From the NCBI GenBank assembly GCA_020883125.1, contig JAHREW010000032.1, positions 1 to 64,000 on the forward strand: a stretch of DNA of 64,000 nucleotides, in the 5' to 3' direction. The translations under genes and the position numbers were made by a program. Within the stretch, counting starts at the first letter, position 1; the number at the start of each line of letters is the position of its first letter. The notes under the pieces are model-generated. The model worked only from the letters and a program-made list of their open reading frames with translations, was not told the origin of the DNA and did not search any database. This DNA is from Microcoleus sp. CAWBG506. GTDB taxonomy: Bacteria > Cyanobacteriota > Cyanobacteriia > Cyanobacteriales > Microcoleaceae. Positions 1-64,000 of the stretch are shown here, in pieces.

Positions 1-141
1 GGAGCTGGCAAGCACTCACAGGGTGTCGTGACCTTCTTAACGTAGTCTGTGGTTAGACTTAACCGGGCTATCTCTACCAAGGAGCGATCGGGATTGTCCA
101 GGTTTGTCCAGTGGTTCGCGGATAGCCTTTAAAACTTAAAT

Positions 142-160
142 AGACAGTTACTAGCTGTCT
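142..160. promoter_or_regulatory. Inverted repeat upstream of the first 156-aa gene
   Basis: AGACAG and CTGTCT form perfect 6-bp arms around a 7-nt spacer, ending 8 nt before the start codon of the downstream gene. A related palindrome, GACAGA-4 nt-TCTGTC, lies upstream of the paralogous gene at 1801. The shared position suggests an operator or an mRNA hairpin; which one is inference. Confidence 0.35.
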
Positions 161-168
161 GACTGACC

Positions 169-639
169 ATGATAGCAGCATTCCAGCTAAAATCAAGCAC
201 CTTCGCCTGCTCCAAAATTCTCCACAAGTCCCCAGTCCTTCACCCCTTAGCAAGATTTGTCACAGAAGAGACTGTTGCACTGCTGTTCAATATCTCAACA
301 GACCAGATTTACCGGATCGAATGCTGTCGCTACATGGTCTACGTCCACGCCAAAGGTATCAGTCGGTTTGTCAGCTATGCTGATTTTCCGCCAATTTTAG
401 GAGTAGAATTACCGAAACCTCAAGACTTTGGCAGATGGTACAAACGCTGGAAAGGCAAAAAAGCACCTAGTTTTTGGATACAGTTTTACACCCATCAATT
501 CAAAAACGCTACTGCTGCGGATAAACAGCTTGCATGGGGGAATTTGGTAGCTGTAGTGAAATCGCTGTTGTCAGAAACGGCTTTGCAACAACTGCGAGAT
601 GCTTACATATATGAAAAATATTGGCGGGAAAATTTCTGA
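169..639 (+). CDS. Hypothetical protein, 156 aa (paralogue of 1801-2271)
   Basis: I do not recognise this family. The protein is soluble, with no signal peptide or membrane segment. Roughly residues 18-75 are nearly identical to the protein at 1801-2271, including HPLARFVTEETVALLFNIS, YRIECCRYMVYVHAK and ISRFVSYADFPPI. The first stretch reads like a helix-turn-helix or excisionase-like fold (VTEETVALLF...IYRIE); this is only an impression. The C-terminal half (QDFGRWYKRWK onward) is more diverged, helical and basic. Conservation between two copies supports real coding. The gene lies near two XRE-type regulators on the opposite strand, so a regulatory or toxin-antitoxin-like partnership is possible but unproven. 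Confidence 0.7.
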   Translation: MIAAFQLKSSTFACSKILHKSPVLHPLARFVTEETVALLFNISTDQIYRIECCRYMVYVHAKGISRFVSYADFPPILGVELPKPQDFGRWYKRWKGKKAPSFWIQFYTHQFKNATAADKQLAWGNLVAVVKSLLSETALQQLRDAYIYEKYWRENF

Positions 640-686
640 ATATGCGATCGCCCCTCCCGTCAATTTACCAAAGTACGCGCGGGGCT

Positions 687-709
687 GCTATCCCGTAGGG
701 AATCGCCCT
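687..709. repeat. 23-bp dispersed repeat, copy 1
   Basis: This 23-bp sequence contains the small palindrome TCCCGTAGGGA and recurs without change at 1056-1078. Both copies sit at the 3' ends of small minus-strand genes. It looks like a cyanobacterial dispersed repeat; a weak terminator role is possible. Confidence 0.55.
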
Positions 710-716
710 CAACCCC

Positions 717-911
717 TCAAATCTCCCCATTTACCTGCATCTGGTGAACCTTGTCAGCCAATTCTTGCAAGCGCTTTTCGTCTAAATCATCGATCGCCAG
801 CATCCCTACATAAATAATTTCCTTCAGCGTTAGTCGGGTTGCTAGCGCCTTTTTCTGCACAAGATCCTTGATAATCGGGCTGACTCCAATGGCGGTACTG
901 GCTCGTGTCAC
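717..911 (-). CDS. Small hypothetical protein, 64 aa
   Basis: This is a GTG-started ORF with a predominantly helical, charged composition and no recognisable domain. The segment PIIKDLVQKKALATRLTLKE followed by a short hydrophobic strand and a DLDEKRLQELADKV helix resembles small antitoxin or DNA-binding proteins in general character only. No convincing ribosome binding site precedes it. It lies on the same strand as the two downstream-numbered XRE genes and between the two 156-aa paralogues, so it may belong to the same small regulatory locus. A spurious ORF is possible. Confidence 0.4.
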   Translation of the reverse strand: MTRASTAIGVSPIIKDLVQKKALATRLTLKEIIYVGMLAIDDLDEKRLQELADKVHQMQVNGEI

Positions 912-1055
912 AAAACTAACCGGAGATTAACAACTTCGACTAAATCTTAGCATCTTTAAGCTGAGCTCTTAGCTGCTAGGTAAAATTTTTAAGCGCGTCT
1001 TGACAAGACGCAACTAAAAAGTTATAGTAAAAATGTGGAAAGGGCGTGAAGCGGA

Positions 1056-1078
1056 GCTATCCCGTAGGGAATCGCCCT
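1056..1078. repeat. 23-bp dispersed repeat, copy 2
   Basis: Identical to the repeat at 687-709. It overlaps the stop codon of the XRE gene at 1077-1289 by two bases. Confidence 0.55.
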
Positions 1079-1289
1079 ATTCCTCAATAATCTCAACCAA
1101 ATCCTCAATCATCACGTCAAACGCCCGCGCTAACTTGTAGATAGCAGTAAAATCAACCATTGATATTGACGAGCGCCTAGCATAAGTTGTGATCGTACTG
1201 TAAACCACGCCAGAACGCTCTGAGACTTCCTTGAAAGTCCAACCTTTCTCTGCCGCCAGTTCTCGAACTTTGATTCTGACTAAACCCAT
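1077..1289 (-). CDS. XRE-family helix-turn-helix regulator, 70 aa
   Basis: This is a compact Cro/CI-type DNA-binding protein. It begins MGLVRIKVRELAAEKGWTF, then KEVSERSGVVYSTI as the turn and recognition helix, and ends with LARAFDVMIEDLVEIIEE, the usual final helix of small XRE domains. I chose the start at 1289 because the paralogue at 1376-1588 starts with the same MGLVRIKV; the longer reading upstream has no support. It is a tandem duplicate of that gene: the first ~32 residues are nearly identical and the middle differs (RRSSISMVDFTAIYK against RCPGLTTVDFTLLRK), so DNA specificity may have diverged. It probably represses its own locus and perhaps the 156-aa genes. Confidence 0.85.
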   Translation of the reverse strand: MGLVRIKVRELAAEKGWTFKEVSERSGVVYSTITTYARRSSISMVDFTAIYKLARAFDVMIEDLVEIIEE

Positions 1290-1375
1290 GCTTGACAAAT
1301 AATGCAGTTGCGTTTTAAAATAATTGCATCTGAAAAAGCGATCGCCCCAGTCTCCAAAACTCAAGGTCGATCGCC

Positions 1376-1588
1376 CTACTCTTCCAAAACCTCAACCAAA
1401 TCCTCAATCATCACATCAAAAGTCCGAGCTAATTTCCGCAACAAAGTAAAGTCAACCGTTGTCAGCCCTGGACAACGGGCATAATGCTTGACAGTGTTGT
1501 ACACCACCCCAGAACGTTCTGAAACTTCCTTGAATGTCCAGCCTTTCTCGGCGGCTAGTTCTCTGACTTTAATTCTTACTAAACCCAT
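1376..1588 (-). CDS. XRE-family helix-turn-helix regulator, 70 aa
   Basis: Second of the tandem pair, upstream of its paralogue in the direction of transcription. It has the same MGLVRIKVRELAAEKGWTF start, a Cro/CI-like HTH around residues 19-50 and an acidic tail ending EDLVEVLEE. The first ATG with conserved context is used; an in-frame ATG eight codons upstream is possible. Its 5' end faces the divergently transcribed 156-aa gene at 1801, and the ~210-bp gap contains a palindrome and five copies of an iterated motif. That is the arrangement expected for an autoregulated divergent promoter. Confidence 0.85.
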   Translation of the reverse strand: MGLVRIKVRELAAEKGWTFKEVSERSGVVYNTVKHYARCPGLTTVDFTLLRKLARTFDVMIEDLVEVLEE

Positions 1589-1692
1589 GCTTGACAATGG
1601 GTGCTGTAACACCTTATAATTATTTTATCTAAAAAGCCGATCGCCCCCCGGCATAGAGAACTAAAGGGCGATAGCCTGTAAAGCGTAATTTA

Positions 1693-1708
1693 GACAGATT
1701 TCTCTGTC
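1693..1708. promoter_or_regulatory. Inverted repeat in the divergent promoter region
   Basis: GACAGA-TTTC-TCTGTC is a perfect palindrome between the divergent XRE gene and the 156-aa gene. It resembles the palindrome at 142-160 upstream of the other 156-aa gene. Confidence 0.35.
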
Positions 1709-1712
1709 CTAA

Positions 1713-1796
1713 AGACCTACCATCAAAAGATTTACCTAAATTTCAAGAGATCTACTCTCTATCGACAGGTGTACTTACCATATCCAGAGGTCTACC
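1713..1796 (+). promoter_or_regulatory. Five iterated 9-bp motifs, candidate operator array
   Basis: Copies begin at 1713 (AGACCTACC), 1728 (AGATTTACC), 1748 (AGATCTACT), 1767 (AGGTGTACT) and 1788 (AGGTCTACC), with spacings of 15-21 bp and a consensus of AGRTYTACY. The array ends four bases before the start codon at 1801. It could be a multi-site operator for the adjacent XRE proteins; that function is inferred. Confidence 0.4.
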
Positions 1797-1800
1797 AGCC

Positions 1801-2271
1801 ATGATATCAGAAACTCCGGCAAAATCACGAACGATCGCAGAATCCAAGATAATTCATAAATCTCCCATCCTGCATCCACTGGCAAGATTTGTTACAGAAG
1901 AAACAGTCGCACTGCTGTTCAATATATCAGTAGACGAGATTTACCGCATCGAATGCTGCCGCTACATGGTTTACGTGCACGCCAAACACATCAGCCGGTT
2001 TGTCAGCTACGCCGATTTTCCGCCGATTGTGGGAGTAAATGAACCAGCACTTCAAGATTTTGGCAGATGGTACAAACGCTGGAAAAGCAAGCTAGCACCG
2101 CTATTTTGGACTAAATTCTATACGCACAAGTTTCAAGAGGCTGTTTCTGTTGATAGCTTACTGGAGTGGGGACTATTGGTAGCAAAAGTTAAATCGGCAA
2201 TTTCTGGGGCGCGGCTGCAACAGCTACGGGATGTTTATGCAGCAGAAAAAGATTTGATGGAGAAATTTTAA
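1801..2271 (+). CDS. Hypothetical protein, 156 aa (paralogue of 169-639)
   Basis: This unknown protein has the same length as the gene at 169-639 and most of its sequence, especially HKSPILHPLARFVTEETVA and CCRYMVYVHAK. The divergence is concentrated in the first 15 residues and in the C-terminal third, consistent with an old duplication still under selection. It has no membrane segments or signal peptide. It is divergently transcribed from the XRE gene at 1376-1588 behind the iterated motif array, so it is probably the main target of that regulator (inference). The downstream neighbour at 2282 is convergent and only 10 bp away. Confidence 0.75.
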   Translation: MISETPAKSRTIAESKIIHKSPILHPLARFVTEETVALLFNISVDEIYRIECCRYMVYVHAKHISRFVSYADFPPIVGVNEPALQDFGRWYKRWKSKLAPLFWTKFYTHKFQEAVSVDSLLEWGLLVAKVKSAISGARLQQLRDVYAAEKDLMEKF

Positions 2272-2281
2272 AGTGCGATCG

Positions 2282-4462
2282 CTAACCAATCCCTCCCATC
2301 CAATCCTGCACCGCATCCAACAAATCCACTCGATCCACCGCAAAACCGGTTAACGGCAATTCCAGCGCTGTATCGGTAATCCAGGCGATATGAATACCCA
2401 TGTGAGAGTCGGCGAGTTTGCGGGTGAAAGACGAAAGCGCGTTTTCGGAGGGGCACGAGTGCAAAATTAAGGCGATGTGCTGTGTTTGCAGGCGGTTTTT
2501 GAGTTGCGGAATTAATCGCTTGAATTCGGGGGCGTTGCGGATTGCGGGGATGTCTGTATCTGCGGGGAAGATTGTTTGATATAGTTGGGTACAGAGTTCT
2601 TGGGCGATCGCACTTATATCGGTTTCGCCTTCTAGGGCGCGAATGTTGAGGGGTACGGGGAAGGTTTTATCTGTGGGTTCGAGTTGTTTTAGGAGTGTGG
2701 GGATATCTGTATTTTGTGAGTTGTCGGGTATTGGCGAATTGCTGGGTTGAGTGTGCCATGCTTGATAAAATTCTGGGTAAGTCATATTTTGGGCACAATC
2801 CCAGATGACTTTGTAGGAGTTTTTATAGAGATTAAAATCGTTTTCGCGGACTTCGGAAGTTAGGCAATCTTTCAATCCTAAGACTGCGGTGGCAAAGTGT
2901 TTACTTTTCATAATTTTCCCTAAGATATAGCAACCGCCAGGGTGGTTAAGTCGTGGGGTGGGGGCGGGTTTATAGAATTTGTCTATACCGATGAAAGATA
3001 TCGGTGAACCCGCCCCTACAAAATCTGCCCTAATCGCCTTGGCAGTTGCTATATCTGCCGCTCGACTCCGGGTATTTTCATTCTGAGAAGTACGGATTAA
3101 CTCGACTAAAGCTTGGATTCCAACTGGGTTATCTTTGCCTATTTTCCCTAAGATATCTACCGCTTGCCAGCGGGTATTTTCATCACCTGAATTGCGGATT
3201 AAATCGGCTAAAGCGGCGATTGCTACTGGGTTATCTTTGCCTATTTTCTCTAAACTATCTGCCGCTCGCCACCGGGTATATCCATCACCTGAGTTGCAGA
3301 TTAACTCAACTAAAGCGGAGATCGCCACTGGGTTATCTTTGCCTATTTCCCCTAAGCTATTTACCGCGTTCTCCCGGGTAATTTCATCACCTGAATTCCG
3401 AATCAACTCGACTAAAGCGGATATAGCTTCTGGGTTGTTTTTGCCTATTTTTACTAAGCTATAAGCCGCTATCACGCAGGTATCTAGATCCTGATAAGTC
3501 CAGATTAATTCTACTAAAGTAGAGATCACTAGAGGGTTATTTTTTTCAATTTCTCCTAAGATGTTTACTGTTTCTCTCCGGGTTCGTTCATCCTGAGAAG
3601 TATTGATGATCTCTACTAAAGCTGCGATTGCCATTTTCCGATCCGTCTCTTTCAATATCTTCGTTGCTCTCTGTGGAAGTGGATAAGAAAATGTTTGCCA
3701 CTGCTGCTTTTTCTCATTAAAATAACCAAATCCCCATTTGATAATCTGCGACACAATCTCATCAGCAAAACTACAATCCTTAAACTCAACAATCCCCGCC
3801 GCCGCTAGAAAATACGCACGATACCAATAAAAACCACCATCACACCCATCCTCAAACTCAACCAACCCCTTAATAAACGCTTCCTTATCCTTCTTCCCAA
3901 CCTCATCGCGCCCCAACCACAGCAAAATAACCTCCTTCCACTGCTTCTCAAAAATGCGATATCGAGCATCAGGATGCTGCGGATTCCCAGGAAAATGATT
4001 CAAGAAAAAATGCCAATCCTCAACCGCCAACGCCGCAAAATATTCCTGAAAAGTCGGATGGTAAAAAGCATAAATCCCTTCCGCCGTCTCCGCATCCCTC
4101 GCCACCAAATTCAGCCAACCCAAATCGCCAGCCAACTCAAACAGCGATGCACCCATCACTCGATATCCCACACTTTCTCGTAACTGAAACCGCGACGTTT
4201 CATTTAACATCCCAGCCAGAGCCAATTTCCCCAAAGCCGCATTCAATTCCTGCTGCTGAATCCAATTTAAGCGCGGTTCTTTCCACTGATACAATGTAGT
4301 CACAAACCGCTGATAAAGCTTAGCCTTAGTATCCGGCAAATCCCCATCCAACGACTGCCAAGTACCGCACAGCAGCGAACATCTCAGCGGATTTTTTACT
4401 AAGTCTTGAATTCGCTCTTTCCCCGATGCTGCTAATGCTTCCCGTAGCTGTTGGAAAAGCAC
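2282..4462 (-). CDS. N-terminally truncated NACHT-type STAND protein with HEAT repeats
   Basis: The open frame gives 726 aa. The first ~230 residues match the region that normally follows the NACHT ATPase in cyanobacterial STAND proteins (ERIQDLVKNPLRCSLLC, then HPTFQEYFAAL). No P-loop or Walker B precedes it: upstream of the GTG at 4462 the frame runs into GC-rich repeats. Residues ~280-470 contain about six HEAT-like repeats with the recurring core IGKDNPVAISALVELI. The last ~200 residues match the alpha/beta domain found at the C-terminus of such proteins (NMTYPEFYQAWH; PEFKRLIPQLKNRLQTQHIA). Intact relatives act in signalling or conflict systems. Here the ATPase is missing, so the gene is probably a remnant or split by insertion. 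A 124-bp MITE sits inside it in frame. Confidence 0.7.
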   Translation of the reverse strand: MLFQQLREALAASGKERIQDLVKNPLRCSLLCGTWQSLDGDLPDTKAKLYQRFVTTLYQWKEPRLNWIQQQELNAALGKLALAGMLNETSRFQLRESVGYRVMGASLFELAGDLGWLNLVARDAETAEGIYAFYHPTFQEYFAALAVEDWHFFLNHFPGNPQHPDARYRIFEKQWKEVILLWLGRDEVGKKDKEAFIKGLVEFEDGCDGGFYWYRAYFLAAAGIVEFKDCSFADEIVSQIIKWGFGYFNEKKQQWQTFSYPLPQRATKILKETDRKMAIAALVEIINTSQDERTRRETVNILGEIEKNNPLVISTLVELIWTYQDLDTCVIAAYSLVKIGKNNPEAISALVELIRNSGDEITRENAVNSLGEIGKDNPVAISALVELICNSGDGYTRWRAADSLEKIGKDNPVAIAALADLIRNSGDENTRWQAVDILGKIGKDNPVGIQALVELIRTSQNENTRSRAADIATAKAIRADFVGAGSPISFIGIDKFYKPAPTPRLNHPGGCYILGKIMKSKHFATAVLGLKDCLTSEVRENDFNLYKNSYKVIWDCAQNMTYPEFYQAWHTQPSNSPIPDNSQNTDIPTLLKQLEPTDKTFPVPLNIRALEGETDISAIAQELCTQLYQTIFPADTDIPAIRNAPEFKRLIPQLKNRLQTQHIALILHSCPSENALSSFTRKLADSHMGIHIAWITDTALELPLTGFAVDRVDLLDAVQDWMGGIG
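2928..3051. mobile_element. 124-bp MITE with TA target duplication, inserted in frame
   Basis: The ends are complementary: TAGCAACCGCCAGG on the left and CCTTGGCAGTTGCTA on the right, with a few mismatches. TA flanks both sides (2926-2927 and 3052-3053). Removing the element plus one TA restores the HEAT-repeat reading (AAGATATCTGCC), matching neighbouring repeat units. The interior has a second inverted pair, GGGCGGGTT and AACCCGCCC. TA duplication points to IS630/Tc1-mariner-type mobilisation. The insertion adds 126 bp, exactly 42 codons without a stop. Confidence 0.8.
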
Positions 4463-4640
4463 CCCCCCAGCCCCCCTTGCTAAGGGGGGAGTAAGAGTTT
4501 CTTCTGTATTTTCGGTTGGGAATGATGGAGGAAGAACCCCCCCAGCCCCCCTTGCTAAGGGGGAGTAAGAGTTTCTTCTAATTCTTCGCCTAGTTGTTGA
4601 GAAAGCACCTCCCAGCCCCCCTTACCAAGGGGGGGAGTAA
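4463..4640. repeat. Three tandem copies of a GC-rich cyanobacterial repeat
   Basis: Three units of a CCCCCCAGCCCCCCTTG-like core followed by an AAGGGGGGAGTAAGAGTT-like arm occur around 4463-4493, 4538-4572 and 4606-4642. Each can fold as a C-tract/G-tract hairpin. They lie where the missing NACHT ATPase region should begin. Related sequence is present at 47346-47444. The rest of the gap up to 4746 shows no gene. Confidence 0.65.
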
Positions 4641-4746
4641 GAGTTGAAAGAGTTTTTTTGTTGGTTGTTTGGTATTTGTTGTTGATGCAAACTACAAATT
4701 TTGTTTCTTGCGTTATGGGGTTTGGAGGCTGTTGGTGGGGAGGTTG

Positions 4747-4805
4747 AAACCGGGTTTTTTTCTGAATCTGGGTATGATACATAAATTATCGCATAAACCC
4801 GGTTT
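4747..4805. repeat. REP-like palindromic pair upstream of the RAYT gene
   Basis: AAACCGGGTTT and AAACCCGGTTT lie 36 nt apart, each itself palindromic, 35 bp before the transposase start. The same core recurs at 7090-7210 and 21361-21427, so this is a dispersed REP family. Confidence 0.65.
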
Positions 4806-4839
4806 ATGAGATTGATTTTACTTTGATTGTCTGCTGATT

Positions 4840-5655
4840 ATGTCCCGACAACCCCGACTACTTCAACCCGGATTTTCCTATCACGTTACTTCTCGTTGCA
4901 ATAACCGCGAGTTTCGATTGACTCGTTTGGAATGTCGCGAAGTTTTTCTCTATGCTATCGAGAAAGCTCAGGCTAAGTATCAGTTTAAGCTTTATGGCCT
5001 TTGCATTATGAGCAATCACGTTCATTATCTCCTGGAACCGCAGCAGCCGTTCGATTTACCGAAAATTATGCACTGGCTGAATTGGTACACGGCGATGTGT
5101 TTTAACCGGATGCTGAATCGCACGGGGCATTTCTGGGAAAAACGCTATCACAGTACGGGTTTTGCGAATACAGATCAGCGCAGAGCTCTTAATACTTTGC
5201 GCTATATCCATGCTAATCCCAAGGTGGCGGGGATGCAGCAGGGATTTTTCTATGATTTCAGCAATTATGGCATTCACGACAGACTCAGCGATGATGGGAT
5301 TACTCAATGGCATCCGGCGTTTTTGGCATTGGGTAAAACTTTGGATGAATGTGCGGCGGCTTATCGCAAGTTTTGCAAGCAGTATCGCCCAAAACCAAAA
5401 TCTGAGAAAAAAAACCATTGGGGAAATCGGCTATTGGCTGGGCTGAAGGTGAAGGGGAAGCCAAAGCAGGCTGCGCGGGGACAGTTGTGTTTGCCTTGGG
5501 GGGAATGGGAGGTATCAGGAGAAGTTATCGAGGTGGCTGAAAAGTTCATTTTTGCTAATTGTTACAACCCGCAAATAGCGGGGCAGATACTACAAAAAAA
5601 TACGGAAAAAGAGCTGGAAACTGTGGATAGTGAGTGCCAGGTATCGGAAACGTAG
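4840..5655 (+). CDS. REP-associated tyrosine transposase (RAYT, Y1/HUH superfamily)
   Basis: The protein is 271 aa. The HUH metal-binding motif is H60-V-H62 in CIMSNHVHYLL, and the expected catalytic tyrosine is Y122 in YIHANPKVAG; both are hallmarks of RAYT and IS200-like transposases. RAYTs cut and join single-stranded palindromic REP DNA and are usually single-copy chromosomal genes rather than classic IS elements. The C-terminal ~90 residues are basic (KPKPKSEKK) and then acidic, an extension outside the catalytic fold. REP-like palindromes stand directly upstream and elsewhere in the window, which fits this role. No flanking target duplications are obvious. Confidence 0.88.
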   Translation: MSRQPRLLQPGFSYHVTSRCNNREFRLTRLECREVFLYAIEKAQAKYQFKLYGLCIMSNHVHYLLEPQQPFDLPKIMHWLNWYTAMCFNRMLNRTGHFWEKRYHSTGFANTDQRRALNTLRYIHANPKVAGMQQGFFYDFSNYGIHDRLSDDGITQWHPAFLALGKTLDECAAAYRKFCKQYRPKPKSEKKNHWGNRLLAGLKVKGKPKQAARGQLCLPWGEWEVSGEVIEVAEKFIFANCYNPQIAGQILQKNTEKELETVDSECQVSET

Positions 5656-5791
5656 AACAGGCATGGCTTCGTTCAAAAAGTCTAGTTCACAAGTCTTAAT
5701 AAAAATCTGTAACGCTTAGATGTTAGAGTCTACAAGTCTCGACGCGAGAGAAGAGCCCCGCTCACGCCAACAACCACACTAGGGAGGTGAG

Positions 5792-7009
5792 CTAAAGCGT
5801 GCTTTCTCTGAAAAAGTGAGGTGGTTGTAGTACGAATGAGTTATTTTTTCTCCACCCTACCTTGTCGCCATACTTGGACCAAACTTGCTCATTATACTCC
5901 CTAGTTCCCCCCAGACTTTGATAGATGCGCTTCTGCACGCTAAAGCCGAAGCGCCCATTGCTGTATTTTACCCAAAGTTGGTCGATGGTACGCAAGTCCT
6001 CGCAGGGAAAATTATCAATATGTTCCTCATCCAGCCATCCTTCTTTCTCCCTACCCGCCACCTTCACCATCACTCTCGTCGTTTCCTCATCCGCCTCTTT
6101 CCACTTTTTAGCTGCTAATAAATTCCGCAAGTTTATATAATCCATTCCCACGGCTGAAATCACCCGCGTAGTCTCAGCAGCCACTGGTTTCGGGATCAGC
6201 AAATCCAACCATTCCTGCACCGACTGCGGGCGATTTTGCGGTTCCAACTCCATCCCTTTGATAATAGCGGCATTCACCCTGTCGCTAATTTTATTATCAT
6301 ACTTTTTGGGCTCAATAAAAGGATCAATAACCTTTCTACCGGGCGACGGAATCGGCTTGTTATCTGTGAGCATATTATACAGCGTCGCCGCCAAAGAATA
6401 AACATCAGTATAAGGGCCAAGTTGAGAGCGTTGTTCCGCAAGTTCAATGGGTGCGTAATGCTCAGTCCCCCTGCTACTATTAGTCATTAACTTTCCTGAT
6501 AACGTCACCTGTCGCGCCAAACCAAAATCAATCAAAACAGCTTCCATACCGCGCTTTCTGAGCATGATATTTTCGGGTTTAACATCGCGGTGAGTCAGGT
6601 TTTGCTTGTGGACGCAAGTCAGTGCATCGGCTAATTGCTGAATCATTGACAAAGCTTTTTGTTCCGACAAACGGCCGTTTTCTTTGAGATGGGTAGCTAA
6701 GTCAATCCCATCGATTAATTCCATTGCCATACACCACAAATCACCCTCTTGAAACATCTCATAAACTTCGACAATATGGGGGTGACGACACTTGGCTAAA
6801 GACAGTGCTTCGTTGACAAATTTACCTTGTGTTTTGGCAAAATCTCGCTGGAATTGTTGGAAAGTATTCAGAGTTTTGATGGCAACTGATTTACCTTCAT
6901 GGCGATTTTGAGCGCGGTAGGTTTCACCGAATCCGCCGCCACCTAGGTATTCTTCGATGATGTATTTGCCGTCGTGTAGTTGTTGTCCGTCTTGCCAGCG
7001 TTTCATCAT
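5792..7009 (-). CDS. Serine/threonine protein kinase with C-terminal GUN4 domain (frameshifted tail)
   Basis: The protein is 405 aa. The kinase domain (~residues 8-275) has the glycine loop GGGGFGETY, the VAIK lysine, the catalytic HRDVKPENIML, LIDFGLAR and GTEHYAPIEL. The GUN4-like region (~285-405) shows DLRTIDQLWVKYSNGRFGFS and IYQSLGG. GUN4 domains bind tetrapyrroles; kinase-GUN4 fusions are common in cyanobacteria. I chose the start at 7009 (adjacent ATGs at 7009 and 7006) because the kinase fold begins there and the 69 upstream residues are translated REP repeats. At 5825-5836 the last 12 codons leave the expected frame. Skipping one base yields YYNHLTFSEKARFSS, the normal GUN4 ending, so a one-base indel or sequencing error is likely. 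Confidence 0.88.
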   Translation of the reverse strand: MMKRWQDGQQLHDGKYIIEEYLGGGGFGETYRAQNRHEGKSVAIKTLNTFQQFQRDFAKTQGKFVNEALSLAKCRHPHIVEVYEMFQEGDLWCMAMELIDGIDLATHLKENGRLSEQKALSMIQQLADALTCVHKQNLTHRDVKPENIMLRKRGMEAVLIDFGLARQVTLSGKLMTNSSRGTEHYAPIELAEQRSQLGPYTDVYSLAATLYNMLTDNKPIPSPGRKVIDPFIEPKKYDNKISDRVNAAIIKGMELEPQNRPQSVQEWLDLLIPKPVAAETTRVISAVGMDYINLRNLLAAKKWKEADEETTRVMVKVAGREKEGWLDEEHIDNFPCEDLRTIDQLWVKYSNGRFGFSVQKRIYQSLGGTREYNEQVWSKYGDKVGWRKNNSFVLQPPHFFRESTL

Positions 7010-7089
7010 GGCGGGTTTGTGAGGATGGAGAGGGTGGTTTTGATTATAGCTGAGATGGGGGAATTTTTGTTGAGGCTTTGGGTGAGGTT

Positions 7090-7210
7090 GAGAAACCGGG
7101 TTTTTTCGGAGTTTTTGGGTGGTGATTGGGTATTGTCGTAAACACCCGGTTTCTGGAGGCTTTGGGTGGGCTGAGAAACCGGGTTTTTTCGGAGTTTTTG
7201 GGTGGTGATT
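7090..7210. repeat. REP-like cluster: two direct copies and one inverted core
   Basis: GAGAAACCGGGTTTTTTCGG and its flank are repeated at 7090-7127 and 7173-7210. Between them, at 7140-7156, lies an inverted core, ACACCCGGTTTCTGG. The direct-inverted-direct order resembles bacterial BIME clusters. The whole set lies in the intergenic gap between the kinase gene and the ABC permease gene. Confidence 0.65.
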
Positions 7211-7245
7211 TAACATCGCACAACGATTGCGCGAGAGAATTCTGG

Positions 7246-8136
7246 TTAAGCAAATCTCCGTCGCAACAGAGGTTGAATGCTCAACAATGCTACTGCATCA
7301 AAGGCTAGCAAGACTAACAGTGATCCTCCAAAACTAACATTACCCCAGGGAGCTTGCATGACGACACTTGCTAGGGACCAATCGCTGTGCAAGTACAAAT
7401 AGCGGATGGGTTCGATCGCATAACTGAGAGGGTTGAGTGTCACGACAACTTGCAACCAGTCTGGCATAAAGGACAGCGGCGCGAGGGCTGTGCTGGCAAA
7501 TAATAGTGGCAAGTTAGTAACAAAAATTACCGCAATTAATTCTACGTGACCGGGAAGAGCGAAGGCTAAACCGAGACTCAAACCAGTGACACCCAAAACT
7601 AACAACAGGACTATGAGGGCGATCGCCCCTAGTCCGGCAATTCCGGGGAATCCCGCGCCCAAGAATGCGCCCGCGGTGACAATTGCGCCGGTTTGGATGA
7701 AGCTGAGGGTGACGATGAAAATAGCCGAAGCTAGGACGATGGAAAATCTGGAAGCTAGGGGCGCGACTAATAAGCGGTTGAGAAATCCGAATTCGCGATC
7801 GAACATAATCGGCAAACCGGCATTCAGCGCCCCTGCAAAGGCAGTAAAAACGATGACACCAGCGCCGAGAAATTGTCCGTAATTTTGGCTTTCTCCGAAC
7901 AAGCCGGCGGGTGCATTTTCAAACAGCGCACCGAACAAAACCAACCACATCAGTGGCTGAATAATTCCTGCAACTAGCGTCGAGGGGCGACGCTGTAATT
8001 GAATAAACAGGCGCTTGGTTAATGCGAGTGTTTCTTGGATGAAGTCGCCCAGCAGGGAACTCGAAGTGTCAGCGGATGGCGTGGAGAGTGGCCGCTGCTG
8101 GTTGAGGTTGTTGGGGGATGTAACAGTACCGCTCAT
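7246..8136 (-). CDS. ABC-2 type transporter permease (DrrB-like)
   Basis: The protein is 296 aa with about six hydrophobic segments, the first in STLVAGIIQPLMWLVLFGAL. The cytosolic loop MFDREFGFLNRLLVAPL and the later LNPLSYAIEPIRYLY are typical of ABC-2 permeases of the DrrB/NodJ type, which export lipids, drugs or polysaccharides with a separate ATPase. No ATP-binding partner lies in this window, so it is an orphan here. The start at 8136 (MSGTVTSPNN) is used because the 32 residues upstream include HIP1-containing, non-protein-like sequence; a longer start at 8232 cannot be excluded. The substrate cannot be read from the sequence. Confidence 0.85.
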   Translation of the reverse strand: MSGTVTSPNNLNQQRPLSTPSADTSSSLLGDFIQETLALTKRLFIQLQRRPSTLVAGIIQPLMWLVLFGALFENAPAGLFGESQNYGQFLGAGVIVFTAFAGALNAGLPIMFDREFGFLNRLLVAPLASRFSIVLASAIFIVTLSFIQTGAIVTAGAFLGAGFPGIAGLGAIALIVLLLVLGVTGLSLGLAFALPGHVELIAVIFVTNLPLLFASTALAPLSFMPDWLQVVVTLNPLSYAIEPIRYLYLHSDWSLASVVMQAPWGNVSFGGSLLVLLAFDAVALLSIQPLLRRRFA

Positions 8137-8446
8137 AATTGCTTGTTGATTAAATCTAACTATCTTTAGGGTAGCAAGTCTGGAGGAATTGGTGTTAGGC
8201 TGGCGATCGCCCTTAGAATTGTTGGGGGCCAATACCTTTTTCTCGCAGCAATTCTATTAAAGCTTGATAAGTAGAGGGAAGAGGGAAGAGGGAAGAGGAT
8301 CGATGTGAAGAATAGCAAGCCAGTAAGCTTTTGAGCGATTTGGATCTTGCATTTAATTAGGTGGATTTACTTAGCGCTGCTGTTGCTGTTGTCCCAGAAT
8401 TAAACACTATAGCCTTTCGATCTCTCCTATGAGGTAAGATCGAGAA

Positions 8447-8481
8447 TAGGTAATAGGTAATTGGTAATAGGTAATTGGTAA
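8447..8481. repeat. Heptamer short tandem repeat, five copies
   Basis: Five copies of TAGGTAA or TTGGTAA lie head to tail. This is the classic short tandemly repeated repetitive (STRR) sequence of filamentous cyanobacteria. A purine-rich GAGGGAA run lies at 8273-8298. Nothing else in the 8137-8541 gap looks like a gene. Confidence 0.75.
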
Positions 8482-8541
8482 TGCCCTATACCCATTACCC
8501 TGTGCCTTGCCTAACTGAGAAAGGCTATATACCATAAATTA

Positions 8542-10221
8542 ATGAATCCACGATTTTTCTGGCAGTCTCCCGAAAATAAACCTCGTTGGCTTGTCCTATT
8601 TTTATTTGGTTTAATCGGTGCTTTCGCAATTGCCGTAACCAAAGTCTCTATCAAAAATGGCATCGCCCAAACCAGTAGTTTAGCCTTGTCTGTTGATGTT
8701 ACAGCCGATCGCCATTCCATCAGCCCGGACATCTATGGTATGAATAATTATGCCATAGATCGCGCCCTAGCCCAGGAGTTGCGAATACCAGTGGAACGCT
8801 GGGGGGCAAATCACACCAGTCGCTACAATTGGCTTGTCGATTCCTCCAACAGTGGTGATGACTTTTTTTTCGTGGGTGGTGGGGACAATAAAAATCCTAT
8901 TCCCGGCGATTCTATAGATAAAATTATCAAAACTAACCGCACCAATGGTAGTAAAAGTATTGTTACTATTCCCATAATCGGCTATATCAATAAGTTTAGC
9001 ACTTGGAACTGTGGTTTTAGAGTATCGAAATATGGGCGGCAAGAAAAAACTAATCCTTACATTTTTCCAGAGGGTGATAAATGCGGCAATGGGAAGCGTC
9101 CAGATGGTACTGTAATTACTAATAATAATCGGCTGGATGTCAGTATTGTTAGCGACTCAAATTTTCAAAAGCGGTGGGTTCAACACTTAGTTAAAACCCA
9201 CGGTACTGCGGCTAAAGGTGGCGTCCAAATTTACCAAATGGACAACGAACCAAGTGGCTGGGGAAATACTCACCGTGATGTTCATCCAGAACCGACGAGT
9301 TACGATGAATTGCGCGATCGCACTTATCAATATGCTTCCATGATAAAAGCGACTGATCCTAGCGCTAAGGTGCTGGGACCGTCGGATTTTGGCTGGCCTG
9401 TCTATGTGGATTCTGGGGTTGAGGGCGATCGCCAAAAACACGGCGGTGTCTGGTTTGCGCGCTGGTATTTGCAGCAAATGCGCGCTTACGAAAAAAATAA
9501 AGGTGTGCGGATTCTCGATTATTTTGACGAACACTATTATCCTTCGGCGGAGAATACCTGTATAGCCCTTTGTCCCGCCGGTGATGCCAAAACCCAAGCG
9601 CTGCGGCTGCGATCGACTCGTTCTCTCTGGGATGCAACTTATACTGATGAAAGTTGGATTGGAAAATACAATCCTCCCCTCAGGATTCTTCCCAGGTTTA
9701 AACAGTGGATTAAGCAAGATTATCCAGGTACAAAACTGGCAATTACTGAATACAATTGGGGCGCTTTAGAGTCGATGAATGGGGCTTTGACCCAGGCAGA
9801 TATCCTGGGCATTTTTGGGCGGGAACAAGTGGATTTAGCTACGTTATGGGGACCTCCTAAGTCATCGGAACCAGGGGCTTATGCTTTCCGAATGTACATG
9901 AATTATGATGGGAAAGGTGGTAAGTATGGTGATACTTGGGTGCGTTCGCGTAGCACAGATCAAGGGATTTTATCAATCTATGCTGCTCATCGTAGTAGCG
10001 ACGGTGTTTTGACCATGGTGATTATTAATAAAAGTCAGAATAATATCACTAGCAATTTGAGTTTGAAAGGGTTTAAGCCAGGGGGTAAGGCTCAAGTTTA
10101 TACTTACAGCAAGGCGAATTTGGGGGCGATTGTGCGTCAGGGCGATTTGGGTGTCAGCGCTGCGGGATTTGGGGCAACTTACCCAGCTAATTCTATAACT
10201 TTGGTGGCGATTCCCAAGTAG
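8542..10221 (+). CDS. Glycoside hydrolase family 44-like beta-glucanase, exported or membrane-anchored
   Basis: The protein is 559 aa. Residues ~14-45 hold a hydrophobic segment (RWLVLFLFGLIGAFAIA) ending near GIAQT, either a signal peptide or an anchor. The catalytic domain has the features of GH44: DIYGMNNY near the N-terminus, the proposed acid/base E236 in QMDNEPSGWG, and the proposed nucleophile E403 in AITEYNWG. The last ~80 residues form the beta domain (VLTMVIINKS...NSITLVAIPK). Characterised GH44 enzymes cleave beta-1,4-glucans or xyloglucan with retention. In a photoautotroph it may remodel extracellular glucan or sheath; that is inference. It appears monocistronic, and no strong ribosome binding site is visible. 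Confidence 0.82.
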   Translation: MNPRFFWQSPENKPRWLVLFLFGLIGAFAIAVTKVSIKNGIAQTSSLALSVDVTADRHSISPDIYGMNNYAIDRALAQELRIPVERWGANHTSRYNWLVDSSNSGDDFFFVGGGDNKNPIPGDSIDKIIKTNRTNGSKSIVTIPIIGYINKFSTWNCGFRVSKYGRQEKTNPYIFPEGDKCGNGKRPDGTVITNNNRLDVSIVSDSNFQKRWVQHLVKTHGTAAKGGVQIYQMDNEPSGWGNTHRDVHPEPTSYDELRDRTYQYASMIKATDPSAKVLGPSDFGWPVYVDSGVEGDRQKHGGVWFARWYLQQMRAYEKNKGVRILDYFDEHYYPSAENTCIALCPAGDAKTQALRLRSTRSLWDATYTDESWIGKYNPPLRILPRFKQWIKQDYPGTKLAITEYNWGALESMNGALTQADILGIFGREQVDLATLWGPPKSSEPGAYAFRMYMNYDGKGGKYGDTWVRSRSTDQGILSIYAAHRSSDGVLTMVIINKSQNNITSNLSLKGFKPGGKAQVYTYSKANLGAIVRQGDLGVSAAGFGATYPANSITLVAIPK

Positions 10222-10473
10222 TTATAATTTAGGGATAAACTATTTTTTGACAATCGCAATTAACTAAGCAGTTAATTGCTTCTATATTTGACTGCAAACA
10301 GCATCTAGATGACTCTGGCTACCAACTAGATGCAAACTAGATTCAGTCCGGGCTGAATCACCCAGAGTCCTGAAGTATAGAATAGAGGTTGCTGAACCGG
10401 CACACTGCCCGATCGCTAGCCCCCAGCAATTTGTTACCCTAACAGTAGAATCTCCCTTCCCTCAACTCCTCCC

Positions 10474-11586
10474 ATGAACAACGCTTCTCCCCTGATTCAA
10501 ACCGTTACACCCGAACGCTGGGCCGGCTTTAGCATGGACTTTATTGGGGCCGGTTACGCGGGTTTGGTGGTCAAAAACGGCCGCGTGGTGCGTACCCTGA
10601 AAGCGGGACGCCATTTCACCTTCGCCCTTCCCTTGCTGGAACAGTGTCAAATTGTCCTGGTAGATACCAAACTGCGTAACTTGGACGTGCAATCCCAAGG
10701 AGATTTTTTGTCGAAAGACCGGTTTTTAATTGATGCTACACTGACAGTTATTTATCAAGTTATAGACCCCAAAAGAGTAGCTTTGGAATTGTCAGATCCC
10801 ATAGCTGCTTTAGCCAGTGCTGTGAAAGATTGCATGGGAGTTGCGATCGGGCAAATTCCCCTCAACCAGCTTATCAGTCAAGGACGGCTGTTGCTGCGCC
10901 AAAATTTGCTCGATCGCGTCCAAGATTTCTACACTTTAGGATTCACCTTAGAAGATGTCAGAATTGGCGATGTCAGCTTTCCCGAAACTAACGGAGTGAT
11001 TCGCCAAGTTGAAGGAATGAGCGCCAGACAAGAAGCAGAAAATTCCGCCTCCCTGCAAATGAGAATTGCCGAAGCAGGGCGGCCAATTCTGCCTCAAGCT
11101 CCCGTACAACAGTTAAACTTAATATCAGCTCAATCTCCTGCAAATCTGCCAACTTCTGATAGCGCCGGATGCGATCGCGATTTACAAGAACTGACAGCAC
11201 AACTGGCTCAAAATAGTTTACCAGCACCCCAGCATCGCCCCCAACTTGCACCGACGGTATTGACAAGTAGCGATCGCCAAACAACCGCACACTTAGTATA
11301 CAAACTTTCAGGACAGGCGATCGCCCTCACCGCCAATCCCTTTACTATCGGACGGGAACCGAGCAATACTTTAGTGTTACAAGATCCGCAAAGTTCCCGC
11401 TACCATGCTCAAATCCGTCGGGCCAATGACGAACAAGGAAAACAGCGGTATCAGCTTGTGGATTGTGGCAGTTCCAATGGTACTTTTGTTGGCGGACAAA
11501 GACTGGCGGCTCAGGAACCTTTTTGGCTAACGAGTGGTTGCGAAATTGCGATCGGCGACCAAAAATGGACGTTTCAAGCTTCGTAA
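10474..11586 (+). CDS. SPFH/band-7 domain protein with C-terminal FHA domain
   Basis: The protein is 370 aa. Residues ~20-195 resemble an SPFH (prohibitin/stomatin) domain: VVKNGRVVRTLKAGRHF, then VDTKLRNLDVQSQ and FLIDATLTVIYQV, and a helix after GFTLEDVRIGDV. Residues ~195-265 are a low-complexity linker. Residues ~270-370 are a forkhead-associated domain with IGREPSNTLVL, SSRYHAQI and CGSSNGTFVGGQRL, the GR/S-H/N-G set needed for phosphothreonine binding. The fusion suggests a membrane-microdomain scaffold that responds to Ser/Thr kinases; the kinase at 5792-7009 is a possible but unproven partner. There is no clear transmembrane helix, so it may bind membranes as a hairpin. Confidence 0.82.
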   Translation: MNNASPLIQTVTPERWAGFSMDFIGAGYAGLVVKNGRVVRTLKAGRHFTFALPLLEQCQIVLVDTKLRNLDVQSQGDFLSKDRFLIDATLTVIYQVIDPKRVALELSDPIAALASAVKDCMGVAIGQIPLNQLISQGRLLLRQNLLDRVQDFYTLGFTLEDVRIGDVSFPETNGVIRQVEGMSARQEAENSASLQMRIAEAGRPILPQAPVQQLNLISAQSPANLPTSDSAGCDRDLQELTAQLAQNSLPAPQHRPQLAPTVLTSSDRQTTAHLVYKLSGQAIALTANPFTIGREPSNTLVLQDPQSSRYHAQIRRANDEQGKQRYQLVDCGSSNGTFVGGQRLAAQEPFWLTSGCEIAIGDQKWTFQAS

Positions 11587-11960
11587 GGGGGAAGATTTTG
11601 GGGATTAAATTCATGGTCGATCACTTTTTAAATTACGGGTATTTTATGATACTAAGTTTTACAATTTATACTTATACAAATTGTGTCGATATTGAGGTTT
11701 TCAGTAATTATTAAAATGGGAGGATGATAGCTAGATCGACAATTAGATGATGCTGAGAATTAATAGATACGTTGATTTATACAATTTTTAGCATTAATAA
11801 ATGTTCGTTTTTGCTGAATTTGAGCGATCGAAGTGTCGGTAATTCCGCCGATCGACCTGTTCAAAATCTTGAAAAATATAAGTTTTATTTTATACTAAAA
11901 AACTGTTCACTACAGAACCGTTTGAAAATTCAAAATAGCAGTAGGTGACAGAACACTAAT

Positions 11961-12003
11961 CTGTGAGGGGGGCGGGCACTCTGGGCACTACTCCCCCTCA
12001 CAG
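11961..12003. repeat. Intergenic hairpin within a 672-bp gap
   Basis: CTGTGAGGGGG and CCCCCTCACAG are perfect 11-bp arms around a 21-nt loop. The surrounding gap, 11587-12258, is AT-rich at first and then contains GGGGCAACCGGGCG and TTTGCCCCTAC segments typical of dispersed repeats. I see no convincing gene in it. Confidence 0.55.
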
Positions 12004-12258
12004 ACGATTTTGGATGTGTTTCACAGATTGGGGCAACCGGGCGTGGGATTTGCCCCTACAAAGAATGAAACAGCGGGAGCATCCCATTTTTGCAAATATA
12101 TCCGTAGGGGCTGTCAGGGAGAGGTTGCCCAATTCCCTGTTTGGCCAATTCCCCATACTTCCAAGTAGGATTCTCTAACCAACCCTAGGGGGGATATCTC
12201 CACAAACGTTTCGAGGGAGAATCTGTAAAGATTGAAAATATAAGTAGAGGACAACCCC

Positions 12259-12573
12259 ATGAACTTTTCTATACAATCTGTTTACAACTGGTACCGCGAC
12301 ACCATCCGTAACCCCAAGTACCGCTGGTGGATTATCCTGGGAACCCTAGCATATCTCGTAAGCCCGATCGACATTGCCCCGGATTTCCTGCCGGTGGTTG
12401 GACAAATTGACGATGTGGCGATCGCCGTGCTACTGATTTCCGAAGTTTCCCAAATGTCGATCGACTATTTTAAATCCCGCCAGACTCAGACAAATTCCAC
12501 ATCTGAAGCCACCGGCAGCCCTTCTGAAGCTAAAACCAGCACTGTTGATGTCGATGCAGTTTCCGTACAATAA
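12259..12573 (+). CDS. DUF1232 (YkvA-like) small membrane protein
   Basis: The protein is 104 aa. The DUF1232 signature is clear: WWIILGTLAYLVSPIDIAPD followed by FLPVVGQIDDVAIAVLLIS, two short hydrophobic segments separated by the P-D-F-L-P turn. The last ~35 residues are a Ser/Thr-rich hydrophilic tail. The biochemical role of the family is unknown. An AGAGGA box lies ten bases before the ATG. A good intrinsic terminator follows, so it is probably a single-gene transcript. Confidence 0.88.
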   Translation: MNFSIQSVYNWYRDTIRNPKYRWWIILGTLAYLVSPIDIAPDFLPVVGQIDDVAIAVLLISEVSQMSIDYFKSRQTQTNSTSEATGSPSEAKTSTVDVDAVSVQ

Positions 12574-12598
12574 CTGCGAAAAATCATTCCTGTTAGAG

Positions 12599-12625
12599 CC
12601 CCGGCTTCGCAAAAAAGTCGGGGTT
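12599..12625 (+). terminator. Intrinsic terminator after the DUF1232 gene
   Basis: CCCCGGCTT pairs with AAGTCGGGG (one G-U pair) across a 7-nt A-rich loop, followed by TTCTTGC. It lies 26 bp after the stop codon. The downstream T-run is short. Confidence 0.6.
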
Positions 12626-12796
12626 CTTGCTATTGTGTAGTCCTGGACGCCTGATATCAATTCCGGTTGTATCGTCAGGTGATTTAACCGCGAAGGCGCT
12701 AAGGACGCGAAGTTCGAGAAGAGAGAGTTTAATACAGTGCTCCAAACCTGCTAATTTTAACAATGGTAAATCCCTGTTAATCACACATTTTTATAG

Positions 12797-13837
12797 ATGA
12801 AATTTAGCCAAGTCGTAGAAAAACTGAATTTAGCCAGCAGTCGCACACTCACAGCGTCGGTTGCTACAGATCCCGAAATTACTGGCGCCGCCCCAGTTGA
12901 TGAAGCTGCATCAGGCAAAATCAGCTACATAGAAGGTGCTAAATTTGCCTCTCATACAACATCGACAAATGCTTCTGCCTTAATTCTGCCCTTAGATGAA
13001 AGTCTGCAAGCTATGTGTGCCGATCGCCACATTGCTTGGATAGCCGCACCCGATCCGCGACTGCTGTTTGCTCAAACTATCGGCCTGTTTTATCAACCGT
13101 TTCGCCCAACCTCAGAAATCCATTCCTCTGCCACCATTCACCCCACAGCACAAATTGGTGAAAATGTCTATATAGGCCCCCACGCCGTGATTCAACCTGG
13201 AGTGAAAATTGGCAGCAATGTTTGCATTCATCCCAATGTGGTACTTTACCCAGATGCGGAAATAGGCTCTGGCACTGTTTTACACGCTAACTGTGTGATT
13301 CACGAACGTACTCGGATTGGGGCAAATTGCGTGATTCATAGCGGTGCGGCGATCGGGAGCGAAGGTTTTGGGTTCGTGCCGACAGCGACAGGCTGGGTCA
13401 AAATGGAGCAGTCTGGCTGCACTGTCTTGGAAGATGGGGTTGAGGTGGGTTGCAATAGCACCATTGACAGACCGGCTGTTGGAGAAACTCGCATTGGTCA
13501 AAATACCAAGATTGACAATTTAGTACACGTCGGTCACGGCTGTCAAGTTGGGAAAAATTGTGCGTTTGCTGCTCATGTTGGTATGGCGGGCGGGGTCAAA
13601 ATTGGCAATAATGTGATTTTGGCTGGGCAAGTTGGGATTGCTAATCAAGCTAAAATTGGAGATGGGGCGATCGCCACAGCGAAAGCCGGAATTCATAGTG
13701 ATGTGGCACCAGGGGCGATCGTAACTGGTGTGCCGGCAATTCCCCACAAACTATTTCTGAAAGCCGCAGCCGTCTACAACCGCCTCCCAGAAATGTACCA
13801 ATCTTTGAGGCAAATTCAGCGCCAGCTCGATCGATAG
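12797..13837 (+). CDS. lpxD: UDP-3-O-acylglucosamine N-acyltransferase
   Basis: The protein is 346 aa, the usual length. LpxD transfers a 3-hydroxyacyl chain from ACP to UDP-3-O-acyl-glucosamine in lipid A synthesis, in the cytoplasm. Residues 1-105 are the uridine-binding N-domain. From ~110 on, the left-handed beta-helix hexapeptide repeats are obvious (IHPTAQIGENVYIGPHAVI), and the catalytic histidine is expected in VHVGHGCQVG. The C-terminal helices end LRQIQRQLDR. The gene stands alone rather than with lpxA, lpxC and fabZ; some cyanobacteria carry such a second lpxD-like copy. The start is supported by the fold, not by a ribosome binding site. Confidence 0.9.
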   Translation: MKFSQVVEKLNLASSRTLTASVATDPEITGAAPVDEAASGKISYIEGAKFASHTTSTNASALILPLDESLQAMCADRHIAWIAAPDPRLLFAQTIGLFYQPFRPTSEIHSSATIHPTAQIGENVYIGPHAVIQPGVKIGSNVCIHPNVVLYPDAEIGSGTVLHANCVIHERTRIGANCVIHSGAAIGSEGFGFVPTATGWVKMEQSGCTVLEDGVEVGCNSTIDRPAVGETRIGQNTKIDNLVHVGHGCQVGKNCAFAAHVGMAGGVKIGNNVILAGQVGIANQAKIGDGAIATAKAGIHSDVAPGAIVTGVPAIPHKLFLKAAAVYNRLPEMYQSLRQIQRQLDR

Positions 13838-13974
13838 TCAGTTGACTGTCAACCTTCAACTGTCAACTGCTATACCTCTCCATTTCTTAGTCTTGGAGTG
13901 GACTTTGTTTGACTATTAAGCGATTTCAACCGCCGAATGATAAAGGGAGTGGCTTTTTATTTCCAATGGCGGAC

Positions 13975-14002
13975 TTGCTTATTGACCTAAAAATCATATA
14001 AT
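13975..14002 (+). promoter_or_regulatory. Candidate sigma-70 promoter for glgA
   Basis: TTGCTT and TATAAT are separated by 16 bp, and the -10 box lies 51 bp before the ATG at 14054. Of the 13838-14053 gap, the first part holds an inverted repeat, CAGTTGAC/GTCAACTG (13839-13869), that may end lpxD transcription. Confidence 0.4.
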
Positions 14003-14053
14003 TTGTCAAATTAAGAAAATATTTTTGATTCACCTAGGGAGTTAACACGAAAA

Positions 14054-15529
14054 ATGTACATCGTACAAATTGCCTCGGAATGCGCCCCTGTCATCAAAGC
14101 AGGAGGCTTGGGCGACGTAGTTTATGGTTTGAGTCGCCAATTGCAGAATTCAGGCCATGCAGTGGAGATTATTCTACCCAAGTACGACTGCATGAGGTAT
14201 GACCACATTTGGGGACTTCACGTTGCCTATCGGGATCTCCCAGTCCCTTGGTACGGTGGCGAAATCCTCTGTGATGTTTTTTGTGGCTGGGTACACGGCC
14301 AGTTATGTTTTTTCATTGAACCTCGTTCTCAAGATAACTTTTTTAACCGTGGCTGTTATTACGGTTGCAATGATGACAATATGCGGTTTGCTTTCTTCAG
14401 CAAAGCTGCTTTGGAATTTTTACTCAGATCTAACAAACGCCCTGATATTATTCACTGTCACGACTGGCAAACTGGTTTGGTGCCAGTCATGTTATTTGAA
14501 ATTTACAAATATAATTGGATGGAAAATCAGCGAGTCTGTTATACCATTCACAATTTCAAACATCAAGGTATGGGCGGTAGCGAAGTTCTGCAAGCAACTG
14601 GTTTGAATCGAGAGGATTATTATTTTCAGTACGATCGCCTCCAAGATAATTTTAACCCTTTTGCCATCAACTTTATGAAAGGTGGCATTGTTTACTCGAA
14701 CTTTGTCACCACTGTATCGCCACACCACGCTTGGGAAGCTCGTGTGGGTGAGTTTGGCTATGGTTTGGGCCACACTTTGCATTTGTATCAAGACAAGTTC
14801 CGTGGGGTTCTCAACGGCATTGATTATGACGTGTGGAACCCGGAAAGCGATCGCTATATTCCTCACCACTACACTCAGGAAGATTTGGCGGTCAAAGCGA
14901 AAACTAAACAGGCTTTACGCGAGCGACTTTTACTGCGAGATGCTGACAAGCCAATCATTACCTTTATCGGTCGTTTAGATGACCAAAAAGGCGTTCATCT
15001 CGTCCACCACGCCCTTTACTATGCTCTCAAGAAAGGAGCACAGTTTGTACTTTTAGGTTCGGCTACGGAAGCGGGAATCAATGAACATTTTCAGCACGAA
15101 AAATGGTTTTTAAATGACAATCCAGACTGCCATTTGGAACTCGGATTCAATGAGGATCTTTCCCACTTAATTTATGCTGGTGCTGATATAATTGTGGTTC
15201 CGAGCAATTACGAACCCTGTGGGCTGACTCAGATGATCGGGTTGAGGTATGGGACAGTGCCTGTGGTGCGCGGAGTTGGTGGTTTGGTGAATACTGTGTT
15301 CGATCGCGACTACGACAGCAACCATCTCCCAGAAGTACGCAATGGCTATGTATTTTACCAAAGCGACTACTATGCTCTAGAATCTGCAATGGATCGGGCG
15401 ATCGGCTTGTGGTATGACTACCACGATGAATTTGAAAAATTGGTCGTTCAAGGCATGAATTGTGATAATTCGTGGAAATATCCAGCTAAAGATTATGTAG
15501 AAATTTACGAGCTAATTAAACATAAATAA
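14054..15529 (+). CDS. glgA: Glycogen synthase (GT5)
   Basis: The protein is 491 aa and adds glucose from ADP-glucose to growing alpha-1,4-glucan. The ADP-glucose-binding motif K15-A-G-G-L is in SECAPVIKAGGLGDVVYGL. The acceptor-side HCHDWQTGLVP and the C-terminal YEPCGLTQMIGLRYGT with the GGL loop complete the GT5 pattern. The two Rossmann halves meet near residue 290 (FIGRLDDQKGVH). Cyanobacteria often have two synthases, and this reads like the GlgA2-type branch; that assignment is from memory of the family. It is monocistronic, with a plausible promoter upstream and STRR heptamers downstream. Confidence 0.93.
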   Translation: MYIVQIASECAPVIKAGGLGDVVYGLSRQLQNSGHAVEIILPKYDCMRYDHIWGLHVAYRDLPVPWYGGEILCDVFCGWVHGQLCFFIEPRSQDNFFNRGCYYGCNDDNMRFAFFSKAALEFLLRSNKRPDIIHCHDWQTGLVPVMLFEIYKYNWMENQRVCYTIHNFKHQGMGGSEVLQATGLNREDYYFQYDRLQDNFNPFAINFMKGGIVYSNFVTTVSPHHAWEARVGEFGYGLGHTLHLYQDKFRGVLNGIDYDVWNPESDRYIPHHYTQEDLAVKAKTKQALRERLLLRDADKPIITFIGRLDDQKGVHLVHHALYYALKKGAQFVLLGSATEAGINEHFQHEKWFLNDNPDCHLELGFNEDLSHLIYAGADIIVVPSNYEPCGLTQMIGLRYGTVPVVRGVGGLVNTVFDRDYDSNHLPEVRNGYVFYQSDYYALESAMDRAIGLWYDYHDEFEKLVVQGMNCDNSWKYPAKDYVEIYELIKHK

Positions 15530-15535
15530 TTGAAC

Positions 15536-15563
15536 TTATTGGTTATTGGTTATTGGTTATTGC
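15536..15563. repeat. Heptamer short tandem repeat in the glgA downstream gap
   Basis: Four head-to-tail TTATTGG units lie just after glgA, the last one altered. The 15530-15846 gap also holds a direct ACAGAGGACGCAGAGGACAC repeat near 15664 of the sort scattered in Oscillatoriales genomes. No gene is seen. Confidence 0.65.
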
Positions 15564-15846
15564 CAATTTTTAACCATTAACCGCTAACTATCAATTCTAG
15601 TGTTGGATGCAGGTATAGGCAGCCAATACGGCTTTTTTATGCACAGTTATGGAATGCTTTAACCACAGAGGACGCAGAGGACACAGAGGAAGAGAAGAGA
15701 AGAGAGATATGGTTTTGAGTGAAAATTTGTGGGTGGAAAGTACGAATCTAGATTGTAGGGTTTCCTTGCCTGTCGTTGCTAGTGGCGATCGCACACAATA
15801 AAAGTATAGAAATTAAACGGCTGGTTTTCACCCGCCATTAAACAAA

Positions 15847-16218
15847 ATGAACTCACAACTAGAACCACAAGTAACTATTCTACAACAAGAAACAGCCACG
15901 GTCGCCGATACCACAAACACAACAGTTGAAACTCCTTTATTCACTTCAGGTTTTTCAACTGAGGAAAAAGTCAGAGTTGAAGAGTTTAAGATTAGTGGCG
16001 ACTCTTTGATAGCGAGAATCAAAGAATTAGTTCAACAAGGAAAACTCCGCCGCCTCGTCATCAAAAATTCCGAAGGGCGGACTCTGGCAGATATTCCGCT
16101 GATGGCGGGATTGGTTGGTAGCGTCGCCGGGGCGATCGTATTTCCAGTTGCTGCTGCATTGGCGACTGTGGGAGTATTTGTCGCTCATTTGACGATCGCG
16201 GTCGAGCGGAAAGATTAA
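15847..16218 (+). CDS. DUF4342 domain protein
   Basis: The protein is 123 aa. After a Thr/Val-rich leader of ~40 residues comes the DUF4342 core: VEEFKISGDSLIARIKELVQ, then LRRLVIKNSEGRTLADIPL and a hydrophobic helix, LVGSVAGAIVFPVAAALATV. The family is of unknown function and is usually small and membrane-associated. The C-terminal strand LTIAVERKD matches the usual family ending. The gene is followed by a strong intrinsic terminator and appears monocistronic. Confidence 0.8.
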   Translation: MNSQLEPQVTILQQETATVADTTNTTVETPLFTSGFSTEEKVRVEEFKISGDSLIARIKELVQQGKLRRLVIKNSEGRTLADIPLMAGLVGSVAGAIVFPVAAALATVGVFVAHLTIAVERKD

Positions 16219-16256
16219 GATTTTTATAGGTGAATAGAAACGCCTAACTTCCACCC

Positions 16257-16283
16257 AACCCCTCTTCTTGCAGAAGGGGGGTT
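16257..16283 (+). terminator. Intrinsic terminator after the DUF4342 gene
   Basis: AACCCCTCTTCT pairs with AGAAGGGGGGTT (12 bp with one G-U pair) across a TGC loop, followed by TTAACATTTTTT. It lies 38 bp after the stop codon. Confidence 0.75.
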
Positions 16284-16442
16284 TTAACATTTTTTACCTC
16301 CCAAGCATTCCAGGGAAAGGGGCTGGGAAGTTAATTCGGGTTATGGGTTGGCCTGTGGTGATGTTAGTTAAGGTATTTTTGGGGTAATATATGTATGGTC
16401 AGTGCGATCGCCTAGGATTCCGCGCAGCAGACTTGTGGATCA

Positions 16443-16682
16443 TACTGGTGCTGTGGGAACATCCTGAGAGGGGGTGCAGTCTGGTATGTTCGTGGGAGGT
16501 GATGGCTTGAGTTCATTGGGGCGATCGGGCAAAACTTACTCGAAATTGTGGTATGCTTCTGAAAAACCATTCTAGAAGTGCGTTGTCCTGGGGCGACTGG
16601 GAGTTGCAGCAATTCGGTTGGGTGGGGTTTCGGGCGATCGTCGAGGAGTTTGAGACAATATTATGGGGTAAAAATATGGAGT
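16443..16682 (+). repeat. ~240-bp direct repeat, copy 1 (left edge of glycan island)
   Basis: This stretch matches 50430-50665 along its full length with scattered substitutions, for example ACATCCTGAGAGGGG and GGGCGATCGTCGAGGAGTTT in both. At 50661 the repeat runs into the start codon of an aspartyl-protease-like gene. Here the same position reads ATGGAGTAA, so only the start codon and one sense codon remain. This is the scar of a lost gene, immediately before the methyltransferase that opens the island. Confidence 0.8.
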
Positions 16683-16827
16683 AAGAACGCTAACTTTTAT
16701 TAATTTTTGCGGCAATTGCTAAGTATAATCGCTGGTTGAACGCTAAATTTGATACTGTCGCCCAGAAGTCCACATTTTCATCGTTAGCTGTGCTAGATAA
16801 CTTGAGAGTTTGCATTTTGAGGAAAAA

Positions 16828-18819
16828 ATGAGTAAGTGGACAAGAACCTTTACTTTTAAAGGTAAAGAGTTATATTACAATCGGATAAAATTTAATAATC
16901 CGACAGAAAGAGCCGTAGAAATTTCTATCGCTTTTGATTTTATTGCCAATCTGGAAAATAATCAAAAAATCCTAGAAGTGGGTAACGTACTCTCTCACTA
17001 TGAAAACTCATTGAGCGAAAACATGGGTGTGAGAACGAGACGAATTATAGATAAATTTGAAGTAGACCTCGGTGTAGAGAATGAAGATTTGATGGACCTG
17101 CCCTCAGCGGAAAAATATGATGCAATAGTATCAATTTCCAGTGTAGAACACATAGGGCAAGCCGGAGATCCTTCGGGAGGCTATGGCGAAAAAACAAACT
17201 CGCGCGATCTTGAAGGTCCGTTGAAGGCGATCGCCAAAATATACGATCTGCTGGCTATCAATGGAAAAGCCTTGATAACCGTTCCTTTTGGCAGACTTAC
17301 AGACGCAGAATGGTACATTCAATTTAGCAAAGAGTATTTAGAAGTTTTATGGAAAAAATATGGCATTCCCAAAAATGCCATATCCGCCAACTATTTAAAG
17401 CTAATAGATAGAGAAACAGCAGACGATAAGCATTATATGCTTTGGAGAGAAGTAGATGTTCTCGAACTTAAGGATAGCGAATACGGATGGCCTTGGTCAC
17501 AAGCAAATTCAATTGCAATAATAGAACTATCCAAGGTTTCAAGCGACTTTAATCTTAACTTAAATGTAGAACCAACCGATTTATATTACCATATGACCTA
17601 CGAACAACGGAGAGAGTTTGAACAGTGCAAGTCCAAACTGCATCAGAGTCAAAGAGAGTTGGCGCAGTCACAATCGCAATTATATCAAACTCAGGCAGAG
17701 TTAGAACAATCTCTGACCCAATTGAATCAAACTCAAAAAGAGTTAGAAGTAGTCCAAGGTCAAATTTATCCCGTTCAAGGAGAATTGGAACTCGCGCAAG
17801 CTCAGATTTATCAAACTCAGGAGGAGTGCGATCGATTGCAGGCGCAACTATATCAAGCTCAGGAAGAGTTGGAAAAAGTTCATCCGCAACTACATCAAAC
17901 TAGAAGCGATTTGGAAATATCCCAGTCACAACTTTACAAAACTCAGGGAGAGTTGGAATTAACCCAAGCTCAACTTTATCAAGCTCAGGAAGATCGCGAT
18001 CGATTTGAGTCGCAAATGTATCAGGCTCAGGAAGATTGTGAATTAATACAAATTCAACTTCATCAAATTCAGGAAGAATTGGAACTATCCCAAGCTCAAC
18101 ACCATCAAATTCTGGGAGAATTAGAAATATCCCAAGCAGAACACTATCAAACTCGGCAAGAATTGGAACAGTCACAGTCGCAACTGTACTCGACTCAGCA
18201 AGCATTGGAAATATCCCAAGCAGAACACTATCAAACTCGGCAAGAATTGGAACAGTCACAGTCGCAACTGTACTCGACTCAGCAAGCATTGGAAATATCC
18301 CAAGCAGAACACTATCAAACTCGGCAAGAATTGGAACAGTCGCAGTCGCAACTGTACTCGACTCAGCAAGCATTGGAACTATCCCAAGCCGAACACCATC
18401 AAACTCGGCAAGAATTGGAACAGTCGCAGTCGCAACTGTACTCGACTCAGCAAGCATTGGAACAGTCGCAGTCCAAACTGCACCAAACTGCGGGGGAATT
18501 AGAGAGATGGCGTTTTGAGGAAAATACGGTCAAAAATCCAGATCAAAGCAATCAGGTGCAGTACGGCGTTCTAGTATGGGAAGCCTGGTATGCTTATCGC
18601 AACAACGATAGGACTGGGATGTCTCGTTCTCTACAGAAATCCTTGAATTGTACGCCTTTCTCACGGACAGAAACAGTAATGAATTGGTTAGAAACTTTTG
18701 GTCGCTTTTCTTTAGAAAAAGGTGAGTATTTTGATACAAACTCCCTGAGCAATTCCCTGGAATGGAAAGAATTGATCCAGCGTGTTCTGGCTGTTAAAAC
18801 CCAAGTAGGGCGGCTCTAG
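16828..18819 (+). CDS. SAM-dependent methyltransferase fused to a 21-unit coiled coil
   Basis: The protein is 663 aa. Residues ~1-240 read as a class I methyltransferase: KILEVGNVLSHYEN resembles the SAM-binding loop and YDAIVSISSVEHIGQ the acidic post-motif. From ~268 to 560 there are 21 consecutive 14-residue units, each two heptads, of the type QSQLYSTQQALELS, predicting a long parallel coiled coil ~40 nm in length if continuous. The last ~95 residues (VWEAWYAYRNNDRTGM) form a small helical module. The start at 16828 follows a GAGGAA box at good spacing; an ATG 18 bp upstream is also in frame. As first gene of the island it may methylate a sugar or lipid-linked glycan and scaffold or measure chain length, as coiled-coil terminators of O-antigens do (inference). 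Confidence 0.75.
   Translation: MSKWTRTFTFKGKELYYNRIKFNNPTERAVEISIAFDFIANLENNQKILEVGNVLSHYENSLSENMGVRTRRIIDKFEVDLGVENEDLMDLPSAEKYDAIVSISSVEHIGQAGDPSGGYGEKTNSRDLEGPLKAIAKIYDLLAINGKALITVPFGRLTDAEWYIQFSKEYLEVLWKKYGIPKNAISANYLKLIDRETADDKHYMLWREVDVLELKDSEYGWPWSQANSIAIIELSKVSSDFNLNLNVEPTDLYYHMTYEQRREFEQCKSKLHQSQRELAQSQSQLYQTQAELEQSLTQLNQTQKELEVVQGQIYPVQGELELAQAQIYQTQEECDRLQAQLYQAQEELEKVHPQLHQTRSDLEISQSQLYKTQGELELTQAQLYQAQEDRDRFESQMYQAQEDCELIQIQLHQIQEELELSQAQHHQILGELEISQAEHYQTRQELEQSQSQLYSTQQALEISQAEHYQTRQELEQSQSQLYSTQQALEISQAEHYQTRQELEQSQSQLYSTQQALELSQAEHHQTRQELEQSQSQLYSTQQALEQSQSKLHQTAGELERWRFEENTVKNPDQSNQVQYGVLVWEAWYAYRNNDRTGMSRSLQKSLNCTPFSRTETVMNWLETFGRFSLEKGEYFDTNSLSNSLEWKELIQRVLAVKTQVGRL
18124..18459 (+). 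repeat. Four 84-bp tandem repeats within the coiled-coil region
   Basis: Near-identical 84-bp units start at 18124, 18208, 18292 and 18376; each encodes two 14-residue coiled-coil units. Few substitutions separate the copies, which indicates recent expansion. Copy number is likely to vary between strains and may be misassembled by short reads. Confidence 0.9.
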
Positions 18820-19121
18820 GTTTAGGTGGCGGGAACATTAGTCTTAAATCCTAGTCTTCTGTTTAAAATAGCCACTTGAAAGATCTAATAAGACGGGCAT
18901 TATATAGTCTGTTTGTAGCTCGGCGATTAAAAGTGTTCAGGGATAGTGTCGCATCAATAAAACCTGCTGCGGTTTGGGTGAACAAAGTCAGTTCATGTCA
19001 GACCCAAGTTTGTAGACGGCAGAGCGCGAACATCACCTGGTATATTTATAAAAACTGGGATATCCGGTCTTGTATGGTGGCAAGCCCGTCTGAGTTAGAA
19101 AGTACGCAATTTAGTTCACAG

Positions 19122-20669
19122 ATGCTGACAAAAAACACAGAAAAATATCTTGATTTTGAAACTTGTAAAGAGGTACTTGCTAAGGTCCGAGAACAGAACC
19201 GCAAGATAGTTCTCTGTCATGGGGTGTTTGACCTGCTTCATCCAGGTCACATTGCCCATTTGCAAGAAGCTAAAGCTTTGGGAGATGTCTTGGTAGTTTC
19301 CATTACCGCAGCTCCTTATGTCAACCGAGGCCCTGGGAGACCGGTTTTTTCGGACGATTTGCGACTTTATTCTCTTGCCTCTTTAGCTTGTGTAGACTAT
19401 GTGTTATTGGCTCCTGTGGCCACAGCTTTAGATGTACTCGATCGAGTTCAACCCAATTTTTACTGCAAAGGTCACGAATATGCTGACCACAGTCAAGATG
19501 TTACTAAAAATATTGACCGGGAAGCCGATCGAGTTCAAGCCTACGGTGGTGAAATTCGCTATACAGGGGAGATTGTCTTTAGCTCAACAAAGCTGCTGAA
19601 TAACTACACCGATGTGTTGCCACCGCATATCAAAAGCTATGCCATTCAATTAAGCCAACAATACCCTTTTGATGAAATTCGCAAGGGCGTTGATGCGATG
19701 CAAAAGCTCAAAGTCTTAGTGTTGGGAGATGTCATTATTGATGAATTTGTCCACTGTACAGTGCAGGGCTTGACTTCTAAAGGCAGAGTTATTTCGACTC
19801 GTTTTTTGAAGAAAGAACAGCATTTAGGAGGCTCTTTGGCTATTGCTCGCCACATAGCTAGTTTTGTAGATTCTGTAACTGTGGCTGGTGTTGTGGGAAA
19901 TGAGCCAGACATTCACAGCTTGATTTTGAATAACATAAATGGTGGTATTCGGCTAGATTTGCAATATGAAAATGGTGCTGCCACCGTCACCAAACGCCGT
20001 TACATTGAGCGGCAGGGAATGAGAGATAATTACAGCAAGTTGTTTTCTATTAATGAGCTGCAAGAAGAAGGACCAGCTCCCAGTCAGCGGCAAAACTTGT
20101 TAGATCGTTTACGGAAAACGATTCGGGATTATGACCTGGTGGTGGTGGCAGATTACGGACATGGATTGCTGGATGCTGAGCTCATGGATTTGGTTCAAAG
20201 TGAAGCTCCATTTTTGGCTTTAAACTGCCAAACAAATAGTGCAAATTACGGCTATAACTTAATTACTAAGTACCGCAGAGCAGATGTTTTTTGTTTGGAC
20301 GAACAAGAACTACGTTTAGCTTTTTCTAGCCGTTACGGAGACCACAATTATCTACTTAAAGGCTTGTTCCAACATCTAGATGCTCAACAAGGATGGCTGA
20401 CTTTGGGTTCTTCGGGAGCGTTGGGAATGAATGCTAAAGGAGAAGAAGATGTGAGTCCGGCAATGACGTTGGCGGTGAAGGATACAATTGGGGCTGGTGA
20501 TGCGTTTTTTGCTTTGGCTAGCTTGAGTGCGAAGTTGGAATTACCGATCGCAGTTGGTTCCCTGCTGGGGAATTTGGCTGGGGCGATTTCAGCTAATACT
20601 CTTGGGAATGCTGAACCTTTAGAAAAAGCTCGGTTGCTGAAATTTGCTACTACAGTTTTAAAGGTATAG
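19122..20669 (+). CDS. Bifunctional nucleotidyltransferase / PfkB-type heptose kinase (HldE-like, inverted domain order)
   Basis: The core is 515 aa. Residues ~20-160 are a cytidylyltransferase-like domain with the HxGH signature in CHGVFDLLHPGHIAHL and the later YCKGHEY. Residues ~190-510 are a PfkB/ribokinase domain (VLVLGDVIIDEF, LGGSLAIARHI, and the catalytic DTIGAGDAFFA). Both activities are needed to make NDP-heptose: kinase at C1, then nucleotidyl transfer. Bacterial HldE has the kinase first; here the order is reversed. The frame is open back to 18876, and starts at 18876, 19074 and 19122 are all possible; I use 19122 because the fold begins soon after and the upstream residues look unprotein-like. 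It ends 2 bp before the GmhB-like gene, so the two form one operon. Confidence 0.8.
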   Translation: MLTKNTEKYLDFETCKEVLAKVREQNRKIVLCHGVFDLLHPGHIAHLQEAKALGDVLVVSITAAPYVNRGPGRPVFSDDLRLYSLASLACVDYVLLAPVATALDVLDRVQPNFYCKGHEYADHSQDVTKNIDREADRVQAYGGEIRYTGEIVFSSTKLLNNYTDVLPPHIKSYAIQLSQQYPFDEIRKGVDAMQKLKVLVLGDVIIDEFVHCTVQGLTSKGRVISTRFLKKEQHLGGSLAIARHIASFVDSVTVAGVVGNEPDIHSLILNNINGGIRLDLQYENGAATVTKRRYIERQGMRDNYSKLFSINELQEEGPAPSQRQNLLDRLRKTIRDYDLVVVADYGHGLLDAELMDLVQSEAPFLALNCQTNSANYGYNLITKYRRADVFCLDEQELRLAFSSRYGDHNYLLKGLFQHLDAQQGWLTLGSSGALGMNAKGEEDVSPAMTLAVKDTIGAGDAFFALASLSAKLELPIAVGSLLGNLAGAISANTLGNAEPLEKARLLKFATTVLKV

Positions 20670-20671
20670 AG

Positions 20672-21265
20672 ATGTCATCTTTTAGCAAACCGCAAGCAAT
20701 TTTGTGCGATCGCGATGGCACTCTCATTGAAGATAGCCACTTCCTTAGTCACCCCGACCAAATTGAGTGGATTCCGGGAGTGCTGGAGGCATTAAAATTC
20801 CTCAAGACTCAGGACATCTCAGTATTGGTGGTGACTAATCAATCGGGAGTAGCTAGGGGTTATTTCCCAGTGGAGGCAGTGGAGGCAGTTAATGATAAAA
20901 TGCGACGGGATGCTGAAGCTGCTTCTGGGGCGATCGCCGATTTTTATTACTGTCCCCATTACCCCCAAGGTCAAGTTATCCAGTATAGTTATGTTTGTGA
21001 GTGTCGCAAGCCGTCGCCTGGGTTATTTCTCCAAGCGATCGCCAACTATAGTTTAGACACGACACGGTGCTGGGCGATCGGGGATAGACTCAGGGATTTA
21101 GAGCCTGGTTTGCAGTTGGGTATGAAAGCTTTTCTGGTTAAAACTGGCTATGGAATAGAGGAACAGCAAGAGTTGTCTAAATCTCCATTTTCCGAGCAAA
21201 TAACCGTAGTTTCATCAATGCCAGAAATTATTAATTTAATTTCAAATGAGAGTAATTATCCGTAG
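20672..21265 (+). CDS. gmhB: D-glycero-D-manno-heptose 1,7-bisphosphate phosphatase-like (HAD family)
   Basis: The protein is 197 aa. The HAD nucleophile motif is CDRDGTLIEDSHFL, motif II is VVTNQSGVARGYF, and motif IV includes IGDRLRDLEPG. The zinc-loop cysteines typical of GmhB are visible around CPHYPQG and CECRKPSPG. GmhB removes the C7 phosphate from heptose 1,7-bisphosphate in NDP-heptose synthesis. It directly follows the kinase-nucleotidyltransferase gene. Histidinol-phosphate phosphatase is the closest alternative in this family, but the context favours heptose. Confidence 0.87.
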   Translation: MSSFSKPQAILCDRDGTLIEDSHFLSHPDQIEWIPGVLEALKFLKTQDISVLVVTNQSGVARGYFPVEAVEAVNDKMRRDAEAASGAIADFYYCPHYPQGQVIQYSYVCECRKPSPGLFLQAIANYSLDTTRCWAIGDRLRDLEPGLQLGMKAFLVKTGYGIEEQQELSKSPFSEQITVVSSMPEIINLISNESNYP

Positions 21266-21360
21266 TTAAAAAAGTTTAACGTAACACATTCAGTGGGATA
21301 ATTAATATTAGACATCTGGAAGAAAGGCAGTCAAGGGTTTATTCACCCCCACGGGTGGTC

Positions 21361-21427
21361 AGAAACCGGGTTTTTTATCGAATCTGCGATGCTCCAACAA
21401 AGTTTTTCGTGAAAAAACCCGGTTTCT
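21361..21427. repeat. REP-like element with 16-bp perfect arms
   Basis: AGAAACCGGGTTTTTT and AAAAAACCCGGTTTCT are exact complements separated by 35 nt. This is the same family as the repeats at 4747-4805 and 7090-7210. It lies in the gap between the gmhB-like gene and the next SDR gene and would form a strong hairpin in RNA. Confidence 0.75.
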
Positions 21428-21488
21428 CGGCCCCCATGCGTCCAGGACTACCAAGTTGAAAGTAATTGAGGAATTTAGGGTGAATCAA

Positions 21489-22478
21489 ATGCAACAGGTT
21501 TTAGTTACAGGCGGAGCGGGTTATGTGGGGGCTGTTCTAGTCCCTAAACTCCTGCAAGCTGGATATCGAGTTAAGGTGGTGGATTTGTACATTTATGGAG
21601 AAGATGTTCTATCCTCCGTCAAAGGCCATCCCGGTTTGGAAGAGATTAAGGGAGATATTCGCGATCGCCCGTTGCTCGAAAAAATCCTACCCGGATGCGA
21701 TGCTGTGATCCATCTAGCTTGCATTTCCAACGATCCCAGTTTTGAATTAGATCCAGACCTCGGTAAATCGATCAACTACGATGCTTTTGTTGACTTAGTA
21801 GATGTTGCCAAAAACAGCGGTGTCAAACGGTTTATCTATGCTTCTTCTTCCAGCGTATACGGCATCAAAGAAACCGAAAATGTTAGCGAAGAACTACCAC
21901 TGCAACCTTTAACAGATTATTCCAAGTATAAAGCAATGTGTGAGGATGTGTTGCTGGCAAACCGCGAACCGGGGTTTGTTACCTTGATTTTGCGGCCGGC
22001 AACCGTCTGCGGTTATTCCCCTCGTTTGCGGCTGGATTTGACAGTGAATATCCTGACTAACCACGCTGTCAATAATGGTAAAATTACCGTGTTTGGCGGC
22101 GAACAGAAGCGGCCAAACATTCACATCGAGGATATGACAGACCTTTATATCAAGTCCCTCGAATTGCCTGATGAGGCGATCGACGGTAAGATTTTCAACG
22201 CGGGTTATGAAAATCATACAGTGATGCAAATTGCTCAAATGGTGCGAAATGTGGTAGGAAAACAAGTAGAGATTGTCAGCACGCCGACCAATGACAACCG
22301 CTCTTATCATATTTCATCGGAGAAGATTAAGAGGGAACTGGGGTTTGTGCCACAGCACACAATTGAAGATGCTGTGCAGGATTTGGTGAAGGCGTTTAAT
22401 GCTGATTTGATTCCTAATCCGATGACTGATATTCGGTATTACAATATCAAAATGATGCAACAAATTAACCTCAAATAG
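21489..22478 (+). CDS. NAD-dependent nucleotide-sugar epimerase/dehydratase (extended SDR)
   Basis: The protein is 329 aa. The Rossmann motif is QVLVTGGAGYVGAVLV; the catalytic triad is represented by YASSSSVYG and the YSKYK motif (Y-x-x-x-K) in LTDYSKYKAM. The C-terminal region FNAGYENHTVMQIAQMV matches sugar-nucleotide epimerases. Substrate class cannot be read directly; with the heptose genes upstream it might be an NDP-heptose epimerase or a 4,6-dehydratase-type enzyme. I use the internal ATG at 21489 because the 11 residues upstream lack homology; the start at 21456 is also open. Confidence 0.82.
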   Translation: MQQVLVTGGAGYVGAVLVPKLLQAGYRVKVVDLYIYGEDVLSSVKGHPGLEEIKGDIRDRPLLEKILPGCDAVIHLACISNDPSFELDPDLGKSINYDAFVDLVDVAKNSGVKRFIYASSSSVYGIKETENVSEELPLQPLTDYSKYKAMCEDVLLANREPGFVTLILRPATVCGYSPRLRLDLTVNILTNHAVNNGKITVFGGEQKRPNIHIEDMTDLYIKSLELPDEAIDGKIFNAGYENHTVMQIAQMVRNVVGKQVEIVSTPTNDNRSYHISSEKIKRELGFVPQHTIEDAVQDLVKAFNADLIPNPMTDIRYYNIKMMQQINLK

Positions 22479-22726
22479 AAAAAACGTAGATTAATGGAGA
22501 TAGATTTCTATGATTGTCCTCAATGTTGTTTAGTGTGAATAATAATATTATATGGCAATCCTCAATGGTTTGTGAACTAGACTTTTTGTCTGAGCCACTA
22601 AAGAACTCAAAGGCAAAGAGGAAAATCTAACGTATTCATAACTTATTTAGGATTACTATACAATACAATATCAATAACGATCCAAGCAAGAGCTTGATTT
22701 GGAGTGAAGATAAGGAGATTTCAAAA

Positions 22727-24202
22727 ATGACATTTCATCTATTCAATGCGATTTGGGGTGACAAATACACTGATTTATTTCTAAATGTCAGTTTGCCAAC
22801 TCAGCTTTCCACTGGAAATCTACCTGCTTTTAATGAAATGGGAAAGTCAGCAATTTATAAAATCTATACGACAGAGAAAGACGCAGATACTATCAGAAAA
22901 TCTCCTGTATTTGCTGAACTTTTGTCAGTGATCCCAGTGCAAGTTATCAGAATAAAAGAGGTGGATTTGAGAGATGATAAATACGGCGAACATAGCGATT
23001 CTAAATATGGAGGAATGGTATATTGTCATCGTCAAGCAACTATCGACTGTATTAAAGATAATGGTAAGCTTGTTTCGTTGATATCTGATGCTGTTTACCC
23101 TCATCAATTTTTTACGAAATTAATTAATATAGAATCCACAGGTAAACTAGCAATAATGATATTTAGTTACCGAGTGTTAAAAGAAAATTTTGTAACAGCA
23201 ATCACAAAAGAGTTTTATGCTAATAATTTGAGCGTAGCTATACCATCTCGCGATTTAGTAAAATTTTCTTTAGATCATTTACATCCTTATTCCCAAGCTC
23301 TGTTTTGGGATGCAACAGACTACAATACTTGGCCATCACATATTTACTGGAACATTAAAGAGCGGGGGTTATTAGCTAGATGTTTTAATTTGCACCCAAT
23401 AATGCTGAATTTAAGAGGAAAGGATTTAATTCCTCAAGGTACAGTAGATGGTCAATACTGGGAACAAGTGTATCCAAATATTTCGGATATTTATATAGCA
23501 GAAGATACTGATGAATTATTTGCTGTAGAAATGAGTAGTTTAAATCATACAGTCTTAGCTGCTATAAGCGATGGGAAAAAATCTGATGAATCAGAAATTG
23601 CTCAATGGGCAATTTCTCGATGGCAAGCATATCCTGTATTACACGCACAGTTACTAAAGAAACGAATCAGAGTCACAGGTAGTGATGTTGATGACACTTA
23701 TGGAAAAATAGAAGCTGATTCAGATCAAGTAATTGGAAAGATTTATAGCTGTTGGGCAGATGGATTGAGAAAAGCAGGTAGATTAGAGGAAGCGTTAACA
23801 ATTTATAGATATGCGGTTGAACTTTGCTCAAAGCAAGAAAAATATTATCAACAATTAGGTGATATTTTGGAAGATTTGGAGCAATGGGATGAGGCAATAG
23901 ATTCTTATATGCAAGTTCTACAATTAAACCCGGAAGCCGATTTTATTTATTGCAAAATAGGAGCAATATATGGCAAACAAAGTAAATGGGAAGATGCGAT
24001 ACTTTACTATAAAAAAGCAATTGAACTAGACCCAAATAATGGTCAATATTACTATATCTTAGGAGTTGCACTACAGGAGTACGCTCAGCTAAATTTAGAG
24101 AAGGCGATCGCAGCTTACCATCGAGTTTTAGAATTAAACCCAGAACATCCTGAAGCTGGCAAAAAATTGCAACAAGTTCAAGCCTTAAATCCGGTAAAAT
24201 AA
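22727..24202 (+). CDS. Glycosyltransferase-like protein with C-terminal TPR repeats
   Basis: The protein is 491 aa. Residues ~1-310 resemble a family of bacterial proteins in polysaccharide loci that start with FHLFNAIWGDKYTDLFLNVS and carry a mid-domain with LVSLISDAVYPHQFF. I recall these only as glycosyltransferase-like, without a defined reaction. Residues ~340-485 contain three to four TPR units (WDEAIDSYMQVLQLNPEADF, WEDAILYYKKAIELDPNNGQ). The start at 22727 follows a GGAG box; an upstream in-frame codon at 22694 is less likely. It precedes the dehydrogenase pair by 2 bp, so it is in the same operon. Confidence 0.65.
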   Translation: MTFHLFNAIWGDKYTDLFLNVSLPTQLSTGNLPAFNEMGKSAIYKIYTTEKDADTIRKSPVFAELLSVIPVQVIRIKEVDLRDDKYGEHSDSKYGGMVYCHRQATIDCIKDNGKLVSLISDAVYPHQFFTKLINIESTGKLAIMIFSYRVLKENFVTAITKEFYANNLSVAIPSRDLVKFSLDHLHPYSQALFWDATDYNTWPSHIYWNIKERGLLARCFNLHPIMLNLRGKDLIPQGTVDGQYWEQVYPNISDIYIAEDTDELFAVEMSSLNHTVLAAISDGKKSDESEIAQWAISRWQAYPVLHAQLLKKRIRVTGSDVDDTYGKIEADSDQVIGKIYSCWADGLRKAGRLEEALTIYRYAVELCSKQEKYYQQLGDILEDLEQWDEAIDSYMQVLQLNPEADFIYCKIGAIYGKQSKWEDAILYYKKAIELDPNNGQYYYILGVALQEYAQLNLEKAIAAYHRVLELNPEHPEAGKKLQQVQALNPVK

Positions 24203-24204
24203 CT

Positions 24205-25170
24205 ATGCCCCCACAACTGCTCAAACAACTATTTTTCACAATGCTCCGCATCCGCCTGGTAGAGGAGAAAATTGTTGAACTTTATCCTGAACAGGAAATG
24301 CGCTGCCCGATACACTTGTCTATCGGTCAAGAAGCGATCGCCGCTGGCGTTTGTGCCACGCTTTACCCGACTGATGCCGTTTTTAGCAATCACCGAGCTC
24401 ACGGTCACTATTTAGCAGCCGGAGGCAACTTAAAAGCTTTTTTAGCTGAGATGTACGGTAAAGCCACCGGTTGCTGTCAAGGTAAAGGAGGGTCGATGCA
24501 CTTGATCGATTTGGAGGCCGGATTTATGGGTTCTGCTCCCATTGTCGGCGGCACAATACCTGTGGCGGTAGGCGCTGCTCTGGGAGCCGTCATGCAAGGA
24601 TTAAACAAAGTAGTGGTAGTATTCTTCGGAGAAGCCACCACAGAAGAAGGCGTTTTTCATGAAAGTGCTAATTTCGCTGCCTTAAAAAATCTACCCGTCG
24701 TTTTTGTTTGCGAAAACAATTTTTACTCGGTCTACACGGGGATGAGCGAACGCCAACCGCAGGGACGAGAAGTTTATGCTTTAGCAAAGTCTCACAACAT
24801 TCCCAGCTTTCAAGGGGATGGAAATGATGTTGCAGCAGTTTATCAAATGACGGCTGAAGCAGTGCAACGGGCAAGGAGTGGTGGTGGGCCAACTTTTCTA
24901 GAGTTCAAAACATATCGGTGGCGGGAACATTGTGGCCCCAACTACGACAATGACTTGGGCTATCGCACGGAAGCTGAATTTCAAGAGTGGAAAGTTCGTT
25001 GTCCTATTCAACGCACCCAAGCTCAGTTACTAGAGCAAGGGATTCTGACAGCACAAGACCTGGAGGAGATGATCAGGGTAATCTCCTCAGAGGTAGAGGA
25101 AGCGGTCAGCTTTGCCAAAAGTAGTCCATTCCCAGATCCGCAAATTCTGTTCCAGCATATCTACGCATGA
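24205..25170 (+). CDS. Thiamine-diphosphate dehydrogenase E1 alpha-like subunit
   Basis: The protein is 321 aa, close to a normal E1 alpha. It begins with the alpha-subunit pattern MLRIRLVEEKIVELY and HLSIGQEAIAAGV. The thiamine-diphosphate motif is GEATTEEGVFHESANFAAL ending in CENNFYS; the usual first GDG is GEA here. The YRWREHCGPN loop is unusual for classic pyruvate dehydrogenase. No E2 or E3 gene is near, so it probably forms a stand-alone lyase or acyl-transfer enzyme with the next gene. AviB1/AviB2 of avilamycin synthesis are similar E1-like pairs proposed to add a two-carbon branch to a sugar (established proposal; application here is inference). Confidence 0.82.
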   Translation: MPPQLLKQLFFTMLRIRLVEEKIVELYPEQEMRCPIHLSIGQEAIAAGVCATLYPTDAVFSNHRAHGHYLAAGGNLKAFLAEMYGKATGCCQGKGGSMHLIDLEAGFMGSAPIVGGTIPVAVGAALGAVMQGLNKVVVVFFGEATTEEGVFHESANFAALKNLPVVFVCENNFYSVYTGMSERQPQGREVYALAKSHNIPSFQGDGNDVAAVYQMTAEAVQRARSGGGPTFLEFKTYRWREHCGPNYDNDLGYRTEAEFQEWKVRCPIQRTQAQLLEQGILTAQDLEEMIRVISSEVEEAVSFAKSSPFPDPQILFQHIYA

Positions 25171-26243
25171 ATCCGACTATGACCCAACGCGAACTAACCT
25201 TTGCTCAGGCAATTAAAGAAGCTCTTACTCAGGCCATGGTCGCAGATTCGGCCGTCTATGTCATGGGAGAAGGGGTTCCCGATCCTAAAGGTATTTTTGG
25301 CACTACCTTGGGACTGCGGGAGAAATTTGGCAAAGAGCGGGTGCTGGATATGCCGTTAGCTGAAAATGGCATGACTGGCGTAGCAATTGGTTCTGCACTA
25401 GCGGGAATGCGCCCGGTTTTGGTACATCAGCGAGTAGACTTTGCACTACTAGCAATGGATCAAATGGTGAACAACGCCGCTAAGTGGCACTATATGTTTG
25501 GTGGCAAAGCATCTGTTCCCCTGGTGATTCGCCTAGTCATCGGTCGGGGTTGGGGTCAAGGGCCGCAGCACTCCCAAAGTCTGCAAGCTTGGTTTGCTCA
25601 TGTGCCGGGGTTAAAAGTGGTGATGCCCACAACGCCTTATGATGCTAAGGGCTTGCTGATTGCCGCGATCGAAGACAATAACCCTGTCATATTTTTTGAA
25701 CATCGCTGGCTCCACCAAATTTTTGGTCCAGTACCAGAGGAAATGTACCGCGTCCCAATTGGCAAAGCTCGGAAAATCCGAGAAGGTCAGGATGTAACGA
25801 TTGTTTCAACTTCTTACATGACGCTGGAAGCGTTGCGGGCTGCTGAGTTGTTGTCGCGAGACGGGATAGAAGCAGAAATCGTCGATGTGCGATCGCTCAA
25901 ACCCTTAGATACCGAAACTATTTTGGAATCAGTACGCAAAACCGGGAGACTGATTGCAGCCGATGCAGCTTGGCGAACCTTGGGTTTTGCCAGCGAAATC
26001 CTAGCAATTGTGGCAGAAGAAGCTTATCCTTTTCTTAAATGCAGTCCCAAACGTATCGCTCTTCCTGATGTGTACGCACCATCTAGTCCGGCGATCGCCA
26101 ACGATTACTACCCCCGCGCTGTTGACATTGTAAATGCTGCCCGCACGATGATGGGTTTGGTCGTGCAAACAGAAACACAATTGGGAATTGTGCGGGAAAA
26201 TCCCCTGGATGTTCCAGATAAAAGATTTACTGGGCCGTTTTAA
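25167..26243 (+). CDS. Thiamine-diphosphate dehydrogenase E1 beta-like subunit
   Basis: The protein is 358 aa and overlaps the alpha gene by four bases (ATGA), a sign of translational coupling and a 1:1 complex. It shows the beta-subunit fold: TFAQAIKEALTQAMVADSAV, the VYVMGEGVPDPKGIFGTT loop, LAENGMTGVAIGSALAGMRP and the C-terminal transketolase domain VTIVSTSYMTLEALRAAELL with VDVRSLKPLDTETI. A second ATG, 12 bp on, could be the true start. Sitting between a glycosyltransferase-like gene and two sugar aminotransferases, it points to sugar chemistry rather than central metabolism. Confidence 0.83.
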   Translation: MNPTMTQRELTFAQAIKEALTQAMVADSAVYVMGEGVPDPKGIFGTTLGLREKFGKERVLDMPLAENGMTGVAIGSALAGMRPVLVHQRVDFALLAMDQMVNNAAKWHYMFGGKASVPLVIRLVIGRGWGQGPQHSQSLQAWFAHVPGLKVVMPTTPYDAKGLLIAAIEDNNPVIFFEHRWLHQIFGPVPEEMYRVPIGKARKIREGQDVTIVSTSYMTLEALRAAELLSRDGIEAEIVDVRSLKPLDTETILESVRKTGRLIAADAAWRTLGFASEILAIVAEEAYPFLKCSPKRIALPDVYAPSSPAIANDYYPRAVDIVNAARTMMGLVVQTETQLGIVRENPLDVPDKRFTGPF

Positions 26244-26270
26244 TACTCACCCAATTAAAATTTATTAACA

Positions 26271-27422
26271 ATGACAACGATCCATCCTCCAATTATTGAA
26301 CCTAAATCCCAGGTAGAGCGAATCCCCTACGTTGATTTAGCCCAACAGCACGCACTAATCAAGTCCGAAATCTTGGCAGCTATTAGCGAAGTGTTAGACA
26401 GCGGGCAGTTTATTTTAGGTGAACAAGTATCGGAATTTGAGCGTCAATTTGCAGAAATGTGCGGTGTCCGCTATGCTGTTGGCGTTAACTCAGGTACGGA
26501 TGCCTTAATTTTTGCCCTGAAAGCTTTGGGAATCCGCAGTGGTGATGAAGTAATTACAGCACCGAATTCTTTTATTGCCTCAGCAACCTGTATTCGAGTT
26601 CTAGGAGCTAAACCGGTCTTTGTGGATGTACGGGATGATTATAATATCGATCCCGATCAAATTGGGGCTGCTATTACTTCTAAAACTAAAGCTATTTTAC
26701 CTGTTCATCTCACAGGCCGTCCCTGCGATATGGAGCCTATTTTGGAATTGGCAAAAGAGAAGGGATTATATGTTGTGGAAGATGCCGCTCAAGCAGTCTT
26801 GGCTGAATATAAAGGTCGCCGAGTCGGTTCATTTGGTGCAATTGGGGCGTTTAGTTTGCACCCGCTGAAAACTTTAAATGCTTGTGGCGATGGCGGCGTT
26901 CTGACCACGAACGATCCAGAACTGTATGACAAGTTGAAGATTATGCGGAATATAGGTCTTCGCACCCGCGATGACTGTGTGATGTGGTCCCATAATTCTC
27001 GGCTAGACACGATGCAAGCTGCAATTTTACTGGTAAAATTACGTTATCTTGAAAGTTGGACTCAACAGCGCCGCCAAAATGCCTGTTATTACCAGGCTAG
27101 ATTGTCAGGAATTGAGCAGGTGAAATTGCCGCTGGAAAAAGAACATGAAAAGTGCGCTTACCACACTTTTGTTATTCAAGCAGAACGCCGTGAAGAACTG
27201 CGGCAATTTCTGGGAGAAAGGGGAATAGGTACATCAGTTCACTATCCAGTGCCTATCCACTTCTCTACGGTCGGAAAAGAGTTAGGATATGGAGAGGATA
27301 GTTTTCCCGTGACTGAACGACAGGCTAATCTAATTTTAAGTCTGCCAGTAAATCAGGGGTTAACAGAGGAGCACTTAGAACGTGTTTGCGACAGTATTGA
27401 AGCGTTTTATGGTAGTAATTGA
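26271..27422 (+). CDS. DegT/DnrJ/EryC1 sugar aminotransferase, copy 1
   Basis: The protein is 383 aa. These PLP enzymes convert keto-sugar nucleotides to amino sugars. Visible are YAVGVNSGTDALIFAL, EVITAPNSFIASATCI, the aspartate motif VVEDAAQAVLAEYKG and the PLP lysine in SLHPLKTLNACGDGG. The C-terminal substrate lid includes GTSVHYPVPIH. The regiochemistry (C3, C4 or other) cannot be read from sequence. It follows the E1-beta gene by 27 bp and precedes a paralogue by 9 bp. Confidence 0.88.
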   Translation: MTTIHPPIIEPKSQVERIPYVDLAQQHALIKSEILAAISEVLDSGQFILGEQVSEFERQFAEMCGVRYAVGVNSGTDALIFALKALGIRSGDEVITAPNSFIASATCIRVLGAKPVFVDVRDDYNIDPDQIGAAITSKTKAILPVHLTGRPCDMEPILELAKEKGLYVVEDAAQAVLAEYKGRRVGSFGAIGAFSLHPLKTLNACGDGGVLTTNDPELYDKLKIMRNIGLRTRDDCVMWSHNSRLDTMQAAILLVKLRYLESWTQQRRQNACYYQARLSGIEQVKLPLEKEHEKCAYHTFVIQAERREELRQFLGERGIGTSVHYPVPIHFSTVGKELGYGEDSFPVTERQANLILSLPVNQGLTEEHLERVCDSIEAFYGSN

Positions 27423-27431
27423 AGGGTAAAT

Positions 27432-28565
27432 ATGTTAACAAAACAGAGAATGCAAGTCAAGTTTTCTTACCTCGATCGGCAGTTTGCTAATGTTGATGAT
27501 TATCTGGCGGACGTGCGGGAATTGGTGTTGAGCGGCGATTTTACGCTGGGATCTCCTGTGACTGAGTTTGAACGTCGGTTTGCTGAATTTTGCCAAATGC
27601 CTTACGCGGTTGGGGTGAATTCCGGTACTGATGCTCTGATTTTACCGATGAAAATGCTGGGGATTGGCCATGGGGATGAGGTAATTACCACAACCAATAC
27701 TTTCATTGCTACGGTGGGGGCGATCGCGATGACGGGGGCAACTCCTGTATTTGTGGATAATGATGAAGGTTATACGATTGATGTTAACTTAATTGAAGCA
27801 GCGATTACTCCCCGAACCAAGGCGATTTTACCCGTCCACTACACGGGCAATGTGGCAGATATGCCGGCGATTATGAAGATTGCGGAAAAACATAATTTGC
27901 TGGTTATTGAAGATGCTTGTCAATCAATTACAGGGGCTAGAGATGGCAAGTATGTGGGTAGTTGGGGAGAAGCGGCAGCTTTTTCGCTCCATCCGTTAAA
28001 GAATTTGAATGTTTGGGGTGATAGTGGGATAATTGTGACGCGATCGCAAGAGTTGTACGAAAATTTGCGATTGTTCCGCAATCACGGTTTAATTAACCGC
28101 GACGAAGTGGCAATTTTCGGTCACAATTCTCGTTTGGACTCACTACAAGCCGTGATTGGCAATCGGTTAATAGACCAAACTGAGTTTATTACTAATACCA
28201 GAATTGCTAATGCGAAAAGGCTGGATGAATCCTTTGCAGATTTAGGGGAGTTCATTCACATTCCCCACCGTCCAGCTAATGTCAAGCACGTTTACCACCT
28301 CTACATTTTACGGGTGGAACATAGAGATGAACTACTGACTTATTTGCAGGAAAATGGAGTAGAAGCTAAGATTCATTATCCGATTCCCGTTCATTTGCAA
28401 AAAGCGGCTGCTCATTTGGGCTATAAGAAAGGTGATTTTCCTGTAGCGGAGAGAGATTCGCAGGTATCGATCACTTTACCAGCTCATCAACATCTCACCT
28501 CAGATGAAATTGATTATATGATCGAGTGCGTGCGATCGTTCTATCTACAAGGAGAGATGAAATGA
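27432..28565 (+). CDS. DegT/DnrJ/EryC1 sugar aminotransferase, copy 2
   Basis: The protein is 377 aa and a diverged paralogue of the preceding gene. The PLP lysine is in SLHPLKNLNVWGDSG and the aspartate in VIEDACQSITGARDG. The frequent alternative at this position, NVWGDSG against NACGDGG, hints at different substrates. An AAGGG box lies six bases before the ATG at 27432; MQVKFSYLD at 27450 is another possible start. Two aminotransferases in a row suggest either a diamino sugar or one enzyme for each of two sugars (inference). Confidence 0.87.
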   Translation: MLTKQRMQVKFSYLDRQFANVDDYLADVRELVLSGDFTLGSPVTEFERRFAEFCQMPYAVGVNSGTDALILPMKMLGIGHGDEVITTTNTFIATVGAIAMTGATPVFVDNDEGYTIDVNLIEAAITPRTKAILPVHYTGNVADMPAIMKIAEKHNLLVIEDACQSITGARDGKYVGSWGEAAAFSLHPLKNLNVWGDSGIIVTRSQELYENLRLFRNHGLINRDEVAIFGHNSRLDSLQAVIGNRLIDQTEFITNTRIANAKRLDESFADLGEFIHIPHRPANVKHVYHLYILRVEHRDELLTYLQENGVEAKIHYPIPVHLQKAAAHLGYKKGDFPVAERDSQVSITLPAHQHLTSDEIDYMIECVRSFYLQGEMK

Positions 28566-29554
28566 GTAAAACCACTTACGTTGTAATTGGCAGTAATTGC
28601 TTTACGGGTTGTCACATTGTAGATGGTTTGTTGGACGATCCCGATAATAAAGTAATTGGTGTTAGCAGATCGCCTGAATATAAAGACTTTTTCCTGCCTT
28701 ACAAACAACGCAAAAATCCTGATTTTACTTTTCACCAAATTAATAGTGTCAGGGAATTCGATCGCCTGATAGAACTGCTAGACGCAACCAAGCCGGAAGT
28801 GGTAATTAATGTGGCTGCTTTGAGTGAGGTAGGGTTGAGCAACTACAGCCCGGTTGAGTATTTTGACATTAACACGACGGCGGTGGTAAAGTTATGCGAC
28901 CAGCTTAGAAGTCGGGATTATCTCAAGTCCTACGTTCACATTTCTTCAGCCGAAATTTTTGGCAGTTGTGCGGATAGAGTAACGGAAGAAACGCTGTTCA
29001 ACCCCAGTACGCCCTATGCTGTTTCTAAAGCAGCAGCAGATATGTACCTGAATAGCATCAGCAAGAACTTTGGGTTTCCGGCGATTATTATCCGAACGAC
29101 AAATGTGTACGGCAGGCATCAACAACTGTTTAAGATTATTCCGAGAACTGCAATTTACCTAAAAATGGGTAAAGCCATTGAACTGCATGGTGGCGGAACC
29201 TCGGTTAAGTCCTTTATTCATGTTCGAGATGTTGTCCGGGGTTTATTGTTGGCTTTGAAACAAGGGAACTCAGCAACTTATCACTTGACCGTTCCGAGCG
29301 ATCACACTATTGCTGATATTGTACGTCAGGTTTGTGCTGCCATGGGGTATGATTTTGAAAAATGCGTTCAGGTAGTCGGCGAGCGATTGGGGCAGGATTC
29401 CCAATATCTGCTAGACTGCTCTAGGGCCGAACGGGAACTTAGTTGGCAGTCTCAAGTCTCCTTTGAAGAAGGGGTGCAAGAAGTGATAGAGTGGGTTGAA
29501 AGTAACTGGTCTGCGATCGAGCAGGAGCCGTTAGTCTATATCCATAAAAATTAA
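28562..29554 (+). CDS. GDP-mannose 4,6-dehydratase-like extended SDR
   Basis: The protein is 330 aa. YVVIGSNCFTGCHIVDGLL is a Rossmann motif in which the usual second and third glycines are altered (GSNCFTG). ISSAEIFGSC and YAVSKAAADMYL give the Ser and Y-x-x-x-K residues. It is closest in feel to 4,6-dehydratases and NDP-sugar epimerases. The ATG at 28562 overlaps the previous stop by four bases, after a GGAGAG box; a longer frame from 28526 lies inside the aminotransferase gene and is not used. Confidence 0.83.
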   Translation: MSKTTYVVIGSNCFTGCHIVDGLLDDPDNKVIGVSRSPEYKDFFLPYKQRKNPDFTFHQINSVREFDRLIELLDATKPEVVINVAALSEVGLSNYSPVEYFDINTTAVVKLCDQLRSRDYLKSYVHISSAEIFGSCADRVTEETLFNPSTPYAVSKAAADMYLNSISKNFGFPAIIIRTTNVYGRHQQLFKIIPRTAIYLKMGKAIELHGGGTSVKSFIHVRDVVRGLLLALKQGNSATYHLTVPSDHTIADIVRQVCAAMGYDFEKCVQVVGERLGQDSQYLLDCSRAERELSWQSQVSFEEGVQEVIEWVESNWSAIEQEPLVYIHKN

Positions 29555-29584
29555 GAGATCGGCTGCATATCTGAAGGATGAAAA

Positions 29585-32329
29585 ATGACAGTAAGCTATT
29601 TTGATACGGCAAACAAACTGAAGCTAGAAGGAAGATGGGAGGAAGCGATCGCCTCCTATCGTCAAGCGATTGAGGAAAACCCAAGTTTTTATTGGTCTTA
29701 CCACAATTTGGGGGATGCTTTGGCTAAGCTGGGCCGTTGGGAAGAAGCTGTCAATGCCTATCAGAGTGCGATCGAACTCAACTCATCTTCACCTTGGGTT
29801 CATTACAGTTTAGGGGAAGCTTGGGAAAAACTGGAGCGGTGGGATGAGGCGATCGCTTGTTATCAAAAAGCTTTAAAATTAGAGCCAGAAGAGTTGGAAA
29901 TTCAGCAGAGTTTGGGGAAAGCCTTGCAACGGCGAACCGAGTTGGATTTGACGAAGGTAATAGCTATGTATCGGCGTACCATAGAGCAAAATCCTGGTTC
30001 TGTGGAAGCTTATCAAAACTTGCTAAGGTTACAGCCAGATTCCTGGGAACTGTGGTGGCAATTGGCACAAGTTCTGGCACAGCAGAATCAGATAGAAGGG
30101 GCGCTCTCCGCTTATCAAAAAGTAATTAATATTAATCAAAGCTACATCCCTGGATATCAAGCATTAGTGAAATTGCAACCCGAAAAATGGGAAATGTGGT
30201 GGGAGTTGGGGAATGCCTGCGCAAAAGTGGATCGAAAGAAGGAAGCTCTTGAAGCATATCAGCGAGTTCTCGTACTTAATCCAACTGTGTTGCAAAATTC
30301 GCAAATTTTTATAATTCAATCACCTCCCTGGGGAATCTGGTGGGAGTTTGCCAATGTTTTGAAGCAACAGGGGAATCTGGATGAAGCAATATCAATATAT
30401 CAAAAGGCTACTTCTATCCAATTAGACTTAGCATTTCGCATCCAAGCTTATAACAAACTTGGTGAAGTTTATTACTCTCAAAGTAAGTTAGGAAAGGCCA
30501 TAGAAAGTTACCAACAAGCTCTCACTCTGAAACCAGACTGGGCAGAGGGTCACTGGCAACTTGGTAGTGCTTTGTGGCAACAGGGACAACAAGAGGCCTC
30601 CATAAAAAGTTACCAACAAGCTCTCACTCTGAAACCAGACTGGGCAGACGCTCGCCTACAGTTAGGAAATGCTTTGCTAGAGCAAGGACAACAAGAGGCC
30701 GCCATAGAAAGTTACCAACAAGCTCTCACTCTGAAACCAGACTGGGCAGACGCTCGCTGGCAACTTGGTAGTGCTTTGCTAGAGCAAGGACAACAAGAGG
30801 CCGCCATAGAAAGTTACCAACAAGCTCTCACTCTGAAACCAGACTGGGCAGAGGGTCACTGGCAACTTGGTAGTACACTATCGCAGCAAGGAAAATTGGA
30901 GCAGGCAATAGCTAGTTATCAAAGGGCTCTTGACATCTATCAAGAAAACATTACTAACGAGTCAGAGTTAGCCCAATTGCATATTAATCTAGGCAACATA
31001 CTCTTAGCTCAAGAAAAGTTTAAGGAAGCTTTTAAAACTTACGAGCAGGCGCTGAAAATTCAACCTAATTTTTCAGAAGAAGTAATTGCAAATTATAAAA
31101 ATTACCTAACTATCTACCCCCAGTTCGTGGAACTCTATTTAGCGTTAATCAAACTATTGATAGACGTTAGAAAATTTGCCGAAGCTTATCAAAGCTATCT
31201 GTATGTCAAGGAAATAAACAGCAAGTTGGTGTCAGGGATAGTTGATATTTATCAAAATGCGATCGCTATTAAACCTGACTCTGAATTATACTTGCAGTTA
31301 GGCAATATCCTCCTAGATCAAAACCAGATTGAAGAAGCCTCTAATAGCTATGAGCGAGCCGTTCAGACCAAACCAGATTCAATACGCGCTCACCTCCAGT
31401 TAGGAATGGCATTGCGGCGCGAAGGTAAAGTAGACCAAGCATTTAGCTGCTGCCAGCGAGCTATTGAAATCGATCCTAATTCAGCAGATGCTTACTACAG
31501 ACTGGCAGATGTATTTTTGACCCAAGGAAAACGTGATGATGCTTTTCGCTGCTATTATCAGTCGAACACAATTAAATTTGCCGAATTGCGAAGTCAAGGA
31601 AATACAGGAGGAATGTGTTTTTTCCCCTTACAAAGATCGGGAAGTGTTTATACTAACTATGCTTTGAGTAGAGGATTATCTATACCTTTTGCGTCAGATC
31701 CAACCGTTGGGGGATATAACACAATTGGACAATATTTAGTTCAAACTTCATTAGAAAATCATAGATTCAAAGATTGTATTATTACAGGTCATGTTTTAGC
31801 TTCAACATTTAACCTTTTACTCTTAAGTTTGTATGTAGATCGATTGGTTGTTAATGTCCGAGATCCTCGTCAGACAATGCTATCAATGATATACTATTGG
31901 GAAAAATTGTGGAATCAATCTCCTAACTTTGCGGTTGGCTATTCATTACCAGAAAATTATTTTTCAAGGTCTTTGACAGAGCAAATTAGTTGGCAGATAG
32001 AGAATTCGTGTCTGCCAGGGATCATCAAATGGATAGAAGGTTGGGTAGATGCTGAAGAAGATCCATTGTTTTATCCTAAAATATTATTTACTAGGAATGA
32101 GGATTTAGCAACCGATCCAGAGAGTTTTTTCGAGTCTATTTTGAATTTTTATGAAATAGAAAAATCGCGATTTACTTTTCCGCAGCCTCCAGAATTTAAG
32201 GCTGGCACACATAATCGAAAAGGGCAAATTGATGAGTGGCGGGAAGTATTCACACCAGAACAAGCTGAAAAAGCTTCTAGCATGATTCCCGAAAGACTTA
32301 TTAAAAGGTTTGGATGGTCTGCTAAATAA
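29585..32329 (+). CDS. TPR-repeat protein with C-terminal sulfotransferase-like domain
   Basis: The protein is 914 aa. About 17 TPR-like units occupy residues ~1-660, four of them nearly identical (QALTLKPDWAEGHWQLGSAL). From ~676 the sequence resembles PAPS-dependent sulfotransferases: MCFFPLQRSGSVYTNYAL at the position of the phosphate loop, LVVNVRDPRQTMLSMIYY as the 3'-phosphate-binding strand and helix, and HNRKGQIDEWREVFT near the C-terminus. The loop lacks the usual KSGT core, so activity is uncertain. A likely role is to sulfate a glycan held by the TPR scaffold (inference). The opening SYFDTANKLKLEGRWEEAIA is shared with other TPR proteins in this island. Confidence 0.72.
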   Translation: MTVSYFDTANKLKLEGRWEEAIASYRQAIEENPSFYWSYHNLGDALAKLGRWEEAVNAYQSAIELNSSSPWVHYSLGEAWEKLERWDEAIACYQKALKLEPEELEIQQSLGKALQRRTELDLTKVIAMYRRTIEQNPGSVEAYQNLLRLQPDSWELWWQLAQVLAQQNQIEGALSAYQKVININQSYIPGYQALVKLQPEKWEMWWELGNACAKVDRKKEALEAYQRVLVLNPTVLQNSQIFIIQSPPWGIWWEFANVLKQQGNLDEAISIYQKATSIQLDLAFRIQAYNKLGEVYYSQSKLGKAIESYQQALTLKPDWAEGHWQLGSALWQQGQQEASIKSYQQALTLKPDWADARLQLGNALLEQGQQEAAIESYQQALTLKPDWADARWQLGSALLEQGQQEAAIESYQQALTLKPDWAEGHWQLGSTLSQQGKLEQAIASYQRALDIYQENITNESELAQLHINLGNILLAQEKFKEAFKTYEQALKIQPNFSEEVIANYKNYLTIYPQFVELYLALIKLLIDVRKFAEAYQSYLYVKEINSKLVSGIVDIYQNAIAIKPDSELYLQLGNILLDQNQIEEASNSYERAVQTKPDSIRAHLQLGMALRREGKVDQAFSCCQRAIEIDPNSADAYYRLADVFLTQGKRDDAFRCYYQSNTIKFAELRSQGNTGGMCFFPLQRSGSVYTNYALSRGLSIPFASDPTVGGYNTIGQYLVQTSLENHRFKDCIITGHVLASTFNLLLLSLYVDRLVVNVRDPRQTMLSMIYYWEKLWNQSPNFAVGYSLPENYFSRSLTEQISWQIENSCLPGIIKWIEGWVDAEEDPLFYPKILFTRNEDLATDPESFFESILNFYEIEKSRFTFPQPPEFKAGTHNRKGQIDEWREVFTPEQAEKASSMIPERLIKRFGWSAK
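30506..30913 (+). repeat. Four 102-bp tandem repeats encoding TPR units
   Basis: Units start at 30506, 30608, 30710 and 30812 and share the opening AGTTACCAACAAGCTCTCAC. Each encodes one 34-residue TPR. The near identity shows recent unit duplication or gene conversion. Confidence 0.9.
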
Positions 32330-32365
32330 AAATAAAAATTACTCACTCTATTGAGGGGATTGTTA

Positions 32366-34996
32366 ATGCTGTCAGAAAATAAGGAAAAAACTGTGAGATA
32401 TTTTCAGGTTGCTAACCAACTTAAAAGTGAAGGAAAACTAGAGGAAGCGATAGCCTCTTACCTGAAAGCTATTGAGCAAAACCCCAACTTTCATTGGTCT
32501 AACCACAACCTAGCAGAGGTTTTTGCTAGGTTGGAACGATGGGATGATGCTTTAGCTCACTATAGTCGAGCCCTTGAAATAGCTCCAAATTCTGCTTGTT
32601 ATCACCACAAAATGGGAGAAGCTTTAGCGAAAATTGGTCAACTGGATGTTGCTGTTATTCAATATCATCGCGCCATCGAGCTTTCCCCAAATTCTTATGG
32701 ATTTTATAACAGCTTGGGTAAAGCCTTACATCAACTATCTATGCAAATAAACTTAGCAACTATAGGCTGTTATCACTGTTTAGAACAAATTATTTCAAAA
32801 ACAAACGATCTGAGCTGTTCAAATCTTTACGCTCTTAAGGATGAAGAATTCTTACAAGCAACAACTCAACTAGATAATGAAGCTTTTATTGAAGAAGTTT
32901 ATCGTACTTATTTGAAACGCGACGCTGATGAATTTGGCAAAAAGCATTGGCTTCAGCATTTCAGTGATGGTATAACCCGCAACCAAATTCTCGGCACATT
33001 TCGGCAAGCACCAGAATTTACCTCTCAATTAATATTCTCAGTTGTCTCATTCTGTCTAAAAGAGGCAGTCTCTGCCTATAGTCGTGCAATTGAATTAAAC
33101 CCCAATGTGTATAATTATGAAAATTTGGAAGAAGCACTGGTACAGCAAGGAGCGGTTCTGACCCAGCAGGGTAAAATTGATGGGGCAATAGAAAGTTATC
33201 GTCAAGCGATCGCCATTTCTCACAACTTGGCAGAGGCTCATCACAGATTGGGAAATGCCCTTATGGAAAAGGGTAAAATTGATGAAGCTCTTGAAAGTTA
33301 TCAGCAGGCGATAGGCACCAAACCAAACTGGGTACAAGCACATCTGAGCCTGGGAAATGCTTTGTTTCAGCAGTATAAGCTGGAGCCGGCTATTGAGAGT
33401 TATAAACAGGCAATTACCCTTGATTCGCATTCAGCCGAAGCACGCTTCCGGCTGGGAAACTCCCTTTTAGAGCAAAGCCAATTTGATGAGGCAAGGGAGA
33501 GCTACGAACAGGCACTTAACCTTGAACCAAACTGGGCAGAACTACACTTTCGGCTCGGAAATACCTTTTTACTGCAAGGCAACTATAGGGATGCTCTAGC
33601 TTGCCATCGCAAGGCACTGACGCTCAATCCCAACTGGGAGAAAGACTCATACTTCAGCTTGGGATACTGTTTATTAGACAACCCACAGCATTTAGAAGGC
33701 GTACTTCAGATTTACGAACAAGCCCTCTCCCTGCGATCGGATTGGATAGAAGGATACTACACAGCAGGCAATTGGCTGCATCTAGCTGGTTATTTAGAGG
33801 AAGCATTGAACTTTTGGAACAGGTGTACAAAAGTCAGACAAAATTTAGCCGAGGCCCATCAAATGGACCAGAACAATATCCACTTTTTCGGATATGATTT
33901 TACTCGAGCTATAGGTCACACAGCTTTTTTGGACTCTCGCATCAAAATGCACATTTTGGGTTGGCTACCAGTAGAAAACCAGTATAAAATTTTTGCCCCT
34001 CCTCACCATTATATAGCTAATTGGTGTATGTTATACTATTGGAGTTTTTACTGCCCCATTGTCTCAGATCCATCACAAAGTTCTTTAGTTAGTTATTCGG
34101 AAGAACGAAATGCAATGGTGACGCTAGCCAATGGCAAAAACATTTTTTATGCTACTGCGGCAGCAACAGCTCAAAAACAATGGGAAGCGGAAAATAGACC
34201 CCCGCTACTTGCTTTGTCAGCTTCTGACCAAGAGAAGGGAAGAGAATACTTGCGGAAACTGGGTCTACCAACTGATGCGTGGTTTGTTTGTTTGCACGTT
34301 CGAGAAGCTGGTCTGTACGAACGATCCAATCCTATAAAGAGTATCCGTAATGCAGATATTATGACATATTCATTAGCAATTGAATCTATTATCGCGCAGG
34401 GCGGGTGGGTGATACGCATGGGCGACTCAACAATGACACCATTACCTGCCATCCGGCAGGTGATTGACTATGTTCACAGTGACTTAAAAAGTGATTGGAT
34501 GGATGTTGTTCTTTGGTCTCAATGTCGCTTCTTACTTGGAACGACATCAGGACCGTATCTAGTACCTCCTACTTTTGGAGTACCGTGTGTTTTAACAAAT
34601 TGGGCCCCCTTATCAACTCCGCCGTATTTTGGCAATGATATCTTCATCCCCAAACTTTACTGGTCTGAAAGTGAGAACCGCTATTTGACCTTCCCAGAAC
34701 AAATCTCGCCTCCCATTGGTTATCACCTTGAATATCTCAAACCCTCAATGAGTATCAGGGTGATAGATAATACACCAGAAGAAATCAATGACCTGGTTTG
34801 GGAAATGCTGGAGCGACTAGATGGAAAAATTAAATACACAGAAGAAGATAAAAATTTACAAGAAAAATTCAATCTTGTGTCTGAAAGCTACGGAATTTAT
34901 GGAGCAGGCAGTAGAATGGGTCAAAAATTCTTACGCAAATATACTCATTTGCTCGACACTAAAAATAAATGTCTCGATCTCAAAGAATTTAGTTAA
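32366..34996 (+). CDS. TPR protein with DUF4214-like insert and TIGR04372-like glycosyltransferase domain
   Basis: The protein is 876 aa. TPR units flank a segment at ~165-225 (FIEEVYRTYLKRDADEFGKK) that matches DUF4214-type modules. Residues ~505-870 correspond to the family catalogued as TIGR04372 glycosyltransferases: WFVCLHVREAGLYERSNP, then NADIMTYSLAIESIIAQGGW, VIRMGDSTMTPL, SDWMDVVLWSQCRFLLGTTS and ENRYLTFPEQISPPIGYH. Its donor and acceptor are unknown. The start at 32366 has a GAGGGG box; an ATG 15 bp upstream is less likely. The gene at 48250 carries the same C-terminal domain. Confidence 0.78.
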   Translation: MLSENKEKTVRYFQVANQLKSEGKLEEAIASYLKAIEQNPNFHWSNHNLAEVFARLERWDDALAHYSRALEIAPNSACYHHKMGEALAKIGQLDVAVIQYHRAIELSPNSYGFYNSLGKALHQLSMQINLATIGCYHCLEQIISKTNDLSCSNLYALKDEEFLQATTQLDNEAFIEEVYRTYLKRDADEFGKKHWLQHFSDGITRNQILGTFRQAPEFTSQLIFSVVSFCLKEAVSAYSRAIELNPNVYNYENLEEALVQQGAVLTQQGKIDGAIESYRQAIAISHNLAEAHHRLGNALMEKGKIDEALESYQQAIGTKPNWVQAHLSLGNALFQQYKLEPAIESYKQAITLDSHSAEARFRLGNSLLEQSQFDEARESYEQALNLEPNWAELHFRLGNTFLLQGNYRDALACHRKALTLNPNWEKDSYFSLGYCLLDNPQHLEGVLQIYEQALSLRSDWIEGYYTAGNWLHLAGYLEEALNFWNRCTKVRQNLAEAHQMDQNNIHFFGYDFTRAIGHTAFLDSRIKMHILGWLPVENQYKIFAPPHHYIANWCMLYYWSFYCPIVSDPSQSSLVSYSEERNAMVTLANGKNIFYATAAATAQKQWEAENRPPLLALSASDQEKGREYLRKLGLPTDAWFVCLHVREAGLYERSNPIKSIRNADIMTYSLAIESIIAQGGWVIRMGDSTMTPLPAIRQVIDYVHSDLKSDWMDVVLWSQCRFLLGTTSGPYLVPPTFGVPCVLTNWAPLSTPPYFGNDIFIPKLYWSESENRYLTFPEQISPPIGYHLEYLKPSMSIRVIDNTPEEINDLVWEMLERLDGKIKYTEEDKNLQEKFNLVSESYGIYGAGSRMGQKFLRKYTHLLDTKNKCLDLKEFS

Positions 34997-35016
34997 TCAA
35001 TAAAAATAGGAGTTTT

Positions 35017-37992
35017 TTGAACGTGTACAGCGATACCAAAAATCCAATTCAAGATTTAAGCAATCAAGATGTTGAATCATTGCAAAAAATGGGTGATTCC
35101 TATTACGATGATGGAAATATTGAAGATGCTATTCGTCTCTTTTCAAAGGCATTAGAAATAAACCATAACCTTCCCGAAATTCATGCAAAGCTAGGAAATT
35201 TGTGGTACCGGCAAGGGAAGCTAGATCTGGCAATCTATAGCTATAAAAAAGCCGTTGAACTCAAGCCAGAACTAGCAGGAGTTTACTGGAATATTGGTCT
35301 AATGTATTATCAGAAAGGTCGGGTAGATTTAGCAATTGCCTGCGGACAAAAAGCAATTGCTTTGGAGCCTAAGTGGGCAGATACCAAGGGTGAATTAGCA
35401 AACTTCTTGCGATGCCAACCCAAGCTGAAAGAAGAAATTCAGATGGGTCTACTACGAATTGCTTTTAATCTAAACTTAGCAGAAGCACACTCTGAGTGGG
35501 GAAACGGATTTGGACAGGATTACAAACTCGATGAAGCAACAATTAAGAGTTTGGCAAAAGCTAGCCCCGTTCAAGATAACTTAGCAGAAGTACACCGCAA
35601 GATAGTTACAGGTAAAGAAGACAAAAAATTTGATACTTCTGCAATTAAAAGTCATCAAAAGGCAAGTTACCATATCTTTGACTTGACCGAAGGACACAGG
35701 CGAGTCATTTCACTGGGACAGCAGGGTAAACTTGATGAAGCCATAGAAACTTACCTGCGACTGGTTGAAATGTGTCAGCAGCAAAGCAGATTGGATGTAG
35801 CAGCCGATTGTCTCCAACAAGCGATCGCCTTTAAACCAGACTGGGCAGAAGCATATTTTTATCTGGGAACAGTTCTTGAAAATCAGGGCGATCTAGACCA
35901 GGCAGCTATAAGATATGAACAGGCGATTAACCTGCAAGCGGCAATTCAAAGTCAGCAAGCGCTCACTATCAAGCCCAGTTTAATAGAAGCCTACTTCAAG
36001 TTGGGCAATTTACTTTTGTCCCAAGGCAAGCACAAAGAGGCGCTCGAAATTTGTCAGCGTGGGACAACCGTCCAAGCGTTGCAGAAGCCCAACGCATTAA
36101 ACATAGGCGGTGGATCTCACTTTGTCAAACTAGGTTGGGTTAATCTAGAAGAAGTGACCAGTATTTTCAATCCTCATCCATACCACCTTAGTCCCAGTTG
36201 CGTTTTTCCAGTAGAAAGTTCTAGCTTGGATACTGTGTACACATCCCACGCTCTAGAACATATAGACAACCCTACTATTTTTAGAGTATTCAGCGAAACC
36301 TACAGGGTACTCAAGGATAATGGTCGTTTTATTATCAAGATTCCTGACTTCGATAGAAGTTTGGATTACTGGAGACGCAGAGATGAGAGCTTTTTTGATT
36401 ACGATGCGTGGAATTACGGTATATTCGTACCAACATGGAAAAATCGCAAGATGGTTGACTGTTTAGATTACAGAGCTGCTTGTATATTCTGCTGTTTTTG
36501 GAATGATGAATATGGCGATGTGTATTCAGGGCGGGTTAACTTAGACAGTGAGGGCGTATATTTCGGCCCCCCCGCGATGCCCGTTGAATTTTATCAGAAA
36601 TTGATTGCCAATTGCACTCCTTCCCAAATTAGTTCTGTGCTGCGACAAGTAGTTCTCAAAACGGAGAAAGATATCCATTGGGGTCATCACAATGCTTGGA
36701 GTCGAAAAGAACTAGAAGCACTGCTGCGTTTGACAGGCTTCCGAGTGAAGACTTTTGACCAAGAAACAATTTTAAAAGACTGTGCAGATATTCCTGATAT
36801 AGGCTTTGGGTTGAGAGATTACAGTACATACTGCTGGGCTGAGAAAGAGACTAATTATTTGAACCCAAATAACACGTTAGACAATCAAGGTTTAAGCCAG
36901 CAAGATTTTTTGGGACTCATGGAAGATGCTGTTAGTTTCAACAGTCACTCTCGTTCAAGCAATGGATTGTCATCTTCAAGTAAGCTGGATGAATCTTTTG
37001 AAGAACGGGTAATTGTTAATTTACCCAATTGGGCTTGGTCTCACTATAGTCTTGGTAACGCACTTTTAACTCAAGGACGAATAGAAGAAGCAATTCAAAG
37101 CTATCAACAAGCTCTGTTATTTATGCCTGACTGTGCTGAAGCTCATTTTAGCTTGGGCAATACATTTTTACAGCAGGGGCGCTTGCAAGAAGCTATTCAA
37201 AGCTATCAACAAGCAGCCGTCGCTAACCCTAGCTTGGTAGAAGGTCATTCTCGTTTGATGTGGGATATCTGGTCAAAGTATGTTATTACGTCAATTTCTG
37301 GTTCAGAAAAAGTCAATCCAGAATTTGTTGAACTTGGGTTTAAACAAGGATTATTGCCAGAAGCCGATATTGCAAATTTCATAGAGGTTCTAGAAGAATG
37401 CCCGACAATAAATTTTTATCAAGATGACTTTGTTCCTGGTTATGTTTATAATTACACGCTCAAGCCTTACGAAAAGGAAATAAATGCGTGGAATCTTTAC
37501 TACAAGTTGGAAAAACAGCATTTAAAGAGATTGATTCCAATTCTGAAAATGTTAGCTCAACCAGTGACAGAGTGTATAGGAACGCCCTGGTGTGTTATCC
37601 AAATTCGTTGTTGGAAATCATATAAAGGCGCACCTGAAATGATTCTGAATTCTTGGCATAATGATGGTTTTCATCCAGCAATTTACAAGATTATGGTTTA
37701 TCTCACTGGAGCAAGCCTAGAAATAGGGACTACAGAGTTGGCTCTTAAAGATGGCTCTACACTACCAATTAAAGGTTCTTCAGGGACTTGGCTGCTTTTC
37801 AAAAATACAGAACTAAAACACCGAGGTGTATCTCCAATAACCCAAGATCGCATTACTATTGAATTCACAATTACTCATGCTATAAAACACGATTTTCGTC
37901 CGGTTTGTGCTGGGGAAAATGCTAATTATCCTAAACTTCCTTGGTACAGCTACGAGCATTTGATCGAGTTGGGAGCTGTGGGTTCAGAATAA
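35017..37992 (+). CDS. TPR protein with internal methyltransferase and C-terminal 2OG-Fe(II) oxygenase-like domains
   Basis: The protein is 991 aa. Order: TPR (~20-350); class I methyltransferase (~360-610) with a loop LNIGGGSHFVKLGWVNL and the HALEHIDNPTIFRVFSETYR region of type-11 enzymes; TPR (~660-745); and a C-terminal domain with SWHNDGFHPAIYKIMVYLTG, KHRG and DRITIEF. The HxD, distal His and Arg pattern fits 2-oxoglutarate/Fe(II) oxygenases of the phytanoyl-CoA type. The start is TTG at 35017, four bases after an AGGAG box; GTG at 35023 is the alternative. Joining methylation and hydroxylation in one chain suggests coupled modification of a glycan or lipid (inference). Confidence 0.72.
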   Translation: MNVYSDTKNPIQDLSNQDVESLQKMGDSYYDDGNIEDAIRLFSKALEINHNLPEIHAKLGNLWYRQGKLDLAIYSYKKAVELKPELAGVYWNIGLMYYQKGRVDLAIACGQKAIALEPKWADTKGELANFLRCQPKLKEEIQMGLLRIAFNLNLAEAHSEWGNGFGQDYKLDEATIKSLAKASPVQDNLAEVHRKIVTGKEDKKFDTSAIKSHQKASYHIFDLTEGHRRVISLGQQGKLDEAIETYLRLVEMCQQQSRLDVAADCLQQAIAFKPDWAEAYFYLGTVLENQGDLDQAAIRYEQAINLQAAIQSQQALTIKPSLIEAYFKLGNLLLSQGKHKEALEICQRGTTVQALQKPNALNIGGGSHFVKLGWVNLEEVTSIFNPHPYHLSPSCVFPVESSSLDTVYTSHALEHIDNPTIFRVFSETYRVLKDNGRFIIKIPDFDRSLDYWRRRDESFFDYDAWNYGIFVPTWKNRKMVDCLDYRAACIFCCFWNDEYGDVYSGRVNLDSEGVYFGPPAMPVEFYQKLIANCTPSQISSVLRQVVLKTEKDIHWGHHNAWSRKELEALLRLTGFRVKTFDQETILKDCADIPDIGFGLRDYSTYCWAEKETNYLNPNNTLDNQGLSQQDFLGLMEDAVSFNSHSRSSNGLSSSSKLDESFEERVIVNLPNWAWSHYSLGNALLTQGRIEEAIQSYQQALLFMPDCAEAHFSLGNTFLQQGRLQEAIQSYQQAAVANPSLVEGHSRLMWDIWSKYVITSISGSEKVNPEFVELGFKQGLLPEADIANFIEVLEECPTINFYQDDFVPGYVYNYTLKPYEKEINAWNLYYKLEKQHLKRLIPILKMLAQPVTECIGTPWCVIQIRCWKSYKGAPEMILNSWHNDGFHPAIYKIMVYLTGASLEIGTTELALKDGSTLPIKGSSGTWLLFKNTELKHRGVSPITQDRITIEFTITHAIKHDFRPVCAGENANYPKLPWYSYEHLIELGAVGSE

Positions 37993-38227
37993 GGCTATAC
38001 TTCATTGGTTGTGCTAGGGGGCGAAGTTGATATTGTACCCGTTGTTATAACACGAAAATAAGAGCAAAATAGGTTTCACAGTCCAGAATTATATCTTATA
38101 CTGGGCCTAGCAAAGCATTGTTTGTTCGTGAAAAGATAGACTAATAAACTATCTTAGTTGTGACCAGAAAACATGACACTGAACATAGTAAAATGAAAAG
38201 CAATTCAAAAATAATGAGTAAACCAGA

Positions 38228-39286
38228 ATGAACGACATCTTACAATCCTTGAATAAGGCATTAGCGCGACAAGGCTGGCTCTACGGAGATAAATCTCACA
38301 GGCTAGGTCATCCATTTGAATGGGTTGATGGCGATCGTCATCCTGAACTTTACACTACGATAGATAGCTTTTCAATTCTGCTGTATCTATCCATGTTTTA
38401 TGAAGAGTACGCAACACCTGATGAAGTTCTGACAAGCGACTACGAACAAATGAAGGGGTACTATGAAGAACAACTGGATAATTTTTGCAAACACTTTTTT
38501 CCTTTTTCAATATTGAGTCCTACACCTCTAGCTTCCGACTTGAAAACTTACATTGGTTGTCATGCTCTAGGCAGGACACAAGACTACTGTTTTATAAGGA
38601 AGAATTGCAAGGATTTAACAAATTCAATCAAGCATCTTGATATTGGTTCTGGTTTGGGAAGCCATGCACTCTATAGCTTAAAAGGGTTGAATTCAGAATT
38701 TTATTCTCTGGAGGCAAGTCCGAAGAGTTATGCGGTTCAGCGACACTTTCTCAGGTTTATATCTCCAGATCCAGGCGCTTATCTAGACCTAGTGGAATTG
38801 GAAAATTTTGAGGTTACTTATGAGGCAATGTCGAAAGAGCTAAACAATAATAGCAAATACAAAATCAAGCATTGCCCTTCCTGGTTTTTTCCGTTAATTA
38901 AGGATAAATCTATTGACCTAATCACAGCAACATGGGTTCTAAATGAAGTCAGTTTTTCAGGCATTTTGTGGTTGATGTCTCATGCCTCTAGAGTGTTGAG
39001 TCAAGGGGGATATTTCTACATTCGCGACAGCTCAAAACTCAAACCCGGTCGGCATTCAATTAACTACGATCGAATGTTGAATCAAATTGGGTTTGTAGAA
39101 GTGGCTCGCCTCAATGTTCGAAATCGGATAGATTATTACGGTGTGCCAAGAGTTTATCAGAAAAAAACAGATGCCAGCTATTCCTTTGAGGAACTTGGCG
39201 AGTCTTTTTTAGGCAAGTTTGCTGTAACAGCACACGGCGGTGAATATGTACAAAATCTGGAAAATATGCCAAAATTAAAGACTTGA
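38228..39286 (+). CDS. SAM-dependent methyltransferase
   Basis: The protein is 352 aa. The SAM-binding motif IKHLDIGSGLGSHALYSL is near residue 140, followed by the acidic strand YSLEASPKSY. A later LITATWVLNEVSF and GGYFYIRDSS match the post-motifs. The N-terminal ~130 residues are specific and unrecognised. The substrate is unknown. A 235-bp gap precedes it, without a clear promoter, and the next methyltransferase starts 20 bp downstream. Confidence 0.78.
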   Translation: MNDILQSLNKALARQGWLYGDKSHRLGHPFEWVDGDRHPELYTTIDSFSILLYLSMFYEEYATPDEVLTSDYEQMKGYYEEQLDNFCKHFFPFSILSPTPLASDLKTYIGCHALGRTQDYCFIRKNCKDLTNSIKHLDIGSGLGSHALYSLKGLNSEFYSLEASPKSYAVQRHFLRFISPDPGAYLDLVELENFEVTYEAMSKELNNNSKYKIKHCPSWFFPLIKDKSIDLITATWVLNEVSFSGILWLMSHASRVLSQGGYFYIRDSSKLKPGRHSINYDRMLNQIGFVEVARLNVRNRIDYYGVPRVYQKKTDASYSFEELGESFLGKFAVTAHGGEYVQNLENMPKLKT

Positions 39287-39306
39287 TTTGGTCATAGTGA
39301 GGAAGC

Positions 39307-39969
39307 ATGGGCAAAGAAATAAATCTATTAGATTTGTACCCCCGTAGCAAGCGTCCCATAGACGATCGCGCCAAACTAATTACCGAAGAACACCGAGCGA
39401 TCGCCCGCCAATTTGGCAAAGAGTTTTTCGACGGCGATCGCCTCTACGGATACGGCGGCTACAACTACCATCCTCGCTTTTGGCAAGACACAGTAAAACG
39501 CTTTCGCGACTGCTACAACTTGCCAGATAGCGCCAGCATCCTCGATGTCGGCTGTGGTAAAGGGTTCATGCTGTACGACTTCAAACAGCTTATGCCCAAC
39601 ATCACCATCGCCGGCATCGATATATCCGAATACGCGATCGCCAACGCTAAAGAAGAAGTCAAACCATATCTGCAAGTCGGTAACGCCAAACAACTCCCCT
39701 ACCCCGATAAATCCTTTGACTTAGTAATTTCCATCAACACCGTTCATAACTTACTCCTCGAAGACTGTAAGCAAGCCTTGAGAGAAATTCAGCGCGTCAC
39801 CCGCCAACACGCCTTTATCATTGTGGATGCGTGGCACAATGATGAAGAAAAACAAAGAATGCTAAACTGGAACCTAACAGCCTTGACCTATATGCACGTC
39901 AATGATTGGGTTAAACTGTTTGCAGAAATTGACTACCAAGGCGATTACTATTGGTTCATCGCTGAGTAG
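39307..39969 (+). CDS. SAM-dependent methyltransferase, small
   Basis: The protein is 220 aa. Motif I is ILDVGCGKGFMLYDF, motif II IAGIDISEYAIANA, motif III FDLVISINTVHNL. The N-terminus carries FFDGDRLYGYGGYNYHPRF, a lead-in also seen in methyltransferases of sugar loci. Several HIP1 octamers in this gene contrast with its AT-rich neighbours, suggesting a different origin or longer residence. It probably methylates a sugar; no evidence on position. Confidence 0.83.
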   Translation: MGKEINLLDLYPRSKRPIDDRAKLITEEHRAIARQFGKEFFDGDRLYGYGGYNYHPRFWQDTVKRFRDCYNLPDSASILDVGCGKGFMLYDFKQLMPNITIAGIDISEYAIANAKEEVKPYLQVGNAKQLPYPDKSFDLVISINTVHNLLLEDCKQALREIQRVTRQHAFIIVDAWHNDEEKQRMLNWNLTALTYMHVNDWVKLFAEIDYQGDYYWFIAE

Positions 39970-40018
39970 CGTTTTAACTATCACAAAATATTAGGTATAG
40001 GTATAGGCATAATAAATT

Positions 40019-40825
40019 ATGAACTTTATGCAAAAGTCAGAAACAGACTTAAGTGCTGCTTTTATTCAAAATGGCTATGCAATCAAATCTTGCGAAAATC
40101 CATCTACTCTGGATAAAATCAGAAACAAAACAGTAGATTTAGCCACTAATTTTTTAGGAGTGGCAACCCCGACCGATGCGGGAGACTTTTTAGATACAAT
40201 TGCCTCTTTATTACCAATAGAAAAACTTAACTCTTTCCGCCTTCAGATAATATCAGGTTTAATGGCAGAACCTTGGTTTCGAGAAGCCTATTTCTCTTGC
40301 GCTCGTTCCCTAGTAGAAACCATTGTGGGCAACGAACTTGTGATGCAGCGCAATATCGGTTTAAGCATTCAAATTCCCGGTGATGACAGTTCTTTATTAC
40401 CCCTACATTCTGATAGTTGGGGTTCGGAATGTTCCCCCTTTGAAGTAGTATTATGGATTCCCTTAGTTGATTGCTATCGGACAAAAAGTATGTTCATTTT
40501 ACCGCATGATGCTGATGCGAGATGGCGGAAAAAATTACATAAATTTGCAGAGACAGGAACAGAAAGTCTTTATCAAGCAATCGCACCAGAAGTTGAATGG
40601 TTGGAAGTTCCCTATGGCAACGTCGTTTTATTTACTCCGACTATTATGCACGGCAATCGACGCAACCAAGAATCTACAACCAGATGGTCTATGAATATTA
40701 GATTTAAAGGTTTATTTACACCTTACTCAGATAAACGTCTGGGCGAATATTTCGCACCCATCGCCGTGCGTCCCGCCTCAAAAATTGGGATGAAATTCAC
40801 AATGCCAGGGGGGTTCAATGAGTAA
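40019..40825 (+). CDS. 2OG-Fe(II) oxygenase-like protein of a sporadic carbohydrate cluster
   Basis: The protein is 268 aa. The metal ligands are H-x-D in LPLHSDSWGSECSPFEVVLW and the distal histidine in VVLFTPTIMHGNRRN, with an arginine in RWSMNIRFKG. This pattern and the tandem partner gene match what TIGRFAM models call sporadic carbohydrate cluster 2OG-Fe(II) oxygenases (from memory). Such genes occur in Leptospira O-antigen loci. The likely reaction is hydroxylation, oxidation or epimerisation of a sugar. It overlaps the next gene by eight bases. Confidence 0.78.
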   Translation: MNFMQKSETDLSAAFIQNGYAIKSCENPSTLDKIRNKTVDLATNFLGVATPTDAGDFLDTIASLLPIEKLNSFRLQIISGLMAEPWFREAYFSCARSLVETIVGNELVMQRNIGLSIQIPGDDSSLLPLHSDSWGSECSPFEVVLWIPLVDCYRTKSMFILPHDADARWRKKLHKFAETGTESLYQAIAPEVEWLEVPYGNVVLFTPTIMHGNRRNQESTTRWSMNIRFKGLFTPYSDKRLGEYFAPIAVRPASKIGMKFTMPGGFNE

Positions 40826-41285
40826 AAAATCAGGTTATCGCGGTTACATTATCAGCCGTCCAGTGCGAGGTGTAAGTTACCCCCACCGCGTGCAAAACTT
40901 GGTAGTTCGCGACTACGCGACGCGACATAATTTAGCCTATAAACTCAGTGCAACTGAATACGCAATGCCTGGATGTTATATGATGTTGTACGATGTTTTG
41001 GCAGAATTGCCACAACTAGAGGGAATAATCCTATTTAGTCTGTTTGTGTTACCCCAGAGAACCGAGTCGAGATTGGAAATCTATGACCGAATTTTAGGTG
41101 CTGGATGCGAATTACACGCAGGGTTGGAAGAAATGGTACTTCAAGATAGAAACGAAATAGAAAAGTTTGAGGAAATGATACAAGCAGTCTTAACTTTACC
41201 TAAGACACCAATGGGAGGTTATTATCAAAAGTCAGAAAACCCCAAATTAAACAACTTTTTTCTAAACGCTATTAAGGAAGACTGA
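40818..41285 (+). CDS. LIC12192-like sporadic carbohydrate cluster protein
   Basis: The protein is 155 aa. It starts with KKSGYRGYIISRPVRGVSYP and VQNLVVRDYATRHNL, which I recognise as the family named after Leptospira LIC12192. A hydrophobic strand, LEGIILFSLFVLP, and the following EIYDRILGAGCELHA complete it. No reaction has been assigned to this family as far as I know. It overlaps the oxygenase gene, as is usual for the pair, so the two proteins probably act together. Confidence 0.8.
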   Translation: MSKKSGYRGYIISRPVRGVSYPHRVQNLVVRDYATRHNLAYKLSATEYAMPGCYMMLYDVLAELPQLEGIILFSLFVLPQRTESRLEIYDRILGAGCELHAGLEEMVLQDRNEIEKFEEMIQAVLTLPKTPMGGYYQKSENPKLNNFFLNAIKED

Positions 41286-41332
41286 GCAAACAGATAGCTT
41301 GTTCAACAAAGCAACTTAAAAATTATAAACAA

Positions 41333-42091
41333 ATGGAATTAGGAATTGAAGGAAAATCAGCTTTAGTAGTTGGAGGCAGTCAAGGTCTGGGACGAGAAAT
41401 TGCCCTAACTTTAGCCAAGGAAGGATCACAAGTGGGAGTTGTTGCCCGCACCGAAGCTGATATTATCTCCTTAGTTGCGGAAATGGGGGGTGAAGCTAAA
41501 GGTCATTGGGGCATTGCTAAAGACTTAGTACCCGATAGCGCACCAACCCAACTTATCGAAGAAATCCAGTCTGGTAACAAACAGATTGACATTATCATCC
41601 ACAACTTAGGGGGAACTTTAGCAATTAGAGACCCCTTCTGCACAGTAACCGAGTGGCGTTCAGTTTGGCGGCTCAACTTTGAAATTGCCGCAGAGTTAAA
41701 CCGCTATCTGATCCCACCCATGCAGCAACGCCGATGGGGGCGAGTAGTGCATATTTCCTCAATTGCTGCTAATCTGAGTCGAGGAGCAGTTGCCTATTGT
41801 GCCGTCAAAGCCGCTCTAAACGCTTACACCCGGAACTTAGGGTGTACAGTAGCGTCAGACGGAGTGGTCATCACATCCGTGATGCCAGGAGCAATTCGTC
41901 ATGAAGGTAGCCATTGGGATAAAATGTCCCAGGAGAAACCAGAGATGGTGGCAACCTATCTCGAACAGCGCATGGCAATTAAACGATTCGCTCAATTGGA
42001 TGAAATCAGTGATTGGGTAGTTCTGCTATGTTCCGAAAAAGCTTCTTTCTGTACTGGTTCGGTAATGCCTATTGATGGAGGTTCTTGGTGA
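41333..42091 (+). CDS. FabG-like short-chain dehydrogenase/reductase
   Basis: The protein is 252 aa, classical SDR length. The NAD(P) motif is ALVVGGSQGLGREIALTLA, the NAG-like strand is DIIIHNLGG, the catalytic Ser is in VVHISSIAA and the Y-x-x-x-K in AYCAVKAALNAY. The C-terminus CTGSVMPIDGGSW is standard. In this position it is more likely a sugar or sugar-linked reductase than the housekeeping FabG. It overlaps the next oxygenase gene by four bases. Confidence 0.87.
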   Translation: MELGIEGKSALVVGGSQGLGREIALTLAKEGSQVGVVARTEADIISLVAEMGGEAKGHWGIAKDLVPDSAPTQLIEEIQSGNKQIDIIIHNLGGTLAIRDPFCTVTEWRSVWRLNFEIAAELNRYLIPPMQQRRWGRVVHISSIAANLSRGAVAYCAVKAALNAYTRNLGCTVASDGVVITSVMPGAIRHEGSHWDKMSQEKPEMVATYLEQRMAIKRFAQLDEISDWVVLLCSEKASFCTGSVMPIDGGSW

Positions 42092-42945
42092 TTGAGCTAA
42101 CTAGCAGCAAGATAAATATAGAAAAACTAGAACGCCATTTCTACGAATATGGCTGGATAGTAGTGCAACTCCCAAATCCAGATCCAGTCTATGCCGCTAG
42201 TGCGTCACTACTTGCCGAATTGCGACGGCTAACGGGAAGCGAGCGCATCACATTAGAGCATTATCACGAAGTTATTGGTGATGACAAAAATCATACAGAG
42301 TTGCAGTTCCAGCTAACTCAATTTTTTGGGTCTCAAAAGTTGGCGCATAAAGTCATCACCGCTCAACTTGATTTGTTTAAAGCATTTTTGGGACAAGATT
42401 TAAACATTCAGAGTAAGCCTCACTTGCGAATTACTCGACCTGGCAAACCCCAAGATAATATCGGCTACCATCGTGACACTTATTACGGCTGTTCCCCCTT
42501 TGAATTATCTGTTTTAGTGCCTTATACTGATGTTCCACCGGAGAGCGCTTTATCTGTTTTATCAGGCTCTCACATTCGTCCAGAGTCGGATTTTTCACTC
42601 ACGCAGATAGAAAATCCAGAAGTAAGCAAAGGTTCTGTCAAACATCAGTTAGGATTTCTCTATGCTCCTAAACTAATAGATCCATCCTGCACCGCAGATA
42701 TGCAGCCAGTGCCGCTGGCTGTGGGTGAGGCGCTAATTTTCAGTCTGGCTACAGTGCATGGTAGCGTAGAGAATCGGGGTTCAGTTTGTCGCTGGAGTTC
42801 CGACATTCGGGTAGTAAATGCCCTAGCACCCCTTAACCCCTCTTTAAAAGCAGGCTACTATGAAAAACTGAGTCGTTCAGTTGTTTCTGAGACCGCTGAG
42901 GCTTACAATAACGCTCAATTGGCATCTTTAAAAGGAATGGAATGA
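42088..42945 (+). CDS. 2OG-Fe(II) oxygenase-like protein, second in cassette
   Basis: The protein is 285 aa. The H-x-D is in NIGYHRDTYYGCSPFELSVL, the distal His in FSLATVHGSVENRG and Arg in RWSSDIRVV. It is a paralogue of the gene at 40019, sharing the same H-x-D...CSPFE arrangement. A GGAGG box six bases before GTG supports the start at 42088 (GTGA overlap with the SDR); the TTG at 42085 is the alternative. Two related oxygenases around one reductase suggest successive oxidation and reduction at sugar carbons (inference). Confidence 0.78.
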   Translation: MIELTSSKINIEKLERHFYEYGWIVVQLPNPDPVYAASASLLAELRRLTGSERITLEHYHEVIGDDKNHTELQFQLTQFFGSQKLAHKVITAQLDLFKAFLGQDLNIQSKPHLRITRPGKPQDNIGYHRDTYYGCSPFELSVLVPYTDVPPESALSVLSGSHIRPESDFSLTQIENPEVSKGSVKHQLGFLYAPKLIDPSCTADMQPVPLAVGEALIFSLATVHGSVENRGSVCRWSSDIRVVNALAPLNPSLKAGYYEKLSRSVVSETAEAYNNAQLASLKGME

Positions 42946-42961
42946 TTGGAACAGTGACTAT

Positions 42962-43783
42962 ATGATCGACAAAGCTCAACATCAACAATATCAATCTTCT
43001 GACTCTAAAATTCTGTCTCAGCAAGGGTATCTAGTTTGCCACAAGGTTATAAACCAGGCAGCGATATGCAAAATGCAGGATTACCTAGCAACGAGGCTTG
43101 ACAACCTGCGCGATCGCTTCCAAGAATGGTCTGGGGGAAAAGATGTAACATCGGTGGAAAGCTATCGGTATCACAGCGATCGTATTGCCGAGTATGAAGC
43201 AATGGGACTCCCAAAAGATTTACGCCATTTTTTGAGGGGGGAGTTTGACTTAGAAACTCGATTGTCCGCCGAAATTCGCGACTTTCTAGCTACCCTAAGT
43301 CTGCGAGAATTAGTAGCAGACGTTTTCGGGGAACCCAGGTATTTTCTGCACTATCCTCCCATGCTCCGATTTAAAGTACCTCGTGCCGATCAAACTATAG
43401 TACCGCCCCATCAAGATAGTGCTTACAGTACGCATATAGAAAGATTTATTACTGCTTGGGTTCCTTTAACGCCAATCACAGAGGAAGTAGGTGGGGTGAC
43501 ATTTTATGAAGGGACTCAACAGTTGGGCAACTTGACCCATGGTTCCAGCGGTGCTTGGGAAAGTAGAGCTTTTTTTGACGAGTCAACCTACGCTGCGTAC
43601 TCACCCCAAATGGAACTAGGAGATGTCCTATTTTTTACACCCACTATTGTTCACGCATCAGCTCTAAATACCTCAAATAATATTATCAGATTTAGTATTG
43701 ACATGAGGGCTTTTAGCACGAATACTGTAAGTTCAAAACCTTTTTACGATCCCTGGTCGGGGGAAATCCATAAAACTAACTAA
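42962..43783 (+). CDS. Phytanoyl-CoA dioxygenase-like 2OG-Fe(II) oxygenase, third in cassette
   Basis: The protein is 273 aa. It has IVPPHQDSAYSTHIERFITA (H-x-D), TPTIVHASALN (distal His) and RFSIDMRAF (Arg). It differs from the two preceding oxygenases and is closer to the PhyH family. No ribosome binding site stands out. The gene lies between the second oxygenase and a TylF-like methyltransferase on the same strand, with short gaps, indicating one transcript. Confidence 0.8.
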   Translation: MIDKAQHQQYQSSDSKILSQQGYLVCHKVINQAAICKMQDYLATRLDNLRDRFQEWSGGKDVTSVESYRYHSDRIAEYEAMGLPKDLRHFLRGEFDLETRLSAEIRDFLATLSLRELVADVFGEPRYFLHYPPMLRFKVPRADQTIVPPHQDSAYSTHIERFITAWVPLTPITEEVGGVTFYEGTQQLGNLTHGSSGAWESRAFFDESTYAAYSPQMELGDVLFFTPTIVHASALNTSNNIIRFSIDMRAFSTNTVSSKPFYDPWSGEIHKTN

Positions 43784-43787
43784 CTAA

Positions 43788-44570
43788 ATGAGGTGGCTGA
43801 AAGTGAGTGAAGCAGAAAAATTTGACGGTACAAAAAAATACACCAAAGATCAAGAAATTGAAAGTCGCTTAGAAGCTCTATTTTGTAAACACAAAGTTTC
43901 CCCTAGAGAAATTATCAATGGGTTTCCGATTTATGCAAGGCGTACTGTTCTTAAAAAGTTTCTGGCTCACTACGAACTGTTTCGTCGGACTATTGATTTA
44001 CCGGGCGACATTGTAGAACTAGGAGTTTTTAGAGGTCAGAGTTTGATGACTTTTGCCAATCTTCTGGAAGCGCGTAATATAGGCGATCGCACCAAGAAAG
44101 TTTGGGGTTTTGACAATTTTAAAGGATTCACAGGTTTGCGCCCTGAAGACGGCCCTAACTACGAACAATCTCACAAGGTAGAAGGCGGTTTTAGTCCAGA
44201 TAAATTCTATGAAGAATTACTGGATGTAATTGACATATTTGATGCAGACCGCTTTGTGGGCTGGAAAAAACGCATTGAACTGATAGTGGGAGATGTAACC
44301 GCAACCATTCCCGAATTTGTTGCAAAAAACCCTGGTTTGCGAATTTCATTATTGCACTTCGACATTGATATGTACGAACCGACCAAAGTAGGTTTAGATT
44401 ATTTATATCCATTAGTTGTTCCAGGGGGAGTTGTAATATTTGATGAATATGGCATCTTAGAATGGTCGGGGGAAAGTAAAGCAGTAGAAGAATATTTCAA
44501 GGGACAGCAGGTTGAACTCAAGAAATTTGAATGGAATAATGTTCCCGGCGCTTACTTGATCAAACAATAG
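43788..44570 (+). CDS. TylF/MycF-type O-methyltransferase
   Basis: The protein is 260 aa. The SAM-binding region DIVELGVFRGQSLMTFANLL, then KVWGFDNFKGFTGL and LLHFDIDMYEPTKVGLDYLY with the metal-binding aspartates, is characteristic of the macrocin O-methyltransferase family that methylates deoxysugar hydroxyls. The start may be the ATG at 43788 or, preceded by a GAGG box, GTG at 43803. Its place in the cassette indicates O-methylation of the sugar built by the upstream genes. Confidence 0.83.
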   Translation: MRWLKVSEAEKFDGTKKYTKDQEIESRLEALFCKHKVSPREIINGFPIYARRTVLKKFLAHYELFRRTIDLPGDIVELGVFRGQSLMTFANLLEARNIGDRTKKVWGFDNFKGFTGLRPEDGPNYEQSHKVEGGFSPDKFYEELLDVIDIFDADRFVGWKKRIELIVGDVTATIPEFVAKNPGLRISLLHFDIDMYEPTKVGLDYLYPLVVPGGVVIFDEYGILEWSGESKAVEEYFKGQQVELKKFEWNNVPGAYLIKQ

Positions 44571-44595
44571 ACAACTGAAGTAGAGAACTAAGTTT

Positions 44596-45753
44596 ATGAA
44601 GTGCAATCTTTGCAGGTCCGATCGGGTAACAGAATTGGGAGATATTGGTCTTAAGCCAGCTTCGGTAACATCGGAACCAGACTTGTGTTCTCTACCAGCC
44701 AAAATCTATTACTGTCAAAACTGCCACCACCTGCAAAAAGCTCATAGCCAGAGAGAAGTTTCATTCATTAACTCTCTTTATCAAAATTATGAAACCTACA
44801 AAGTTTCAAGCGGAAAAGAACAACTTGTTTTTCCCAAAGATAGCCCACCGCGCGCCCGAAGTTATCATGCGATAGAGCAATGTATTTCGTTGTTACCAAA
44901 ATCGGGAAACCTACTCGATATCGGTACGGGGAATGGCGCTATTTTGAAGTCAGCTAGTCAACTTTTGTCGCAATGGCAGTTATTTGCATTTGACTTGGGA
45001 GACAAATCAAAAGAAGAAATTTTAGCAATTCCTGGAGTAGTTGATTTTTTTTCTGAAACATTGGAGAATGTTCCACCAGAAAAATTTAACCTAATTGTTT
45101 TGTGGCATTGTTTGGAGCATATCCCAGAACCCGCTGAATTTCTCACTCTGTTAAGGAAGTACCTGACTGAAGAGGGCTTTTTACTCATACAAGTTCCAGA
45201 TATTCATCGCACTCCCTTTGACTTTGCTGCGATTGATCATTGGTCGCATTTTACAAATTCTGCCTTAATCAAGCTTTGTCAGGAAACGGGCTATCAGATA
45301 GAACTTGATGGCTATGATTGGGTACACAATTGCTTGACTATACTACTGAAGCGCGATGATGGCTCCATCCCCAAACAATCCTTGCCAGATTCAAGTTTTA
45401 CACCCGATGGCTACTTTTACTGGCTCAAACAAACAGTAGAAGAGTTTGAAAGAGCAACCCAGAATCGGAAGTATGCTATTTTTGGTACTGGAATATCAGG
45501 AATTTGGGTATCAAGTCAACTGTCAAATCCGCCAAGTTGTTTCATTGATGAAGACAGCCAAAGAGTGGGCAACAACATTGGCAATATTCCCATTATCAAG
45601 CCTCAAGATATCCCACCTGGCATTGACATTGTAATGCCTTTTACTCATGCTACGGGTAAGAATATCAGCCAAAAAATGCAACAGGAATATTCTACCTGTC
45701 ATTCTAGCAATTTTATTTTGAGTCAACCTTACTTGAAAGGAGATAGCCATTGA
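44596..45753 (+). CDS. Zinc-binding sugar C-methyltransferase-like protein
   Basis: The protein is 385 aa. The N-terminal zinc site has CNLC and CQNC pairs (CNLCRSDR, IYYCQNCHHLQ). The SAM motif is GNLLDIGTGNGAILKSA, with LWHCLEHIPEPAEFL after it. The C-terminal third carries YAIFGTGISGIWVSSQL, a second Rossmann-like domain usual for Methyltransf_13/14 proteins that C-methylate deoxysugar nucleotides (TylC3-like). It overlaps the next SDR gene by four bases. Confidence 0.82.
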   Translation: MKCNLCRSDRVTELGDIGLKPASVTSEPDLCSLPAKIYYCQNCHHLQKAHSQREVSFINSLYQNYETYKVSSGKEQLVFPKDSPPRARSYHAIEQCISLLPKSGNLLDIGTGNGAILKSASQLLSQWQLFAFDLGDKSKEEILAIPGVVDFFSETLENVPPEKFNLIVLWHCLEHIPEPAEFLTLLRKYLTEEGFLLIQVPDIHRTPFDFAAIDHWSHFTNSALIKLCQETGYQIELDGYDWVHNCLTILLKRDDGSIPKQSLPDSSFTPDGYFYWLKQTVEEFERATQNRKYAIFGTGISGIWVSSQLSNPPSCFIDEDSQRVGNNIGNIPIIKPQDIPPGIDIVMPFTHATGKNISQKMQQEYSTCHSSNFILSQPYLKGDSH

Positions 45754-46745
45754 CTACTGCAAAACACTGCTTGGTAACTGGTGCCGCCGGCTTCATCGGC
45801 AGCCACCTATGTGATCGCCTGCTTTCTGCAGGCCACATCGTCACCGGCCTAGATAGCCTGATTGTAGGCCACCTCGCCAACCTAGAACAAGCCAAAACCC
45901 ATAACACATTTACCTTCATCGAGCAAGACGCAGCCACCATCACCCCCTCCACCCTAGAAGGAATTGACTGGGTATTTCACCTAGCAGGGCTGGCCGACTT
46001 AGTACCGTCGATCGAAAATCCCAGCCAATACTACCACTCGAACGTTCAAGGCACTTTTAGCCTGCTAGACGCTTGCCACCACGCCAAGATCCAACGGTTC
46101 CTCTACACAGCATCTTCCACCTGCTACGGCATCCCAGACCAATATCCCACACCCGAAACCTATCCCTGCGCTCCCGAACACCCCTATGGCCTGACCAAAT
46201 ATTTAGGTGAGCAAATGGTGATGCACTGGGCGAAAGTCTACAAACTCCCAGCTATCTCCTTGCGACTGTTTAACGTCTACGGGCCGCGTTCCAGAACCAC
46301 AGGAGCCTACGGTGCAGTCTTCGGCGTCTTCTTAGCTCAAAAATTAGCAGGAAAACCCTTCACCCTTGTCGGAGACGGCACCCAAACCAGAGACTTCACC
46401 TTCGTCAGCGATGTCGTAGAAGCCTTTATCACCGCCGCAGCATCGGATGTAACGGGTGAAATTATCAACATTGGCTCCGGCAATCCTCAAAGTGTCCTCA
46501 CCCTCGTGGAACTATTAGGCGGCCCTATCGTCCACATCCCCAAACGTCCCGGAGAACCAGACTGCACTTGGGGAGACATCACCAAAGCTAAAACTCTCTT
46601 GGGATGGGAACCAAAAGTTCCTTTCCCCGAAGGAGTAGCCCAGATGTTGGCAAACATCAACCTGTGGCAAGAAGCACCAGTCTGGACACCTGATTCAATT
46701 CAGGAAGCCACAAAAGCATGGTTTGACTATTTGGGAAAAACCTAA
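45750..46745 (+). CDS. UDP-glucose 4-epimerase-like extended SDR
   Basis: The protein is 331 aa with a TTG start behind an AAAGGAGA box, overlapping the previous stop. HCLVTGAAGFIGSHLCDRLL is the NAD motif, YTASSTCYGIP and YGLTKYLGEQ give Ser and Y-x-x-x-K. The NVYGPRSRTTGAYGAVFGVF segment is like UDP-GlcNAc/UDP-glucuronate 4-epimerases (WbpP/GalE types). Its codon usage is GC-richer than the flanking genes. Confidence 0.85.
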   Translation: MTTAKHCLVTGAAGFIGSHLCDRLLSAGHIVTGLDSLIVGHLANLEQAKTHNTFTFIEQDAATITPSTLEGIDWVFHLAGLADLVPSIENPSQYYHSNVQGTFSLLDACHHAKIQRFLYTASSTCYGIPDQYPTPETYPCAPEHPYGLTKYLGEQMVMHWAKVYKLPAISLRLFNVYGPRSRTTGAYGAVFGVFLAQKLAGKPFTLVGDGTQTRDFTFVSDVVEAFITAAASDVTGEIINIGSGNPQSVLTLVELLGGPIVHIPKRPGEPDCTWGDITKAKTLLGWEPKVPFPEGVAQMLANINLWQEAPVWTPDSIQEATKAWFDYLGKT

Positions 46746-46749
46746 ACTT

Positions 46750-47226
46750 ATGGTTCAAAACACCGCCGATCGAGTTAATCTTTTAGTTGCAAAAGCATTC
46801 CTTTACCAAGGATCTCGCCTGTTACTGCAACTGCGAGACAACATACCTGAGATTATAGCCCCGAATCATTGGGGACTGTTCGGCGGTACTGTGGAGGAAG
46901 GGGAAACTCCAGCCACAGCCATGAAGCGAGAAATCGAAGAAGAACTCTGCTGGACACCGCCGGAACCAAAATATCTGCTGACTTGGGAAGCACCGGAACG
47001 AGCTTGCACAACCTATATTTTTGGCATTCCATTGACAGTACCGACTAGCCAATTAACTTTAACGGAGGGGCAAGCCTTCCAACTATTTACCTTTGAGGAC
47101 TTGACTAAAGTGCTGCTAGTGCCGAAAATTCCGCGGATGCTGCCGCAAGTTGTGGAGGCGATTGCCTCTGATGAACTAACAGCAGCTTGGCAAGAGTTCA
47201 GGACTAAAAATTTAACATGGGCATGA
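46750..47226 (+). CDS. Nudix hydrolase
   Basis: The protein is 158 aa. The Nudix box is complete: GGTVEEGETPATAMKREIEE followed by EL. These enzymes cleave nucleoside diphosphates linked to another group; in sugar clusters they may act on NDP-sugars. The start is the ATG at 46750, four bases after the previous stop; an in-frame start inside the epimerase gene is not favoured. It is the last gene of the 40-47 kb run. Confidence 0.85.
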   Translation: MVQNTADRVNLLVAKAFLYQGSRLLLQLRDNIPEIIAPNHWGLFGGTVEEGETPATAMKREIEEELCWTPPEPKYLLTWEAPERACTTYIFGIPLTVPTSQLTLTEGQAFQLFTFEDLTKVLLVPKIPRMLPQVVEAIASDELTAAWQEFRTKNLTWA

Positions 47227-47345
47227 TATCAAATCCGTTAGTATCGGAATTAATATAACCCACAGTCAGGACACGGCAGTACCCTTCTTCGTGTCAACTT
47301 AACTTCAAACTCAGTCAGAGATTGTTGTTTAACTATCAAACTTCG

Positions 47346-47444
47346 CTCCCCCCTAGCCCCCCTTAAGAAGGGGGGACAGGAGTCTACTCAAAGTCCCCCT
47401 TCCCCCCTTGGGGGGGGCTAGGGGGGGTGGGGATTTAGGGGGGT
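47346..47444. repeat. G/C-tract inverted repeats in a 404-bp gap
   Basis: CCCCCCTTAAGAAGGGGGGA forms a short hairpin and is followed by CCCCCCTTGGGGGGGG and G-tracts. It resembles the repeats at 4463-4640. The rest of 47227-47630 holds no gene that I can support. Confidence 0.55.
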
Positions 47445-47630
47445 CTAGACTAGGGTAAAAACGAGATTTCTTAAGGGTTTTACTCTTAAGTTGACACCAA
47501 TGGGCTCCTGGAGTGTCCCTACAATTAATCGGGGTAGGGAAACGGCATTGCCGTGTCCTCCGTTATTATCACTGACGGTGCAACCGGAATTGATATGACT
47601 CATCAACTAAAACCAAAGCTGAAAAATTAA

Positions 47631-48290
47631 ATGCAAACCTTTCCCTCACAACTCCCCTTTGCCACCGATTACTTCCGCCAACTTGCAAATTTAAGCGAAA
47701 ACTTTGAAGCGACAGACAAAAAATCTCAGCCTCTTTCCTTTGCCGAAGCAATTAGTCAAGCCGCAGCTTTGGTATCTCAACAAAGCCAACAGCAAAAAAA
47801 AGTAATTTTTATTGGCAATGGCGGCAGTGCAGCCGTAGCCAGTCACCAGGCGATAGATTACTGGCGAAATGGAGGCTTTCCGGCGATCGCCTTCAATGAC
47901 GGTGCTCTCCTGACTTGCATCAGCAACGACTTTGGCTACGAACAAGTTTTTAGCAAACCGATCGCCACCTTTGCCCAATCGGGAGATATCGTATTTGCCA
48001 TTAGCAGTTCGGGACAGTCTGCCAACATCTTAGCAGGTGCTCGTCAAGCAGCTCAAATGGGCTGTCACGTCATCACCCTATCAGCTTTTAAGCCAGATAA
48101 CCCCCTGCGTCAATTAGGGGACATAAACTTTTACGTCCCGACAATGGCCTATGGTTTTGCTGAAATTACTCATTTGTGCATCTGTCATTGTATTCTAGAT
48201 GGGTTGATGAAAGGTTCGTTATCAGCAACAGAAATTGAGAGTTGGGTAAATGATGACAGCAAGCTATTTTCAAGCAGCCAACCAACTTAG
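47631..48290 (+). CDS. gmhA: Phosphoheptose isomerase-like SIS protein
   Basis: The protein is 219 aa. It shows the SIS-domain signatures VIFIGNGGSAAVASHQAIDY and IVFAISSSGQSANIL, and a C-terminal helix with HLCICHCILDGLM. GmhA converts sedoheptulose 7-phosphate to heptose 7-phosphate, the first step to NDP-heptose. Together with the genes at 19122 and 20672 it completes the pathway, although ~27 kb away. The 3' end overlaps the next gene by 41 bp. A related SIS isomerase of another sugar is the alternative. Confidence 0.82.
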   Translation: MQTFPSQLPFATDYFRQLANLSENFEATDKKSQPLSFAEAISQAAALVSQQSQQQKKVIFIGNGGSAAVASHQAIDYWRNGGFPAIAFNDGALLTCISNDFGYEQVFSKPIATFAQSGDIVFAISSSGQSANILAGARQAAQMGCHVITLSAFKPDNPLRQLGDINFYVPTMAYGFAEITHLCICHCILDGLMKGSLSATEIESWVNDDSKLFSSSQPT

Positions 48291-50403
48291 GCAGGAAGGC
48301 AAATTAGAAGAGGCGATCGCCTCTTACCGCCAAGCGATCGATCACAACCCCAACTTTTATTTGTCTCACCATAACTTAGGGGAAACATTAGCTAAACTCG
48401 ATCGCTGGGATGAAGCCGTTACTTCCTACGATCGCGCTATTCAACTCAACCCTAATTCGGTTTGGTCTTATTACAATTTAGGGGAAGCCTTAGCAAAACT
48501 GTGTCGGTGGGATGAAGCGATCGCCTCCTACCGTCACGCCATTCAGCTTTCCCCTGATTTTTATAGATTTTACATTAATTTAGGCGAAGCCCTCTGCAAA
48601 CAGGGTCGTCGCCCCGAAGCCGCCACCTTCTACTGTCAAGCTGCGGAATCCTTGGCCCAACACGAGCGGTGGGATGAAGCCGACAATTATTACAGTCAGG
48701 CTATTAAGCTCAATCCATCAGTTAAGGATGACTACCGCAATTTAGCAGAAACCCTGACAAAACAACGACAGTTGGAAGTTGCGATCGCTAAAACAAGTAA
48801 ATCCATTGCAAACGCTCCCGATAGTGCAGAAAGCTACTTTGAATTAGGCAAGCTATTAGCACAACAAAATCGACGAATAGAGGCAATTGAAAGTTATAAA
48901 AAAGCGATCGCCCTCAACTTTAACTTAGAAGAAGCACATATCAACCTTGTCAACTTATTGATAGAGCAAGCTGAAATAGATGAGGCTAAACAGAAGCAAA
49001 ATAAACCCTCTTTAGAACAAGAGGCACTTTTAAACCTCGGAAATTTACTGATACAGCAAGGTAAATTAGAAGAAGCAATTGAAATTTACAAAAGAGCTAT
49101 CGACAAATGGCCAGACTGGGCTGATTGTTATATTAAACTAGCAGAAGCTCATGCCAAAATAAGCTGGAATTTGTGGGATTTGGGCAAATTAAATGAATCA
49201 ATCAGTTCTATGCAACAAGCAATTGATATATATAATTCTCAGATGAGAACCCATCCCCTAAGTAATTTAGGTATCCGGTTTATAACGCCGGAGTATTTCA
49301 CCCACTGGCCCTGGTTACAAGCAATAGGTCAACTAGCTTGCACTATAGACATTTATATCAAAATGGGTATTATTGGCTGGCGGCCCCAACACCAAACAAT
49401 TATTTTAGCACCTTCCGAACAAGTCATCAACCCCTGTTTAGTCAATTACTGGCGTCGCTATCTATACATAATAACCGACAATTCCCTCATCGTTCGCCTG
49501 CTTCCAATGGCAAAAAAACTGCGCTGTTTAGAATACACTCTATTTTACATCAAATTGTCCGACAAAAAGATGGTAGATACGTCTTATGCCGTGCCTTTAG
49601 TTCAGAAGCAGTGGGAAGCCGAGAAACAACCGCCTCTGCTGAGTTTATCACCATTGGATTACGAGCGTGGCTGGTGCAGCCTACAAGACCTTGGCATACC
49701 TAAAAATTCGTGGTTTATCTGTCTTCACGTTCGAGAAAATGGCTTCCACTCAGAGGCAGTAAGTAACTATCGCAATGCTGATATCAACACATACCTTTTA
49801 GCAATTGAGTCAATTGTAGCGCGGGGTGGCTGGGTCATCCGCATGGGCGACCCTACGATGAAACCAATGACACCTATGAGGCAGGTTATTGACTATGCTC
49901 GCACTGATGCAAAAAGTGATTGGATGGATATCTTTTTGTGTGCTTCCTGTCGCTTTTTACTTGGCACTAATTCAGGATTAAGTTATCTTCCCTCTATATT
50001 TGGTGTACCTGGCGTGCTAACCAATATATGGCCAATTTCAGCTAGTCCTTACCAAAGCCAGGATCTATTTATTCCCAAACTTGCCTGGTCTGAAATTGAA
50101 AATCGCTATCTCACCTTTGAAGAAGCACTAGCTCCTAAATTCTTTTTTAATCTTAACAGCAAACTTCTTTACTCGTGGGGCATTAAAGTGGTGGATAATA
50201 CGCCAGAGGAGATTAATGACTTGGTACTGGAAATGCTCGATCGACTAGAGGGTAAAGTGCAATATACAGAAGAAGACGAAATTTTACAGCAGGAGTTCAA
50301 CTCTCTGCCAACACCTTATGGGCAGAGTGCTTTCAATAGCCGGATGGGACGCTCTTTCTTGCAAAAGTATTATAATTTGGGACTGAGGCAAACAGGCACT
50401 TGA
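48250..50403 (+). CDS. TPR protein with TIGR04372-like glycosyltransferase domain
   Basis: The protein is 717 aa. Residues ~1-300 are TPR repeats starting with SYFQAANQLRQEGKLEEAIA, the same opening as other TPR proteins here. Residues ~350-715 are the TIGR04372-type domain: WFICLHVRENGFHSEA, NADINTYLLAIESIVARGGW, VIRMGDPTMKPM, SDWMDIFLCASCRFLLGTNS and ENRYLTFEEALAPKFF. It is a paralogue of the protein at 32366 without the DUF4214 insert. The start lies inside gmhA, supported by conservation of the opening. Confidence 0.8.
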   Translation: MMTASYFQAANQLRQEGKLEEAIASYRQAIDHNPNFYLSHHNLGETLAKLDRWDEAVTSYDRAIQLNPNSVWSYYNLGEALAKLCRWDEAIASYRHAIQLSPDFYRFYINLGEALCKQGRRPEAATFYCQAAESLAQHERWDEADNYYSQAIKLNPSVKDDYRNLAETLTKQRQLEVAIAKTSKSIANAPDSAESYFELGKLLAQQNRRIEAIESYKKAIALNFNLEEAHINLVNLLIEQAEIDEAKQKQNKPSLEQEALLNLGNLLIQQGKLEEAIEIYKRAIDKWPDWADCYIKLAEAHAKISWNLWDLGKLNESISSMQQAIDIYNSQMRTHPLSNLGIRFITPEYFTHWPWLQAIGQLACTIDIYIKMGIIGWRPQHQTIILAPSEQVINPCLVNYWRRYLYIITDNSLIVRLLPMAKKLRCLEYTLFYIKLSDKKMVDTSYAVPLVQKQWEAEKQPPLLSLSPLDYERGWCSLQDLGIPKNSWFICLHVRENGFHSEAVSNYRNADINTYLLAIESIVARGGWVIRMGDPTMKPMTPMRQVIDYARTDAKSDWMDIFLCASCRFLLGTNSGLSYLPSIFGVPGVLTNIWPISASPYQSQDLFIPKLAWSEIENRYLTFEEALAPKFFFNLNSKLLYSWGIKVVDNTPEEINDLVLEMLDRLEGKVQYTEEDEILQQEFNSLPTPYGQSAFNSRMGRSFLQKYYNLGLRQTGT

Positions 50404-50429
50404 TGTCCGATACATCGGGAGTCTGTTGA

Positions 50430-50665
50430 TACCGGTTCTGTGGGAACATCCTGAGAGGGGCTGCGGTCTGGTATGTTCGTGGGTGGTGATGGCTTGAGTT
50501 CCTTGGGGGCGATCGGGCAAAACTTACTCCCAATTGTGGTAGCCTTTTGGGAAATCATTCTCGAAGTGCGTTGTCCTAGGGCGAATGGGGGTTTTAGTAA
50601 TTCGGCTGGGTGGGGTTTCGGGCGATCGTCGAGGAGTTTGAGACAATATGGGGTGAAAATATGGA
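50430..50665 (+). repeat. ~240-bp direct repeat, copy 2 (right edge of glycan island)
   Basis: Matches 16443-16682 throughout. This copy ends in the start of the aspartyl-protease-like gene at 50661 and so probably represents that gene's original promoter region. A shorter, weaker match lies at 59743-59809. Confidence 0.8.
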
Positions 50666-51149
50666 GGCGGAATATGCGACAGCTAAGGAGTGGTATAAGG
50701 CGAATCGCCGAGAGTTGAAGAAATATCGGGGTCAGTGGATCGCTTATACTAACCAAGGTGTGATTAGTGGCGATCGGGATTATGACAAAATGAAGGACGG
50801 GATTCCGGCTGATACACCTAAATTGGGTTATGTGATCGAGCGCATATTTGAAAGCGAATTTGTTGAACCAGTTAGGTTTTATCCGGTCAGGATGAGGTCA
50901 TTAAAATCTCACGATTGGCAGCCAAGATATGAATTGCATCTAAAAGTTCAAAACTCCGAAAGAGTCGAAATGCTGGTTGATTCGGGAGCCGAATTGAGAT
51001 CGATAACCAAGCAGCTTGGTGAAGATTTGGGTTGTAGTAGAACTCCTGGAGAGAGTATCAGTAAAGCAGAGGGAGTTGGCGGCAGCATTGAATATAGCCT
51101 TATCGCTCAGTTCGAGGACCAATATTTTGGGTCTCACGATACTGTTTAA
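50661..51149 (+). pseudogene. Retropepsin-like aspartyl protease gene, disrupted at the 3' end
   Basis: The first ~145 codons align closely with the intact gene at 61288-61896 (EYATAKEWYKANRRELKKY; LVDSGAELRSITKQLGEDLG). The DSGA motif is that of single-domain retropepsin-like proteases. After GGSIEYS, near 51096, similarity stops and the frame runs through antisense IS630 transposase sequence to an accidental stop. The C-terminal ~55 residues (HIFTAPVAWAQT in the intact copy) are missing, including the strand needed for folding, so the product is probably inactive. Confidence 0.75.
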
Positions 51150-51270
51150 GCAATTTTTGGACGAAACTGAGAGCCACACAAAAACGGTTAGCTATTGCTT
51201 TTTGTGAAAGCGGTTCATTATGGTATACATCCATAATTTTTTGTCTAAAATCAAGAGAATAATCTTTCAT
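51100..51270 (-). pseudogene. N-terminal fragment of an IS630-family transposase
   Basis: Reading from the ATG at 51270 gives MKDYSLDFRQKIMDVYHNEP then SQKAIANRFCVALSFVQKLL and IGPRTER before a stop. This is the helix-turn-helix head of IS630/Tc1-type transposases. The DDE catalytic part is absent because the sequence joins the aspartyl-protease gene near 51096. A TA-target IS insertion followed by deletion explains the joint. The window also contains a MITE with TA duplication that this family could have moved. Confidence 0.8.
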
Positions 51271-51309
51271 TTTTAGTAATGTGTGATGCGATAGATCGTT
51301 GATAGTTGT

Positions 51310-51373
51310 GAGTCGATCGCCTGCTATGAGTCGATCGGCTGCTATGAGTCGATCGCCTGCTATGAGTCGATCG
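51310..51373. repeat. 18-bp tandem repeat, 3.5 copies
   Basis: GAGTCGATCGCCTGCTAT repeats at 51310, 51328 and 51346 with one substitution and partially at 51364. It lies between the IS630 fragment and the 3' end of the giant glycosyltransferase gene. Confidence 0.8.
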
Positions 51374-51507
51374 TCGCTTTCACTCTATCGTCGCTTTCAG
51401 CATGACTTTTTTGGGTTCTATATTGTTCAGTTAATTCTTTTCAGTTAGATCATACCTCATCTATCTGAGAAAGGCTATATCTGTAATATCTGATTATGGA
51501 GACTTCT

Positions 51508-54500
51508 TTAGGTCACTCCTGCTGACTTTAGTATATCCTTTAAGGAATCAATATTAAGGATGGCTTCGTCAATATCAAGAAGTTTTACCAGTTGAGCTGA
51601 ATTAAGATATACTTCCGCTATCATAAAATAGTATTCAAGATCGAGATAACAACACATCCAATAGTAATGATAACAAGTTGGTATATTCATGTTACCTAAG
51701 AAAAGTTCTATTACCTTTGTACCAGAATTACAAAATACTAAATTAGTTAAACCGGCACCATGTATACCAATAACAACTTTTGCACCAGCAAACAATGATA
51801 TTTGTTCCGCTACTGACAACAGTTCTGCATCTATAATCACAAAACCAAGTTTTTCTAAAACTTCTATAACTTCATTTTCATTAATAAATTTTCTCTTGCT
51901 TGCTAAACGCCTACTTATATATATTCTCTGTGGTTGTTCAGATGTAAATTTAGAGATTGATGACATTAACCTATTCCTTAAAAAGTTAATGCTACTTCTA
52001 CGGAAGTTGGCATTAGGAGGCGTGACGATCAACCTGTCTGCTCCAATATGAGAATATCCATCAAGTGTATCTATAATTTTACTTGGAGTAACCCCTAAAA
52101 TATCTAGTGTTTCTTTGTGAAAACTAGAATATTCAGTAACAACAATTTTATCTACTTTTGTAAAATCTATTCCCGCTTTTTCCATTAATCCATACTTTGG
52201 TAAATGATCTATCATCCAATGATAATAGTTCATGACGCTAAAGCCAGATATGACAGCTACAGTACCTTCAACGTAGTAAACAGGTGGTGCGTAAACGTTA
52301 CATAGATGAATATTGTTTTTTAGATTCCCTTGAGAAGCATCTAACAACACTTTATTCTCAAAGGTAACTACATAAAAATCTATTGTAGTGAGAAATGTAG
52401 GTGCATTTCTTTCTCCAAACTGCAAGTACCTACCCTTTGGTAAGGTAGCAACAAAATTGTTAGGTAAGTCTTGCTTCGACCAGAATCCATAGCTATTTGG
52501 AAATTCCTTAATTTCTCTAGGTTCTAAGTCCAAGTATTGTACAAATTGATTGGATTTAAAGGAAATAGCCCATTCTTTTGTTGTGTAGTAAGACCCTTTT
52601 AAAAACAAAGAAATACCTTCAATTTGATAATCTATCTGAACTTTAGGTATTTTTATGTTATTTTTTATATCTGCAATATATTTTAATATTGTTATTGCCT
52701 CTTGATATGTAGTGCGATCTCTGTAGCCAACTATATGTTTTAAATAATATTCTGCTTCATCTAACTTATCCTGCTTAATTAGACATTTGGCAAAACCTAA
52801 ACAAGCAACAAAGTTATTGGCTGAAATAAGCAGAGATTTTTCATAATATTCGATTGCTCTATGGATTAGATTTAGCAACAAAAAGCATTCGCCCATTTGA
52901 GCGTAAACCTTTCCATTCCATTCATCATTTGGGGAAATATCCAAGCATTTTTTCAGCAAATCAATAGCGATTTCAGGTTCACTTTTTTGGGCTAAAGCAT
53001 AATTCAAATTAAAGGATATTTCTTGAACTATATCAGTGTTATTATTCGTAAGTTTTAGTGCTTTTTTATAAGCATATACAGCTTCATCCCACTTGTCTCT
53101 GGATAGTAAAAATCTTGCCAAATATACATAGATATTAAAATAGTCTGGTTCTTCTTTAATAAATGCCATAAAAAATTTATTTTTCCAATCAGTTTGTTCG
53201 TCTAACTTGTTTTGCATAGTCAAGCTTTCAGCTTGTTTCTTATATGCTAAGGCTATGTTTGGTTCTTTTAAAAAAGCTTGGTGATATAGTTGGATTGCTT
53301 CGTTAAAAAATCCATTGCTGGAAAAAAAATCTCCTATCTGCCACCAGTCAACTTGATGCCACCATCCATCGGGTAGCTCATCCATCGATTTTATGTTACT
53401 TGTAACCAATAAACAAAACCTAGCGTATATTTCTGTTTCTGTTTGAGGGGATATTGATATTTTTTTGTAGACAGAGATTGCCTCTAGCAAATATTTTGAG
53501 TTGAGTTCAGCAGCTTTGAGGTAAGCAAGAAACGAGCTTTTAATTTGTTCTTGTCTTTGTAAGCTTTTACCTAGATAAATATAGTAATTAGCACCATCAG
53601 TAGTCTCCTCCGGTTGATACAGCCAGATGATTTCTATTAAGTTTACACTGAAGGCGATACCTTTGGCATAAAACCTGATCTCTAAATCTTTAGCATTCAG
53701 CAATTCTATATAAAACTGATAGCTCTGTTGATGAATATCTATATCATCTCTATAGATAACAAACCCTTTTTGGGAGGCGACATCAAATTCTAGTCCAACT
53801 TCTCTATTTTCGTGGTATTGATTCACACTTGTATTTTCAAAATTCAAATTTATCTTGACCTTATATAAGCCATCATGTAAATTAATATAGGGTCCAAAAG
53901 ATACCATTCCGTAATTACCTGCTCTACAGATTAGCTGCCTACCTGTAGATGTTGCAATTATTTCAGCCTGAAATAATATTAATTGCTCAGGATTAATTAT
54001 GATAGTATTTATGGCTGATAGGCGATCTAAAAAGGTACTTTCCTTATTTAAATCTGGAATAATTTCTAGCGCTTTTCGCCATTGAATAATGGCCAATTCT
54101 AAATTATTAACCTTAGCTAACTCGGCGTTTATTTGTTGCCAGACAGATATTTTCTCATCTTCCGATTTGACTTGTTTCATATCTGCTAACATTGGCTCAA
54201 TTGTCGATTCTAAGTTTTTTTTTTCTAATATGTGCGGTGTGCTTTTTTCTGTAGAAGAAACTCGAACGTTCACAGGATACCCAATTTTGCCATACATATC
54301 TCTTTGATTGCTTACCGCTATAAAAATATCGGATCTGGGAATTTCTGACGACTGATTCGGTAAGCATAAGATATCGGGAATCTTTTTACTATTATCTGCT
54401 TCTAGCAACTCTAGGGTTACTGGATTGTAACAGGAATAGCCTAAATTTTGAATGGTATGAAATAAATCATCTGTTTGTTCTTGATTAAAGAATGCAAACC

Positions 54501-57500
54501 ATTCTACAAAGAGAACAGGCTTGGCTATATCAGTAATGGGTTTAAGAGTTTTAAGAATTTCCTTGTCATGCCCTTCACAGTCAAGCTTGATTAAACTCAA
54601 TTTTTTCAAGATATCTTCGTAGTCGTGACCAAATTGGCTCTCCAAGAAAGCAACTAAGTTAACGCCCTTAACTTGGATATTCGCGGCATTTTGATTAGTG
54701 GCATTCCACCCGAACTGGTCATATCCGCCATTGCAACAGGCTGAGTCACCATAGGTGAATTCATACAAACCTTCTTGTTCCATTATTGCTACATCAAAAC
54801 TCTTTATGTTCATGCACTCCCTATTTAGGTATTGGTTAACTTCAAGTACCTGGAAAACATGAGGATTGGGTTCAAACGCCAGCACCATTCCCTCTGAGCC
54901 AGTCAGGAGAGACATTGGTAATGTAGTATCCCCACTGTGAGCGCCAATGTCTATCGCAATCGTTCCTGGCTTAATATACTCATCCCATCTTGCAGTTTTC
55001 AGGTAGTACAAAGATTGTGAAGACCAATCCCGACTTATTTCATTGGGGTGATTCCATTCTGCATAGATAAACGAACCATAATTATCTAAAACATCCTTAA
55101 CTTCTATCTTTTCAATTTTTCGGATGTAAGGCTTTTGCTTGTAGAACTCAATATCTCTTTCTAATTGGTGGTCATCTATGACCTTTTTAAATATCCCCTG
55201 ACTTTCTTGAGACGGACTATTTTTTAATTTCTTTGATAGCCGTTTGAAAGCTGAATAATAAATTTTTCTCCAGTTGACATCATAATTGGCAAAACCAGAA
55301 TTTTTATCGTCTACATAATCCACTGGTAAAATGACTGGTGCTAGAGCATTCTCTCGGACTGAGGATGACCATGTAGTTGTGACAGCATTCCACCGAGTAG
55401 CATCAACTCCATAAATAATACCAGGCTTGTTATTAACCCATATCGGAAATGTCAAACCAGCTCCTTCTGGTGCTATATAAAAATCAACAGCTTTAGCCCA
55501 TACCGACTTTTCATAATTGCTAGATTCATTTAAATTGTATATCTCGACCTGAGAAGGTATGAGCGTTCGGATTTGAGCCAAAATTTCTTTCACTTTAACA
55601 ATTTCCTCATCCGCTCTTTTATCATCTCTTTCTGGCTTGCCCCAACCATCAAAGACAATCCCTAAATTAGGAAAGTCAGCCAAGAGGCTGTTAATAATAC
55701 TGGCTATTCCTTCTACCTGAGATAACCAGACTCGATAATGACAGCGAATTCCCATCCAAATAAGCGGAGAGTGATTTTTGGCTTTTTCTATTTCTTGCAA
55801 CAATTTTGGAGAGCATTGTTTAACTGCTCCCTGATAGATACGATTGGCTAAATCTTCTTTGACAATTGCATCAGTCGGCCATACTGCTACTGACTTATTA
55901 ACCAAAATAGTTTCAAACAGAGTTTCAGGTTCTGGTAAGTTGATTATTTTTTCCCCATCTATTTCTGGATAAGTTGCCCCCAGATTGAGATATTCAAAAT
56001 ATCCGATTAAAAACTTCTCTATTTTCTGCAAATTTCCACTTTCATGCAGATACTGAATCCCCGACAACTCATTCCAGATGAAGTGAGCTATATTATTCAT
56101 ATAACCTATGACAGTCACCACATCTTTCTTTTGATCGTGGGAAATATAGGATTTGACTAACTGCCAGCAACTAACCATTTTACTCTTTAGAATATTTATG
56201 ATTCGCTCTTCACTGGCATGACAAGTATGCCTTGGCACAAAGGTGATAACTAGCTCTCGACTAGGCAAGTAAATAAAGCTTTTATCTCCCACCGGAGCTA
56301 CAGCACATACTAAGTAAAATACTTCAACACCTACAAAACGGTAAATGAATATAGAATGACTACCTAAATTTATTTCGGGATGGGGGTGGTGACAAATAAA
56401 TGATTGATTAGACCTGAGAATTCTGCCACTAAAAGGACAAATTGCATATACATAACCAGTCTCCACGATACTCTGTTGAAAATATCTGCCTTTTTTCGCA
56501 TCATGTGGGCTTTTGTCTTCCCTTAAATGCTTACCCCCTGTACGGGATAGTTGAATAGGACTGGAAACATCAAAAGAATTGATGTATATCTCTTCTAGTT
56601 CTATATCATCTTTTCCCACTAATTCTAAGTTAGCGAGAGACAAACCTTCTTGTTCAAGAAAACCGCGATCGGAATCCGTCAAAGACCACAAATTAATGAC
56701 TTGGTAGTGACTTCTTTCACTAAAATGCTTGTAGGTAGCTTCTGAGGTGATTTCTGTTGGGAAATCCTGGCTATCCTCATTAAGGATGCCTAGCTGATTT
56801 AGCCCCCGCCATATTGTTTCATAAATCTCTCCTTCACAGAGTTGTTTTTTAGATGCTTTCTGCAATATAGCGCTCGCCTCAGTTGTTAACCCTTTTTTTG
56901 CGAGAACTATAGCTAAGTTATGATGAGCTTTTACTGCTAAATAGGAATCACTTTCAAGTAACCGATCGTAACAAGCAATAACCTGTTTCTCTAAACCGCG
57001 ATCGATTAAGCTAACTACTAATTCTCTAAAAGCTTCCGGTTCTTGCCAATTTGCGATCGCTTTTGCCAAATAATTTGCTGGGTCTAGTTCCCCAGCACGA
57101 GCATAAGCTGAAAGAGCTTGTTTTTGTTGACCTTTCGCTTGTAGACTCTTTCCTAAACTGAAATAATAATCTGCACCAGGCTGATAGATTAAAGTTAGTT
57201 CTATACTGTTAACTTTGAAAAGCAGCCCTTCTCCCCAGAAACGAATTTCTAAATCTTGAGCATCTCGGTCGTTAATAAAATCTATGAAAAATTCATGATT
57301 GTTTTGATGCTCATTATAAACCTTCTCTTCATAAATCACCAAGCCTTTATTCACTGCCACATCAAACTTAAACCAAACCTTTCCAGAATTGCTATCGTCT
57401 TGGCTCAGACTATAATCTGAGTTGTCCAGGTCTATCTTAAGTCTATATAAACCATAGGGCAAACTGATATAAGGTCCATAGCAAAGTTGCCCATAATTTT

Positions 57501-59619
57501 CTGTCTGGCAAACTAGCTGCTGACCAGCTTGTGTTTGCATAAGCTGTCCTGAAATCAGAGTAAAATCTTCTGGGTTAATTCGCCAATTCTCGATCCCATC
57601 TAAGTTGCTTAAAAAACATTTCTTGCTGGTGAATTCTGGGTAAATATCTACCAACTTTCGCCATTGTGCGATCGCCTCTACCATATTACCCCTTTCTGCC
57701 AAAGTTTCACAAACTTTTAGCAGGTTTTGAATACTCTTTTCTAGTTGATGTTTGACTTGGCTTATTTCCTTTTTAAGAATATCTAGGTGAATGTCTGCTT
57801 GTTTAAAATCTCCCCCTATTTTAGCCATCAGTGCTGTCTGTCTAGGCTGAAGAAAGTGCCGATACTTAAGAATATTATTTCTCAAAAATTCAGGTACATC
57901 TTTACCATCTATGTCTCTGACATCGAAATAAAACTCACCTGATGCTTCCATTTCCAAGCTAGGTCTACATACGTCATATTTAATTTTTTCAATACCTCTT
58001 GCTTGTGAATCATCCCCTTCTTTATGTGCAAAACTTTGTAATTTATACCTACGGGATAAGTCTGAACCAAACCAACTAAATGACCAGCCACCCTTAACTA
58101 TGTATGGATGTTCAAAATACTGGTTACTATTGATGTAACCAGAACGCTTGTAAGCGGGATCGCCCATGTCTAACCCTGTGTTGATTTTGTCTGAATACCT
58201 AACTTTAGTGTAAGTTCTAACTTTAAAGTCTTTATATTTACAAGCAACAGTTCCGCACCACCACTCACTGTATAGATTATCTAAATGACCGTGATACAAA
58301 TCTTGAACAAATATGACAAATTCATGATCTTTAAGTAATTCAATAGCTTCAATCAGCTTTTCTTTGCGGGGAATTTCATCACAGTCATTGACTAGGATAA
58401 TATCCTCATCTTTGCAATCAATAGAATTTAATACCCTACTTATACAATTTTTTTGATGAACGTCAAGAGGCCATGCTTGGAGATGAACAGGTTGACTGTA
58501 GTCAATTTCAGGCATATCATCCACAACATAGTGAATGATTTTATCGTGATACTCAGCAAACTCATGGCTGAATTCTTGGTAATAAAGTGGCTTGGGGTTG
58601 CCGCTAAAGGTTTTTGTAGCTTCTACTAAAATAAACTTATCTACAACATCCTTGAGTTCTTCTATCCTAATTCTGAGCACATCTAATTCATTGAAAAAGG
58701 CAAAACAGTCATAAATGCGAGGCCGCTTTTGATTGGCTTTCATATTGGGATTGAGCTTAAAAGCCTTGTAGTAACAGAGGCTGGCTTCGGTTGTGTTTCC
58801 TCGAGCTGCTAGTGCTTCTCCTAAGTTATAGTAAGATTCGTCAGAGTTGGGACTCAGTTCAAGAGCATGACGCAAAGTATCGATCGCCCCGTCTAAATCC
58901 CCGTGCTTAATTAATAATTCCCCTAAGCGATAATGAGCTTGCACGTCATCAGGATTTAACTCAGTAATGCGGCGATAAGAAGCGATCGCCTCTTCCCACT
59001 GCTCAAGTTTGACCAATGTCTTCCCTAACTGCAACCAAACTTCAAAGTTATCCGGTTGAATCTCTAAGAGTTTGCGATAAGCCTCTACATCATCTGGATT
59101 TAACTCAATGACCTGCCGATAAGAAACAATCGCCCCCTCCAAATCCAACTGAGTCCGCTGTTGTAATACTTCCCCCAGTCTATACTGAATCCAATCCGCC
59201 CCTGGTTCAAGCTCACTAGCATGACGGAAAGCCGCGATCGCATCATCTAATTGACCCAAATTCACCAAACCTTGCCCCAACCCATAGTAAGAGCCGAAAT
59301 GTGCAGGATTAAGTTCAATGGCACGGCGGAAAGCAACCACCGCTTCCTCCCACTGCTGTTGTCTATCTAAGGCATCTCCCAAATGATGATAGGACCAAGA
59401 GAAATCCGGTTTAAGTTCTATGGCGCGACTAAAAGCTGCGATCGCTTCCTGGAATTGACCTACTTTTGCTAAAGCTTCCCCTAAATTGTGGTAAGACCAA
59501 GAGCAGTCAGGATTTAGCTCAATGGCAAGACGGTAGGCTGCGATCGCTTCTTCTAGTTTTCCCTCTTGCAGAAATTGATTGCCTTTGTCCAACTCAGTCA
59601 CAGCCATTTGCTCGTTCAT
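51508..59619 (-). CDS. Giant modular TPR-glycosyltransferase-methyltransferase, 2703 aa
   Basis: This is one uninterrupted frame. Approximate residues: TPR ~5-290 (FLQEGKLEEAIAAYRLAIEL); GT17-like ~297-595 (YDCFAFFNELDVLRIRIEEL, VNDCDEIPRKEK); beta module 1 ~675-815 (YGPYISLPYGLYRLKIDL); TPR; a GT61-related domain ~975-1460 (NNIAHFIWNELSG; APEGAGLTFPIWVNNKPG); FkbM methyltransferase ~1480-1775 (AIDIGAHSGDTTLPMSLLTG, LIKLDCEGHDKEIL); beta module 2 ~1866-2010, a clear duplicate of module 1; TPR ~2050-2300; and a GT61-like C-domain ~2440-2660 (NYYHWMIDHLPKYG, VVIGIHGAGLTNLVF). There is no signal peptide, so it acts in the cytosol or at the membrane. It may build and methylate one glycan in an assembly-line fashion (inference). 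HIP1 sites crowd the 5' end and seem absent from about 51.5 to 57 kb. Confidence 0.8.
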   Translation of the reverse strand: MNEQMAVTELDKGNQFLQEGKLEEAIAAYRLAIELNPDCSWSYHNLGEALAKVGQFQEAIAAFSRAIELKPDFSWSYHHLGDALDRQQQWEEAVVAFRRAIELNPAHFGSYYGLGQGLVNLGQLDDAIAAFRHASELEPGADWIQYRLGEVLQQRTQLDLEGAIVSYRQVIELNPDDVEAYRKLLEIQPDNFEVWLQLGKTLVKLEQWEEAIASYRRITELNPDDVQAHYRLGELLIKHGDLDGAIDTLRHALELSPNSDESYYNLGEALAARGNTTEASLCYYKAFKLNPNMKANQKRPRIYDCFAFFNELDVLRIRIEELKDVVDKFILVEATKTFSGNPKPLYYQEFSHEFAEYHDKIIHYVVDDMPEIDYSQPVHLQAWPLDVHQKNCISRVLNSIDCKDEDIILVNDCDEIPRKEKLIEAIELLKDHEFVIFVQDLYHGHLDNLYSEWWCGTVACKYKDFKVRTYTKVRYSDKINTGLDMGDPAYKRSGYINSNQYFEHPYIVKGGWSFSWFGSDLSRRYKLQSFAHKEGDDSQARGIEKIKYDVCRPSLEMEASGEFYFDVRDIDGKDVPEFLRNNILKYRHFLQPRQTALMAKIGGDFKQADIHLDILKKEISQVKHQLEKSIQNLLKVCETLAERGNMVEAIAQWRKLVDIYPEFTSKKCFLSNLDGIENWRINPEDFTLISGQLMQTQAGQQLVCQTENYGQLCYGPYISLPYGLYRLKIDLDNSDYSLSQDDSNSGKVWFKFDVAVNKGLVIYEEKVYNEHQNNHEFFIDFINDRDAQDLEIRFWGEGLLFKVNSIELTLIYQPGADYYFSLGKSLQAKGQQKQALSAYARAGELDPANYLAKAIANWQEPEAFRELVVSLIDRGLEKQVIACYDRLLESDSYLAVKAHHNLAIVLAKKGLTTEASAILQKASKKQLCEGEIYETIWRGLNQLGILNEDSQDFPTEITSEATYKHFSERSHYQVINLWSLTDSDRGFLEQEGLSLANLELVGKDDIELEEIYINSFDVSSPIQLSRTGGKHLREDKSPHDAKKGRYFQQSIVETGYVYAICPFSGRILRSNQSFICHHPHPEINLGSHSIFIYRFVGVEVFYLVCAVAPVGDKSFIYLPSRELVITFVPRHTCHASEERIINILKSKMVSCWQLVKSYISHDQKKDVVTVIGYMNNIAHFIWNELSGIQYLHESGNLQKIEKFLIGYFEYLNLGATYPEIDGEKIINLPEPETLFETILVNKSVAVWPTDAIVKEDLANRIYQGAVKQCSPKLLQEIEKAKNHSPLIWMGIRCHYRVWLSQVEGIASIINSLLADFPNLGIVFDGWGKPERDDKRADEEIVKVKEILAQIRTLIPSQVEIYNLNESSNYEKSVWAKAVDFYIAPEGAGLTFPIWVNNKPGIIYGVDATRWNAVTTTWSSSVRENALAPVILPVDYVDDKNSGFANYDVNWRKIYYSAFKRLSKKLKNSPSQESQGIFKKVIDDHQLERDIEFYKQKPYIRKIEKIEVKDVLDNYGSFIYAEWNHPNEISRDWSSQSLYYLKTARWDEYIKPGTIAIDIGAHSGDTTLPMSLLTGSEGMVLAFEPNPHVFQVLEVNQYLNRECMNIKSFDVAIMEQEGLYEFTYGDSACCNGGYDQFGWNATNQNAANIQVKGVNLVAFLESQFGHDYEDILKKLSLIKLDCEGHDKEILKTLKPITDIAKPVLFVEWFAFFNQEQTDDLFHTIQNLGYSCYNPVTLELLEADNSKKIPDILCLPNQSSEIPRSDIFIAVSNQRDMYGKIGYPVNVRVSSTEKSTPHILEKKNLESTIEPMLADMKQVKSEDEKISVWQQINAELAKVNNLELAIIQWRKALEIIPDLNKESTFLDRLSAINTIIINPEQLILFQAEIIATSTGRQLICRAGNYGMVSFGPYINLHDGLYKVKINLNFENTSVNQYHENREVGLEFDVASQKGFVIYRDDIDIHQQSYQFYIELLNAKDLEIRFYAKGIAFSVNLIEIIWLYQPEETTDGANYYIYLGKSLQRQEQIKSSFLAYLKAAELNSKYLLEAISVYKKISISPQTETEIYARFCLLVTSNIKSMDELPDGWWHQVDWWQIGDFFSSNGFFNEAIQLYHQAFLKEPNIALAYKKQAESLTMQNKLDEQTDWKNKFFMAFIKEEPDYFNIYVYLARFLLSRDKWDEAVYAYKKALKLTNNNTDIVQEISFNLNYALAQKSEPEIAIDLLKKCLDISPNDEWNGKVYAQMGECFLLLNLIHRAIEYYEKSLLISANNFVACLGFAKCLIKQDKLDEAEYYLKHIVGYRDRTTYQEAITILKYIADIKNNIKIPKVQIDYQIEGISLFLKGSYYTTKEWAISFKSNQFVQYLDLEPREIKEFPNSYGFWSKQDLPNNFVATLPKGRYLQFGERNAPTFLTTIDFYVVTFENKVLLDASQGNLKNNIHLCNVYAPPVYYVEGTVAVISGFSVMNYYHWMIDHLPKYGLMEKAGIDFTKVDKIVVTEYSSFHKETLDILGVTPSKIIDTLDGYSHIGADRLIVTPPNANFRRSSINFLRNRLMSSISKFTSEQPQRIYISRRLASKRKFINENEVIEVLEKLGFVIIDAELLSVAEQISLFAGAKVVIGIHGAGLTNLVFCNSGTKVIELFLGNMNIPTCYHYYWMCCYLDLEYYFMIAEVYLNSAQLVKLLDIDEAILNIDSLKDILKSAGVT

Positions 59620-59742
59620 TTTGCCAAGTTACTTTAAAGTTATTAATATGATGTTTAGACCCAGCAGCTTGGCTGAATTTATAACTATCGACTTTTGTAT
59701 CATACATCCTTGATTATTGTCAACATATCGTTAACTCGCTTG

Positions 59743-59809
59743 AGGTCTGGTATAATTGGGACGGTAACGGCTGGAGTCCACTAGGGGCGAGCGGGCAAAA
59801 CTTGTTCCA
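59743..59809 (+). repeat. Partial, diverged third copy of the protease-gene upstream repeat
   Basis: GAGGTCTGGTATAATTGGG to GCGGGCAAAACTTGTTCC resembles 50463-50530. It lies ~1.5 kb upstream of the intact protease-like gene, and the TnpB element now stands between them, so it probably marks that gene's original upstream region. No gene is seen from 59620 to 60025; the last 200 bp may be the TnpB left end. Confidence 0.5.
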
Positions 59810-60025
59810 TGTAGTAAAATGAGCTAGTACCTAGCTAGCGATTAAATAGACAAGGTGGTACACTTATAGACAAATCTACGACCATTTTGTTCAAACCCTG
59901 CGCGATTCCCAAAAAAGCTTGGATTCTCAGTAAAGACACTCGCTTTCGCTGGGATGTTTCGGGGAAGTTACCAACCAAACGCACCCTGTCGGGTCATCGG
60001 TGAAATCGAGTGTTGAGGTCGAACA

Positions 60026-61102
60026 ATGCTTTTATCCATCAAAACAAAGTTAAAGCTAAACAAGAGTCAGGCAACAATTATGAGCAAACACGCAGGAATA
60101 GCGAGGTTTACTTATAACTGGGGATTGGCTACTTGGAGCAACCTTTACAAAGATGGAGTAGCGCCCAACAAATACCTGCTTAAGAAATTCTTCAACAATC
60201 ATGTGAAACCTGAGTTTACATGGATTAAAGAAACAGGAATCTGCCAGAAGATAACTCAATACGCTTTTGACAATCTTGGAGACTCTTTCTCCTTATTTTT
60301 CTCGAAACAAGGTGGATATCCTAAGTTCAAGAAAAAAGGACATCACGACTGTTTCACGATAGATGCAGGCGGTAAGCCTATTCCTGTGGGCGGTACGTCT
60401 ATAAAGTTACCGACAATCGGCTGGGTGAAAACTCATGAAGGACTACCTCACACGACTTGCAAGTCAATTACTATTTCACGTACTGCCGATAGTTGGTTTA
60501 TCGCCTTTGCTTATGAACAAAATCATGAACCGACCATCAAAAGTCATGACGTAGTAGGAGTTGATTTGGGAGTAAAAGAGTTAGCTACCCTTTCAACGGG
60601 CGTAGTATTTCCCAACCCAAAACACTACAAATCGCATCAGGCAAAACTCAAGAGATTATCAAGAGTTCTGGCGAGAAAGGTAAAAGGTTCTGGAAATAGA
60701 CAAAAAGCTAAAGTCCAGCTAGGGAAACATCATGCAAAAATAGCAAACCTGAGAAAAAACACTCTGCATCAAATCACTACTTACTTATGCAAAAACCACG
60801 CAACGATAGTAGTAGAAGATTTGAAGGTCAGTGGGATGCTAAAGAATCACAAGCTAGCGCAGGTAATAGCTGACTGTGGATTCCATGAATTCAAACGTCA
60901 GTTAGAATACAAGGCTAAAAAGTTTGGTTGTGAAATAGTCATTGCCGACCGTTGGTTTCCCTCAAGCAAAACCTGTTCAAATTGCGGACATATACAAGAT
61001 ATGCCACTAAAAGAAAGGACTTACAACTGTGGAAGTTGCGGTCATTCGATGGACAGGGATTTGAACGCAGCAATTAATTTATCGCGGTTGGCTAAATCGT
61101 GA
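60026..61102 (+). CDS. tnpB: TnpB RNA-guided nuclease of an IS200/IS605-family (IS1341-type) element
   Basis: The protein is 358 aa, compact for the family. The split RuvC site is complete: D180 in VVGVDLGVKELATL, E264 in TIVVEDLKVSGML and D345 in DRDLNAAINL. The zinc ribbon CSNCG...CGSCG lies just before the last motif, and the N-terminus has the usual KTKLKLNKSQ and TYNWGLA. TnpB proteins use an RNA from the right end of the element to cut DNA and help keep the element. No tnpA lies beside it. A GAGG box precedes the ATG. Confidence 0.93.
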   Translation: MLLSIKTKLKLNKSQATIMSKHAGIARFTYNWGLATWSNLYKDGVAPNKYLLKKFFNNHVKPEFTWIKETGICQKITQYAFDNLGDSFSLFFSKQGGYPKFKKKGHHDCFTIDAGGKPIPVGGTSIKLPTIGWVKTHEGLPHTTCKSITISRTADSWFIAFAYEQNHEPTIKSHDVVGVDLGVKELATLSTGVVFPNPKHYKSHQAKLKRLSRVLARKVKGSGNRQKAKVQLGKHHAKIANLRKNTLHQITTYLCKNHATIVVEDLKVSGMLKNHKLAQVIADCGFHEFKRQLEYKAKKFGCEIVIADRWFPSSKTCSNCGHIQDMPLKERTYNCGSCGHSMDRDLNAAINLSRLAKS

Positions 61103-61200
61103 AAGCTTGCCCAGGGATAGCCGCTCCCATGCTCCCGATGAAGCAAGAAGCAAATGTCTAGACTTGTCTAGTATTTGTATAGCAGGTGCAAAAGTCTGAA
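61060..61200 (+). ncRNA. Candidate omega (reRNA) guide RNA and right end of the TnpB element
   Basis: In IS605-type elements the guide RNA overlaps the tnpB 3' end and runs to the element's right end. Here the 3' end of tnpB is followed by GGGATAGCCGCTCCC and CTAGACTTGTCTAG (61158-61171, perfect 6-bp arms), both able to form hairpins. The exact boundary and guide are not readable without copies to compare; the coordinates are approximate. Confidence 0.35.
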
Positions 61201-61287
61201 TCGCGACGGTAATGGGCAAAGTAGCCCTAATACCTAAATTTACTGAAGCACAGATTATTTTATACAATACAAAAAAGTGATTTAATT

Positions 61288-61896
61288 ATGGAAGCAGAAT
61301 ATCCGACAGCTAGTGATTGGTATAAAGCTCATCGCCGGGAGTTAAAAAAATATAGGGGCGAGTGGATAGCTTACAATCATCAGGGGATAATTAGTCACGA
61401 TCGCGATTATGACAAAATGAAGAGTGGTATCGATCCAAGCTGGTCAAGCTTAGATTATGTAATTGAGCGTATATTTGAAAGCGAGTTTGTAGAACCTATC
61501 CGCTTTTATCCTGTGAGAATGAGGACATTAAAAGCTCACGATTGGCAACCTAAGTATGAGTTAATAATGAAGTCTCAGAACGCAGTGAAAGTGAAAATAC
61601 TTGTTGATTCGGGCGCTGAACTTAGTTTAATTACCAAGAAATTAGGGAGGGATTTAGGCTGTGCTAAGGCGGAAGGAGAAATTAATAATAAAGCAGAAGG
61701 AGTAGGTGGCAGTATTGAATATCTATTACGACAGGTAGAAATGGAGTTGGATGGTCATATTTTCACCGCGCCTGTAGCTTGGGCACAAACAGATTTTTGT
61801 GAGGAGATTCTTTTAGGTAGGGAGGTAGTGTTTGACTTGTTTGATATAGAATTTAAGCAAGCTGACGAGACGATTATTTTTAAGCGACGAACATAG
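61288..61896 (+). CDS. Retropepsin-like aspartyl protease family protein
   Basis: The protein is 202 aa. It has an N-terminal ~100-residue helical/basic part (TASDWYKAHRRELKKYRGEW) and a C-terminal single-copy aspartyl protease fold: ILVDSGAELSLITKKLGRDL with the D-S-G motif, then GVGGSIEYLL, HIFTAPVAWAQ and ILLGREVVFDLFDIEF, the hydrophobic-hydrophobic-Gly segment. Such proteins would act as homodimers. It is the intact relative of the broken gene at 50661. The TnpB element ends about 90 bp upstream and may have replaced its promoter. Confidence 0.8.
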   Translation: MEAEYPTASDWYKAHRRELKKYRGEWIAYNHQGIISHDRDYDKMKSGIDPSWSSLDYVIERIFESEFVEPIRFYPVRMRTLKAHDWQPKYELIMKSQNAVKVKILVDSGAELSLITKKLGRDLGCAKAEGEINNKAEGVGGSIEYLLRQVEMELDGHIFTAPVAWAQTDFCEEILLGREVVFDLFDIEFKQADETIIFKRRT

Positions 61897-61965
61897 TGAA
61901 CTGTCTTAGTAGTGAGTCCAGTGCTTTACTCTAATTGACAAGGCTGTGAGTCAATAGCACGGGTA

Positions 61966-62006
61966 TGCGATCGCCTCTTCTAGTTTTCCCTCTTGTAGCA
62001 AATTAT
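61966..62006 (-). pseudogene. Relic of a TPR-glycosyltransferase gene 5' end
   Basis: The + strand sequence is nearly identical to 59538-59580 within the giant gene's first TPR unit. Translated on the minus strand it gives LLQEGKLEEAIAYP, matching FLQEGKLEEAIAAY. No longer frame surrounds it, so it is a short leftover. The remaining 61897-62188 sequence shows no gene. Confidence 0.6.
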
Positions 62007-62188
62007 TTCATAAATGCAACGATAATTCTCAGTTATCAAGTTAAACCTGCAAAAAATAGAGCCTTAATCGAATTTAGGGAACACTTGAGCGAATGTCAAG
62101 TCAACTAGCAAAACTTGATTGCAGTGTATCCACAGATATATTAAACCGAGTAAGCACCAACATCATCTAAAAAATTCGAGGTAATTAT

Positions 62189-63148
62189 ATGAAAAAAGCA
62201 GTAATTTGTGGTATATCCGGCCAAGACGGAGCTTATTTAGCGAAATTGCTCCTCGAAAAAGGCTACTCAGTCTGTGGCACATCGCGAGATGCCCAAATGT
62301 CAACCTTCAACAACCTCACGCGCTTAGGCATCCGCGACTCAGTAAAGCTAGAATCCATGTCCCTCAACGATTTTCGCAGCGTTTTGCAAGTCCTGAGCAA
62401 AATTCAGCCAGATGAGGTGTACAATCTAGCTGGTCAGACTTCCGTAGGGCTGTCCTTCGAGCAACCAGTGGAAACCCTAGAAAGCATTGCCACCGGGACA
62501 CTGAATCTCCTAGAGGCCATCCGTTTTAGTGGAGGAAAAATAAAACTATATAATGCCAGCTCTAGCGAATGCTTTGGCGACACTGGAGGCAAAGCCGCCG
62601 AGGAAAGCACCCCATTTCATCCCAGAAGTCCCTATGCAGTTGCGAAAGCAACAGCATTTTGGGAAGTAGCGAATTATCGGGAAGCCTACAATTTGTTTGC
62701 TTGTTCTGGTATCCTATTTAATCACGAATCACCTCTGAGGCCGGCACGGTTTGTGACCCAAAAAATTGTATCAGTAGCTTGCCGGATTGTGGCGGGTAGT
62801 CCAGAAAAGCTGCAATTGGGGGATATTTCTGTACAGCGGGACTGGGGTTGGGCACCCGAATACGTGGAAGCAATGTATCTAATGTTGCAGCAGTCAGAAC
62901 CCGATGATTATGTAATTGCTACTGGGGAGAGCCATGCCTTAAAAGAATTTGTTGCTCAAGCCTTTGCCACTTTGGGATTAGACTGGGAGGAACATACAGT
63001 TATAGATACCAGTTTGTACAGACCGACAGAAATTGCACTGGGCAAAGGCAACCCTGCTAAGGCGAAGCAAAAGTTAGGTTGGCGGGCAAAATATAAAATG
63101 CACGATGTAGTAAAAATGATGGTGGAGACCCAAAAGGCTAATTTTTAA
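62189..63148 (+). CDS. gmd: GDP-mannose 4,6-dehydratase
   Basis: The protein is 319 aa. It has KKAVICGISGQDGAYLAKLL, the Gmd form of the Rossmann motif, YNLAGQTSVGLSFEQP, the catalytic NASSSECFGD and Y-x-x-x-K in SPYAVAKATAFWEV, and ILFNHESPLRPARFVTQKI, a Gmd hallmark. It makes GDP-4-keto-6-deoxymannose, the precursor of fucose, rhamnose or perosamine. A GAGG box precedes the ATG. In many cyanobacteria a fucose synthase follows; here a glycosyltransferase starts next. Confidence 0.93.
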   Translation: MKKAVICGISGQDGAYLAKLLLEKGYSVCGTSRDAQMSTFNNLTRLGIRDSVKLESMSLNDFRSVLQVLSKIQPDEVYNLAGQTSVGLSFEQPVETLESIATGTLNLLEAIRFSGGKIKLYNASSSECFGDTGGKAAEESTPFHPRSPYAVAKATAFWEVANYREAYNLFACSGILFNHESPLRPARFVTQKIVSVACRIVAGSPEKLQLGDISVQRDWGWAPEYVEAMYLMLQQSEPDDYVIATGESHALKEFVAQAFATLGLDWEEHTVIDTSLYRPTEIALGKGNPAKAKQKLGWRAKYKMHDVVKMMVETQKANF

Positions 63149-63265
63149 TAAATTAGTCACTCTTATACCAAATATCTACTCAACCCAAAATTAAAGTTAA
63201 TTGGGTAGAAATTAAATAGTGTGAAAGCCTATTCATAAACCTTGAGTGAGCAAAAAGCAAGACGA

Positions 63266-64000
63266 ATGTTAAATCATCAAGTAAATAATTCTTTGGGTGT
63301 AAATTTAGCAGGTCATATAACTGGTGATTTTGGGCTAGGCGAAGCAGCTAGAGGCACTCTCCGAGCAATGGAAGCAGCTAAAATTCCCTTTGCTATCACC
63401 GATTTAAAGGTGGGTGGGCAACCCAACTCCGATACCAGTTATCAAAATTTTTCCAATGACAATCCCTATCCAATCAATATAGTCCAAACCAACCCCAATT
63501 GGGTTGAACAGATTTTAGCTGGATACTTTCCCGGTATTGGTTCTCAATATTTCAAAGGCAAATACAATATAGGTGTCTGGTTGTGGGAACTGCCAGTTTT
63601 CCCCTCTGAATGGCAGTGGGCCTTTGATTTATTTGATGAAATCTGGACTACCAGTAATTTCTGTGCAGAAGCATTTTCGGCAGTCTCCCAAGTTCCTGTA
63701 CTCAAAATTCCGGTTAGCCTCGCCTTTCCACAACCATTATTAACTAGAGAAAACCTCAACTTACCCAAAGATAAGTTTATTTTTCTATTCATGTTTGATT
63801 TTGGGAGTTCCTTTGAACGGAAAAATCCCTTTGCCACTGTTGAGGCATTTAAACGAGCTTTTGGTAAATCAAATCAAGATGTTTTACTCGTTCTCAAATT
63901 TGCCAATGCTCATCTATTCCCGGAACGACGACAGGAACTTATAGATTTAGCAGAGGGTTTTTCATCTCTTCATTTTATAGATGGACATTTGCAAAAAGAG
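63266..64000 (+). CDS. Glycosyltransferase, GT4-like, partial (continues past window end)
   Basis: The frame is open from the ATG at 63266 (245 codons) to the last base; a TTG start at 63242 is also possible. It opens VNLAGHITGDFGLGEAARGT, continues NIGVWLWELPVFPSEW and IWTTSNFCAEAFSAVSQVPV, and enters FIFLFMFDFGSSFERKNPFA, the pattern of GT4-type glycosyltransferases common after gmd in cyanobacterial clusters. The donor-binding C-terminal part lies outside the window. The substrate is unknown. Confidence 0.82.
   Translation, partial: MLNHQVNNSLGVNLAGHITGDFGLGEAARGTLRAMEAAKIPFAITDLKVGGQPNSDTSYQNFSNDNPYPINIVQTNPNWVEQILAGYFPGIGSQYFKGKYNIGVWLWELPVFPSEWQWAFDLFDEIWTTSNFCAEAFSAVSQVPVLKIPVSLAFPQPLLTRENLNLPKDKFIFLFMFDFGSSFERKNPFATVEAFKRAFGKSNQDVLLVLKFANAHLFPERRQELIDLAEGFSSLHFIDGHLQKE

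Follow-up and report, generated by a model that had tools for sequence, protein, structure and literature searches.

Several glycosyltransferase domains and a methyltransferase are joined in a single reading frame of Microcoleus sp. CAWBG506, which raises the question of what such a chain does and how its order of modules arose. We analysed positions 1 to 64,000 of contig JAHREW010000032.1 (assembly GCA_020883125.1; this stretch of 64,000 nucleotides is the window below) and compared the gene with its relatives. Our favoured reading, to which we give a probability of about 0.55, is that it encodes a single-chain, probably cytosolic multi-transferase of a surface-glycan locus, the tail of which would be exchanged in frame between lineages.

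Modules of a single chain

The single frame of 2,703 amino acids that the first-pass annotation had proposed for positions 51508-59619, without naming a strand, exists: it lies on the minus strand, with an ATG start and zero internal stops, and frame 1 of the plus strand is full of stops. From the N to the C terminus the protein consists of TPR, GT17, beta module, TPR, GT61-like, FkbM methyltransferase, beta module, TPR and GT61, and here too the domains and their order had been read correctly. The TPR (Pfam TPR_11, E = 4.5e-66), GT17, FkbM and last GT61 parts all exceed curated Pfam cut-offs. The features, listed in the direction of the protein and followed by a neighbouring gene, are:

58744..59619, minus: N-terminal TPR block of the head, residues 1-292 (Pfam TPR_11/TPR_2)
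57835..58743, minus: GT17 domain of the head, residues 293-595 (Pfam PF04724)
57574..57834, minus: helical linker with one TPR-like repeat, residues 596-682 (aligns to PDB TPR chains)
57181..57573, minus: beta module, copy 1, residues 683-813 (alignments); its end is the head/tail seam
56665..57180, minus: second TPR block, residues 814-985, directly after the seam
55165..56664, minus: GT61-like domain, residues 986-1485 (16-row alignment, profile link to GT61, tree)
54325..55164, minus: FkbM-type methyltransferase, residues 1486-1765 (Pfam PF05050, NCBIfam TIGR01444)
54070..54324, minus: linker after FkbM, residues 1766-1850 (BLAST)
53635..54069, minus: beta module, copy 2, residues 1851-1995 (profile search of its own genome, E = 8.5e-56)
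52615..53634, minus: third TPR block, residues 1996-2335 (Pfam TPR_15 stretch 2164-2292; GC3 0.27)
51511..52614, minus: C-terminal GT61 domain, residues 2336-2703 (Pfam PF04577; GC3 0.25)
51508-51510, minus: stop codon of the large gene
62189..63148, plus: GDP-mannose 4,6-dehydratase-like gene, divergent neighbour in the conserved flank (Pfam)

The GT17 domain reaches 90.5 bits against PF04724 (cut-off 26; E = 1.5e-25, best stretch at residues 295-433), which bears out its earlier description as GT17-like. It carries the conserved acidic D-x-D-E motif of GT17 as D412-C-D414-E415; the D, D and E are identical in all 18 alignment rows. What had been called a C-terminal GT61-like domain scores 119 bits against PF04577 (cut-off 27; E = 2.2e-34, residues 2465-2637) and has the conserved residues H2467, D2471, H2620, G2621, G2623, L2624, T2625 and N2626 in place. 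The columns of its H-W-x-x-D and HGAGLTN motifs, A2622 excepted, are at least 92% conserved in 25 GT61 rows. Its sequence matches in the PDB are EOGT (2.6e-4) and POMGNT2 (0.007-0.018), eukaryotic proteins with one GT61 domain each. Searches by sequence found no PDB relatives of the GT17 or the GT61-like domain, and none below E = 0.04 for FkbM.

The FkbM methyltransferase exceeds both of its cut-offs, with 45 bits against Pfam Methyltransf_21 (PF05050; cut-off 22.7; E = 1.6e-11, residues 1557-1729) and 67.1 bits against TIGR01444 (cut-off 37.7). Its close relatives are confined to the same kind of fusion and come from 3 of the 29 genus genomes, that of the window included; the next-best relatives share at most 33% identity once 66 or more residues are aligned, and up to 47% in shorter stretches. 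A linker after FkbM that would be common to one relative, G011 (BLAST, 60.6% over residues 1486-1842), was considered and dropped, because the linker by itself gives no match: a BLAST search with residues 1750-1860 aligned to nothing in the equivalent region of either FkbM-bearing relative. Because the conserved residues of GT17 and of the last GT61 are present and FkbM lies over its cut-offs, it is plausible that one chain carries out several transfer steps.

The middle domain had been described as GT61-related with a GAGLT motif. It is present at about residues 986-1485 and is remotely homologous to GT61, but it scores 14.8 bits against PF04577, below the cut-off of 27, and lacks the GT61 histidine: in place of the His of HGAGLT the window's domain has Glu, and one of 16 family members has His. 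Only one of these 16 matches GT61 at E ≤ 0.1 (E = 0.036). The profile of the family (16 domains; partial ones, among them L024 and L074, were omitted) was aligned with hhalign to a 25-row GT61 profile, built from 24 of 30 loci plus the window's own domain and including one row that is a 66-residue fragment. The score was 46.5, with a probability of 66% and an E-value of 5.8e-5 that is valid for one single comparison; controls reached at most 25.6 in 60 column shuffles, 14.6 with the reversed profile and 16.6 with the GT17 family. In the longer alignment an H-x-x-x-[D/N] motif and GAGLT are both in register, and a PxGxGL reading fits 6 of the 16 members. Across the 16, 31 columns are invariant. 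Given the sub-cut-off score and a link to GT61 through remote profile similarity only, we term the domain GT61-like rather than a member of GT61.

Two copies of an unrecognised beta module had also been noted, and they are real: the stretches at about 683-813 and 1851-1995 share 42% identity over 124 residues (E = 4e-34), in a sequence pattern that appears beta-rich. Single copies gave only sub-threshold matches in Pfam (best 0.0049, to ACBP4_C, under its cut-off) and in PHROGs (best 0.011, to a match without a given function), and a ten-copy profile found nothing below E = 0.1 in the PDB. Strong PDB matches near copy 1 are TPR chains that fall on the linker repeat, not on the beta module. The suggestion that these modules bind the acceptor glycan is unsupported, as their likeness to cyanobacterial CBM6 (score 20.9, best shuffle 21.2; seven-row CBM6 set) and Wzt_C (13.6, best shuffle 20.3) is at the level of column shuffles (up to 30 for each). 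The module occurs in 15 of 388 genomes of the order, 12 times strongly (E below 1e-40, two genera) and three times weakly. Its partners within the genus are GT17, GT61-like and FkbM domains, and elsewhere GT2, in one protein from another genus of the family. An adaptor or hinge role may fit the position of the module better than acceptor binding.

The chain is probably cytosolic. Hydrophobicity exceeds 1.6 in 5 of 2,685 segments of 19 residues (four at 1089-1092, one at 2263). Nothing resembling a signal sequence was seen at the N terminus, where the first 60 such segments stay at or below 0.7. GC3 is 0.43 in the first TPR block and drops to 0.25-0.27 over the final three modules; the 33 ORFs of the window have a mean of 0.41 (s.d. 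0.06). The lowest value among these ORFs, 0.24, belongs to a separate one at 22694-24202 (plus strand), which was perhaps acquired.

One head with four tails

The same head is found in 4 of 29 Microcoleus genomes, including that of the window, at 77-84% amino acid identity. Within it, identity to the three relatives is 74-82% for residues 10-292 of the N-terminal TPR block, 91-94% for GT17 and 60-77% for the linker at residues 596-682. The fusions in the three other genomes are 1,341-1,833 residues long and, because they share this head, the fused frame of the window is not a product of chance or of a single sequencing error.

The four heads carry four different tails. In the window the tail is TPR, GT61-like, FkbM, beta, TPR and GT61; in G011 it is one FkbM followed by GT61-like; in G025, three FkbM stretches and GT11; and in G001, GT61-like alone, with no Pfam match in the tail. 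DNA similarity between the window and all three relatives ends at nucleotide 2438 of the gene, that is, at residue 813, the end of the beta module. FkbM follows directly after this seam in G011 and G025 (loci L029 and L031); the FkbM of the window sits behind the GT61-like domain and starts with residues similar to those of the G011 and G025 enzymes. A GT17 match occurs in 5 of the 29 genus genomes, four of them with the common head. The fifth, G003, has 50% identity and the order TPR, GT61-like, GT17, Methyltransf_24.

The exact order of the window's modules was not found in any other of the 29 genus genomes searched. Beyond the genus, a GT17-beta query matched 31 of 386 genomes of the phylum: the window's genome and G001 with both parts, 26 with GT17 only, two with beta only and one with a short stretch. 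A scan of GTDB r220 contigs for the head with six short peptide patterns, which finds close relatives only and may miss the window's own record, returned the same three relatives: Microcoleus sp. EPA2 (G011; L084) and two Oscillatoriales assemblies, G025 (L085) and G001 (L086). Two long frames in G018 (L047 1806-9296 and L048 9754-17982; 2,496 and 2,742 amino acids) contain an FkbM-like stretch and have no match to the head.

In a tree of the 16 GT61-like domains, 4 of 13 inner branches of which are well supported, the domains of the window, G011 and G001 fall in three separate places; the occurrence of these domains on the common head takes three changes on the tree, and none of 200 bootstrap trees unites them. 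The G001 domain is sister (97/96) to that of G024, a genome that gave no GT17 match.

Synonymous divergence (Nei–Gojobori) rises steeply beyond the seam. Between the window and G011, dS is 0.13, 0.08, 0.12, 0.16 and 0.03 in five flanking genes, 0.48 in the head, 1.73 in FkbM and 2.48, close to saturation, in the GT61-like domain. Flanking genes compared with G025 give 0.11, 0.03, 0.12 and 0.27, with one exception of 0.69 in a 202-residue protease-like gene. With dS in the tail far above that of the flanks, the tail copies must have separated much earlier than the flanking genes, and this signifies exchange, as judged from the four alleles found. At 0.48, the dS of the head amounts to three or more times the value of each of the five flanking genes in G011; the head is thus not fixed either and might likewise have been exchanged, and import of a whole allele would give part of the same picture.

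Neighbouring genes, known systems and alternative readings

Gene families in the neighbourhood suggest that the product is a surface glycan. They include GDP-mannose dehydratase-like, epimerase, aminotransferase, SIS, Nudix, methyltransferase and glycosyltransferase genes, some at least 20 kb away; the survey covered ORFs outside the first 24 kb of the window. The GDP-mannose 4,6-dehydratase-like gene is about 97% identical to its counterparts in L031 and L029 (dS 0.11-0.13).

An IS605-type TnpB ORF lies at 60026-61102 (plus strand), between the start of the large gene and the next gene; in L029 and L031 the corresponding gap measures about 430 and 310 bp, too little to accommodate TnpB. Two DUF5678/retropepsin-like ORFs, at 50610-51149 and 61288-61896 (both plus strand), flank the large gene with 73% DNA identity over 444 bases in the same orientation, and in L031 two such ORFs likewise stand around its version. 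The G011 version adjoins a convergent cluster (L029 17813-18577 and L030 817-5317) of glucose-1-phosphate cytidylyltransferase, CDP-glucose dehydratase-like, C-methyltransferase, epimerase-like and rhamnosyl O-methyltransferase-like genes, the place of which is occupied by other genes in the window. A CDP-sugar donor for the GT61-like domain is only a lead, because 28 of 29 genus genomes have a cytidylyltransferase over its cut-off and, among the matches listed, the one over the cut-off in the window's own genome is on another contig.

The module order had been thought to be without a described counterpart. It is unique among the 29 genus genomes, but chains that combine several glycosyltransferases with a methyltransferase have been described. 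WsaE, of the S-layer glycan of Geobacillus stearothermophilus, is a soluble chain of two glycosyltransferase domains and one methyltransferase domain (PMC2943079); it has three domains in all, its transferases are rhamnosyltransferases, and the accessible text of its description mentions no TPR, beta modules or tail exchange. In chlorovirus PBCV-1, A064R (638 amino acids) has two glycosyltransferases and a methyltransferase acting in sequence (PMC9614988), and A111/114R (860 amino acids) likewise holds several transferases in one chain (PMC7826918); both are viral, and TPR or beta modules are not mentioned in the accessible parts of these reports. Klebsiella O-polysaccharide enzymes (O7 ORF6, O12) also join methyltransferase and glycosyltransferase modules, with a distribution that differs by serotype; they work with a coiled-coil ruler and an ABC-transporter pathway, and alternative tails on a conserved head are not mentioned in the available text (PMC11231755).

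Within the genus itself, every one of the 29 genomes has GT61 matches, and many of these lie in frames of about 940-2,000 amino acids. All five long TPR-GT61 proteins examined (two in L046; L144, L145 and L146) combine TPR and GT61 in one chain as the window's protein does, but none matches its GT17, beta or FkbM parts. A 3,258-residue TPR protein in the same genome as the window (L143 532-10308, contig C18) has three GT9 stretches. We found no description of the protein, or of tail exchange at such a seam, in the literature covered, which lies mostly outside subscription journals.

These known systems suggest an alternative in which the glycosyltransferases make a repeating polysaccharide and FkbM caps it to set its length. 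The window's chain, like the accessible accounts of WsaE (two glycosyltransferases and a methyltransferase) and O7 ORF6 (a methyltransferase-kinase and two glycosyltransferases), holds several glycosyltransferase modules and a methyltransferase, and methyltransferase and sugar genes surround the large gene. We nevertheless consider this reading unlikely. The two Wzt_C matches of the genome lie on contigs C12 and C2, with none on C26 (the search was for the Wzt_C domain only, and transporters without it may exist), and a chain terminator fits poorly with an FkbM number that varies between alleles, from no methyltransferase in the Pfam-negative tail of G001 to three FkbM stretches in G025.

Alternatively, the protein could be a machine for protein O-glycosylation, with the TPRs acting as in O-GlcNAc transferase to bind a polypeptide acceptor and the GT17 and GT61 domains assembling a short glycan on a surface protein. 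The first TPR block does align with the TPRs of O-GlcNAc transferase, and EOGT and POMGNT2, the solved GT61 relatives that were matched, act on proteins. TPRs are generic, though, and a designed TPR protein outscores O-GlcNAc transferase in the same search, and we regard this role as improbable.

Drift and recombination could also have left a fusion without joint function, some of its tail domains being inactive remnants. Exchange is indeed evident and the GT61 motif is not fully kept in the GT61-like domain, but frames of 1,341-2,703 amino acids are open in four genomes, and the invariant columns of the GT61-like family point the same way. The head and FkbM are moreover under purifying selection where dN/dS, which ranges from 0.07 to 0.37, is calculable: it is 0.07-0.10 for GT17, 0.17-0.18 for TPR, 0.30-0.37 for the linker and beta module, and, for FkbM, 0.10 between the window and G011 and 0.14 between G011 and G025 (dS between the window and G025 is saturated, so that no ratio can be computed). 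A fusion with no joint function seems quite unlikely. Finally, although all four genomes are in many contigs and the three named ones are metagenome assemblies, an assembly artefact joining unrelated genes is very improbable, as the flank upstream agrees with L029 and L031, the 717-residue gene beyond the other end shares 98% identity over 495 amino acids with an L030 gene, and two further genomes have FkbM joined to this head.

Possible working of the chain and its variation

In the multi-transferase reading that we favour, the TPR blocks would serve both to hold on to the acceptor and to keep the catalytic domains close to each other. GT17 would add a sugar common to the group, and the tail modules would add lineage-specific sugars and an O-methyl group; a common first sugar and variable outer sugars or methyl groups is the simplest way to read the conserved head and changing tails, although the activity of each domain, the order of reactions and the acceptor are predictions. 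The product could be a defined methylated oligosaccharide, as proposed previously. Lineages would swap tail modules in frame, the seam lying where the beta module ends. In-frame exchange of this kind would let the glycan change while most of the surrounding locus stays, and it may have been selected for glycan variation.

More tentatively, and as a possibility that we rate well below an even chance, the conserved head and the tails exchanged at the edge of the adaptor-like beta module might amount to combinatorial glycan variation, in which a single gene, not a cluster, sets a serotype-like coat identity.

The locus points to a cyanobacterial GT61-like family that is unrecognised by Pfam, and to an adaptor domain without family assignment. 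If our reading is true, glycosyltransferase modules are already being exchanged in nature within a single chain and at a defined seam, which would offer a ready-made junction for the design of artificial multi-step glycan enzymes, and surface-glycan variation in these cyanobacteria would be readable from one gene.
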